A stretch of 40,441 bases of DNA, taken from assembly GCA_030148705.1 (NCBI GenBank), contig JASBSY010000024.1, forward strand, positions 85,212-125,652, written 5' to 3'. The DNA comes from Pukyongia sp. GTDB taxonomy: Bacteria > Bacteroidota > Bacteroidia > Flavobacteriales > Flavobacteriaceae. The position numbers were made by a program, and so were the translations under genes. The notes under the pieces were generated by a model that ran no database searches, had not been told where the DNA came from, and worked only from the letters and a program-made list of their open reading frames with translations. Position 1 is the stretch's first letter. The number at the start of each line of letters is the position of its first letter. This document shows, piece by piece, positions 1-40,441 of this stretch.

Positions 1-142
1 TAAAATGCTTTTCGGGATGACCCAGTTCTTCAGCCAATAAAAGACTGTTTGAAAGATCCTTTTTAAAAGCCGAATCTCCAACTCTTTGATACATTGGCAG
101 CTGTTCAAACAGCCAGTTTACGGACGCTTGGTAGTTGCTCAC
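1..142 (-). CDS. folC: Folylpolyglutamate synthase/dihydrofolate synthase FolC, N-terminal fragment
   Basis: Only the first 47 codons lie in the window; the gene continues past base 1. FolC adds glutamate residues to folates in the cytoplasm. The visible N-terminus contains W-L-F-x-Q-L-P-M-Y-Q followed by a D-L-x-N-S-L-L-L-x-E-x-x-G-H-P stretch, which I recognise as the FolC N-terminal signature of Bacteroidota. The start is taken as GTG at 140-142, because the upstream gene's TAA (146-148) is in the same frame with one codon between and no ATG precedes the conserved block. It sits last in a minus-strand run with tonB, exbD, exbB and nhaD. The identification rests on a short fragment. Confidence 0.8.
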   Translation of the reverse strand, partial: MSNYQASVNWLFEQLPMYQRVGDSAFKKDLSNSLLLAEELGHPEKHF

Positions 143-145
143 AGC

Positions 146-2632
146 TTATTCAATAATGAGTTTCTTTGTAATTGTAGTGTTGTTCCCCATATCGATCTCA
201 ATAAAGTAAAGCCCGGTTTTTAAACCATCGATATCGATTTGCATACCTGTAGCGGTCGGGTTATGGCTAAGCACAAGCGAACCCAGCATATTTATCACTT
301 TCACTGCTTTTACTTCTGAAGTATTTGAAATTTCAATGGTTACTATTGAAGAAGCAGGGTTGGGGTATATTGCTACTTCAGGGACTTCGTGTTGGGGGCT
401 TTGCAGAATGATATCGGAGATATCAGCCTTGTAAATCGATCTACCATAAGTGGCTGCATAAAGATACTGCGAAGCCTCCGATATGTGCATATCGGTAACT
501 ACCACCGAAGGCAGGCTGCTGCCTACAGCTTCCCATACAGCTCCATTAGTGGCCGTGGCAAAAACGCCAATGTCTGTTCCTATATATAAATAATCGTTTG
601 CATCCTGCACTATATCATTTACCGGGATATCGGGAAGATTAATAGAGATATCCATCCAGTTCAGGCCTGCATCGATACTCCTGTAAACGTGGCCGTCATC
701 CTCGCCGTAGCGGTAGCCGGAATAGGTTACATACACCCCATTTGTAGTCTCCCTCGAGGCCAACACCTTGGTAACCCAGCGATTAGGGAGGCCATTGGAG
801 ATAAGCTCCCAGTTTGTACCCCCGTCGTTGGTATGCCATACATTTCCGTCGTCTGTGCCCACATAGATCTTATTGCTGTTTATGGTAGATACATCTATAC
901 TGGTGATGGTTCCAAAGGTGAGGTTACCGGTATACGGCCCATTGGAAAGGTCGGGGCTGATAGGGGTCCAGTTTCCGGCGGCATTGACAGATTTGTAAAG
1001 CCGGTTGGCCCCGTAATACATGATTTGCGGATTTGCCGGGTCGAATACAACCGGGGTATCCCAATTCTTGCGATCGGTCCCGGAAATCCCACTGGTCGCA
1101 TTAAAAAAGCTCACCCCGTTATTGACAGATTTTACAAGATTTCCTCTTTGAGAGAGCGCATAGATAACATTGGTATTGGTAGGATCGACCAGAGGTTGAA
1201 AGCCATCTCCCCCGGCAATGATGTTCCAGTTGTCCAGTCCGCCGGTAGTGGTACGCATGGTACTGTTGTCCTGAGCCCCGGCGTACACTTTATTTTCGTT
1301 TTGGGCATCCACATGCATGCGATACATTTGCGTTATTGGAAGGGTTTCGTCTTTAGTCCAGCTACTTCCTCCATTCCCGCTTCTATACAGTCCGCCGTCA
1401 TTTCCCAGCAAAACTTCTCCCGTAACCTGCTCATTGAATGCCAGGGCGTGCTGATCGACGTGCACATCGATAAATGTTTCAGACCAGTTGTTGCCTCCGT
1501 CGGTGGACTTTTCAACCACGAAATCTACGTTATAGATGGTATTCTCATCGGTGGGATCTACGAATATCCCACCGAACCACCAGTGAAAGCCGATATTTGT
1601 AAGCTGACTGGAGTTTACTTCTGTCCAGCTGTCACCGCCATTGGCGGTTCGAAAGACACCTTCTATATTCCCACTGGCGTCGGCGTATCGTGCATAAAGT
1701 ACATCGGGATTCGACCTGGAGATATCTATACTTATCCTGCCTTTGTCGTTGGGGGCAGATGGCAATCCGTTAGTGAGTTCGCTCCAGTTCTCTCCCCCGT
1801 CTGTAGATCTATAGATCCGTGAGGTCTCGCCGCCGTACTGACGGTAATTTGGGCGTCGTATACGTTCCCAGCTACAGGCGTAGACAATATTTCCGTTGGA
1901 GGGATGGATGGCCATGTCGATGATCCCGGTTGAGTCGCTTACAAACAGTTTTTGTTCCCAGCTGTCTCCTCCGTCGGTTGAGCGGTATACACCCCGGTTG
2001 GGGTCATTTTTAAAAAGGGGACCCATGGCTCCGACAAAAATGGTGTTATCGTCGTTTGGGTCTATGAGGATCTTCCCGATACTTCCGGTTTCCGGCAGCC
2101 CTTTCGGCTCCCATGTTTGTCCGCCATCGATACTTTTATACACTCCGTCCCCGTCGTAGGCAAGGGAGCCACCTCCTGCGTTCACTTCGCCGGTGCCCAC
2201 CCATACAAGCTGGTTGTTATTCCGCGAAATTTCGATATCTCCTATGGACAGCATTTCCTGCTCATCGAAAATAGCAGTCCAACTGTTACCGGCATCGGTG
2301 GTCTTAAAAATTCCTCCTGAAGCGGCGCCAACGTAGTATGTCTGTGAGGAATTGGAAGGAATCTCTATATCCGAGATCCGCCCTCCGATGTTTTCGGGCC
2401 CTGCGAATTCCCAGTCGGTACCGGAGTTTCTTTGTTGGGGAAGTGAGCGTTTCCATTCCAGGGCCTTTCGGTAGGCATCGGTTTTTATCTCACCATGCGG
2501 GTAGGCCCGCTGATCGAACATAAAATCGGCCGGGAGTTTATTTGATTTGCTTTGTGGTGTTTCGTTCGCAGGATTCTCACAGGCCATAAGCAGCAGTGGA
2601 ATGAGAACCAGTAGGTAGTATTTATCTTTCAT
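146..2632 (-). CDS. Secreted lipoprotein with Asp-box (BNR/VPS10-like) beta-propeller repeats and T9SS type A sorting domain
   Basis: An 828-aa exported protein. The ATG at 2630-2632 is chosen; an in-frame TTG nine bases upstream is less likely. The N-terminus is a lipoprotein signal peptide with lipobox LLMAC (Cys18). The body carries about a dozen Asp-box motifs of the S-x-D-x-G-x-x-W type (for example RSTDGGDSW, KSTDGGNNW, HTNDGGTNW), the pattern of sialidase-like and sortilin/VPS10-type propellers. The last ~75 residues (VAIYPNPASS through GLYFIEI to KKLIIE) are a type A T9SS C-terminal domain. No catalytic sialidase residues are recognisable, so an enzymatic role is unproven; binding or a surface scaffold is equally possible. 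It lies between tonB and folC, as though inserted into a housekeeping block. The combination of lipobox and T9SS tail is odd. Confidence 0.85.
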   Translation of the reverse strand: MKDKYYLLVLIPLLLMACENPANETPQSKSNKLPADFMFDQRAYPHGEIKTDAYRKALEWKRSLPQQRNSGTDWEFAGPENIGGRISDIEIPSNSSQTYYVGAASGGIFKTTDAGNSWTAIFDEQEMLSIGDIEISRNNNQLVWVGTGEVNAGGGSLAYDGDGVYKSIDGGQTWEPKGLPETGSIGKILIDPNDDNTIFVGAMGPLFKNDPNRGVYRSTDGGDSWEQKLFVSDSTGIIDMAIHPSNGNIVYACSWERIRRPNYRQYGGETSRIYRSTDGGENWSELTNGLPSAPNDKGRISIDISRSNPDVLYARYADASGNIEGVFRTANGGDSWTEVNSSQLTNIGFHWWFGGIFVDPTDENTIYNVDFVVEKSTDGGNNWSETFIDVHVDQHALAFNEQVTGEVLLGNDGGLYRSGNGGSSWTKDETLPITQMYRMHVDAQNENKVYAGAQDNSTMRTTTGGLDNWNIIAGGDGFQPLVDPTNTNVIYALSQRGNLVKSVNNGVSFFNATSGISGTDRKNWDTPVVFDPANPQIMYYGANRLYKSVNAAGNWTPISPDLSNGPYTGNLTFGTITSIDVSTINSNKIYVGTDDGNVWHTNDGGTNWELISNGLPNRWVTKVLASRETTNGVYVTYSGYRYGEDDGHVYRSIDAGLNWMDISINLPDIPVNDIVQDANDYLYIGTDIGVFATATNGAVWEAVGSSLPSVVVTDMHISEASQYLYAATYGRSIYKADISDIILQSPQHEVPEVAIYPNPASSIVTIEISNTSEVKAVKVINMLGSLVLSHNPTATGMQIDIDGLKTGLYFIEIDMGNNTTITKKLIIE

Positions 2633-2688
2633 AGCCTTCAATTCTGAACACTAAAGATACTTAAATTACGCCTGAAAATTGTGAGTGG

Positions 2689-3507
2689 TTACTGGGACAA
2701 TTTGAAATTGTAGACAATCTGTCCAAACTGCTTGGCAGGAGCGTTTTCATCGGGGTTGAATCGCGTAGCCAGCGCGGCTCTTTTTGCAGGTCCGATGAGA
2801 CAGGGTTCGGTATTGGTGGAGCCTTTCACTCCGGCAACGGCTGTAAGTACTTTCCCGGAGCGGTCTACGGTAATATCGACAACCACCCTGCCCGATTCGT
2901 TGCAATCCTGGACTTCTTTAGCCTTATTGATTGCCTTTCGGCCTCCCAGTCGGTAATTACCATCGCCATCGAGGCCTTTGCCCGTACCGTAGTATCCTTT
3001 GGCATCGGGGTCGCCGTTGGGATTGCCCTTGTCGCCGGCCTTATCGTCATTTCCTTCACTACCCTGTGCCTTTCCGTCGTTCTTGGGCCCATTGATTATA
3101 CTCGAGAGGGCATCGGTGGTCGACTTATCGGGTTTGGGGTCAGGTTTCACGATCTTTTTAGGCTCTTCCTTTACCGGGGTTTCCTTTACCTCTTTCTGAG
3201 GTTTGTCTTTCTTTATCACCGGGGCCTCTTCATTGTCCTGGGTAACTAGGTCTTCTTTAATTTCGGTCTTTTCGGGAGTTACAGGTTCGGGGCTGGTATT
3301 CTTAGGGGCGGTTCGGATGGGTTCGGTGGGCTGAATGTTTCCGCTTCCTTCGTCGGTAGTACCGAAATTAACTGCAATCCCGCTTTCCAGGGGCGGATCC
3401 ATATATTTGAGTCCGAAAACGAAAAACAACAACAACAGCAGGATCACATGCAGGATCACGGTGATCGTCATGCTTTTCCTTTTGTGTTTTGTATCTAACA
3501 GACTCAT
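2689..3507 (-). CDS. TonB-like energy transducer
   Basis: A 272-aa TonB-family protein expected to link an inner-membrane ExbB-ExbD motor to outer-membrane receptors. A short basic N-terminus precedes one membrane segment (about residues 13-34). A long Pro/Lys/Glu-rich periplasm-spanning linker follows (about 45-130), then a Gly/Asp-rich stretch and a C-terminal TonB-like fold (about 200-272) containing 'RVVVDITVDRSGKV' and ending 'YNFKLSQ'. The single Cys in 'TEPCLIGPAKRAA' is typical of the AgmX/TonB C-terminal type in Bacteroidota. It is the third gene after exbB and exbD, but 103 nt separate it from exbD, and that gap is rich in hairpins. The start is ATG at 3505-3507. Confidence 0.9.
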   Translation of the reverse strand: MSLLDTKHKRKSMTITVILHVILLLLLFFVFGLKYMDPPLESGIAVNFGTTDEGSGNIQPTEPIRTAPKNTSPEPVTPEKTEIKEDLVTQDNEEAPVIKKDKPQKEVKETPVKEEPKKIVKPDPKPDKSTTDALSSIINGPKNDGKAQGSEGNDDKAGDKGNPNGDPDAKGYYGTGKGLDGDGNYRLGGRKAINKAKEVQDCNESGRVVVDITVDRSGKVLTAVAGVKGSTNTEPCLIGPAKRAALATRFNPDENAPAKQFGQIVYNFKLSQ

Positions 3508-3537
3508 CTTTATCTTTTGCGTTAGGGATTGAGCTAA

Positions 3538-3583
3538 GTTACCTGCTTAGCCTTCGGGCTAAGTTGTAACAGCGAAAGCCCGA
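3538..3583 (-). repeat. Competing hairpins in the exbD-tonB intercistronic gap
   Basis: On the plus strand, CTTAGCC (3546-3552), a TTCG loop and GGCTAAG (3557-3563) form a perfect 7-bp stem. It is extended by GTTAC (3538-3542) with GTAAC (3566-3570) across a small internal loop. An alternative 7-bp pairing joins TCGGGCT (3554-3560) to AGCCCGA (3577-3583) and cannot coexist with the first. In the transcribed (minus) strand the same pairings exist, with a CGAA loop. No U-run follows, so this is not a simple terminator. A role as an mRNA-processing, attenuation or REP-like element is inferred. Confidence 0.6.
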
Positions 3584-3610
3584 CCGCGCAGCATGCGTGG
3601 TAACGCCCTA

Positions 3611-4003
3611 TTAATTAGGCCTGACGGCCAGTACTACTTTAAAATTGTTACGGTTGGCCACATCCATGACCATAACCGCTTGTTCGATAGGCACTCCTTC
3701 TTCCGCTCTCAGGATAATGGTAGGGGCATCCTGTCCTGCCAGAAGGGTCTGGAGTTCCTTTTCGATATTGTATTCGCTTACGCGTTCCTTGTTTATATAG
3801 AACGCACCGTCTTTAGTGATACTTACCGAGGCCTTTTGCTGGTTGGTAGATTTTCCTTTGGCTTTAGGCAGGATAAGATCGAGGGCGTCCGGGGTAATGG
3901 CCGGCGATGTCAACAGGAAGAATACCAACAACAGGAATACGATATCTGTCATTGAACTCATGCTGAATTCCGGGCTAATTTTATTTCTTCCTCTTAAATT
4001 CAT
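3611..4003 (-). CDS. exbD: ExbD/TolR-family biopolymer transport protein
   Basis: A 130-aa protein of the usual ExbD/TolR length. The conserved membrane aspartate is Asp20 within 'MTDIVFLLLVFFLLTS', the residue that takes part in ion translocation in this family. The rest is a periplasmic domain ending 'FKVVLAVRPN'. It should form a motor with the ExbB-like protein encoded directly upstream; only one base separates the exbB stop from this ATG, which implies translational coupling. The TonB-like partner follows downstream. ExbD and TolR cannot be told apart by sequence alone; the TonB neighbour favours ExbD. Confidence 0.9.
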   Translation of the reverse strand: MNLRGRNKISPEFSMSSMTDIVFLLLVFFLLTSPAITPDALDLILPKAKGKSTNQQKASVSITKDGAFYINKERVSEYNIEKELQTLLAGQDAPTIILRAEEGVPIEQAVMVMDVANRNNFKVVLAVRPN

Positions 4004-4004
4004 A

Positions 4005-4709
4005 TTAAGCAGGTTCGTTTAAAAGATCGAGGAAATCTACGGCCGTGGCCTCCATTTGGTGTACTACCTTATCGGTTCTAACCACCAGGTGGTTGTATCC
4101 CATATAGGCTATAATGCCTACAATCAACCCGGCCACAGTGGTGGTCATGGCTGTATAGATTCCTTCGGCCAGGGCACCCATCTCTGCCTGTCCGCTACTG
4201 GTTGCCAGCTGGTGAAAGGCCAAAACCATACCAATTACGGTGCCAAGGAATCCGATCATGGGGGCTGCACCTGCGATGGTAGCAAGAATACTTACGTTCT
4301 TTTCCAGTTTATAAACTTCCAGGCGACCGGCGTTTTCGATGGCGGTATTTATATCGTCCAACGGACTGCCAATTCGAGAAATCCCTTTTTCCGTAAGCCG
4401 GGAAACCGGTGTATTTTGCTGAGCGCAGAGGACTTTTGCGGCTTGGATATTACCTCCGGCCACACTATCCCGTATCTGGTTCATAAAATTATTATCCAGT
4501 TTGGAGGCTGCCTTAATGGCAAATAACCGTTCGAAATAAATATAAACTGCAACAAAGAGCAAGATAAACAAGACGCTTATGATAATCTGTGCGCCCAGGC
4601 CGCCATCGAGAATAAGCTGCAGTACCGAAAGTGTTTTTTCTTCGGAAACCACCGGCTCGAGACCTTGTGTGATTTCCTCTCCACCTTCCTGAATAAAGAA
4701 GTTTAGCAT
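4005..4709 (-). CDS. exbB: MotA/TolQ/ExbB proton-channel family protein
   Basis: A 234-aa inner-membrane motor subunit. An extended N-terminal segment leads into a first membrane helix (about residues 40-60). A cytoplasmic loop and two further helices (about 140-168 and 185-207) follow, containing 'APMIGFLGTVIGMV' and 'GIYTAMTTTVAGLIVGI', the signature of ExbB/TolQ with pore-lining Thr residues. It is followed immediately by exbD and then tonB. nhaD ends 49 nt upstream, so read-through from the antiporter gene is plausible; I see no convincing promoter in that gap. Confidence 0.92.
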   Translation of the reverse strand: MLNFFIQEGGEEITQGLEPVVSEEKTLSVLQLILDGGLGAQIIISVLFILLFVAVYIYFERLFAIKAASKLDNNFMNQIRDSVAGGNIQAAKVLCAQQNTPVSRLTEKGISRIGSPLDDINTAIENAGRLEVYKLEKNVSILATIAGAAPMIGFLGTVIGMVLAFHQLATSSGQAEMGALAEGIYTAMTTTVAGLIVGIIAYMGYNHLVVRTDKVVHQMEATAVDFLDLLNEPA

Positions 4710-4758
4710 AGTTTAGATTTGATTTAATTGGATAACGAATTTCGTGCCAAATAATTGT

Positions 4759-6141
4759 TTAGGTGTGTGCAAACAATACGCGTTCGAACAAGAGGAAAAC
4801 TCCTGCTCCTGCAATAAAGCCAATAAAGGCAAGCCAGGTGATCTTTTTGAGATACCAGATAAAGTCTATACGCTCCATTCCCATAGCGGCCACACCTGCG
4901 GCCGATCCGATGATGAGCATACTTCCACCGGTCCCTGCCGAATAGGCAATGAAATGCCATAGTACAGAATCTACAGGGGATTCGTACATACCTATGGACG
5001 CTGCTACCAGGGGAACGTTATCGATTATTGCCGAGAAGATACCAAGTAGGATAACTACCACATCCTGGTTGGGGATTGCCGCCTGTAGCACTTCGGCGAG
5101 GTATCGGAGCGTACCGACTTCCTGTCCGTTTATGGTTCCGTATACAAGACTTTCCAGCCCGGCTACGGCCATAAGTATCCCGAGGAAGAACAGTATGCTG
5201 GATATCTCGATTCGCGATAAGGCCTTATGGGCAGAGTACAGATGTCTTCGTTCTTTACTGAAATCCTCTTCCGGGTGGATATACTCGGAAACCAGCCATA
5301 CGATTCCCAGGGCGAACATCATACCGATATAGGGAGGCAGGTGGGTTAGGGTTTTAAAAACAGGTACTGAAACGATCATTCCAAGACCCAGGAATAACAT
5401 GGTCCTGCTGCTCAGTAGCCGTTCGGTCACCACGTCGGTGGGAAGTTTTTCCACCTGTACTAAGCCTTTAAACGGCTTTAAATAGCTGGCGATGATAAAC
5501 GGTATAACAAAGCAAACGATGGAAGGCAGGATGACAAATTCGATCAGTCCCAGTGCCGTTACCTTATTTGCGATCCACAGCATGGTGGTGGTAACATCTC
5601 CGATTGGAGACCAGGCCCCCCCGGCATTGGCTGCAATAACCACCATGGCGGCGTACCAGAGTCGGTCTTCCTTATTGTGGATGAGTTTTCTCAACAAGGT
5701 TACCAGCACGATGGTGGCCGTTAGGTTATCTATGATGGCCGATAGTACAAAGGCCAGTACCCCGATAATCCATAAGAGTTTTCTCTTGCTTTTTGTAGTT
5801 ACCGCACCTTTTAGCACCTCGAAGCCACGGTGGAGATCGATTATCTCGACTATGGTCATGGCACCGATAAGGAAAATGAGAATCTCGGCAGTTTTTCCGA
5901 GGTGATGCAGCAAGGTATTTTCAAAGCCGTGCAAGGCTTCCTCTCCTCCTACTGAGTAATCGAAGACGTTCTCGTAGGTATCTATTACGTTAAACCAATC
6001 TGCATTGAATCCAACCGCCAGTACCGCCCAAATTAAAGCGGCCATAATCAATGCCGGTACGGTCTTATCGAGACGAAGCGGATGCTCTAAGGTAATAGAC
6101 AGGTAACCTATAACGAAAATGAGGATGATTATGGAATCCAT
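4759..6141 (-). CDS. nhaD: Na+/H+ antiporter, NhaD type
   Basis: A 460-aa, very hydrophobic protein with about a dozen predicted membrane segments, of the ArsB/NhaD ion-transporter superfamily. Recognisable blocks are 'LAFVLSAIIDNLTATIVLVTLL', 'VIAANAGGAWSPIGDVTTTMLW' and a second half-repeat 'GIFSAIIDNVPLVAASIGMY', with the paired I-I-D-N motifs expected of an inverted-repeat transporter. NhaD exports sodium in exchange for protons and supports salt and alkali tolerance, which suits a marine habitat. It lies 20 nt downstream of the amino-acid dehydrogenase and 49 nt upstream of exbB. Confidence 0.92.
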   Translation of the reverse strand: MDSIIILIFVIGYLSITLEHPLRLDKTVPALIMAALIWAVLAVGFNADWFNVIDTYENVFDYSVGGEEALHGFENTLLHHLGKTAEILIFLIGAMTIVEIIDLHRGFEVLKGAVTTKSKRKLLWIIGVLAFVLSAIIDNLTATIVLVTLLRKLIHNKEDRLWYAAMVVIAANAGGAWSPIGDVTTTMLWIANKVTALGLIEFVILPSIVCFVIPFIIASYLKPFKGLVQVEKLPTDVVTERLLSSRTMLFLGLGMIVSVPVFKTLTHLPPYIGMMFALGIVWLVSEYIHPEEDFSKERRHLYSAHKALSRIEISSILFFLGILMAVAGLESLVYGTINGQEVGTLRYLAEVLQAAIPNQDVVVILLGIFSAIIDNVPLVAASIGMYESPVDSVLWHFIAYSAGTGGSMLIIGSAAGVAAMGMERIDFIWYLKKITWLAFIGFIAGAGVFLLFERVLFAHT

Positions 6142-6161
6142 AGTAGTGAGGGATTAGAGGC

Positions 6162-7388
6162 CTAAATTAACTGATTCAGTGCAATTTCAAAAGCTGTTTT
6201 ACTAATATTCGTCTTTGTGCTGTTTTGGTCGAAGGTGTTTTGTATCGCATTCTTAATGGTCATGGAGGTGTCGTTAAAAATCGCATCGTCTGTCATCTGC
6301 ACCTTTCTTTCCATAAAGTATGCGAAAACTCTTGCCATTCCGCAGTTGCTGATAAAGTCGGGAATAAGGCTTACGCGTTCATCGGTAAATTCCATGATGG
6401 GCCCGAAAAAGATCTCTTTGTCAGCAAATGGAACATTGGCGCCACAACTTATTACTTCCAAACCTGTATCGATAAGGGTCGCTATCTGATCTTTGGTTAT
6501 AAGTCTTGAGGCAGCGCAGGGTGCGAAAATTTCGGCTTCCAGGGACCAGATCTGTTTATTGATCTCATCGAAGGGAATTAAAGTATCGGCCTGCAGGGTA
6601 TTGCCTTGTTTATTGAGAAACATTTGCTGAATCTCTTCGAAGCTGTAGCCGTCTTTATTGATCAGGCCTCCTGCACGGTCTATGATCCCAACCACTTTGG
6701 CTCCCATCTGGGATAAGTAATAGGCTGCTGAAGATCCAACATTCCCAAAGCCCTGAACTATGGCTCGTTTCCCTTTGATATTTCCGCCGTAAATTTCGTA
6801 AAAATGCCTTACAGCTTCAGCTACACCGTATCCTGTTATCATATCGGCAACAGTGTATTTGCGTGTGATATCGGGAGAATAATTTACATTTTCCAACACT
6901 TTGATCACGCCCTGTCGAAGCTGCCCGATCCTGTTTATCTTATCGGCCTCTGTCGGTGTAAAATGCCCGTTGAAGACGCCTTCCTGCGGGTGCCAGACAC
7001 CACTTTCCTCCGTAATTGGGATCACTTCGTGAATTTCGTCCACATTGAGATCGCCACCGGTTCCGTAATAGGCTTTTAACAGCGGTGATACAGCTTTATA
7101 CCAGCGTTCGAGTACTCCTTTTTTCCTGGGATCGGAAGGATCGAAATTTATTCCCGATTTTGCCCCTCCGATGGGGGGGCCGGATACCGTGAATTTAACC
7201 TCCATCGTCTTAGCCAGGGAGAGCACTTCATTCCTATCCAGTCCGGGTCGCATCCTGGTTCCTCCACCGGCAGCGCCGCCTCTTAAAGAATTTATTACTG
7301 TCCATCCTTCGGCCTCGGTTTCAGGGTCATTCCAGTGAAAAACGATTTCGGGTTCTTTTTCCTCGTACTTTTTTAGAAGTTGCTTCAT
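6162..7388 (-). CDS. Glu/Leu/Phe/Val dehydrogenase family protein
   Basis: A 408-aa NAD(P)-dependent amino-acid dehydrogenase catalysing oxidative deamination of an amino acid or the reverse amination. The substrate-binding domain carries 'GGAAGGGTRMRPG' and the catalytic-lysine block 'GPPIGGAKSGI'. The Rossmann domain has 'GFGNVGSSAAYYLS'. The 'FAPCAASRLI' and 'CGANVPF' segments also fit the family. Preference for glutamate, leucine or another amino acid cannot be set from sequence alone. It is the first gene of the minus-strand run leading through nhaD; a TAnnTTTG box lies about 60 nt upstream. Confidence 0.88.
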   Translation of the reverse strand: MKQLLKKYEEKEPEIVFHWNDPETEAEGWTVINSLRGGAAGGGTRMRPGLDRNEVLSLAKTMEVKFTVSGPPIGGAKSGINFDPSDPRKKGVLERWYKAVSPLLKAYYGTGGDLNVDEIHEVIPITEESGVWHPQEGVFNGHFTPTEADKINRIGQLRQGVIKVLENVNYSPDITRKYTVADMITGYGVAEAVRHFYEIYGGNIKGKRAIVQGFGNVGSSAAYYLSQMGAKVVGIIDRAGGLINKDGYSFEEIQQMFLNKQGNTLQADTLIPFDEINKQIWSLEAEIFAPCAASRLITKDQIATLIDTGLEVISCGANVPFADKEIFFGPIMEFTDERVSLIPDFISNCGMARVFAYFMERKVQMTDDAIFNDTSMTIKNAIQNTFDQNSTKTNISKTAFEIALNQLI

Positions 7389-7445
7389 TCTGGCTGTTCA
7401 GTCGTATTAAGTGTGGTTGCGCTTGCTGAATTAAAACGCGAAAGG

Positions 7446-7453
7446 CAAAGATA
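7446..7453 (-). promoter_or_regulatory. Putative -7 box of the amino-acid dehydrogenase operon
   Basis: The minus strand reads TATCTTTG, an exact match to the Bacteroidota TAnnTTTG element, 57 nt before the dehydrogenase ATG. I do not find a matching TTG at the usual -33 distance, so only half of the promoter is supported. Confidence 0.4.
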
Positions 7454-7492
7454 AAAATTTGCTATTGGGCACAGATTAATTTTATATAAAAT

Positions 7493-8554
7493 TTAGGCGG
7501 GGAAAATATACCCACTGCAATGATCATATTTGGCCCCGGTAACACTCGCCAGGCAGTTGACTTCATCTCGCAGGCGAAGCACTCCTAGCAAGCCAAATAT
7601 CATAGCTTCCTTGTATTCAATCAATTGCGCGTCGGGAATAACAATTGAGGCAGGGGTATGGAGGCGCAGCTGTTCGATCAAAAAGGTGTTATAGACGCCC
7701 CCGCCGGTAACCAACACATTTGAGTTTTTTGTGAACTGTGCAGCTAACTGGCGGACTATATGAGCCGTGAAGGTGGCTATGACATCGCCGGGAGTAAGTT
7801 GAAAGTTGTCGATTAGGGGAAATATGTGTTGCTGAACCCATTCCAAACCCAGCGACTTTGGAGGTCGCAGGCTGTAATATGCAAGGGCATTCAGTTCCTT
7901 GAGCAATTGTGAATGGATAGTACCGGCTGCGGCCAGTGCCCCGTCCTTATCGTAGGCTTGCCCTACCAAGCCGGCATAGTGGTTTAACACTATATTCACG
8001 GGACAAATATCGTAGGCAAGGCGTTTGCCCTCCAATTCGAATGAGACGTTGGCAAAGCCTCCGAGATTTAAGCAAAAATCGAAGCGGGAAAACAATAATT
8101 TATCCCCTATGGGAACCAGTGGTGCTCCCTGCCCTCCCAGCTTTACGTCCTGTACTCTGAAATCGCATACCACTGTTTGTTCGATACGTTCAGCCAGCTC
8201 CGGAAGATTTCCTATTTGCAGGGTGAGGCCTTTTTCGGGCTGATGCAAAATTGTATGACCGTGACTGCAGACTGCATCCAGTCCTTTTATTTTATTGCTT
8301 GAAATAAAATCCCTGATCACCCCGGCCAGATATAAGGTGTATTCTTCGTCCAGGGTTCGCAATCTGCCGGTTGAAAAGTGGATGGCCGATCTCAATCGCC
8401 TACTCCACTCTTCCGGATATTCGACAGTTTGAGTGTTTCTGAGTTTGAAGGTCCAGCCGGAATCTATATCGAGTTCAAAAAGACATTCGGCCAGGTCGAT
8501 TCCGTCCAGGCTGGTGCCGCTCATAACGCCGAGGATGTGATAGGTTTCTTTCAA
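7493..8554 (-). CDS. anmK: Anhydro-N-acetylmuramic acid kinase
   Basis: AnmK phosphorylates and opens 1,6-anhydro-MurNAc in cytoplasmic peptidoglycan recycling. Motifs seen are the N-terminal phosphate-binding 'GVMSGTSLDGID', 'CSHGHTILHQP', 'GGQGAPLVPIGD', 'NLGGFANVS' and 'VTGGGVYN'. No ATG precedes the first motif. The reading frame is open back to a TTG at 8594-8596 (367 aa), but a second TTG at 8552-8554 gives a 353-aa protein with about nine residues before MSGTSLDG, as is usual for AnmK, so I prefer it with modest confidence. A near-consensus box (TACCTTGG, minus strand) overlaps the longer start and supports the shorter one. It is divergent from the acyl-CoA dehydrogenase gene. Confidence 0.88.
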   Translation of the reverse strand: MKETYHILGVMSGTSLDGIDLAECLFELDIDSGWTFKLRNTQTVEYPEEWSRRLRSAIHFSTGRLRTLDEEYTLYLAGVIRDFISSNKIKGLDAVCSHGHTILHQPEKGLTLQIGNLPELAERIEQTVVCDFRVQDVKLGGQGAPLVPIGDKLLFSRFDFCLNLGGFANVSFELEGKRLAYDICPVNIVLNHYAGLVGQAYDKDGALAAAGTIHSQLLKELNALAYYSLRPPKSLGLEWVQQHIFPLIDNFQLTPGDVIATFTAHIVRQLAAQFTKNSNVLVTGGGVYNTFLIEQLRLHTPASIVIPDAQLIEYKEAMIFGLLGVLRLRDEVNCLASVTGAKYDHCSGYIFPA

Positions 8555-8672
8555 AACTGATTTCGATTTGCTCGCTATTGCCTTGCCAAGGTACAATTCC
8601 TTTAAGTTTTAACGCAATTGGTAAATTGAAATTGTCGAGCACGGAGGCCTTGGTTTTATTTGATCTTTCTAA

Positions 8673-8703
8673 TTTGTGATTTCCTATATATGGGGTATCT
8701 TTG
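8673..8703 (+). promoter_or_regulatory. Bacteroidota-type promoter of the acyl-CoA dehydrogenase gene
   Basis: TTTG at 8673-8676, a 19-nt spacer and TATCTTTG at 8696-8703 match the flavobacterial TTTG-N19-TAnnTTTG consensus exactly. The predicted transcript would begin near 8710, some 35 nt before the ATG at 8745. This rules out the longer GTG start at 8676, which lies inside the promoter. Confidence 0.75.
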
Positions 8704-8744
8704 CTGCACTTTCTAAAACACAATTATTTATAAACCAGCTATCC

Positions 8745-9887
8745 ATGGATTTCAACCTTTCTGAAGAACATTTAATGATTCGAGACGCTGCCCGCGATTT
8801 TGCTAAAACGGAACTTCTGCCGGGTGTAATTGAACGCGATAATGAGCAACGTTTTCCGACGGAGCAGGTAAAGAAAATGGCAGAGTTGGGGTTCCTGGGT
8901 ATGATGGTGGATCCCAAGTACGGAGGGGGAGGAATGGACACGGTATCCTATGTGCTCGCCATGGAAGAACTCAGCAAGATAGACGCTTCGAGTTCGGTGA
9001 TCGTCTCGGTGAATAATTCACTTGTGTGTTACGGACTTCAGGCTTTTGGAACTGAAGAACAAAAACAGAAATACCTTACCAAACTGGCCACGGGAGAATC
9101 CATAGGTGCATTTTGCCTCAGCGAACCGGAAGCGGGAAGTGATGCTACTTCTCAACGCACCACAGCGATCGACAAAGGCGATCATTATATACTTAACGGA
9201 ACGAAGAACTGGATCACCAACGGCGGCAGTGCCGATTATCACCTTGTGATCGCACAGACCGACCGGGAAAAAGGCCATAAAGGCATCAACGCTTTTATTG
9301 TTGAAAAGTCCTGGGATGGGTTTGAAGTGGGCCCTAAGGAAGACAAACTGGGTATTCGAGGCAGTGATACACATACCCTGAATTTCAACGATGTAAAAGT
9401 GCCCAAGGAGAACCGAATAGGGGAAGACGGATTTGGATTTAAATTTGCGATGAAGACATTGAGTGGCGGGCGCATTGGAATCGCGGCCCAGGCTTTGGGG
9501 ATAGCGGCCGGAGCCTACGAAATGTCACGGGATTATTCGAAGATCCGCAAGGCCTTCGGAACCGAGATCTGCAACCACCAGGCCATTGCCTTTAAGCTGG
9601 CCGATATGCTCACCGAGATCGAAGCTGCGCGGCACCTGGTTATGAAAGCTGCCTGGGACAAAGACCAGGGCAGGAACTACGATATGAGCAGTGCGATGGC
9701 CAAGTTGTACGCTTCAAAAGTAGCCATGGCAACTACTGTAGAAGCCGTTCAGATCCACGGCGGAAACGGATTTGTAAAGGAATACCATGTTGAACGCCTG
9801 ATGCGGGATGCAAAGATCACTCAGATTTATGAAGGTACTTCAGAAATTCAGAAGATAGTTATCTCCAGGGGCCTGTTACGAGATTAG
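8745..9887 (+). CDS. Acyl-CoA dehydrogenase
   Basis: A 380-aa FAD-dependent enzyme that introduces the alpha-beta double bond into an acyl-CoA in beta-oxidation or branched-chain amino-acid breakdown. Family motifs are 'GAFCLSEPEAGSDATS' (FAD/substrate binding), 'FGTEICNHQAIAFKLADM' and the C-terminal 'QIYEGTSEIQK', whose Glu is the usual catalytic base of short-chain and butyryl-type enzymes. The length is standard. The start is ATG 8745: it gives the typical M-D-F-x-L-S-E-E-H opening and lies just downstream of a clear promoter. No other beta-oxidation genes flank it, so substrate chain length is unknown. Confidence 0.92.
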   Translation: MDFNLSEEHLMIRDAARDFAKTELLPGVIERDNEQRFPTEQVKKMAELGFLGMMVDPKYGGGGMDTVSYVLAMEELSKIDASSSVIVSVNNSLVCYGLQAFGTEEQKQKYLTKLATGESIGAFCLSEPEAGSDATSQRTTAIDKGDHYILNGTKNWITNGGSADYHLVIAQTDREKGHKGINAFIVEKSWDGFEVGPKEDKLGIRGSDTHTLNFNDVKVPKENRIGEDGFGFKFAMKTLSGGRIGIAAQALGIAAGAYEMSRDYSKIRKAFGTEICNHQAIAFKLADMLTEIEAARHLVMKAAWDKDQGRNYDMSSAMAKLYASKVAMATTVEAVQIHGGNGFVKEYHVERLMRDAKITQIYEGTSEIQKIVISRGLLRD

Positions 9888-9915
9888 GCCCTGCTGCAAA
9901 GCATTTTAAAAAAAC

Positions 9916-11814
9916 TTACAGGAAGAAATTCCAGACCAGGCCGAAACGTATCACCGCATCCCGAAAGGGATAGCCGGGTGCGGAAAAATGATCGTTAGAC
10001 GAGCTGAAGAGTTGGTTGATGTGCTCGTACTTAAAGTAAATCCGCGTCTGCCTGATCTTCGCATTAAAAAACAGGTCCAGCCGGGGAAACCCACCCAACT
10101 TTGTTTCATTCTGCACATAAAACTCTGCCAGGACGGGATCGTATCCGTTCATATTGTATTCGGTAAAGTATTTAAAATTGATTCCCGTCTGAAGGAAAAG
10201 TGCCTTCTTAAACCAATGGTCTTCGTAATACAATGACTGCCTGGTGATAATTTCCGGAACATTCAAAACTTCATCGCCGGAGAGCGGCTGCTGAAAGATA
10301 ACTGTATTCATTAGAGCGAATGGGCCGTAGCTGAATTCCTTCTCGGCCTTCACCTTTAAATAATCCACGCGTTCATTGAATTGTCGAGGAGTTGGCGTGC
10401 TGTCGTTTTCCGCAATGGTGAAATAGGTATAATCGTCTATCCCGGTGTAACTAACTGTTGCGTTCAACAACTTTTTTGAACGCAGCTCGATTTTTAGCTC
10501 CTGGGTTTTTACGTTTTCAAAGTCATGCTGCCAGTTATAATTCACATAATCACTCTGGTAGAGCAAAAAATTGAAATTTGGAGCCACCGAATGTATGGTT
10601 GCAGAGGCTTTTACATCGTTCTCCTCGTTAAAGGCAAATGACGCTGCGGCTGTAAGATAGTTGCCATCGAAGTCGCCCGCAAGGTTTAAAGCACCTTCCC
10701 CGGAAAGTTCGAAGCCGCGGTATTGTTTGCTGTAACTTGCTCCCAGCTGAACAATATTCCCTTTTAAACGATTGGAGATCCGGCCGTCATCCAGAATAAG
10801 CACGGTATTATAACCGTAGTTGTAATCGGTATATCCAACAAAAGCTCCCAGTTCGCCAATCAGACTGCTTTCCAGACGGGCAAATGCCTGCGCATTAAAA
10901 TGTTCGAGCTTGGTGGTCTTTTTAAGATCGGAGGGTTCATAAGAGACTCCGAAGCCATCGAAGGGTTCATTTTGTCTGTACTCGTAAAACTTGTCTTCGT
11001 AGCTTAGTCTGTTTCCAATGGTGAGCACATTATAACCCAGGCTATCTCTTTTACCCAAAAGATCGTATTCGTGTTCCCCGTAAAATCGCAGGCCTTCAAG
11101 CTTGTTTTCCGCATTTTCGAAATTCACATCCAGCCGGGCCCGGTCTTCAAACTCCGGATCGTCGGTTCTAAAAAGAAAGAGGGAATTTTCTGTTAAGCCG
11201 CCATTTTCTTCATTCAGTATATCCTGAGCTGCAATGTGAGCCCGCGCCTTATAGCGTTTGTCTTTGGTATGATAGGAGGTAGTAAATCGAAAATTTCCCG
11301 TACTGCTTAGCATCTGCTGATAATTTCCCAGGGAGCGAACACCTTTATAGGCTACCGAGAAGTTAAATTGTTCGCTGGTATTTACCGTAAAGAAGGCATC
11401 CAGTTGCTGCCCCTGCTCGAAAGCGGTTTTAAAATAGAGCTCGGTTAGCGGGGTTGGTACATGATAGTACTTCATGTCCTCGATTTCCAAATAGTTGAAA
11501 TGATGTGACTGAGCTGCAAAGAGCGGGATTAAATTCTTTTTATTGAAATCGTAAGCCAGGGTATTGTATGTTTGCCCCACATTGGCAAACGGCATTAATT
11601 CGAAATTATCTTTGCGCAAATAATTGAACTGGTATTCCTTCTTAATTGTGAGAGACGTATCCACATGGGTGGTGTCCCGGTTCACCGAAATAATTTTGTA
11701 AAGTTCTATTGGAGGCTTATCCTTTTTTAATTTTGTGGCGGGGCTCGGACTGTTTTGTGCCAATAAGCAGACCCAGGGGCATAAAAGAACTAGAACATAG
11801 AACACTTTTTTCAT
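9916..11814 (-). CDS. Putative outer-membrane porin (Porin_10-like)
   Basis: A 632-aa exported protein. The start at ATG 11812-11814 gives a clear signal peptide (MKKVFYVLVLLCPWVCLLAQ); an in-frame TTG further upstream is rejected. The mature part is rich in alternating aromatic/polar strands, contains 'NTLAYDFNKKNLIPLFAAQSHH' near the N-terminus and ends with an aromatic beta-strand 'FGLVWNFFL', as in outer-membrane barrels. The overall look matches the 'putative porin' family common in Bacteroidota. Substrate unknown. It converges with the acyl-CoA dehydrogenase gene (28-nt gap) and is divergent from rnhB (61-nt gap). Confidence 0.75.
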   Translation of the reverse strand: MKKVFYVLVLLCPWVCLLAQNSPSPATKLKKDKPPIELYKIISVNRDTTHVDTSLTIKKEYQFNYLRKDNFELMPFANVGQTYNTLAYDFNKKNLIPLFAAQSHHFNYLEIEDMKYYHVPTPLTELYFKTAFEQGQQLDAFFTVNTSEQFNFSVAYKGVRSLGNYQQMLSSTGNFRFTTSYHTKDKRYKARAHIAAQDILNEENGGLTENSLFLFRTDDPEFEDRARLDVNFENAENKLEGLRFYGEHEYDLLGKRDSLGYNVLTIGNRLSYEDKFYEYRQNEPFDGFGVSYEPSDLKKTTKLEHFNAQAFARLESSLIGELGAFVGYTDYNYGYNTVLILDDGRISNRLKGNIVQLGASYSKQYRGFELSGEGALNLAGDFDGNYLTAAASFAFNEENDVKASATIHSVAPNFNFLLYQSDYVNYNWQHDFENVKTQELKIELRSKKLLNATVSYTGIDDYTYFTIAENDSTPTPRQFNERVDYLKVKAEKEFSYGPFALMNTVIFQQPLSGDEVLNVPEIITRQSLYYEDHWFKKALFLQTGINFKYFTEYNMNGYDPVLAEFYVQNETKLGGFPRLDLFFNAKIRQTRIYFKYEHINQLFSSSNDHFSAPGYPFRDAVIRFGLVWNFFL

Positions 11815-11833
11815 GAAGGACGGTCTGATACGA

Positions 11834-11841
11834 CAAAGGTA
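11834..11841 (-). promoter_or_regulatory. Putative -7 box of the porin gene
   Basis: The minus strand reads TACCTTTG, matching TAnnTTTG, 19 nt upstream of the porin ATG. No TTG is found at the expected -33 distance. It lies in the 61-nt divergent gap shared with rnhB. Confidence 0.4.
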
Positions 11842-11875
11842 AATTTTTAAACGAAAATACTTACTTTTAATTTCA

Positions 11876-12475
11876 ATGCTAAAACTCAAAATTCATCAGC
11901 ATCTCATAGAGTGCGGAACAGATGAAGCCGGCCGTGGCTGTTTGGCAGGTCCGGTTACCGCTGCGGCTGTAATTCTTCCGGACGATTTTCAGCATCCCTG
12001 GCTGAATGATTCGAAACTACTTTCTGAAAAGAAACGACTTGAGCTTCGGCCCATCATTGAAGCCGAAGCGAAGTGTTTTGCCGTAGCACACGCGATGGTG
12101 GAGGAGATCGATGAATACAATATCCTGAATGCTTCTATCCTTGCGATGCACAGAGCTATTGAAAAATTAGCTGTCGGTCCGCAGTTTATCGCAATTGACG
12201 GGAATAGGTTTAAACCCCTGAACGATATTCCACATCAATGTGTAGTGAAAGGCGATAGCAAATACCTGCACATAGCTGCAGCCTCTGTGCTCGCAAAAAC
12301 CTACAGAGATGACTACCTCTCGGAACTCGACAAAGAATTCCCCATGTACCGGTGGAAGAAGAACAAAGGCTACCCCACAAAGGAACATCGTTCGGCTCTG
12401 TTGAAATTCGGCCCGACTTCGTATCACAGAAAGAGTTTCCGACTGCTTCCCGACCAGTTAAAACTCAAGCTGTAA
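11876..12475 (+). CDS. rnhB: Ribonuclease HII
   Basis: A 199-aa endonuclease that nicks the RNA strand of RNA-DNA hybrids and removes misincorporated ribonucleotides. The N-terminal catalytic block '[15 protein letters not shown]' supplies Asp16 and Glu17. Further conserved blocks are 'AIDGNRF', '[23 protein letters not shown]' and '[12 protein letters not shown]'. The length is typical. The ATG lies 61 nt from the divergent porin start. The 814-aa lipoprotein gene downstream has its own promoter-like box, so co-transcription is uncertain. Confidence 0.95.
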
Positions 12476-12547
12476 CAGTTGATGCGGTTTTTTTTCTTAG
12501 AAGGAATTGTTGAAAACAAGTCGATAAAGATTTTATGCTACGGCCGA

Positions 12548-12574
12548 TTGAGGCATTTTTACTGCCTATTTTTG
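12548..12574 (+). promoter_or_regulatory. Putative promoter adjacent to the lipoprotein start (leaderless?)
   Basis: TTG at 12548-12550 and TATTTTTG at 12567-12574 are separated by 16 nt, slightly short of the usual 17-23. The ATG at 12579 follows the box by only four bases, so a transcript from here would have almost no leader. Confidence 0.4.
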
Positions 12575-12578
12575 TTGT

Positions 12579-15023
12579 ATGAAGCAATTTTTGAAGTTGT
12601 TGTTCATCCTAATTTTGCCGGGACTGCTAATTTGCTGTTCGGAAGAAAATTCCCGTGAGTCCCAGCTAACCGACTTCATTCCCGAAGAGGCCATATTAGT
12701 CTTAAAAGTGAACGACCTGCAGTTGCTTCAGAGGGACATTGGGCAACACGATGCGCTGTCTGCGTTCAAATCTTCGGCCATTTATCCCATTCTTAGTGGC
12801 CGGCATAAGATTCTTCAGCATATCCGATCCGTGAATCCGGTTTTATTAAGCATCATAAAGCTTAAGGATTCCACCTATGGGTATACCCTTGTAAGCAGGC
12901 AGGATTCGCTGAACTTTCAAATCGACTCCTCTAAGAATCGAAGCTCGGAAACATTAAAATACAAGGACATTAGCATTAAAAGGATTTCGTTGGAGGACGA
13001 AACTGTTTTTACCGCCCTAAAGGACAGTTTATTTATCGCTTCCTCTTCTCAACAGGTTTTAGAGAACCTGCTTACCGATAAAACCTATATGAAGCCTTCA
13101 TTGCAGAAAAATTTAAGTGCTCGCAATGTCAAGGAACTCTCCCTTATCCAGTTGCACCCTCAGTTAAAACTGGCGGACACCTCTCTTTCAGACCTGGCCG
13201 AATTTGTACAGTTGGACGTAAGCATTGCACCCACAGGAATCACCGCTGCCGGGGTAGCAGTTACATCAGCCGAAAACAACTACCTCATTGATAGTTTTAA
13301 AGGGCAGACTCCACAAGAGAATACGATTATGTCGGTACTTCCCTCAGCTACGAATTCGGTTGTATCGCTAACTTTCAACAATGCCGCTGTCATCGTGCAA
13401 AATCTGCGTGCATTCGCCGGCGATTCTACACATACAACGTCGGTACCGCTTTTTGAAACCATTACCGAAATAGCGGAGATTTCCCTGCCGGATGGGAAGG
13501 CGGTGGCCATGCACAGTATAGATGCGGTGGCTGCTGGGGAAGCTTTAACTGCCATGAGAAGTGAACATGCCGTTTTCCGGGATGTGGAGATCTTTAATTT
13601 TTCCGAACCCGGAATCTTCAGGAGTAGTTTTTATCCATTGATATCGTCTTCGGTTAATTTCGGATTTCGGCTCGATCAATATTTTGTCTTCACTGAAACT
13701 GTAGCATCTGCCGAAGGTATCATCTCGGCTTATAAGAGTAACGATGTAATCGAAAATACGGTTTACTTTAAAAATTCCAAACAATATTTATCTGACGCTT
13801 CTTCATTATTGGTTATGCATTTTAACGGCTTGGTAAAAAGTGGTATCGCGAACGTTTTCTTCCCCGAATTGTCTTCGATTAATTCGGAAAGAGCGATCGA
13901 CAAATACCCCCTGGCTGTAATGCAGTTCACATACGACCGGGATTTTGCACATGTAAATTTTGTGAGCCTGGAAACCGGTTCAACCAAACAGATCACCGGG
14001 CGGGTTACTCAGCTGGCAAGTAAGAACCTGGACCGGGCGATTCTGGGATCACCGCAATTTTTCAGCAATCATCGCAGCGGGGGTCAGGACATAGCAGTTC
14101 AGGATATGAGCAATAAACTACAGCTGCTGGCTGTAAACGGAAAAACACTGTGGACCAAACAACTGCAGGGCCCTATCCTGGGGGAAATACAGGAAGTAGA
14201 CCTGTTGCGAAACGGCAAAAAACAACTTGCATTTGTCACAGCCAACAGTTTACATATTATCGAAAGGAATGGAAAACCGGTAGCGCCTTTTCCACTCAAG
14301 TTTAAAGATAAGATAACACAACCCTTATCGGTTTTCGACTATGACAACAATCGCAACTATCGATTTGCGGTAGTTCAGGGAAAGGAGGTATTCCTGTATG
14401 ATAACAAGGGTAAAATCGTTTCCGGCTTCCGATTTAAAAAAACCGCTTCGGAAATCGTTCAGCCTATAAAGCACTTCCGAATTGGCAATAAGGATTATAT
14501 AGTCATCCCCGAGGCGAACGGCACACTTAATATCCTAAGCCGTGTCGGTACACCGCGGATACAACTCAGGAAGAAATTCAACTTTTCCGAAATTCCCATC
14601 ACCACCGAAGGTTCCAATTTTGTGGTTATTACTAGGGAGCATACCAAAGAAAGCATTTCTCAAAACGGGAAGCTAAGCAGCACGAACTTATCGGTTACAG
14701 ACAGTTACTGGTTTACAACTGCCGGCAGAATCAAAGTTACCCTGGACGATAATTTACTTCGAATAGATGGCAAGCTGGTGGAACTCCCATTCGGGATATA
14801 CACGCCGCCAACCATCTTCAGAAGTGGTGGCAATACCTATATTTCTATCACTGAAACTCAGGAAAAGAAAGTCTATATCTACAATACAGACGGAAGTCTT
14901 CATCCGGGGTTTCCGGTATATGGCTCTTCAGCGGCTATGCTCGGTGATGCAAATAAGAACGGCCGGTTAAATATTCTGGTTAAAGGGGCAGATAGCGAGA
15001 TAATCCTGTACCAACTGGAATAA
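12579..15023 (+). CDS. Uncharacterised lipoprotein with C-terminal propeller-like region
   Basis: An 814-aa protein. A lipoprotein signal peptide ends in LLICC, predicting lipid anchoring. The N-terminal ~480 residues include 'DFIPEEAILVLKVNDLQLLQRDIG' and resemble the DUF3352-type fold by pattern only. Residues ~490-814 have repeated short strands of the 'NGKTLW', 'GKPVAPFPLKF', 'DNKGKIVSGFRF' and 'DGSLHPGFPVYG' kind, as in PQQ-like or WD-like propellers. The final 'GDANKNGRLNILVKGADSEI' looks like a calcium-loop FG-GAP-type repeat. Function unknown. It follows rnhB on the same strand after 103 nt. No catalytic motif was seen. Confidence 0.75.
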   Translation: MKQFLKLLFILILPGLLICCSEENSRESQLTDFIPEEAILVLKVNDLQLLQRDIGQHDALSAFKSSAIYPILSGRHKILQHIRSVNPVLLSIIKLKDSTYGYTLVSRQDSLNFQIDSSKNRSSETLKYKDISIKRISLEDETVFTALKDSLFIASSSQQVLENLLTDKTYMKPSLQKNLSARNVKELSLIQLHPQLKLADTSLSDLAEFVQLDVSIAPTGITAAGVAVTSAENNYLIDSFKGQTPQENTIMSVLPSATNSVVSLTFNNAAVIVQNLRAFAGDSTHTTSVPLFETITEIAEISLPDGKAVAMHSIDAVAAGEALTAMRSEHAVFRDVEIFNFSEPGIFRSSFYPLISSSVNFGFRLDQYFVFTETVASAEGIISAYKSNDVIENTVYFKNSKQYLSDASSLLVMHFNGLVKSGIANVFFPELSSINSERAIDKYPLAVMQFTYDRDFAHVNFVSLETGSTKQITGRVTQLASKNLDRAILGSPQFFSNHRSGGQDIAVQDMSNKLQLLAVNGKTLWTKQLQGPILGEIQEVDLLRNGKKQLAFVTANSLHIIERNGKPVAPFPLKFKDKITQPLSVFDYDNNRNYRFAVVQGKEVFLYDNKGKIVSGFRFKKTASEIVQPIKHFRIGNKDYIVIPEANGTLNILSRVGTPRIQLRKKFNFSEIPITTEGSNFVVITREHTKESISQNGKLSSTNLSVTDSYWFTTAGRIKVTLDDNLLRIDGKLVELPFGIYTPPTIFRSGGNTYISITETQEKKVYIYNTDGSLHPGFPVYGSSAAMLGDANKNGRLNILVKGADSEIILYQLE

Positions 15024-15102
15024 TCTCTTTATTATCAAATAGATAAATCCCTTCTATTTTTTAAGGTTTTCTTATCTTTAATGATATTCGAAAAACAGTA
15101 TC

Positions 15103-15801
15103 ATGAAAAGTTTCATATTTACATTTATAGTTCTTGCTTTTTTAACTACATCAACCCAGGCACAACACGGCTGCAGCAAATATTATCCGTTTTCGGAAGG
15201 AGCTAAATCGCAATTAACCCTATACAACGGAAAGGGAAAGGCAGCCGGAATGGTTGAATATCACGTACTGAATATCAGCGATAACGGTAGTTCGCAAACC
15301 GCTACCATGGAAACCACGATTACCGATGAGAAAGGTGAAACCATTTCGGTTACCGAGTACGACGCCACTTGCACTGAGGGCGTCGTATCGATAGATTTTA
15401 ATTCACTAATGCGTCCGGAAATGATGCAGGCCTACGGTGAAATGGATGTTGACACCGAAATAACAGGTACAAATATCGACCTGCCTAATGAATTGGAGGT
15501 GGGACAGACCTTGCCCGATGCCGAAATCAACATCAGGATAAGTATATCGGGGATGAATTTGAACATGCAAACAACTATAACCGATCGAAAGGTATTGGAC
15601 AGAGAAACCGTAACCACGCCGGCCGGAACCTTCGATTGTTATGTCCTCACGCAGACTATGGATCTAAAATCAATGGGGGCAAACCGGAGCAGTTCTTCGA
15701 AGCAATGGGTATCGGAAGGCGTAGGGGTTGTTAAGACTGAAGATTATAACAAAAGAGGAAAGCTGGACGGATATTCGGTATTAACATCATTTACGCGATA
15801 A
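15103..15801 (+). CDS. Secreted protein, DUF3108/TapB-like
   Basis: A 232-aa protein with a clean signal peptide ending T-Q-A-Q. The mature N-terminus 'CSKYYPFSEGAKSQLTLYNGKGK' and the mid-region 'TPAGTFDCYVLTQTM' followed by 'KQWVSEGVGVVKTEDYN' resemble the DUF3108/TapB family of beta-rich periplasmic proteins. That assignment is by pattern, not a database search. Biochemical role unknown. It is preceded by an AT-rich gap holding a near-match to the -7 box (TATCTTTA at 15073-15080) and converges with lipB. Confidence 0.65.
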   Translation: MKSFIFTFIVLAFLTTSTQAQHGCSKYYPFSEGAKSQLTLYNGKGKAAGMVEYHVLNISDNGSSQTATMETTITDEKGETISVTEYDATCTEGVVSIDFNSLMRPEMMQAYGEMDVDTEITGTNIDLPNELEVGQTLPDAEINIRISISGMNLNMQTTITDRKVLDRETVTTPAGTFDCYVLTQTMDLKSMGANRSSSSKQWVSEGVGVVKTEDYNKRGKLDGYSVLTSFTR

Positions 15802-15823
15802 AATAAAGGAAGATAATACAGGT

Positions 15824-16549
15824 TTATCTCGGTTTCTCCCGCTCTAATTCTTTAACTGCGGAAGCTTCGAACAGATGAAGAAAATGTTCTAAAAGCTTTG
15901 ACTGTACTTCCTCCATTGGAACTTCTGCCTTTCCCAATTCGACATTGAGAGAGGTTACAGCTTTGCCACGGATTCCGCAGGGTATCATATGGTCGAAATA
16001 GCCAAGGTTGGAATTTACATTCAGGGCAAAACCATGCATGGTTACCCACCTGCTGGCCCGAACTCCCATTGCGCAAATCTTTCTGGCGAAGGGCGTTCCA
16101 ACGTCCAGCCATACACCGGTTTCACCTTCACTGCGTTCGGCTTTTAAGCCATAATCTGCTAAAGTAAGAATAACCATTTCTTCCAGCAGACGCAGGTACT
16201 TGTGTATATCGGTAAAGAAGTTTTCCAGGTCTAATATTGGATATCCCACTATTTGGCCCGGCCCGTGATAGGTGATGTCGCCTCCCCGATTGATCTTGTA
16301 GAAACTCGCATCGATCTCGGCCAGTTTTTCTTCGGAAATCAACAAGTTATCATGGTCGCCGCTCTTTCCGAGGGTATAGACATGCGGATGTTCAACAAAA
16401 AGAAAATAGTTAGGGGTCTTTTCGTCCCGTTCCTCCCTTCTATTCCTGATCTTTATATCCAGTATCTCCTTAAAAAGATTCTCCTGATAATCCCAGGTCA
16501 CTTTATAATCCTTTAGTCCGAGGTCCCTTATTTCAATTTCCTTGTTCAT
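15824..16549 (-). CDS. lipB: Lipoyl(octanoyl) transferase LipB
   Basis: A 241-aa enzyme that moves the octanoyl group from acyl carrier protein to lipoyl domains in protein lipoylation. Conserved blocks are 'HVYTLGKSGD', 'GGDITYHGPGQIVGYPILDL', 'ARKICAMGVRASRWVTMHGFALNVN' (catalytic Lys) and 'MIPCGIRGKAVTSL' (catalytic Cys). The start is ATG 16547-16549, two bases after the stop of the upstream lipoprotein gene, which indicates an operon. No lipA is present in the window. Confidence 0.95.
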   Translation of the reverse strand: MNKEIEIRDLGLKDYKVTWDYQENLFKEILDIKIRNRREERDEKTPNYFLFVEHPHVYTLGKSGDHDNLLISEEKLAEIDASFYKINRGGDITYHGPGQIVGYPILDLENFFTDIHKYLRLLEEMVILTLADYGLKAERSEGETGVWLDVGTPFARKICAMGVRASRWVTMHGFALNVNSNLGYFDHMIPCGIRGKAVTSLNVELGKAEVPMEEVQSKLLEHFLHLFEASAVKELEREKPR

Positions 16550-16551
16550 CC

Positions 16552-17289
16552 TTATTTTTCCAATTCAACAGTAAGATCCAGCAGATCCGGATTCTTAAAG
16601 TAGTCTACAAAACTGCGTTCCAGGGTAACTGTCTTTCCGTCTGCCGACACCTTTGCGTCTGAAGTGGATGTTTTCTTGATGCGCTTCGGAAAAGTATATT
16701 TCAAGGTATAATTCATTCCACTCATAAAAGCCTCTGCCTGTTGCATACTATCTACCTGGGCCTTATGCCGCTCATTGTCTTTGATAAAGGCATCCCTTTT
16801 AAAAACACTTTTCTTAAAACTGTAAGTTACTCCCAGGATTTCAGGTTGGGGGTCCGACTCTTCCGCGTCGGGATCGTTCTTCATCCCGGGAATGAATTCG
16901 GCGGTTTGCTCGAATCCTTTCATAAGTTCATTTGCTTCAGAAACGGATGTAAAATCTACAAACATATCCACCACCATTTTGTTAATCTCTGGATCGGTGT
17001 CGATCTTTAAGTTGTACTTGCTCATGGCCTTTAGTCGGTCCTGCTCAGCCATGGGCAGCTGTGCAATACTATCCTTCTTTTCTTCGAGTATATCCCGGAA
17101 GGCGATTATGGTATCCTGTTTCACAAAGCTGGAGTCCTGAGACATTTCTCCACCAAAGGCCATCATCTCACTCAGGTCGACACTTAGTGCCATTCGGCCG
17201 CTTCCGTCTTCGTTGATTACCATAGTTTCGGAAAACTGGCAACTTAGCAGACTCAGGGAAACACCAAAAAGGAATATTATTTTTTTCAT
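16552..17289 (-). CDS. Uncharacterised lipoprotein
   Basis: A 245-aa protein with a lipoprotein signal peptide ending LSLLSC, followed by 'ETMVINEDGSGRMALSVDLSEMM', a beginning I associate with small flavobacterial lipoproteins of unknown role. The body is charged and probably helical/beta mixed, with several Met-rich patches; no catalytic motif. It is packed between lipB (2-nt gap) and a Pmp3-like membrane peptide (4-nt gap), so the three genes are likely one transcript. Nothing in the sequence ties it functionally to lipoylation. Confidence 0.75.
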   Translation of the reverse strand: MKKIIFLFGVSLSLLSCQFSETMVINEDGSGRMALSVDLSEMMAFGGEMSQDSSFVKQDTIIAFRDILEEKKDSIAQLPMAEQDRLKAMSKYNLKIDTDPEINKMVVDMFVDFTSVSEANELMKGFEQTAEFIPGMKNDPDAEESDPQPEILGVTYSFKKSVFKRDAFIKDNERHKAQVDSMQQAEAFMSGMNYTLKYTFPKRIKKTSTSDAKVSADGKTVTLERSFVDYFKNPDLLDLTVELEK

Positions 17290-17293
17290 CGGT

Positions 17294-17452
17294 CTATCGG
17301 TTAGGATTATTCAGTATGATCAGTGCAGCGATAACGCCCGGAATCCATCCGCATACGGTGAGGATCAGTACAATAAGTATAGAGCCACAGCCTTTGTCTA
17401 TAACTGCAAGCGGTGGAAACAGAATAGAAAGTAAAACTCTCCAAAAATTCAT
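17294..17452 (-). CDS. YqaE/Pmp3-family small membrane protein
   Basis: A 52-aa hydrophobic peptide with two membrane helices, containing 'ILFPPLAVIDKGCG' and 'GWIPGVIAALIIL', the hallmark of the YqaE/Pmp3 proteolipid family linked elsewhere to salt and membrane-potential stress. ATG 17450-17452 is preferred over an in-frame TTG nine codons upstream because it gives the family's usual M-N-x-x-R-x-L-L opening. It heads the cluster with the lipoprotein and lipB. A TAATTTTG box ends six bases before the ATG. Confidence 0.82.
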   Translation of the reverse strand: MNFWRVLLSILFPPLAVIDKGCGSILIVLILTVCGWIPGVIAALIILNNPNR

Positions 17453-17457
17453 AGGTA

Positions 17458-17465
17458 CAAAATTA
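17458..17465 (-). promoter_or_regulatory. Putative -7 box before the YqaE-like gene
   Basis: The minus strand reads TAATTTTG, matching TAnnTTTG, five bases from the ATG. The -33 TTG is not at a standard distance. If real, the mRNA would be nearly leaderless. Confidence 0.35.
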
Positions 17466-17516
17466 CGATTAATATTCAACTCTATCTGTCGGCGACCCTT
17501 TGATTTGTTACAACTA

Positions 17517-17547
17517 TTGATTTAGTGGAATGCAGTAAGTATCTTCG
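17517..17547 (+). promoter_or_regulatory. Putative promoter of the LuxR-type regulator gene
   Basis: TTG at 17517-17519, a 20-nt spacer and TATCTTCG at 17540-17547 give a one-mismatch flavobacterial promoter. The ATG follows at 17554. Confidence 0.45.
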
Positions 17548-17553
17548 CAGCTA

Positions 17554-18615
17554 ATGAGACGACTTCTGCTTATTGGAATTTTATTAATTTCTGGCGCCTT
17601 TTTGGAGCTCAACGCCCAGTATCACTTCAGCGGTTATGTTGCAGAGGATATGATGGATGGAGAGGTCTATCTGTCCCTCGTGGAGGATTACCGAAAGGTT
17701 TCCGGCGTTTATCACGAACAGATAATCGCAACCACGGCTCCCGATTCTTCCGGCTATTTTAGCTTTTCCGGAAACAATCTTCCCGCGGAAAACAGGTTGT
17801 ACCGTATCCATGTGGATACCTGTCCTAAAGATGAACTGGAACTCGCTCATATTACAGGCCATTGCAGCAACAGTGAGGAAATTTTATTTGTGGCGAATAA
17901 CACTATTCAACTCTCATTGCCCACAACCTTCGAGGATGAGATGTTCTGCAAAGTGATTTCTGATGAAGAACGTAGTAATGCCATTATAAAGATCGACTCC
18001 CTGAAAAACGATATGCGGTTTTCTTTCAGCACCTACAGAAGTGAGACAAACCGGAAACTCAATACCAAAAAATGGTTTAGCATACTACAACAATACGGCG
18101 AGCAGTTAAACGAGCCCCTTGCCGAATTGTATGTATTCAGCTTTCTCAGTGACCGCAGCAGCATACTCCACTCCTATTACCTGGAAGACCTGAAAGTAAA
18201 TCCCTGGTACGACGGACTGCTTGAAAGACTTAAAGCAAAATACCCTGAATCCTCCTATCTCGAGCAATATGAAGCTGAACTCAGAGCCGATCAGTATTTG
18301 GTTCATTCAGTTGGGGAAAAAATACTCCCGGCCTGGGTGTATGGCCTTGCCGGCCTCTGCCTGTTCTCACTCGTATTTAATTTTTATTTCTTCCGAAGGT
18401 GGAAGAAGGTGGTAAACGCCATTCCAAATGCAAACGAACTACTCTCGAACCAGGAACAAAAGGTACTTGCTCTTATCCTGGCCGATAAAACCAACAAGGA
18501 GATAGCGAGTGAGATGTTTGTGAGTGTAAGCACGGTTAAAACTCATATAAACAACCTTTATAAAAAGCTCAATGTAACTTCAAGAGAAGAGGTGAAATCC
18601 ATGTATTCTTCATAA
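17554..18615 (+). CDS. Membrane-anchored LuxR-type (GerE) transcriptional regulator
   Basis: A 353-aa one-component regulator. A signal peptide (residues 1-21, ending L-N-A-Q) leads to a ~235-residue periplasmic domain with three Cys residues (90, 104, 132). A single membrane helix (about 260-280) is followed by a basic R-R-W-K-K and a C-terminal GerE/LuxR helix-turn-helix (about 297-353: 'LSNQEQKVLALILADKTNKEIA', then 'VSVSTVKTHINNLYKKL'). No receiver domain or TPR is recognisable, so it probably senses a periplasmic signal directly while remaining in the membrane. The target is not shown by the sequence; neighbours are a YqaE-like peptide (divergent) and a thioredoxin-TPR protein downstream. 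Confidence 0.82.
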   Translation: MRRLLLIGILLISGAFLELNAQYHFSGYVAEDMMDGEVYLSLVEDYRKVSGVYHEQIIATTAPDSSGYFSFSGNNLPAENRLYRIHVDTCPKDELELAHITGHCSNSEEILFVANNTIQLSLPTTFEDEMFCKVISDEERSNAIIKIDSLKNDMRFSFSTYRSETNRKLNTKKWFSILQQYGEQLNEPLAELYVFSFLSDRSSILHSYYLEDLKVNPWYDGLLERLKAKYPESSYLEQYEAELRADQYLVHSVGEKILPAWVYGLAGLCLFSLVFNFYFFRRWKKVVNAIPNANELLSNQEQKVLALILADKTNKEIASEMFVSVSTVKTHINNLYKKLNVTSREEVKSMYSS

Positions 18616-18719
18616 TCAAATATTTACACCCCCGGTCTAGTCCTCAATTCAACCCGGAATAATGGTGCTTTCATCAGATTCCTGTTCATCTTCGTTCCTC
18701 AATCAAAAAACGAACGATC

Positions 18720-19604
18720 ATGAAATCAATTCTTATTACAGCTTTTGTATTGTACAGCTTTTGTACCCTGGCCCAATCCGTAACCTCCGAGCTCACTTCA
18801 GATAAGCCCGCCTCCATCCTACTGGGAAAAATAAGTGAGGAAAGTCTGTTGCAGCCACCCTATAAGGACTGGTATCAGAAAAATTATGATGCCTATAGTC
18901 CCGATCTAAATACAATTGATGAATTATCGGAAGCTCTGAAAGCATATACCATTACAGGTTTTATGGGCAGCTGGTGCGGCGACAGCAAACGAGAAGTACC
19001 TATCTTCTATAAGGTCCTTCACCAGGCGGAATTTCCTATGTCGGCATTAACCCTAATCGCAGTAGACCGTGCTCCGGATTCATACAAACAAAGTCCAGGT
19101 GGGGAGCAGGAAGGTTTGAACATACACAGGGTACCTACCTTTATCTTTTATAAGAACGGCAAGGAAGTTGGAAGGATCACGGAGCGGCCGGTGGTGACGA
19201 TGGAAAATGATATACTCAGTATGCTGAAAGGTGAGTACGTTCCCCGATATGCGGGTGTTACCACGGTAGACAATTTAATGAAGCAACACGGGGCGGATAA
19301 CTTTTTGGAAATTGCAAAGGCCGAGCTTCCCAAGCTTAAAGAGCAGCTGGAGCATCGTTACGAATTAAATACATACGCCAAGCTACTGGTAAGTCAAAAT
19401 AAGATGCAGGAAGCCATTGCAGTGTTCGAATTAAACACCCTATTATTTCCTAATGAAGCAGGAGCATTTCTCAGCCTGGCTAACACCCTGGGAGTTGCGG
19501 GCGATAAAGAGCAGGCCCTATTAAATTACAGGAAAGTATTGGTGCTGGATCCTGAAAACAAGGAGGCAATTTCCGGAATTCGCTTTCTCAACTCCAAAAT
19601 CTAA
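18720..19604 (+). CDS. Exported thioredoxin-fold protein with C-terminal TPR
   Basis: A 294-aa protein with signal peptide (MKSILITAFVLYSFCTLAQ). The thioredoxin-like domain spans about residues 55-175. Its active site is 'GSWCGDSKREVP', i.e. C-x-x-S with Cys86 and Ser89 in place of the usual C-x-x-C, and a cis-Pro block 'HRVPTFIFYKNGKEVGR' follows. The last ~80 residues contain TPR-like helices ('YAKLLVSQNKMQEAIAVFELN', 'SLANTLGVAGDKEQALLNYRKVLVLDPENKEA'). A monothiol site suggests an isomerase-like or adaptor role rather than dithiol oxidase; this is inferred. The upstream gap (18616-18719) includes a small inverted repeat, TTCGTT (18691-18696) and AACGAA (18709-18714). Confidence 0.8.
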   Translation: MKSILITAFVLYSFCTLAQSVTSELTSDKPASILLGKISEESLLQPPYKDWYQKNYDAYSPDLNTIDELSEALKAYTITGFMGSWCGDSKREVPIFYKVLHQAEFPMSALTLIAVDRAPDSYKQSPGGEQEGLNIHRVPTFIFYKNGKEVGRITERPVVTMENDILSMLKGEYVPRYAGVTTVDNLMKQHGADNFLEIAKAELPKLKEQLEHRYELNTYAKLLVSQNKMQEAIAVFELNTLLFPNEAGAFLSLANTLGVAGDKEQALLNYRKVLVLDPENKEAISGIRFLNSKI

Positions 19605-19657
19605 GTAAGTTTCCCCGTTTTTCTGAAAGAAATAAGAGGAATTTTTAACAAATAGGC

Positions 19658-19665
19658 TAATTTTG
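19658..19665 (+). promoter_or_regulatory. Putative -7 box of lysS
   Basis: TAATTTTG matches TAnnTTTG and lies 20 nt before the lysS ATG. A -33 TTG at the usual spacing is not evident. Confidence 0.4.
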
Positions 19666-19685
19666 CAGATTCAAAAGCAATACCT

Positions 19686-21380
19686 ATGCAACTTTCAGAA
19701 CTGGAGCTGATTCGACGTGAAAAGCTGGCGCAACTACGCAAGCTGGGAATTAACCCTTATCCTGCCGACCTATACCCGGTAGACAGCACTACCGCCTCAA
19801 TTAAACAGGACTTTTCTGAAGGTAAGAAAGTGAACATCGCGGGCAGGCTGATGTCGAGGCGAATTCAGGGAAAGGCATCTTTTGCCGAATTACAGGATTC
19901 GGAAGGTCGTATACAGGTTTACTTTAATCGCGATGAGATCTGTACGGGCGAGGACAAGACCAAGTACAATGAGGTCTATAAAAAACTCTTGGATATAGGC
20001 GATTTTATCGGTGTTGAAGGGGAGCTCTTTACAACTCAGGTTGGTGAAAAGACAGTTATGGTTAAAGACTTTACCTTGCTTTCGAAAGCCCTGAAGCCAC
20101 TTCCCCAACCCAGGGTTGACGCAGAAGGAAATGTTCATGATGCCTTTACCGATCCCGAACAACGCTACCGACAGCGCTATGCTGACCTGGTAGTAAATCC
20201 GCATGTGAAAGAGGTGTTTAAAAAACGCACCAAGTTGTTTAACGCCATGCGGGACTTCTTTAACAAGAGAGGCTATTTTGAAGTGGAAACCCCGGTTTTG
20301 CAGCCTATTCCAGGAGGTGCGGCAGCCCGGCCATTTGTGACCCACCACAATTCACTCGATATCCCCTTATATATGCGGATAGCGAACGAATTATATTTGA
20401 AACGACTCATAGTGGGTGGTTTCGACGGGGTGTACGAATTTTCCAAAAACTTCCGAAACGAAGGTATGGACCGCACGCATAACCCGGAGTTTACAGCCAT
20501 GGAGATCTATGTGGCTTATAAGGACTACAACTGGATGATGGAGTTCTGTGAGCAACTGCTTGAGCATTGTGCCATGGAAGTGAATGGGACCACCAAAGCC
20601 ACCTTCGGGGAGCATACCGTCGATTTTAAAGCTCCCTACCCCAGGGTTACCATGACCGATGCCATTAAGAAATATACCGGTTTCGACATCACCGATAAAA
20701 CGGAAGAAGAGATACGCGAAGCTGCAGTTTCGATGGGAGTTGATGTAGATGAATCCATGGGCAAGGGAAAACTAATCGATGAGATCTTCGGGGAGAAATG
20801 CGAAGGCAAGTTTATTCAGCCCACCTTTATTACCGATTATCCTAAAGAGATGAGCCCGCTTTGCAAGGAGCACAGGGAAGATCCCGAATTAACCGAGCGC
20901 TTCGAACTGATGGTTTGCGGCAAGGAGATCGCAAACGCCTACAGCGAGCTGAACGACCCTATCGATCAGCGCGAACGCTTTGAAGCACAGTTAAAACTGG
21001 CTGATAGGGGCGACGATGAAGCTATGTTTATCGACAACGATTTTATCAGGGCCCTGGAGTACGGCATGCCACCAACCTCCGGGATGGGAATTGGTATGGA
21101 CCGGCTTATTATGTTCCTCACCAACAATGCTTCCATACAGGAAGTGCTGTTCTTCCCGCAAATGAAACCGGAGAAGAAGCCGGTAGCCATGACCGAGGAG
21201 GAGAAAGCTGTCTTTAAGATACTAAAAGGCAATGCCGGGGACAAAATGGATTTGGAAGCCCTGAAAACAGCTAGCGGGCTAAGCAATAAAAAATGGGACA
21301 AGGCCATAAAAGGACTCACCAAAAACAAGTTGGTCAAGGTTGAAAAGACCGATTCGGGCTTGGTTGTGGGAATGCTGTAA
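19686..21380 (+). CDS. lysS: Lysyl-tRNA synthetase, class II
   Basis: A 564-aa enzyme charging tRNA-Lys. The N-terminal OB-fold anticodon-binding domain (about residues 50-160) has 'VNIAGRLMSRRIQGKASFAELQD'. The catalytic core has motif 2 'NFRNEGMDRTHNPEFTAMEIY' and motif 3 'GMGIGMDRLIMFLTN', with 'HNSLDIPLYMRIANELYLKRLIVGG' between. Beyond the usual ~500-residue bacterial end, a ~60-residue C-terminal extension ('MTEEEKAVFKILKGNAGDK' to 'SGLVVGML') looks like a small winged-helix domain, as I recall seeing in other Bacteroidota LysRS proteins. The start is ATG 19686. Confidence 0.96.
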   Translation: MQLSELELIRREKLAQLRKLGINPYPADLYPVDSTTASIKQDFSEGKKVNIAGRLMSRRIQGKASFAELQDSEGRIQVYFNRDEICTGEDKTKYNEVYKKLLDIGDFIGVEGELFTTQVGEKTVMVKDFTLLSKALKPLPQPRVDAEGNVHDAFTDPEQRYRQRYADLVVNPHVKEVFKKRTKLFNAMRDFFNKRGYFEVETPVLQPIPGGAAARPFVTHHNSLDIPLYMRIANELYLKRLIVGGFDGVYEFSKNFRNEGMDRTHNPEFTAMEIYVAYKDYNWMMEFCEQLLEHCAMEVNGTTKATFGEHTVDFKAPYPRVTMTDAIKKYTGFDITDKTEEEIREAAVSMGVDVDESMGKGKLIDEIFGEKCEGKFIQPTFITDYPKEMSPLCKEHREDPELTERFELMVCGKEIANAYSELNDPIDQRERFEAQLKLADRGDDEAMFIDNDFIRALEYGMPPTSGMGIGMDRLIMFLTNNASIQEVLFFPQMKPEKKPVAMTEEEKAVFKILKGNAGDKMDLEALKTASGLSNKKWDKAIKGLTKNKLVKVEKTDSGLVVGML

Positions 21381-21422
21381 TAGCTTTACCTTCACGGCAC
21401 TTAAAACCAACAACACATTCTT

Positions 21423-22013
21423 ATGAAAAAAATTATCGCTGCAACCTTCCTCGTACTCATCACCGGGATTATAACTGCCCAGAAGGGAAAAGTATTGGAA
21501 GGGAAATGGAAATCACTGAGCAATATAGAGCGATTCGATCTGGAATTTGATTATTCGGAAGTAACTGTCGACGACTTTGAAACCGAAGAGGATTATATTC
21601 AGGTAAAAGTAAAGGAAAAAGAGGAGGACGAACCGGGACAGGGAGCGGTATGGAAAAAGAAATATTTCGCCGACAGAGAAGCGCATTACGAACCTAAATT
21701 CATCGAATCCTTTAATAAGCGAGGGGATTGGCAAGCGGGAAAGGATTTCAACGACTCCGATTATATCCTGAAAGTACATACTACTTTATTATACCACGGC
21801 TGGAATGTAGGGGTGATGCGTAAAGCAGCCCGGATCAATGCGGTTATCGCCGTTTACAAACGAGGAGAGGATACCCCCTTTTTTAAAGTACAGTATGAAA
21901 ACGTAAAAGGTGCCGACGCCATGGGCTACGATTTTGCCATTCACAGCAGGGTGGCCGAAGGCTACGCCAAACTGGCCAAAGCATTTTTAAAAGATGTAAA
22001 AAAGCGGGCTTAA
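21423..22013 (+). CDS. Uncharacterised secreted protein
   Basis: A 196-aa protein with a signal peptide ending G-I-I-T-A-Q. The mature part contains a very acidic patch ('EVTVDDFETEEDYIQ', 'KEKEEDEPGQG') and then 'LKVHTTLLYHGWNVGVMRKAARINAVI' and 'HSRVAEGYAKLAKAFLKDVKKRA'. I do not recognise a family with confidence. It lies 42 nt after lysS on the same strand and ends in a strong shared terminator. Confidence 0.7.
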   Translation: MKKIIAATFLVLITGIITAQKGKVLEGKWKSLSNIERFDLEFDYSEVTVDDFETEEDYIQVKVKEKEEDEPGQGAVWKKKYFADREAHYEPKFIESFNKRGDWQAGKDFNDSDYILKVHTTLLYHGWNVGVMRKAARINAVIAVYKRGEDTPFFKVQYENVKGADAMGYDFAIHSRVAEGYAKLAKAFLKDVKKRA

Positions 22014-22033
22014 AACACGAATAAACATTTATT

Positions 22034-22069
22034 TAAAAGGAATAAACAGGCTACTGTGTATTCCTTTTA
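22034..22069. terminator. Bidirectional terminator hairpin
   Basis: AAAAGGAATA (22035-22044) pairs with TATTCCTTTT (22059-22068). After one mismatch, ACAG (22046-22049) pairs with CTGT (22054-22057) around a GCTA loop. A- and T-rich flanks fit use in both directions, between the converging genes ending at 22013 and 22087. Confidence 0.8.
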
Positions 22070-22086
22070 TGCTTACTTAGAATATC

Positions 22087-22665
22087 TTAAACTCCCGGTG
22101 ATCTAAGCTTTTCACTTGCCGAATCAATGATGTTTTTGAAAAAATCTATCATAGGCTTCAGCACTTCTTTCTTGTTCTCAAAGGACAGAGAATATTTTGC
22201 GGTCAAATGATAACTGTCATTTTCCCCTCCGCGAATTTCGGGTGCAAACAAACTTTTTCTAGCTATCTCCTCTAATCCACACTTGTGCAGGGCGCTTTCT
22301 ATTTGGGCTTTAAAGGTATTATCTTCGGAATAAACCTTCAGTATATTCTTCTTGTTAAACAGTAAACGAATAAAATGATTTCTGTGTCCAATAGCAAACG
22401 CACCGGGATTTAAACCATTCTGAAAATTGCAATTAAAATGCGCTAACTGTGCATCTCCAACTTCATATCGTATCGAGATAAGTTGATTTTTGTAAGGAAT
22501 GTCAATATGATAAGATTTTACTCTTAAATCGTTATTGTAGTCGGCCATAGGCATAAAAGTGACTAGCTTTGAATAGCCGGATTCATATTCCTTTTGAAGT
22601 TCAACTCCTTCCCGGGAAGCGAGATCCTCGAACTGGTCTTCGTATAAACTTTCCCTGATATTCAT
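22087..22665 (-). CDS. Uncharacterised cytoplasmic protein
   Basis: A 192-aa protein with no signal peptide and no membrane segment. Notable segments are 'KSYHIDIPYKNQLISIRYEVGDAQLAHFNCNFQ' and 'HRNHFIRLLFNKKNILKVYSEDN', suggesting a mixed alpha/beta fold. I do not recognise the family. It is a lone minus-strand gene with an ATG at 22663-22665; the 243-nt upstream gap is shared with the divergent bestrophin gene. Codon use looks like that of its neighbours, so it is probably real. Confidence 0.65.
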   Translation of the reverse strand: MNIRESLYEDQFEDLASREGVELQKEYESGYSKLVTFMPMADYNNDLRVKSYHIDIPYKNQLISIRYEVGDAQLAHFNCNFQNGLNPGAFAIGHRNHFIRLLFNKKNILKVYSEDNTFKAQIESALHKCGLEEIARKSLFAPEIRGGENDSYHLTAKYSLSFENKKEVLKPMIDFFKNIIDSASEKLRSPGV

Positions 22666-22908
22666 CTTGATTTAAGTGAAGCTGATAAACGCCATAACCG
22701 CAAGCGGGTCTTAAGTTAGTAATTTCCATTAATAAAAATTTTTAGAAACATTATTTTACCGCCAGTAACAGCAATAATGACTCGGAATTTGAACAATAGT
22801 TTTGCGGGCTGTGCGGAAAAAGCAAGATTTATACTATCTTGAACTGAGAATATAGTCTGAAAACAAGAGTGTTACCTCGAAAGGCGCTCAGTATCTAATC
22901 GTTAAGAA
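22666..22908. other. Divergent intergenic region
   Basis: No coding sequence is supported here. The AT-rich stretch includes one small inverted repeat, CAAGAT (22823-22828) with ATCTTG (22836-22841). No clear TAnnTTTG promoter was found for either flanking gene. Confidence 0.5.
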
Positions 22909-23964
22909 ATGTATACAGGAAAAGTTTACAGTATCTCCGCCATGGTAAGGTGGACACGTTATGAAACCATTGTTTTTATCGCCATCATCGCAGCCTGGGT
23001 TTCGGCCTACCATTTTTTGGACATAGCCTGGCTTAAAATTCCCTGGACGCCCATGGCCTTAATCGGTACCGCAGTGGCCTTTGTTATAGGATTTCAGAAT
23101 AACGCGGTGTACAGTCGGATCTGGGAGGCCCGTAAGATTTGGGGAGGAATCGTGAATACCAGCAGGACTTTTGGAGTGTATGTTCGGGATATGATTTCTA
23201 CTGAACACAGTCCGGAGCATGTAGCTGAGGAAGCTGTTTCCCGTGAAATTAAAGCTATCACCTACCGCCACATCGCCTGGCTAACCGCCCTGCGGCATGC
23301 CATGCGAAAAAATAAGATCTGGGAAACGACCAGTAAGCAACGCACCAACCGGGAATTGGGAGTGCGTCCGCCGGAAGCCGTTAATGCGGTGGAAGTGGAC
23401 CTTCAGGCCTACCTTTCAGAAGAAGACCTGGCCGAAATACTTACAAAGGACAATTTACCCACTGCCCTCCTTTACCAGCAATCCCGGCATCTAAAAAAAT
23501 TAAAAGAAGAAGGAATGATCTGGGAGTTTTCCTTTCTGGAACTGGAAGGCATCATCGAACAGCTTTTTACCTTACAGGGACAAACGGAGCGCATAAAGAA
23601 TTTCCCTTACCCCCGACAATACGCTTCCCTGAATCATTACTTTATGTGGTTGCTATTGCTGTTGCTTCCTCTGGCTATGGTGCCGCAGTTTATGGAACTG
23701 GGACAGGACATAGCCGAAGCCAAACCGTTGCTCGGCTCCTTATTTATTTGGTTTTCCATCCCCATTTACGTGGCGGTGGCCTGGATGTTCCACACCATGG
23801 AACGGATTGGCAGGACCGGAGAGAACCCCTTCGAAGGCACTGCCAACGACGTACCTATTTCTACGATCGCCAGAGGAATCGAGATCGATCTCCGACAAAA
23901 TCTCGGAGAAATCAAAGACGAGATCCCGGCACAGTTTCCGGCCGAAAAAGGCGTTCAGTTTTAA
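22909..23964 (+). CDS. Bestrophin-family (UPF0187/RFP-TM) ion channel
   Basis: A 351-aa inner-membrane protein. The N-terminal block has helix segments 'YETIVFIAIIAAWVSAYHFL' and 'MALIGTAVAFVIGFQNNAVYSRIWEARKIWGGIVNTSRTF', the last matching the conserved bestrophin signature (N-x-A-Y-x-R-x-x-E-A-R-x-x-W-G). Two further helices lie near residues 245-295 ('YFMWLLLLLLPLAMVPQF', 'LGSLFIWFSIPIYVAVAWMFHTMERIGRTGENPFEG'). Bacterial members form pentameric ion channels. It ends just ahead of the MarR promoter; transcription of the two is probably separate. Confidence 0.88.
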   Translation: MYTGKVYSISAMVRWTRYETIVFIAIIAAWVSAYHFLDIAWLKIPWTPMALIGTAVAFVIGFQNNAVYSRIWEARKIWGGIVNTSRTFGVYVRDMISTEHSPEHVAEEAVSREIKAITYRHIAWLTALRHAMRKNKIWETTSKQRTNRELGVRPPEAVNAVEVDLQAYLSEEDLAEILTKDNLPTALLYQQSRHLKKLKEEGMIWEFSFLELEGIIEQLFTLQGQTERIKNFPYPRQYASLNHYFMWLLLLLLPLAMVPQFMELGQDIAEAKPLLGSLFIWFSIPIYVAVAWMFHTMERIGRTGENPFEGTANDVPISTIARGIEIDLRQNLGEIKDEIPAQFPAEKGVQF

Positions 23965-23974
23965 GTTATTCTTT

Positions 23975-24006
23975 TTTGTCGGAATATAGATTTTTTAATA
24001 TATTTG
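23975..24006 (+). promoter_or_regulatory. Promoter of the marR-type/S41 peptidase operon
   Basis: TTTG at 23975-23978, a 20-nt spacer and TATATTTG at 23999-24006 match the flavobacterial promoter consensus. The -7 box overlaps the first bases of a 12-bp perfect palindrome, placing a likely repressor site across the transcription start. Confidence 0.65.
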
Positions 24007-24015
24007 ATATATCAA
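24004..24015. promoter_or_regulatory. Putative MarR operator palindrome
   Basis: TTGATATATCAA is a perfect 12-bp palindrome, 27 nt before the MarR-type ATG at 24043. A further TATCAA half-site lies at 24025-24030 and a CAATTG palindrome at 24032-24037. Autorepression by the adjacent MarR-type protein is inferred from position. Confidence 0.55.
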
Positions 24016-24042
24016 TTATTTTTATATCAATCAATTGTTTTT

Positions 24043-24492
24043 ATGAATATTCCTTTACCATCGGAAACCGTCTTTCACGCCATTGAAAGCAGTATTAAAT
24101 GCTACAGGAAATTTGCCCAGCAGAATATTTCCGAAGTATTCCCCGACATTACTATCGATCAGGGCCTGATACTCTTATTTCTCAACAAATTTCCTGATAT
24201 GTCGCAAACTGAAATAGCCGAACTCGTTTTTCGCGACAATGCCTCGATGACGCGCATGATCAATCTGATGGTAAAGAATGATTATTTAAACAGATCAATC
24301 AACGAACAGGACCGCAGAAGGTTTAACATCGAAATTACACCTAAAGGAAAAGATGTACTTAAGCGCTTACCTCCTATCATCGCTCGAAATCGAGCTCAAT
24401 CCCTGCAAGGAATTACCGAGCAGGAGCAGGAGCAGCTTAAGAACATTTTGAAGAAGATGACAGCCAACTGCACCAAAATTTATGCATCATGA
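24043..24492 (+). CDS. MarR-family transcriptional regulator
   Basis: A 149-aa winged-helix regulator. The core 'LILLFLNKFPDMSQTEIAELVFRDNASMTRMINLMVKNDYLNRSINEQDRRRFNIEITPKG' is the MarR DNA-binding domain, with recognition helix and the wing D-R-R. Flanking helices would form the dimer interface. ATG 24043 is preferred over an upstream TTG (24004) because that TTG is inside the promoter/operator. The gene overlaps the S41 peptidase gene by four bases (ATGA), so the two are translated together. The effector is unknown. Confidence 0.88.
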   Translation: MNIPLPSETVFHAIESSIKCYRKFAQQNISEVFPDITIDQGLILLFLNKFPDMSQTEIAELVFRDNASMTRMINLMVKNDYLNRSINEQDRRRFNIEITPKGKDVLKRLPPIIARNRAQSLQGITEQEQEQLKNILKKMTANCTKIYAS

Positions 24493-25820
24493 AAAATTCA
24501 ATCAAAAAACTTTCAGCAGCAGTAGTACTGCTTATGTTATTAAGCACCCCCTTAGTGGCACAAAAAACCGAACCCGTACTTACTCCAGCCGAAAAGCAGA
24601 CCGTAATCGACTCCATAGGCAGTAAACTGAACTCCACCTATGTATTTCCCGAAATCGCAAAAAAAATGGCCGATAAGTTAAAGACCAACTTAAAGGCGGG
24701 GGATTATGCAGACATCAGTGACCCGCAGGCATTCGCAACCCGACTTACAGACGATCTGCAGGGAGTGAGCAAAGACAAACACATCAATGTCCGATTCGAT
24801 CCCGAGGGAATCGCAGAACGGCAGCAGGCCGTTACCCCGGCCGATAGCCTCGCTTTCCGCAACCGGTACATCGCAGGGATGAAACGAAATAACTTTGGAT
24901 TTAAAGAAATAAAGATATTGGGCGGAAACGTAGGTTATCTCGATCTTCGAAATTTCTCCGACGTATCCTACGGAGGGGAAACCGCAGTTGCCGCCATGAA
25001 TTTTCTCAGCAGTGCGGATGCTATTATAATCGATTTGCGATACAATGGGGGTGGTAGTCCCTCCATGATCCAACTCATTTCCAGTTACCTCTTCGGACCG
25101 GAAGCCGTGCATCTCAATAATTTTTACTGGCGCCCTACCGACAGCAATTCGCAAACCTGGACATTGCCTCACGTACAAGGAAATCGCAGCGCCGATACTC
25201 CTGTGTATGTTCTAACAAGCAACAGGACATTCTCTGCGGCCGAAGAATTCAGCTATAACCTGAAAAACCTCAAGCGGGCAACCCTGGTAGGAGAAACCAC
25301 CGGCGGCGGTGCTCATCCGGGCGGCACGGTTATCGCTACCGACCGATTCACGGTATGGGTACCGACGGGAAGAGCCATTAATCCCATTACCAATACTAAC
25401 TGGGAGGGCACAGGCGTGAGTCCGCATATAGAAGTTAAAGCCGAGGACGCTCTTGCAGTCGCCCATATGAAAGCCCTTGAGAGCCTGGCCTCCAAACACA
25501 AAGGAACCGAACTCGAATCGTTCTACAGCTGGCCGATAGCCGCGTTGCAGATTCAACAAAAACCGCTGAAACTCGATGAATCTCAGCTTAAGAAATACGT
25601 TGGAGTTTACGGTCCCAGAGTGATTACTTTTGAAAACGGAACACTTTTCTACCAGCGGGATGAAGGCACCAAATACGAACTCATGCCTTACAGCGATTCG
25701 GAATTCATGCTGATTGGCCTTGACTATTTCAGGGTGAAATTTCTTACTGAAAACAACAAGGTAACAGCCATCGAGGGGCATTATGACAATGGTCGCGTTG
25801 ACAAGAACCTGAAAGGATAA
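24489..25820 (+). CDS. Exported S41-family (C-terminal processing) peptidase
   Basis: A 443-aa protein with signal peptide ending P-L-V-A-Q. An N-terminal helical S41_N-like region ('LTPAEKQTVIDSIGSKLNSTYVFPEIAKKMADKL') precedes the catalytic domain: 'GYLDLRNFSD', 'AIIIDLRYNGGGSPSMI', nucleophile Ser249 in 'TSNRTFSAAEEFSY', then 'LVGETTGGGAHPGG'. There is no PDZ domain. A C-terminal ~90-residue beta-rich domain ('LKKYVGVYGPRVITFENGTLFYQRD') resembles those attached to some beta-lactamase-like proteins. Co-translated with the MarR regulator, so its expression is probably controlled by that protein. The substrate may be periplasmic peptides; not shown. Confidence 0.9.
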   Translation: MKNSIKKLSAAVVLLMLLSTPLVAQKTEPVLTPAEKQTVIDSIGSKLNSTYVFPEIAKKMADKLKTNLKAGDYADISDPQAFATRLTDDLQGVSKDKHINVRFDPEGIAERQQAVTPADSLAFRNRYIAGMKRNNFGFKEIKILGGNVGYLDLRNFSDVSYGGETAVAAMNFLSSADAIIIDLRYNGGGSPSMIQLISSYLFGPEAVHLNNFYWRPTDSNSQTWTLPHVQGNRSADTPVYVLTSNRTFSAAEEFSYNLKNLKRATLVGETTGGGAHPGGTVIATDRFTVWVPTGRAINPITNTNWEGTGVSPHIEVKAEDALAVAHMKALESLASKHKGTELESFYSWPIAALQIQQKPLKLDESQLKKYVGVYGPRVITFENGTLFYQRDEGTKYELMPYSDSEFMLIGLDYFRVKFLTENNKVTAIEGHYDNGRVDKNLKG

Positions 25821-25848
25821 CCCTGTATAGGATAAGCTGTAAAGAAAC

Positions 25849-25876
25849 AAAAGGAGCCGAAAAATCGGCTCCTTTT
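25849..25876 (+). terminator. Rho-independent terminator after the S41 peptidase gene
   Basis: AAAAGGAGCCGA (25849-25860) pairs perfectly with TCGGCTCCTTTT (25865-25876) around an AAAA loop and ends in a T-run, 28 nt after the stop codon. Confidence 0.9.
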
Positions 25877-26117
25877 TCAAAAACAATTTGTAGTTAAAAA
25901 CACCGCCCCCGGTACAACTCTTCCTTTTTGGCATAAGGTGCCGATATCTCTATCGGCCGACCACGAGCGGTGTACTACCAACCTAAACATCAACTAGTGG
26001 TTAATTGATGGTATGAAGATAGGCGGTATCAGCTCCAATAGAAAGCAGGGCCGGTCGGCATTTATCAATAGGAGGTCGTTATTTATAAATCAAGACAAAA
26101 GCTCGATCTACCGCAGT
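25877..26117. other. Gene-free, structure-rich intergenic region
   Basis: No gene is supported in these 240 nt. Several complementary segments are present: CACCGC (25901-25906) with GCGGTG (25967-25972), enclosing GCCGATA (25940-25946) with TATCGGC (25951-25957), and CATCAA (25988-25993) with TTGATG (26005-26010). None is followed by a clear T-run on either strand. A small RNA or 3' structure of the flanking minus-strand gene is possible but unproven. Confidence 0.4.
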
Positions 26118-27422
26118 TTATTCTCCTATTTTACTCAAGAAGTCAATATCGTTTTCCACCGTTAGAAGCAGCAAGCTGGTCGCGGTACAAAATACAGGAC
26201 TGGTAATGCAGTGATGGCCGTTCCAGCTTCCATCCGGGTTTTGGATTTTAAGTATTCTTCCGCTCATATCGTCGTACCAGCTTTTCCATTCCTCGTCCTT
26301 ATTCACGATAAGTGATTCGCCGGTTTGAAGAAAACTAAGGAATTCCTCCCCTCCGTTGTTTCCAAATCCATTCAAGACATCTTCCTGCTGGGCAGTTTTC
26401 TTTGCGGCCTGATATACATTATATGAAGTGGCATAGCCTGTTGCTTCACTTTCTGCATATCCTGCCTTTCTGAGATTATCTGCACTAACCCCGGCATCCT
26501 TGTCCAATAGCCCCGCCTTCTTTGCTTTTTCAATTGCGGCGGCCGCCTTTCGCGCATCCCTTGCGCTTCCTCTTACACTTCCGCTTACAGCGTATAGCAT
26601 GACCCCGGCACCATCGTCGGTTTTCACATCACCGGTTTCCTCATCGTAATTACTTTTCTGATAGTTCTTTGATCGAATAACCACTTCCTCATTCACCGAA
26701 GCACCCACAGCCTGGGCCGATTCGAGCGCAGAGGTGGCGAGTCCGCTCTGCAAAACGCCTGCCCATCCGGCTCCGGTTTGCCTCCCACTGGCATCCGTTG
26801 CAGCTTCTATCTTACTCACACATATATCCAGGGCTCTTGCAACTCTCTTATTGTCAACCCCTGCGAGTTTTCTGTCCAGAAGATTCGACAACAACTGGGC
26901 GGTCAATACGGCATCGATATTCTCCCCCAGTTTACTCTGTATCTGCGTACCCCTTACTTCAGTGATAAAGGGTGAATTTCCTTTTGAATGTTCTACGGTT
27001 TCCAGTAAATAATGAATGGCTCGTTTCAAATGTCCGGAGTATGGACCGCTATTAAGGGTTGTTCCGCTTCTGAGAAATGCCTGGGCCACCATGGCAGTGG
27101 TAGCAGGATCGGCCTTTACGGCATGTGGGTTGCGTTCGTGCTGAGCGCTGTGACTTCCCGCCCCGTAACCCCCGTTGGGTAACTGGGCTTCGGCCAACCA
27201 CTTCAGTCCGTCACGAACCGACAGTGATATATTCTCATCGCTCTTGTAAACTCTGAAATTGGTGGAGGATTGCTCCCCCATTACGGTCATAAACACACAT
27301 CCCTCAATCGGTTCAAGCAGCCGTGCGGTTTCGGTATACCGGTCGTTGGAGTCGACCAACGAAATAATTGCCCCAAGGGCTACTAAGGGTAATACAACTA
27401 ATAAGATCTTTGTTTTCATCAT
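26118..27422 (-). CDS. Exported prenyltransferase/squalene-oxidase-repeat (alpha/alpha toroid) protein
   Basis: A 434-aa protein with an N-terminal membrane/signal segment (residues ~4-22). The body carries toroid-type repeats with Gly-rich turns: 'GLKWLAEAQLPNGGYGAGSHS', 'HAVKADPATTAMVAQAFLRSG' and, near the end, 'KIQNPDGSWNGHHCITSPVFCTATSLLLLTVEND'. This is the pattern of the prenyltransferase/squalene-hopene-cyclase repeat superfamily, but I see no cyclase D-x-D-D motif, so a terpene reaction is not supported. Two Cys (H-H-C and F-C) near the end could pair. It is isolated, with its own promoter-like signal. Start is ATG 27420-27422, or the next codon, also ATG. Confidence 0.7.
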   Translation of the reverse strand: MMKTKILLVVLPLVALGAIISLVDSNDRYTETARLLEPIEGCVFMTVMGEQSSTNFRVYKSDENISLSVRDGLKWLAEAQLPNGGYGAGSHSAQHERNPHAVKADPATTAMVAQAFLRSGTTLNSGPYSGHLKRAIHYLLETVEHSKGNSPFITEVRGTQIQSKLGENIDAVLTAQLLSNLLDRKLAGVDNKRVARALDICVSKIEAATDASGRQTGAGWAGVLQSGLATSALESAQAVGASVNEEVVIRSKNYQKSNYDEETGDVKTDDGAGVMLYAVSGSVRGSARDARKAAAAIEKAKKAGLLDKDAGVSADNLRKAGYAESEATGYATSYNVYQAAKKTAQQEDVLNGFGNNGGEEFLSFLQTGESLIVNKDEEWKSWYDDMSGRILKIQNPDGSWNGHHCITSPVFCTATSLLLLTVENDIDFLSKIGE

Positions 27423-27443
27423 TGAGATATTTAAAATTCAATC

Positions 27444-27474
27444 CGAAGCTATCTCTTCTGAAGTGCCTATCAAA
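27444..27474 (-). promoter_or_regulatory. Putative promoter of the alpha/alpha-toroid protein gene
   Basis: On the minus strand TTTG (27474-27471), a 19-nt spacer and TAGCTTCG (27451-27444) give a one-mismatch flavobacterial promoter about 20 nt ahead of the ATG. Confidence 0.45.
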
Positions 27475-27591
27475 TCGACTTTTAGGGAACTGCCATTCTC
27501 AGTGAGGGAAGTGGGGCAGTACTTATTTTTAACTGCTGAACCGTAGGGGAATCAATCTAATTTTATATTTTTAGCACCAAAATTTATTGAA

Positions 27592-28857
27592 ATGAAGAAA
27601 ATCCAATCGATTTCGTTTCTTTTCTTAAGCTTGCTTTTGCTGGGCTGTGGTGGTGACGATGATTATGTACCTGCAACAAATGACACTCAGAGCCCCTCGG
27701 CTCCTTCCAACCTTTTAATTTCTAATATTACGGAGACCAGTATGGATCTTAGCTGGACGGCTTCGACCGACAATGTCGCTGTGACCGGTTATAATATTTA
27801 CCAGGATGGAACTGCGGTGATTCTGGACAATGTCGGCACCAATGTTTCGATTTCGAACCTGATGACCAACACCGAATACTCATTTTATGTTACTGCAGTG
27901 GATGCAGCCGGCAATGAATCCAACATAAGTAACACTGCCACCGCCACCACTGTTGCGGCGCCCATCGAATTCACCCAGATGCTTTCGGGCATGGCGATGT
28001 TTCAGGGAAATTTAGGCGATCTGAATCCTGCCGATGGTGTTCAGATCTACGAGATAAATTCTACATTATTTTCCGATCACGCTGCCAAACAACGGCTTAT
28101 TAAATTGCCTGCCGGAGGATCCATGCGTTATAACAATACTAATCTCCTCCCGGAATTCCCGAATAATACCCTTATCTCAAAAACCTTTTATTACTTTATC
28201 GATGACAGGGATCCGTCGCTCGGAAAGCGAATCATCGAAACCCGGCTGCTGTTAAAGTTAGAAGAAGGTTGGCAGGTAACAAATTACAAATGGAATGCTT
28301 CCCAGACCGATGCTGTAAGGGATGATAGTGGCAGTGAACTGCCAATTAGTTATATAGATATTAATGGCGATACCCAGAATGTGGATTATCTAATTCCTTC
28401 GAGAGAGGATTGCCGAACCTGTCATGACAACAGCAACCAAACCGTTCCGATCGGAATGAAACTTAGGAATTTGAATTTTGTTCCTTCCTATACTTCCCAG
28501 AATCAATTGGATTATTTTACCGATAACGGGCTGTTGCTTGGGGTTGATTCAGGGAACATTAGCGTGCTGCCCAACTGGCAGGACGATGCAACCTATACCC
28601 TGGAGCAGCGCACCCGAGCCTATATGGATGTTAATTGTGCCCATTGTCATTCACCCGGAGGCAGTGTACCCCCCATTTTCGAAATCGATTTTCGATATGA
28701 AACTCCTTTTGCCGATACGGGTATATATGTAAATCGAGGCGAGATACAGGCTCGGTTTGAAAGCGTTCAGCCGTTTTATCGCATGCCATTACTGGGAAGG
28801 ACAGTGGTTCATGAAGAAGCACTGACGATGTTGGTTGAATATCTGGACTCATTGTAA
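27592..28857 (+). CDS. Diheme c-type cytochrome lipoprotein with FN3 domain (SO2930-like)
   Basis: A 421-aa lipoprotein (lipobox LLLLGC, Cys19). Residues ~35-122 form a fibronectin type III domain ('SAPSNLLISNITETSMDLSWTAS'). The remainder resembles the SO2930/HNE_0200 family of diheme cytochromes and carries two heme c sites, C-R-T-C-H (274-278) and C-A-H-C-H (349-353), with 'LFSDHAAKQRLIKLPAG' and 'YMDVNCAHCHSPGG'. A distal Met or His ligand cannot be assigned. It probably transfers electrons at the cell envelope. The FN3 spacer before the cytochrome portion suggests surface presentation. No maturation genes lie nearby. Confidence 0.82.
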   Translation: MKKIQSISFLFLSLLLLGCGGDDDYVPATNDTQSPSAPSNLLISNITETSMDLSWTASTDNVAVTGYNIYQDGTAVILDNVGTNVSISNLMTNTEYSFYVTAVDAAGNESNISNTATATTVAAPIEFTQMLSGMAMFQGNLGDLNPADGVQIYEINSTLFSDHAAKQRLIKLPAGGSMRYNNTNLLPEFPNNTLISKTFYYFIDDRDPSLGKRIIETRLLLKLEEGWQVTNYKWNASQTDAVRDDSGSELPISYIDINGDTQNVDYLIPSREDCRTCHDNSNQTVPIGMKLRNLNFVPSYTSQNQLDYFTDNGLLLGVDSGNISVLPNWQDDATYTLEQRTRAYMDVNCAHCHSPGGSVPPIFEIDFRYETPFADTGIYVNRGEIQARFESVQPFYRMPLLGRTVVHEEALTMLVEYLDSL

Positions 28858-28879
28858 CGACAACTACCACATAGTATAG

Positions 28880-28908
28880 AAAAGACAGTTCCCGGGGAAC
28901 TGTCTTTT
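28880..28908 (+). terminator. Rho-independent terminator after the cytochrome gene
   Basis: A 13-bp perfect stem (28880-28892 with 28896-28908, core GACAGTTCC/GGAACTGTC) with a 3-nt loop is followed by a T-rich run, 22 nt after the stop codon. Confidence 0.9.
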
Positions 28909-28922
28909 TATTTTAAACCAAT

Positions 28923-28961
28923 TTGAATTTTCGAAGTCCAAAGGCTGTAACGAAAATTCAA
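28923..28961. promoter_or_regulatory. 11-bp perfect inverted repeat before a Spy-like gene
   Basis: TTGAATTTTCG (28923-28933) and CGAAAATTCAA (28951-28961) are exact reverse complements 17 nt apart, ending four bases before the ATG at 28966. No standard TAnnTTTG box is seen in this gap, so the repeat may be a regulator site or a 5'-UTR stem; which one is undecided. Confidence 0.6.
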
Positions 28962-28965
28962 CACT

Positions 28966-29415
28966 ATGAAAAATCTATTGATCCTCCCGCTTTTATTCCT
29001 ATGCACAATCACATTTGCCCAGCCGGCTCATTTAACCGACCTCAAATCGCATGGTGAGACTCACCACAGATCAAAACTAAGTCCGGAGCAGCAGGCAACT
29101 TTGCGCGTTAAGGAAATGACTCTTGCTTTAGACCTAAACGAAGCCCAGCAGCAGCAGATCATGCAGTTGGAGTTACAAGCTGCCATGGACAGAAAAGAAG
29201 CGTTTGAAACCCATAAGAGTGGAAAGCAACTTGATTCTCTTGCCAGGTTTTCCAGGAGATCGGCCTACTTAGACAAACAGATCGAATACAAAAATAAAAT
29301 AAAGACCATACTGTCGGAGGAGCAGTTTAAAAAATGGGAAAAATCCATGGCTATGATGCACAAAGGCCTTCATAATAAGCGCCAGCAGCACAAAAACGTT
29401 GATAAGAAACACTAA
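28966..29415 (+). CDS. Small secreted helical protein, Spy/CpxP-like
   Basis: A 149-aa protein with signal peptide ending T-F-A-Q. The mature part is almost wholly charged helix: 'LSPEQQATLRVKEMTLALDLNEAQQQQIMQLELQ' and 'LSEEQFKKWEKSM', the latter being the L-x-x-E-Q-x-x-K/R-W type repeat of LTXXQ/Spy-like periplasmic proteins. It is rich in His near both ends (for example 'HGETHH', 'NKRQQHKNVDKKH'), which could bind metal; this is speculative. A shorter related gene follows after 77 nt. It is preceded by a cytochrome terminator and an 11-bp inverted repeat. Confidence 0.72.
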   Translation: MKNLLILPLLFLCTITFAQPAHLTDLKSHGETHHRSKLSPEQQATLRVKEMTLALDLNEAQQQQIMQLELQAAMDRKEAFETHKSGKQLDSLARFSRRSAYLDKQIEYKNKIKTILSEEQFKKWEKSMAMMHKGLHNKRQQHKNVDKKH

Positions 29416-29436
29416 TGCTCATTTTTGGCTCAATTA

Positions 29437-29471
29437 TTGGATTATCATTGCAAAATAGTTACTTTAGTAAC
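29437..29471 (+). promoter_or_regulatory. Putative promoter with overlapping palindrome before the second Spy-like gene
   Basis: TTG at 29437-29439, a 20-nt spacer and TACTTTAG at 29460-29467 resemble a promoter with one mismatch. GTTACT (29458-29463) and AGTAAC (29466-29471) form a palindrome with a 2-nt centre on the -7 box, suggesting operator control. Confidence 0.45.
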
Positions 29472-29492
29472 CATAAATTAAACTAATAAACA

Positions 29493-29843
29493 ATGAAAAA
29501 TCTATTATCAGTACTTGCTGTTTCATGCATAATGCTTTTAGGAATGGGCAATGCTACGGCTCAGAACCTATCTCAAGATCAGGACAGGCCGGAAGTAATC
29601 GCTAAGACTAAAGTAGCAGAATTATCTCCTAAGCTAGACTTGAACGGAGACCAACAGCGTTCATTATTCAGAGCGTATACAGCGCATGAGAGCAATTATA
29701 AGAAGCACGTTATTGGTAAGGACATTGCCGATCCAAAAGTGCAGGCAGATAAAAAGAAATTCGACGACGTTCTTAAAAAGGCCGTAAAAGAAAGCTTAAC
29801 GGCTGAACAGTACAAAAAATGGCTTAGCTTACAGCAAATGTAA
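29493..29843 (+). CDS. Small secreted helical protein, Spy-like
   Basis: A 116-aa protein with signal peptide ending N-A-T-A-Q. The helical mature part contains 'KVAELSPKLDLNGDQQRSLFRAYTAHE' and 'VKESLTAEQYKKWLSLQQM', again an L-T-x-E-Q-Y-K-K-W repeat. It shares this plan with the preceding gene and is likely a divergent paralogue. No enzymatic motif is present; a chaperone or stress-sensor role is inferred from the family look only. It ends at a strong terminator. Confidence 0.72.
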   Translation: MKNLLSVLAVSCIMLLGMGNATAQNLSQDQDRPEVIAKTKVAELSPKLDLNGDQQRSLFRAYTAHESNYKKHVIGKDIADPKVQADKKKFDDVLKKAVKESLTAEQYKKWLSLQQM

Positions 29844-29868
29844 GTAGAGACGAAAAAGAAGATTTAAG

Positions 29869-29891
29869 ACCTCCTGATAAATTCAGGAGGT
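29869..29891. terminator. Terminator hairpin between the Spy-like gene and hemL
   Basis: ACCTCCTGA (29869-29877) pairs with TCAGGAGGT (29883-29891) around a 5-nt loop and continues into a run of T. The hemL stop (29896-29898) lies in that run, so the hairpin is just downstream of hemL on the minus strand and may serve both directions. Confidence 0.85.
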
Positions 29892-29895
29892 TTTT

Positions 29896-31182
29896 TTATA
29901 GGGTTGACACAACTTTTCTGCAGGCTTCTACACATTTATCCAGGTCTTCGTAGTTAAGCGCATCGTTTAAAAACCAACTTTCAAAAGCACTTGGCGGTAA
30001 ATAGATCCCTTCCTTCAGCATTCCGTGGAAGAATTTTTTAAATGTGTCGTTGTTGCCTTTAGCCGAGGATTCGAAATCTACAACAGCTTCGGAAGTGAAA
30101 TGCAGTGATATCATAGATCCCAGCCTGTTAATGGTATACGGAATCTCACTATTGGAAAGCACCGACTCCAACCCCTGATGCAGGTAGGCCGTTTTTTCTT
30201 TCAACGATTCATATACATCCGGATTGTCATTAAGTTCTTCAAGCATCGCCAAACCAGCCGCCATTGCCAAGGGGTTTCCACTAAGAGTCCCCGCCTGGTA
30301 AACCGGGCCGTCAGGAGCCAAATGATTCATTATCTCGTTATTGGCTGCAAAGGCACCAACCGGTAACCCGCCGCCAATCACCTTTCCGAAAGTCACAATA
30401 TCCGCCTTTACATTAAAAAGTTCTTGCGCCCCGCCAGCTGCCAATCGGAAGCCGGTCATAACTTCATCGAAAATGAGCACTATTCCATTCTTATCACAAA
30501 GAGAACGAAGCCCTTCCAAAAATCCTTCAGCGGGCGGAATACAGCCCATATTACCGGCCGCCGGTTCTAGTATAATACAAGCAATCTCGTTAGGGTGCTG
30601 AGAGATCAGTTCTTCAACAGCATTAAGATTATTGTAGGCTGCCAATAGCGTATCCCTGGCTGTACCCGTGGTTACACCCGGGCTGTTGGGAACGCCCAGC
30701 GTAACGGCACCACTTCCTGCGGCTATCAGAAATGAATCGCTGTGACCGTGGTAACACCCGGCGAACTTTATAATCTTTTCCCTCCCGGTATAACCTCGTG
30801 CCAGGCGTATTGCACTCATACAGGCTTCGGTTCCGCTGTTCACGAATCTAATCTTCTCAATCCCCGGAACCATTGAGATTGCAAGTCGGGCAATCTCAGT
30901 TTCAATTTCTGTGGGCATGCCGAAAGAGGTCCCATCCTGTGCTTTCGCACAAACGGCATCGATAACCGGCTCATAGGCATGGCCAAGAATGAGTGGGCCC
31001 CAGGAGGCAATGAAATCGATGAGGGTATTTCCGTCGACATCCGTGATGTAAGCACCCTTGGCGCGCTTAACAAAAACAGGTTCGCCCCCAACGGATTTAA
31101 ATGCGCGAACCGGCGAATTAACCCCTCCGGGGATCACCTGTTGCGCCTCTTTGAACAGTGCGCTGCTTCTCTTATAAATCAT
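29896..31182 (-). CDS. hemL: Glutamate-1-semialdehyde 2,1-aminomutase
   Basis: A 428-aa PLP enzyme converting glutamate-1-semialdehyde to 5-aminolevulinate in C5-pathway tetrapyrrole synthesis. Motifs are '[14 protein letters not shown]', '[29 protein letters not shown]', '[10 protein letters not shown]', '[11 protein letters not shown]' and the PLP-lysine block '[15 protein letters not shown]'. The length is standard. It is the last of three closely packed minus-strand genes (7 nt after the glucosaminidase stop). No other heme genes are in the window. Confidence 0.96.
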
Positions 31183-31189
31183 GGATTCT

Positions 31190-32035
31190 CTATTGGTTTT
31201 TAACAGGGTGCAAATATAACACCTGTCCGACAGAAATCGTATTGGTTTCTAACCCATTAAACTCTTTGAGGGTTTCCACCGTCATATTATATCTTCTGGC
31301 AATACTATATAAGGTATCTCCGCGGGTGACGGTATAGGTAGAAATCTTGGAGTCGTCCGGGTTCAACATACTTACTTTATTTCCCAGCACCTGGTCGTCG
31401 AACTTGTAGAGTTGGTACTGTTCTATTATTCTGATGAGTTTATTGGGGTATTGTGGATCCGTGGCATACCCGGCTGCTTTCAGACCTCGGGCCCACCCTT
31501 TATAGTCGTCTTTCTTCAACTTAAAAAGGTCGCTGTACCGACTTCGTTGTGTTAAGAAAAGTGAATGATCCCTGAAGGAATACTTTGGATCCTTGTATTT
31601 TCTGAAGCACTCCTGTAGTTCGTCATCGTCGTGGTAAACCCGATCTCCTGTCCATTCTCTGTGACATTTAATACCGAAGTGATTATTGGCTCTTTTGGTA
31701 AGATCACCTCTGCCGGCACCACTTTCAAGTATTCCCTGAGCCAGGGTGATACTGGCCGGTATACCGTACTGCAGCATTTCTTCCATGGCGATGGTTCCGT
31801 AATTGAGAATGTACGCACTAACAATTTCCGCATAACTTGCGTTTGCAGGAGGGGTAATAAATTCACTTTCTTTTTCCTTTTTAGGCGCTCGGTCTATGGT
31901 TACAACTTCTTCTTTTTTAATAACGACGCGCTCGCTAGGTGTAGCTCTTTTCTTTTCGGCCACACGCTTCTTAGAAGAGCAGCTGTTCAGACCTATTAGG
32001 ATGATACATAATAGCACAAGGGTTCGTGAGGTCAT
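31190..32035 (-). CDS. Glucosaminidase-LysM lipoprotein (peptidoglycan hydrolase)
   Basis: A 281-aa lipoprotein (lipobox LIGLNSC, Cys19). After a Lys/Glu-rich linker, residues ~68-210 form a FlgJ/AcmA-type glucosaminidase domain with likely catalytic Glu104 in '[25 protein letters not shown]' and '[13 protein letters not shown]'. A LysM peptidoglycan-binding repeat is at ~233-277 ('[28 protein letters not shown]'). It should cleave peptidoglycan glycan strands from an envelope-anchored position. The ATG abuts the stop codon of the upstream PLP enzyme gene. Confidence 0.92.
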
Positions 32036-32962
32036 CTATTGAAGGATTTGAGGTAATTTTTTTCGTTCTAATAACATATTCATGCCTTCGATCCCCTGGA
32101 GACCGCCGGTATGAACGGCTAAAATACGGCTATTTTTTCTGAAATACCCCCGGCTCATCAGCCGGTAAATACCAAAAACCATCTTTGCGGTATAGACAGG
32201 GTCCAATAAAATTCCGTTTTTTGCCTTAAACTCATTTATGAAACGAATTAATTCCGAATCTATTTTAGCATAACCTCCAAAACTAAATTCGTCTATAAGT
32301 TTATAGTTGGTATGTGAGCTGTATTTTTGAATCACTTCCTGCTGAAAGGTTCCGTTTAAAGCTGAAAACCCGAGAACCTCTTGTTGCGGATCGGCAGAAT
32401 TAAGAATACCCGCGATTGTGCCTCCTGTACCCACGGAGACACAGATATAATCGAATTGGCTGTCGGCAGCAGTTAAAATTTCTTCGCAACCTTTAACGGC
32501 CAGTTCAGAAGTGCCGCCTACAGGAATAATATAACAATCATGACCCGTATCCTGTGTTTCCGAAAGCTTATTTTGTTGCGTTAAGGCACGGTACTGCTCC
32601 CGGTCGACAAATTTTAGTTCCATTCCGCATTGTGCGGCGAATCGCAAGGTTGGATTACTAAGTAGTTGTTCTTTTAATTCTTCTCCCCGGATAATCCCGA
32701 TTGTCTTAAAACCTTCTAACTGACCTGCTTTGGCTACAGCTGCAATATGATTAGAATACGCCCCGCCAAATGTGAGCAGGGCAGATTTATCAGTTCGCTT
32801 AAAATCTTCAATAATATATTTCAGTTTTCGGAGCTTGTTTCCCGAAATTTCTTGATGGATCTCATCCTCCCGTTTAATGTAAAACCGGTAATCTCTGTTC
32901 AGCTCAGAATTTAATTTAATTTGCTGATTTTCAGATATAAATTCTCGATGAAAAAAGTCCAT
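32036..32962 (-). CDS. PLP-dependent ACC deaminase/D-cysteine desulfhydrase-family protein
   Basis: A 308-aa fold-type II PLP enzyme. The PLP lysine is probably Lys43 in 'ISGNKLRKLKYI', and 'LTFGGAYSNHIAAVAKAG' supplies the Ser/Asn phosphate-side loop. 'VSVGTGGTIAGIL' is the phosphate-binding Gly loop. Related enzymes degrade 1-aminocyclopropane-1-carboxylate or D-cysteine, and this substrate cannot be assigned from sequence. First gene of the run ending in hemL. A TAACTTTG box (minus strand, 33002-32995) lies 32 nt upstream. Confidence 0.82.
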   Translation of the reverse strand: MDFFHREFISENQQIKLNSELNRDYRFYIKREDEIHQEISGNKLRKLKYIIEDFKRTDKSALLTFGGAYSNHIAAVAKAGQLEGFKTIGIIRGEELKEQLLSNPTLRFAAQCGMELKFVDREQYRALTQQNKLSETQDTGHDCYIIPVGGTSELAVKGCEEILTAADSQFDYICVSVGTGGTIAGILNSADPQQEVLGFSALNGTFQQEVIQKYSSHTNYKLIDEFSFGGYAKIDSELIRFINEFKAKNGILLDPVYTAKMVFGIYRLMSRGYFRKNSRILAVHTGGLQGIEGMNMLLERKKLPQILQ

Positions 32963-32994
32963 TTTTAAGCTTTCCTATAAAATTTTGATATTTT

Positions 32995-33002
32995 CAAAGT
33001 TA
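32995..33002 (-). promoter_or_regulatory. Putative -7 box of the PLP enzyme-glucosaminidase-hemL operon
   Basis: The minus strand reads TAACTTTG, matching TAnnTTTG, 32 nt before the ATG at 32962. A -33 TTG at standard spacing is not seen. Confidence 0.4.
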
Positions 33003-33127
33003 TTGAAGAAACCTTAATAATCCTTACCGTTCATCTTAGCCTGTTAAAATATCTTCAGCAAAAACACACCTCAGGTGATTTTCTTTCAGTGAAAACTGAA
33101 TATTTAACAAAAAATACCAGTCAAAAT

Positions 33128-33156
33128 TTTAACATTTTATTTGCTTAAATGTTAAA
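33128..33156. promoter_or_regulatory. 10-bp perfect inverted repeat upstream of the tail-fibre-like gene
   Basis: TTTAACATTT (33128-33137) and AAATGTTAAA (33147-33156) are exact reverse complements separated by 9 nt, upstream of a probable promoter. The same 10-mer AAATGTTAAA recurs at 35851-35860 in the next gene's upstream region. A possible site for a dimeric regulator; AT-rich composition makes chance matches easier. Confidence 0.5.
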
Positions 33157-33180
33157 CTTTATAGTCTTTCATCGATAATT

Positions 33181-33213
33181 TTTGTCATTAAACGATTTTA
33201 TATTATAATATTG
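33181..33213 (+). promoter_or_regulatory. Putative promoter of the tail-fibre-like surface protein gene
   Basis: TTTG at 33181-33184, a 21-nt spacer and TAATATTG at 33206-33213 (one mismatch from TAnnTTTG), 27 nt before the ATG. It is preceded by TTTCATCGAT (33167-33176), a block also found at 35967-35976 before the next gene. Confidence 0.5.
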
Positions 33214-33240
33214 TAGGAAATTTCTTCAACTCCCTAACTT

Positions 33241-35760
33241 ATGAAATTAACACTACTCAACCGAAAATTTCTAATTACAATTACATTTTTATTAGGAATA
33301 GGCCTACTGCATGCACAGGTAGGTATTAACACCACGACTCCCGCTAACGGAGCAATGCTGGATGTAACCAGTACAGACAAGGGTCTATTAATTCCCAGGG
33401 TTGCATTGAACTCTACCATAAGTACGAGTCCAATCACACCTGCCCCTACCACCAGTCTTCTGGTCTATAACACGGCAAACGCCGGTAGCGGCACTACAGC
33501 TGTAAGCCCGGGTTTTTACTACTGGAGCGGAACAAGCTGGATACCCATCCTAAGTAACGACTGGAAGCAAAGCGGAAATACCGGAACAACACCGGCCGCA
33601 AACTTTGTAGGAACAATAGACAACATCGGTCTCAGTTTCAGAACCAACAACACAGAGCGCCTTCAGATATCAAATACCGGTTCCTTACATGCCAGCATGG
33701 CCGGAACCGCAGCTTCACCCGTATACTCCTGGGGCACCGACCAGGATACAGGTATCTTCCGATCGAATTCAGACGAAATCTCTTTTTCCACAGCAGGTGC
33801 CTCTAGATTGACCATTACGAGTACGGGCAATATCCTGGCCTCCAACGGCGGAACTGCTGCCAACCCGTTATTCGCGTGGAGTGGTGATCCCGACAAAGGG
33901 TTCTACAGTCCTGGAGCCGATCAATTCGGGCTGGTAACCAATGGCATGGAGCGATTGAGAATCCCAAATAGCGATCAAATCTTCGCCATGGCCGACGGAA
34001 CAACAACTTTACCGTTCTTTAGCTGGAACAGCGATCCCGATACCGGCATATGGCGGAGTGGGGACGACAGGGCGAATATTTCGGCAGGAGGCCTTGAATT
34101 CATAGAATTTCGCGAAAATACCACCAGCACCTTGGTGATAAATGACACCAATGCTGATATGAACACCCGTATCGCCACTGCTAATAACGCAAATTCATTA
34201 TTCGTGGATGGTGCAAACGACAATGTCGGTCTTGGGACCGGCGCACCAAACATCAGTGCACAATTGGATATGGGCGACAACGATCGCGGAATCCTGGTAA
34301 ACCGAGTGGCACTAACCGCTACTAATTCACCTGCTCCTGTGGCATCTCCTTCCAATGGCCTGTTGGTGTTTAATACGGCCAATGCAAGCAGTGGCAGCAC
34401 CGAGGTTCTTCCGGGATTCTATTACTGGTATGGCGGACGATGGATCGCTATGGGCGGTACAGGAGGCCGCGACTGGTCCCTGGACGGAAATGCCGGAACA
34501 CTGGCAACCAACAACTTTGTTGGTACTACAGATGCGGCCGATTTAATATTTAGGACCAACGATGTAGAGCGCATGCGTTTTCTCGACACAGGAACGGCGG
34601 GAATTGCAGCAGCGCCTTACACCAATGTAGCATTACGCGTTAGCAATAGTGCCGAGCCTTTTGGTGTAGTTGGTGAAACCGGCAGTAACGGCGCCGCTAT
34701 TTATGGTATTGATACCAATGCCGGAATAGGAGTAAGAGGCGAAAATACGGGTACCGGCCTCGGACTCTACGGCTTTGCGGCCAATTCTCACGGGGCATAT
34801 ACCTACACCACATACACCGGAGGTGCTTTCCTTATAGGAGGAATTCAGGCCTGGGGTGGTGGGGCCAATGGCGCAAACGGGGTGCTTGCGGTATCCGACC
34901 AAACCTCTGTTTCGGCTTCGAACATGGGATTACGAGCCGTATCAGGGTCCACAACTTCTATTTCAACCAGTGATATATTAAATGTAGGGGTGAATACCAA
35001 TGCAACCGACCTGTCCTTATATGCAATAACAGAGGGCCCTATTACCTCCCTGGGGACTATAGAAGCAGCGAGATTCCAGACTAATTACACCGGAAATGCC
35101 CTCACTGCCGATGCCCGCGACCCGCGAGCCCAGCTGGCAGGTTATACTAATTCCAGTCAGGTTGGCGGTGGACAGATGTATTATGGCGGTTATATGTACA
35201 GTGGCGGCTCAAGTTCGAATTCTTCTTACGCCTACGCCGGTGCCAGATATAATGGGACCAACTATAAGATAATTGGGAATGGTACGGTTTCCACGATAGT
35301 AGAAGACACCAATGGCGATAAAAAAGTGATGTTCGCAGCGGAAGCCCCCGAGGTTCTCTTCGAGGATTACGGGACGGGACAATTAGTGAATGGTACGGCC
35401 AACATCCAGATTGATCCGATACTTTCGAACAACATTGTAGTTAACAATGCGCATCCGTTAAAAGTGTTCATCCAACTGGAAGGAGAATGTAATGGCGTCT
35501 TCGTGACAAACAAATCGGCAAATGGCTTTACTGTTAAAGAACTCCAGGGCGGATCTGCCAATGCGGCCTTTTCTTATCACATAGTCGCCAACAGGAAAGA
35601 TGATACCGGCAATTCCGGCACAGAAGCCTCGGCATATAGCAGCTTGCGCTTCCCCGATGCCCCGGAAGGATTTAATCCGGAGACACTTACAGCAAAGGAA
35701 ATGCAAAAATTTGATCCTCAGATAAGTGTAACTGACGCCGCGGGATCTTTGAATAATTAA
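33241..35760 (+). CDS. Large secreted mosaic protein with tail-fibre-like repeats
   Basis: An 839-aa secreted protein; signal peptide ending L-L-H-A-Q. The architecture is repetitive. A ~78-residue 'VGINTTTPxxxAxLDV ... GFYYWSGTSW' module (26-103) recurs at 328-405. Each copy is followed by a 'DW...GNxGTxxxxNFVGTxDxxxLxFRTNxxER' unit (107-143, 411-447). Three ~39-residue units with 'W..D.DTGI..S..D' lie between them (154-191, 203-241, 252-290), like those I know from phage tail fibres. The last ~90 residues before the tail ('VLFEDYGTGQLVNGTANIQIDP', 'KVFIQLEGECNGVFV', 'SYHIVANRKDD') form a C-terminal domain seen in many bacterial surface proteins. No T9SS sorting tail. It heads a group of five related secreted-protein genes. 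Confidence 0.8.
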   Translation: MKLTLLNRKFLITITFLLGIGLLHAQVGINTTTPANGAMLDVTSTDKGLLIPRVALNSTISTSPITPAPTTSLLVYNTANAGSGTTAVSPGFYYWSGTSWIPILSNDWKQSGNTGTTPAANFVGTIDNIGLSFRTNNTERLQISNTGSLHASMAGTAASPVYSWGTDQDTGIFRSNSDEISFSTAGASRLTITSTGNILASNGGTAANPLFAWSGDPDKGFYSPGADQFGLVTNGMERLRIPNSDQIFAMADGTTTLPFFSWNSDPDTGIWRSGDDRANISAGGLEFIEFRENTTSTLVINDTNADMNTRIATANNANSLFVDGANDNVGLGTGAPNISAQLDMGDNDRGILVNRVALTATNSPAPVASPSNGLLVFNTANASSGSTEVLPGFYYWYGGRWIAMGGTGGRDWSLDGNAGTLATNNFVGTTDAADLIFRTNDVERMRFLDTGTAGIAAAPYTNVALRVSNSAEPFGVVGETGSNGAAIYGIDTNAGIGVRGENTGTGLGLYGFAANSHGAYTYTTYTGGAFLIGGIQAWGGGANGANGVLAVSDQTSVSASNMGLRAVSGSTTSISTSDILNVGVNTNATDLSLYAITEGPITSLGTIEAARFQTNYTGNALTADARDPRAQLAGYTNSSQVGGGQMYYGGYMYSGGSSSNSSYAYAGARYNGTNYKIIGNGTVSTIVEDTNGDKKVMFAAEAPEVLFEDYGTGQLVNGTANIQIDPILSNNIVVNNAHPLKVFIQLEGECNGVFVTNKSANGFTVKELQGGSANAAFSYHIVANRKDDTGNSGTEASAYSSLRFPDAPEGFNPETLTAKEMQKFDPQISVTDAAGSLNN

Positions 35761-35809
35761 ACCAGTAACAATTAATGCCTGACAAACCAACCAATACGTA
35801 GATCAAATT

Positions 35810-35838
35810 ACCTGCCTGCGAATTTCATCGCGGCAGGT
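35810..35838 (+). terminator. Terminator after the tail-fibre-like gene
   Basis: ACCTGCC (35810-35816) pairs with GGCAGGT (35832-35838). After a one-base bulge, GCGA (35818-35821) pairs with TCGC (35828-35831), and TTTTGATTT follows. It separates the large gene from the three tandem paralogues. Confidence 0.75.
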
Positions 35839-35979
35839 TTTGATTTATGTAAATGTTAAAATTTCAGGACTAATTAAACAGCTGAAATAGAGCAAATAAG
35901 ATTAATTATCCCTTAATATAGGTAACATAAGTAGTTATTTTCTTACAATTCTTAATATTTTATGCATTTCATCGATTAT

Positions 35980-36013
35980 TTTGTGTTTTTATCGTATTTC
36001 TTGCATATACTTG
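35980..36013 (+). promoter_or_regulatory. Putative promoter of the tandem paralogue operon
   Basis: TTTG at 35980-35983, a 22-nt spacer and TATACTTG at 36006-36013 (one mismatch). The TTTG is preceded by TTTCATCGAT (35967-35976), as before the 33241 gene. Confidence 0.45.
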
Positions 36014-36037
36014 TGGTGCCCTAAAACATGATATCAG

Positions 36038-36844
36038 ATGAAATTAAAATTACTTATCCTACAGAGATTGGTATTTACGGTCCTGATTTACAGCTTTTCA
36101 GTATCACTATTTTCTCAGGCAGGTATAAATACCACTAGTCCTAATGGTATATTAGAAGTGAACAGCCCCGTACACGGTATCGTACTTCCCAGGGTTGCCC
36201 TAACTTCAGCAACGCTAGAAGCACCGGTTCTCAACCCACAGGGGGGAGAAATTCCGGTAGGAACTGTTGTTTATAATACCAATACTTCCACAACCGGAAC
36301 AGATGATGTCTATCCGGGCGTCTATGTTTGGTCCGGAACCCAATGGTTTCCCAAATTCGCAAAGAAACACGCCGAATTCTTTCAGCAGACAAATTATTTC
36401 CAACCGAGTTCCACTGCGGGTTACCAAAACGTTCCCAACCTGAATAACAGAACATTCACCGCGAGATATTCTGGCACATACCGCATAGAAGTGAGTATGA
36501 ATTACGGAACCGGCTATATTTCTGATGCCTCCGCCGGCTGCGACGTTGCGTTTCAGGAAGGAGTTTTCAGATTTATTTTTGACGGAAACACAGACCTGAT
36601 ACCCGCCCGGGCAATGGCTACCAGAACAGACGACGGAACCAATTACTATGCGATCTGGGAACAATTCTCCTATGTAAAGTACGTAACGCTTACTGCCGGT
36701 GCCAGTTATATTTTCGATCTCGATTTCGATCAGGCCGATTCCCCGGGTTTTGTGAATAGTGGAAATTCCGGAACAGGGAGAGGTTATATCGGAATCCCCG
36801 ATCACGTTCCCTGCTCGGTTGAATTTGTTTATATAGGCGACTAA
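36038..36844 (+). CDS. Secreted tandem-paralogue protein 1 (VGIxT N-module plus C1q-like beta domain)
   Basis: A 268-aa protein with a signal peptide ending S-L-F-S-Q. Residues ~27-105 are the 'AGINTTSPNGILEV ... NPQGG ... YNTNT ... DVYPGVYVWSGTQW' module shared with the preceding and following genes. The second half has 'FTARYSGTYRIEVSMNYGTG', 'GVFRFIFDGNTDLIPARAM', 'VTLTAGASYIFDLDFDQ' and 'GRGYIGIPDHVPCSVEFVYI', a strand-rich plan reminiscent of C1q/TNF jelly rolls by pattern only. There is no recognisable anchor or T9SS tail. The next paralogue starts 11 nt after its stop, indicating one transcript. Confidence 0.78.
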   Translation: MKLKLLILQRLVFTVLIYSFSVSLFSQAGINTTSPNGILEVNSPVHGIVLPRVALTSATLEAPVLNPQGGEIPVGTVVYNTNTSTTGTDDVYPGVYVWSGTQWFPKFAKKHAEFFQQTNYFQPSSTAGYQNVPNLNNRTFTARYSGTYRIEVSMNYGTGYISDASAGCDVAFQEGVFRFIFDGNTDLIPARAMATRTDDGTNYYAIWEQFSYVKYVTLTAGASYIFDLDFDQADSPGFVNSGNSGTGRGYIGIPDHVPCSVEFVYIGD

Positions 36845-36855
36845 AAAATATACAG

Positions 36856-37665
36856 ATGAAAAACATTACTCTTTATCATATCCTGATTTTACTGACTTTC
36901 CCCGCAAGTCTTCTTGCGCAGGTTGGTATAGGTACAACGGCACCAAAGGGAATATTGGATGTCGACAGTAGTATTCACGGCGTGGCATACCCCACAGCGG
37001 CATTGACTGCGACAAACTTAGCAACTCCCGTGGTTAATCCCCAGGGTGGAAACCTGGCAGTGGGAACCACCATTTATAATACCAATACATTCTCTTCCGG
37101 ATCCAACGACGTTGAACCCGGTATTTATTCCTGGGATGGTTCCGAATGGGTGATTCATTTTGAAAAACGGGAGCAAGTATTCTATGAACAGACATCCGAA
37201 TTAAGACCTTCATCCTCCTTAGGGTTCGAAGGTATACCCGGCTTAGCGCCTTCTGAAAACAAAACCTTCACCGCAAAATATTCCGGGGTTTATCGCATTG
37301 AACTACGAGTAAACTACGGAGGTGGCCGAGTGGTAAATAACGGAGATGTGAATGTGACCATGGCAGAAGGGGATTTCCGATTCATCTTCGACGGTAGCAC
37401 CGAACTTTTAACGGTACGCTCATTTTCTACTTACAACAATCATATTTCCGGTGGACGACAATTTGTAAACGCATGGGTGCAAACCACTAAAGTCTTTTAC
37501 GTGAATCTTACCCAGGGCCAGACATATACTTTTTCACTGGAATTCGATCAATACAACAACTCTGTGTTACAGGCAAATGGCAACCTGCTTCTATCGGATG
37601 ACGGTCGCGGATATATAGGAACGGATGTACCCTGCTATATAGAATTTGAATACCTAAGTGAATAA
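36856..37665 (+). CDS. Secreted tandem-paralogue protein 2
   Basis: A 269-aa protein with signal peptide ending S-L-L-A-Q, then 'VGIGTTAPKGILDVDSSIHGV', 'NPQGGNLAVGTTIYNTNT', 'DVEPGIYSWDGSEW'. The C-terminal half matches its neighbours: 'FTAKYSGVYRIELRVNYGGG', 'GDFRFIFDGSTELLTVRSFS', 'VNLTQGQTYTFSLEFDQ', 'GRGYIGTDVPCYIEFEYL'. The paralogues are clearly homologous but well diverged, pointing to old duplication followed by divergence. No function is known to me. It is the middle gene of the tandem trio. Confidence 0.78.
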   Translation: MKNITLYHILILLTFPASLLAQVGIGTTAPKGILDVDSSIHGVAYPTAALTATNLATPVVNPQGGNLAVGTTIYNTNTFSSGSNDVEPGIYSWDGSEWVIHFEKREQVFYEQTSELRPSSSLGFEGIPGLAPSENKTFTAKYSGVYRIELRVNYGGGRVVNNGDVNVTMAEGDFRFIFDGSTELLTVRSFSTYNNHISGGRQFVNAWVQTTKVFYVNLTQGQTYTFSLEFDQYNNSVLQANGNLLLSDDGRGYIGTDVPCYIEFEYLSE

Positions 37666-37699
37666 CATGAATTTTAACCTGAATAAAATTATAGGTCCT

Positions 37700-38524
37700 A
37701 TGAAATTTTCAAAAACATCAGTGCTATTGGCACTTTCAATCCTCTTTGTAATGGCCAGTGTGCCGGCCCAGGTGGGAATTGGAACCGATGCACCGGAAGG
37801 TATGCTCGACCTGCGAAATTCTAACGGAAGCGGATTTGTATATCCGAAGGCCGCACTTACTTCAACTCAGGTGGCGGCACCGGTAACTAATCCGAACGGC
37901 GGTAATCTGGTAGCAGGAACGGTGGTATTTAATACAAATACGACATATACCGGCGCCAACGATGTCTCTCCGGGTATTTATGCCTGGGATGGCTCCGAGT
38001 GGAACCCTCAATATCTAAGAGAGGACTCTGTAATATTTGAGCAGACAACCATGGATTTCCGAACTGTGGCCGGTGACCTTACTTATAATTCGGGCACATC
38101 AGACTGGGCAGAAATTCCTGGTTTGGGAACAGGCTCAAGTTTTACACCAAAATATACGGGAACGTATAAAATTAAAACCCGGTTTAATTTCGGCGGTGGA
38201 AAGGTAGTGGTTCCCGGAACAGGAAACATAATGATGGCAACCATGGAGGGATTGTTCCGCCTTACCTTCGATGGAACACCTTACCTTATTTATACCCATT
38301 CTTATTCGCTGTATAACAATGGCGTGTACCAGGAACAGTTTATCCATGATTCAGCCTTGACCCAATATGTTAATTTAACTGCCGGCGTAACCTATAACTT
38401 CAAACTGGAAATCGACATCTTTGTAGCAACTCATTACGAAAATGGCGGTAATTCAGGAGATGGTAGAGGCCACGTAGGTATTAATGTACCATGTTCGGTT
38501 GAATTTACCTATGTAAACGAATAA
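37700..38524 (+). CDS. Secreted tandem-paralogue protein 3
   Basis: A 274-aa protein. ATG 37700 is chosen because it gives a standard signal peptide (ending S-V-P-A-Q) and a length equal to its siblings; in-frame upstream starts exist (GTG 37658, ATG 37667). The order of blocks is the same: 'VGIGTDAPEGMLDL', 'NPNGGNLVAGTVVFNTNT', 'DVSPGIYAWDGSEW', then 'FTPKYTGTYKIKTRFNFGGG', 'GLFRLTFDGTPYLI', 'VNLTAGVTYNFKLEID', 'GRGHVGINVPCSVEFTYV'. It is the most divergent of the three, with an insertion near residues 127-145. The next gene starts 46 nt downstream. Confidence 0.76.
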   Translation: MKFSKTSVLLALSILFVMASVPAQVGIGTDAPEGMLDLRNSNGSGFVYPKAALTSTQVAAPVTNPNGGNLVAGTVVFNTNTTYTGANDVSPGIYAWDGSEWNPQYLREDSVIFEQTTMDFRTVAGDLTYNSGTSDWAEIPGLGTGSSFTPKYTGTYKIKTRFNFGGGKVVVPGTGNIMMATMEGLFRLTFDGTPYLIYTHSYSLYNNGVYQEQFIHDSALTQYVNLTAGVTYNFKLEIDIFVATHYENGGNSGDGRGHVGINVPCSVEFTYVNE

Positions 38525-38569
38525 AACCTAAATTGCCAAAACTCTAATATAAACTATATACCCCGTACT

Positions 38570-40441
38570 ATGAACAGATCCTTACTCTTTGTTTTATTGA
38601 TCAGCTTTACCTCCCTTTCCGCTCAAACACCGTGTAACGGTGGGATGGCCGGAGGTTATCCCTGTAATGGCCTGGACCTGCAGGCCTATTTTTCTTTGAG
38701 TGATCTAGGTGCCTCTTCCGGAAACGATTCCTGGGGTTGGACCGACCCCAATGATGGTAAAGAATACGCTATTGTTGGATTAAACAACAGCACCTATTTT
38801 ATCGATATCACCGACCCTGTGAATCCCCGAAGACTGGGACGTATGATGACTGCAACCTCCAATACTTCATGGAGGGATGTTAAGGTATACAACAACCATG
38901 CGTTCGTGGTAAGTGAGGCTACCAATCACGGAATGCAAGTGTTCGATCTTACCCGATTGAGAGGATTATCAACAAGTACGACCCGAACTTTTGCTGCCGA
39001 TGCACATTATACAGGCTTTAAAGCTGCCCACAACCTTATCATCAATGAAAGTACCGGCGTTGCATATATACTTGGTGCGCGATTAAATTCGGCTCCCGGA
39101 ACCAATACAGTGATCTTTCTGGATATTACTAACCCTACCAACCCGACTCTTATTGACGATTATTCAGGTAAAGGGTATACGCACGATGCTCAGGTAGTAA
39201 CCTACGACGGTCCGGATCCGGACCACCAGGGGAAAGAGATCTTTATTGGAGCCAATGAAGACGAGGTAGTGATTCTGGACGTAACGAATAAATCGAGTGT
39301 CCAGGTACTTTCTTCCATAACCTACCCTAATTATTATTATACGCATCAGGGATGGTTCACCGAAGACAAGAGATATTTCCTGTTAGGCGATGAGGAGGAT
39401 GAAGCCATGGGTGGCATAGGAAATACTAAAACAATCGTTCTCGATCTTATCGATCTGGACAATCCGAGTATCCATTTTAATTATTACGGACCTACCGCAG
39501 CAATTGACCACAACGGTTATGTGCGAGGTAACCGCTTCTACCAGGCCAGCTATTCGGCCGGAGTGCGGGTTATTAAAGTGGATGATATAGCAAACCAGAA
39601 TATGACCGAGGTCGCATCATTCGATACCTGGCCTTCATCAAATTCGGCGAGTTTTAACGGCGCGTGGAATATATATCCATATTTTGAAAGTGGAAATCTA
39701 ATCGTTTCCAACTACAACACCGGGTTCTTTATTCTAAAAGACCCGAATTACGACAATGTCGATCCGGTGGTTGTTTGTCAAAGCATTACTGCTACTCTGG
39801 ATAAAGCAACCGGCACGGTGACTATCGATGCCATGGATATAGACGGAGGTTCGACAGATAATATGGGAATCGTAAAAAGAACCATTACGGGACAGACAAC
39901 TTTTAGCTGTGCCGACGTGGGTGGGGTTTTTAATGTAACCCTTAACGTAGAAGATGATTACGGAAATACATCCAGCTGTAATACCACGGTAACTATTGCT
40001 GCAGAAACAACCGAATTCAACGGCGCTTCATGGTCTAACGGAACGCCGGATGTAGGAAGTAATGCCAAGATTGCTGCAAATTATGATATGGACAGTGGCG
40101 GCCTACCAAGCTTCGAAGCCTGTACGTGTGAGATCGATGATAATAGAACCCTTACAATAGGCGCAAATGATTATATCAGAATTGAAAAAGATATAACGGT
40201 GAATGGAAATCTTATCGTTAAACACCAGGGAAGTGTTGTTCAAACAGATCCATCGGCAGCCGTGATCAGAAATAACGGTACCGGCGCAGAGATCAACGTT
40301 GAACTCACCACGCCCCCGCTTAAGAAACGCGACTTTATGCTGATGGGTAGTCCAATGAATTTAGAGACTCGAAACGGAGTCTATAACTCGGCTTTTTTGG
40401 TGCTGGAACATACCCCTTCCAACTTTATCCCCCACCCGAGC
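38570..40441 (+). CDS. Choice-of-anchor B (LVIVD-type) surface protein, C-terminus beyond window
   Basis: At least 624 codons, open to the right-hand edge. A signal peptide ends T-S-L-S-A-Q. Residues ~25-390 fit the choice-of-anchor B/LVIVD propeller domain: 'GKEYAIVGLNNSTYFIDITDPVNPRRLG', 'HAFVVSEATNHGMQVFDLTRL', 'FIGANEDEVVILDVTN' and 'THQGWFTEDKRYFLLGDE'. An Ig/HYR-like domain follows (about 400-480: 'CQSITATLDKATGTVTIDA ... DDYGNTSSC'), then 'WSNGTPDVGSNAKIAANYDM' and a strand-rich region typical of flavobacterial surface proteins. The anchor, expected at the unseen C-terminus, is probably a T9SS tail; this is inferred from family and organism. It may share the transcript of the trio. Confidence 0.82.
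   Translation, partial: MNRSLLFVLLISFTSLSAQTPCNGGMAGGYPCNGLDLQAYFSLSDLGASSGNDSWGWTDPNDGKEYAIVGLNNSTYFIDITDPVNPRRLGRMMTATSNTSWRDVKVYNNHAFVVSEATNHGMQVFDLTRLRGLSTSTTRTFAADAHYTGFKAAHNLIINESTGVAYILGARLNSAPGTNTVIFLDITNPTNPTLIDDYSGKGYTHDAQVVTYDGPDPDHQGKEIFIGANEDEVVILDVTNKSSVQVLSSITYPNYYYTHQGWFTEDKRYFLLGDEEDEAMGGIGNTKTIVLDLIDLDNPSIHFNYYGPTAAIDHNGYVRGNRFYQASYSAGVRVIKVDDIANQNMTEVASFDTWPSSNSASFNGAWNIYPYFESGNLIVSNYNTGFFILKDPNYDNVDPVVVCQSITATLDKATGTVTIDAMDIDGGSTDNMGIVKRTITGQTTFSCADVGGVFNVTLNVEDDYGNTSSCNTTVTIAAETTEFNGASWSNGTPDVGSNAKIAANYDMDSGGLPSFEACTCEIDDNRTLTIGANDYIRIEKDITVNGNLIVKHQGSVVQTDPSAAVIRNNGTGAEINVELTTPPLKKRDFMLMGSPMNLETRNGVYNSAFLVLEHTPSNFIPHPS

Follow-up and report, generated by a model that had tools for sequence, protein, structure and literature searches.

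The window, i.e. the whole stretch of 40,441 nucleotides from Pukyongia sp. analysed here, ends with five consecutive open reading frames on the plus strand, as a sequence-only reading had described. The first (33241–35760) encodes a secreted mosaic protein of 839 amino acids, in which an N-terminal module (N-module) is followed by tail-fibre-like repeats, a second N-module and a conserved C-terminal domain. The first N-module, including the signal peptide, lies at 33241–33552 (E 5e-16) and the internal one at 34219–34446 (E 7e-12). Three genes for small proteins follow on the same strand. Position 1 (36038–36844) encodes 268 residues with a signal peptide, an N-module and a head (36347–36841), position 2 (36856–37665) encodes 269 residues with a head at 37150–37662, and position 3 (37700–38524, from the ATG at 37700) encodes 274 residues with a head at 38003–38521, or 288 residues (37658–38524) from an alternative GTG start upstream at 37658. 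These genes had been described as a tightly packed trio of paralogues, and they are: the gaps are 11 nt and 34 nt (the latter counted from ATG 37700), and the similarity is full-length, the second and third proteins being 45% and 39% identical to the first.

Export had been predicted for all five proteins, and each has a Sec-type N-terminus with a glutamine after the likely cleavage site, as judged by eye. The N-module, thought to be common to four of them, was recovered by search in all four, with two copies in the 839-residue protein. It was rejected as a marker of this system because it is too widespread: in the window's genome, 11 of the 16 matches at E ≤ 0.01 lie outside the five genes. 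The 839-residue gene and the trio are separated by 277 nt containing a strong hairpin (35803–35843, plus strand; −20.7 kcal/mol, z −5.7), after which comes UUUAUGUAA. None of 200 shuffled sequences was as good, and the hairpin is absent from the list given by a separate consensus scan; a terminator or a processing site is possible. A scan with Rfam for a known RNA element gave no match, and a scan for consensus promoters, which did not rise above background (19 found vs a shuffled mean of 15.1), was disregarded.

The anchored protein

The fifth gene (38570–40441, plus strand) is still open at the end of the window, which is also the end of the contig of 125652 bases, and it is therefore truncated. 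After the signal peptide it encodes a choice-of-anchor-B propeller at about 38630–39742, in agreement with the earlier assignment (TIGR04312, 506.6 bits vs a cut-off of 100). A HYR-like stretch is weak (E 0.19). At 40019–40441 the window holds just the start of a C-terminal half homologous to RemA and RemZ (CH), which is seen whole in complete orthologues.

RemA and RemZ of Flavobacterium johnsoniae are T9SS substrates, and RemA is a gliding adhesin. In phmmer searches, the C-terminal ~550 residues of the complete orthologue from G006 (1056 residues) matched RemZ (7.6e-38) and RemA (6.8e-27), aligning from residue 425 (RemZ) or 497 (RemA) onward. Complete orthologues end in a T9SS type A sorting domain, and the window's genome encodes SprA, the T9SS translocon. 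By homology of its C-terminal half, the anchored protein is assigned to the RemA/RemZ class, which has characterised members. The N-terminal half, however, is unlike RemA and RemZ, and is a TIGR04312 propeller in one version of the locus (class A) and DUF1028 with MAM in the other (class B). The likeness to the choice-of-anchor-B family likewise lies in the N-domain, which here is joined to a C-terminal half of the RemA/RemZ class and linked to the trio. According to the relevant passages of the papers, RemA is Fjoh_0808 (PMC5445135), and tagged RemA is fixed or mobile on the cell surface and is also released (PMC12618676); in passages of both and of PMC10994853, RemA-class proteins are treated as single proteins.

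Because CH genes occupy the slot described below in four loci of other Flavobacterium (L147, L149, L157 and L162), the slot was expected to correspond to the F. johnsoniae remA locus. This was rejected: in G573, taken as F. johnsoniae from a 100% match to a RemZ stretch, five CH genes in a row extend from remZ to remA elsewhere in the chromosome, and no head gene was detected among them.

The window's genome has a second CH gene, which encodes subtilase, Calx-beta and cleaved-adhesin domains and adjoins nqr-like genes (named by eye). The last 141 bases of the window's contig (C6) are identical to the end of C4, part of this second gene, and C16 and C5 have 141 bases in common at matching ends. 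Identity rises from about 40–60% to 100% at the contig break, and the shared lengths, which are 141, 95 and 127 in three different assemblies, resemble the word lengths of an assembler. The simplest reading of these sequences would be a near-identical CH core in two genes, i.e. recent gene conversion. Such near-identity is not constant, the two CH cores of the complete genome G006 being only about 69% alike. The missing C-terminus of gene 5 very probably lies at the start of contig C16, together with a sixth, 609-residue module gene, because the urocanase flank of the slot follows there.

A slot with two versions of the block

A family scan of 397 genomes for heads at E ≤ 1e-12 yielded 24 class-A and 16 class-B genomes, the heads of the two classes being distant homologues. 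Four genomes are on both lists; in one of these, G119, the class-B profile hits a class-A head, and only weakly. Regions of carriers other than G407 were fetched and annotated. In line with the view that these genes form a system, the same gene order is found in many Flavobacteriaceae, among them Altibacter lentus, Aureitalea sp. L0-47, Marinirhabdus gelatinilytica, Halomarinibacterium sedimenti and Aequorivita soesokkakensis. The block mostly occupies a conserved chromosomal slot. Its upstream flank in the window consists of a hemL-like gene (29896–31182), a LysM/glucosaminidase-like gene (31190–32035) and a D-cysteine-desulfhydrase-like gene (32036–32962), all on the minus strand, named by eye and with orthology established by search. 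The other flank often consists of a short gene, urocanase and a gene for a 178-residue lipoprotein-like protein. In 40 loci the genes are co-oriented, and neither the trio genes among themselves nor the trio and the anchored gene are more than 77 nt apart, so that an operon is predicted. Additional heads can be as far as 308 nt away.

In class A, three or more heads are followed by the propeller with CH, and in class B two or three heads are followed by DUF1028, MAM and CH. The class-B domains were identified with Pfam on two genes and with custom profiles on the rest, and CH was not detected in 1 of the 12 class-B loci (G132). Class-A heads stand directly before the propeller gene in 28 distinct genomes, and class-B heads directly before the DUF1028 gene in 12 loci of 11 genomes. 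Among these, no hybrid of A heads with DUF1028 or of B heads with the propeller was seen. Within the 397-genome scan, the pairing holds for 20 of the 24 class-A genomes, where the proposed co-occurrence with choice-of-anchor B is thus borne out, and for 10 of the 16 class-B genomes. Close linkage in part accounts for the perfect A/B pairing; only four tree-independent pairs stand on supported branches, all of them concordant (p 0.125). Repeat genomes (L113, L114, L115, L117, L131, L198, L204, L211, L216, L217 and L219), recognised partly by heads 98% or more alike, were counted once, and L118 and L201 stand outside the 34-genome table, their anchored gene being out of view.

The exceptions are of several kinds. 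The remaining four class-A genomes are G212 and G298, in which no anchored gene accompanies the trio, and G321 and G407, with one weak match each. L140 has a propeller–CH gene in the slot and no trio, and L150 has two class-B heads and no anchored gene. The class-B trio stands beside an unrelated protein of 1116 residues in G016 and G286. Lower-scoring or single head matches in G162, G241, G321 and G345 are accompanied by neither anchored gene. Both classes may also occur together: G239 has in a row six A heads, which are two sets of positions 1–3, then the propeller gene, three B heads and the DUF1028 gene, and in G108 and G201 one class is in the slot and the other lies beside further CH genes.

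The 839-residue protein had been regarded as a core component, but among the 22 full-trio genomes of the 397-genome scan just 7 have it before the trio. Where it precedes heads in the loci surveyed, it is 92–626 nt away. In its tree, the window's genus forms one clade across A-I, A-II (the two subtypes of class A) and B (six rows, 100/100), and class clustering is slight (7 changes vs 10.2 shuffled; 3 of 200 as low). This gene tends to follow the host lineage and is an optional neighbour of the cassette. Its AF2 model is poor (pLDDT 58), and a fold search with it, which gave no match at E ≤ 0.001, was disregarded. Thus, the claim that the genes belong together stands for the trio and the anchored gene, but not the claim of one fixed structure, the block being an exchangeable cassette in at least two versions.

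Head positions and replacement of the cassette

One of the three small proteins, that of position 2, was modelled, and its predicted structure shows a C1q/TNF-like jelly-roll head. The small proteins are accordingly predicted to end in such a jelly roll. Curated C1q or TNF models of Pfam and NCBIfam gave no match to the heads up to E 1, and PDB profile searches gave no match of note. Unlike C1q, TNF-like and BclA/BC2L-C-type heads, these heads show neither a sequence-profile match nor a visible collagen stem, the N-terminal part being the Bacteroidota N-module.

The three positions are old orthologues that diverged anciently. When 96 class-A heads of 29 genomes were placed in a tree by a quick method, they grouped by gene position with 7 label changes vs 50.0 when shuffled, and the position groups are supported at 83–92%. 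An earlier, smaller tree recovered only position 3 as a single group, with two changes required for each of positions 1 and 2. Each position divides into subtypes A-I (15 genomes) and A-II (14 genomes), the three window proteins being A-I, and in 29 of 29 genomes the three positions have the same subtype. The labels were read from this tree, so that the clustering in it is not independent, whereas the agreement between positions is. The heads of G004, split over two contigs, were excluded, and its A-I label refers to similarity only. The propeller subtype does not track A-I and A-II, requiring 7 changes in 27 genomes, at least 5 of them forced by supported branches. Heads and propeller are therefore unmatched below the class level, and in this sample recombination has split the heads from the propeller subtype, not head from head. 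Inserts in heads are confined to position 2 in the loci seen: MAM is present in six class-B loci, other class-B second genes being without it, and three class-A genomes have a PA14-like stretch with Pfam scores below the curated cut-off. As far as these sequences go, the positions do not appear to be interchangeable, as expected for a hetero-oligomer.

The most striking property of the locus is its replacement as a block, the core of which is the trio with the anchored gene. Among seven genomes of the window's genus, the window's own G000 and also G003, G004 and G006 have A-I, G001 has A-II, and G002 and G005 have B. In a tree of flank genes from 36 genomes, made by a careful method, accounting for the labels A-I, A-II and B takes 13 changes vs 17.4 when shuffled (2 of 200 as low), and A vs B alone takes 8. 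This tree was relied on over a first one of 23 rows, in which the labels were scattered at random (12 changes vs 12.3). For L055 (G003), the flank of which is cut, both used proteins of L056 (G004), a close relative of the same class. The larger tree leaves aside L202, which has both classes, and L150, L062, L066, L193, L199 and L205, which are off-slot, have the flank out of view or have no anchored gene. In the CH tree, which omits rows under 300 residues including the window's copy, most CH regions of the window's genus group together, and some clustering by class is seen (10 changes vs 12.2; 14 of 200 as low). An earlier comparison of CH regions likewise kept most of the genus together, but placed the class-B slot gene of G005 with other class-B genes. 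Since the labels are less scattered than by chance, and the trees of the 839-residue protein and of CH also show a degree of grouping by class, either part of the inheritance has been vertical or the exchanged segment can at times be longer. Collectively, there has been some vertical inheritance but many replacements of the cassette, and replacement most often concerns a core made up of the heads and the N-terminal part of the anchored gene, while the arms are more stable but not immovable. An invertible, phase-variable locus was set aside, as long inverted repeats are lacking in the window: none of 20 nt or more was found at 32900–40441, and four weak ones were found in L202.

Serotype-like allelic replacement loci are a general class with a fixed slot, conserved arms and a replaced core. 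The present locus resembles them in these features, but its core consists of protein heads and a T9SS-anchored protein instead of polysaccharide genes, and in the window it is without long inverted repeats.

Possible roles of the cassette

The gene order, domain content, pairing, positional orthology and replacement observed at this locus may be best explained by a four-gene exchangeable surface cassette, in which a heteromeric head acts with a RemA-class protein on a variable ligand; we favour this reading tentatively. The anchored protein would be exported by T9SS and displayed on the surface, and the three small proteins, one of each, would form a single hetero-oligomeric head joined by the N-modules, comparable in this to C1q with its three chains. 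The head and the N-domain of the anchored protein would cooperate, which would keep the classes matched. The device might bind a variable ligand such as a glycan, other cells, or algal or particle surfaces. Swaps would use the conserved arms for homologous recombination and would be driven by shifting selection, i.e. a change of ligand, phage, grazers or kin discrimination. Export of the heads is the weakest link of this model, given that no T9SS sorting domain was recognised in the trio by Pfam or NCBIfam. A bolder form of the model, in which three distinct chains inherited as a unit make one asymmetric C1q-like head, act with a T9SS-displayed RemA-class protein and, together with the matched domain of that protein, pass between species at a fixed slot in a serotype-like manner, is somewhat unlikely as a whole.

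Homotrimers are common among C1q/TNF-like domains, and each small protein might instead be an adhesin of its own, forming a homotrimer with its own ligand, the four genes being merely co-transferred neighbours. Exactly three heads are found in 18 of the 24 class-A genomes of the scan, but other carriers have extra or tandem heads (4, 5, 5 and 6 copies) and some class-B loci have two, as independent adhesins would allow, and close linkage alone would keep such neighbours together. However, the positions have remained distinct orthologues in 29 genomes with no mixing of A-I and A-II despite the forced propeller changes, and inserts are restricted to position 2; independent adhesins are thus an unlikely explanation. 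An ordinary secreted hydrolase or adhesin operon without a common complex, in which DUF1028 or the propeller would be enzymatic or binding and the heads would bind substrate for polymer scavenging, appears improbable. DUF1028, MAM, the weak PA14-like stretch and the propeller would fit polymer handling, and T9SS cargo includes peptidases and sugar hydrolases according to the abstract of PMC11205867, but neither a glycosidase nor a SusCD gene was noticed in the block in ORF lists and domain scans. In open-access full text, no paper on choice-of-anchor B or DUF1028 was found from which an activity could be taken.

The cassette might also be a kin-recognition or polymorphic incompatibility locus, the identity of which would determine whether a cell adheres to, or tolerates, a given neighbour. 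Several discrete versions in one slot, swapped as blocks within a genus, the matched classes of head and anchor, and the surface-type domains would all suit such a locus; the domain scans made recognised no toxin or immunity gene in the block, and we regard this as decidedly improbable. Descent from phage tail-fibre or tailocin genes would account for the matches of the 839-residue protein to PHROG tail-fibre families (E 1.1e-7 and 1.7e-4) and for the head fold being frequent in predicted viral proteins, with 440 matches at E ≤ 0.001. All five genes nevertheless have signal peptides by eye, complete anchored orthologues have a T9SS sorting domain, and those flank genes to which a name could be given resemble housekeeping genes (phage models were scanned against the five genes only). 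On the PHROG and viral-fold searches and these flank genes, a phage or tailocin origin was set aside as very improbable indeed.

The kinds of component in the favoured cassette are already known, namely a RemA-class T9SS surface protein, C1q-like heads and exchangeable surface loci, and it is quite possible that the complex as such is new. This combination of genes was not found named in the open-access literature, which is weak evidence, as subscription papers largely fall outside that scope. Here, across a bacterial family, a RemA-class protein is genetically linked to a set of three genes for predicted C1q-like heads, and the combination exists in interchangeable versions. Should this set prove to be one complex, it would offer a natural series of head and anchor pairs for probing the ligands of surface proteins, and it would raise for T9SS the question of how partner proteins without a sorting domain are exported. 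The sequences suggest an exchangeable recognition or attachment device in marine flavobacteria, and the pattern of exchange points to strong selection on surface identity in these bacteria and makes it testable.

Position-2 heads and module proteins

Among the three small secreted head proteins that precede the anchored gene (the trio), domain inserts were seen in position 2 only. Position-2 heads of class B, the class with a DUF1028+MAM anchor, carry a MAM insert at loci L059, L061, L124, L129, L130 and L202 of the compared genomes, while those of class A, which has a propeller anchor, gave a sub-threshold PA14-like match at L195, L202 and L205, and the insert site within the head differs between the two. 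The C-terminal domain of the 839-aa module protein BIG (window 33241-35760) is strongly conserved and is present in other Bacteroidota proteins too; its Pfam scan gave no match, and a PDB search gave none of note. A sixth module gene (609 aa; L105:573-2402, start of contig C16 of the window's genome, G000) combines the N-module with a BIG-type C-terminal domain and comes after what is very probably the C-terminus of the anchored gene. Several further genomes also carry module genes at this position, some of them similar and some different.

A possible further cassette version and other slot contents

In G016 (L062) and G286 (L215), a class-B trio lies outside the conserved chromosomal slot and adjoins an unrelated 1116-aa protein with a C-terminus that looks T9SS-like by eye; this combination may be a third cassette version. 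In several Flavobacterium species (L147, L149, L157 and L162), the slot, identified by its urocanase-side or hemL-side flank, contains BIG-like genes and large proteins with the RemA/RemZ-homologous C-terminal half of the T9SS-anchored protein (CH), without a head trio; the CH protein of L149 is RemA-like (2.4e-91).

CH genes and contig ends

The same CH half occurs in a protein with subtilase, Calx-beta and cleaved-adhesin domains (L103:13846-17352; orthologues in L100, L107 and L108), a domain content taken from a scan of the L103 copy only. Nqr-like genes adjoin this gene. Across the seven genomes compared from the window's genus, the nqr-side gene was recognised as a CH gene in six. Contig-end comparison indicated that two CH genes of G000 share a near-identical core, inside which contigs C6, C4, C16 and C5 end; at these breaks, including the window end (40441), the ends are identical over 141 bases in pairs, C6 with C4 and C16 with C5. 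The G005 and G002 assemblies likewise break within CH genes. These breaks suggest gene conversion among T9SS surface-protein genes.
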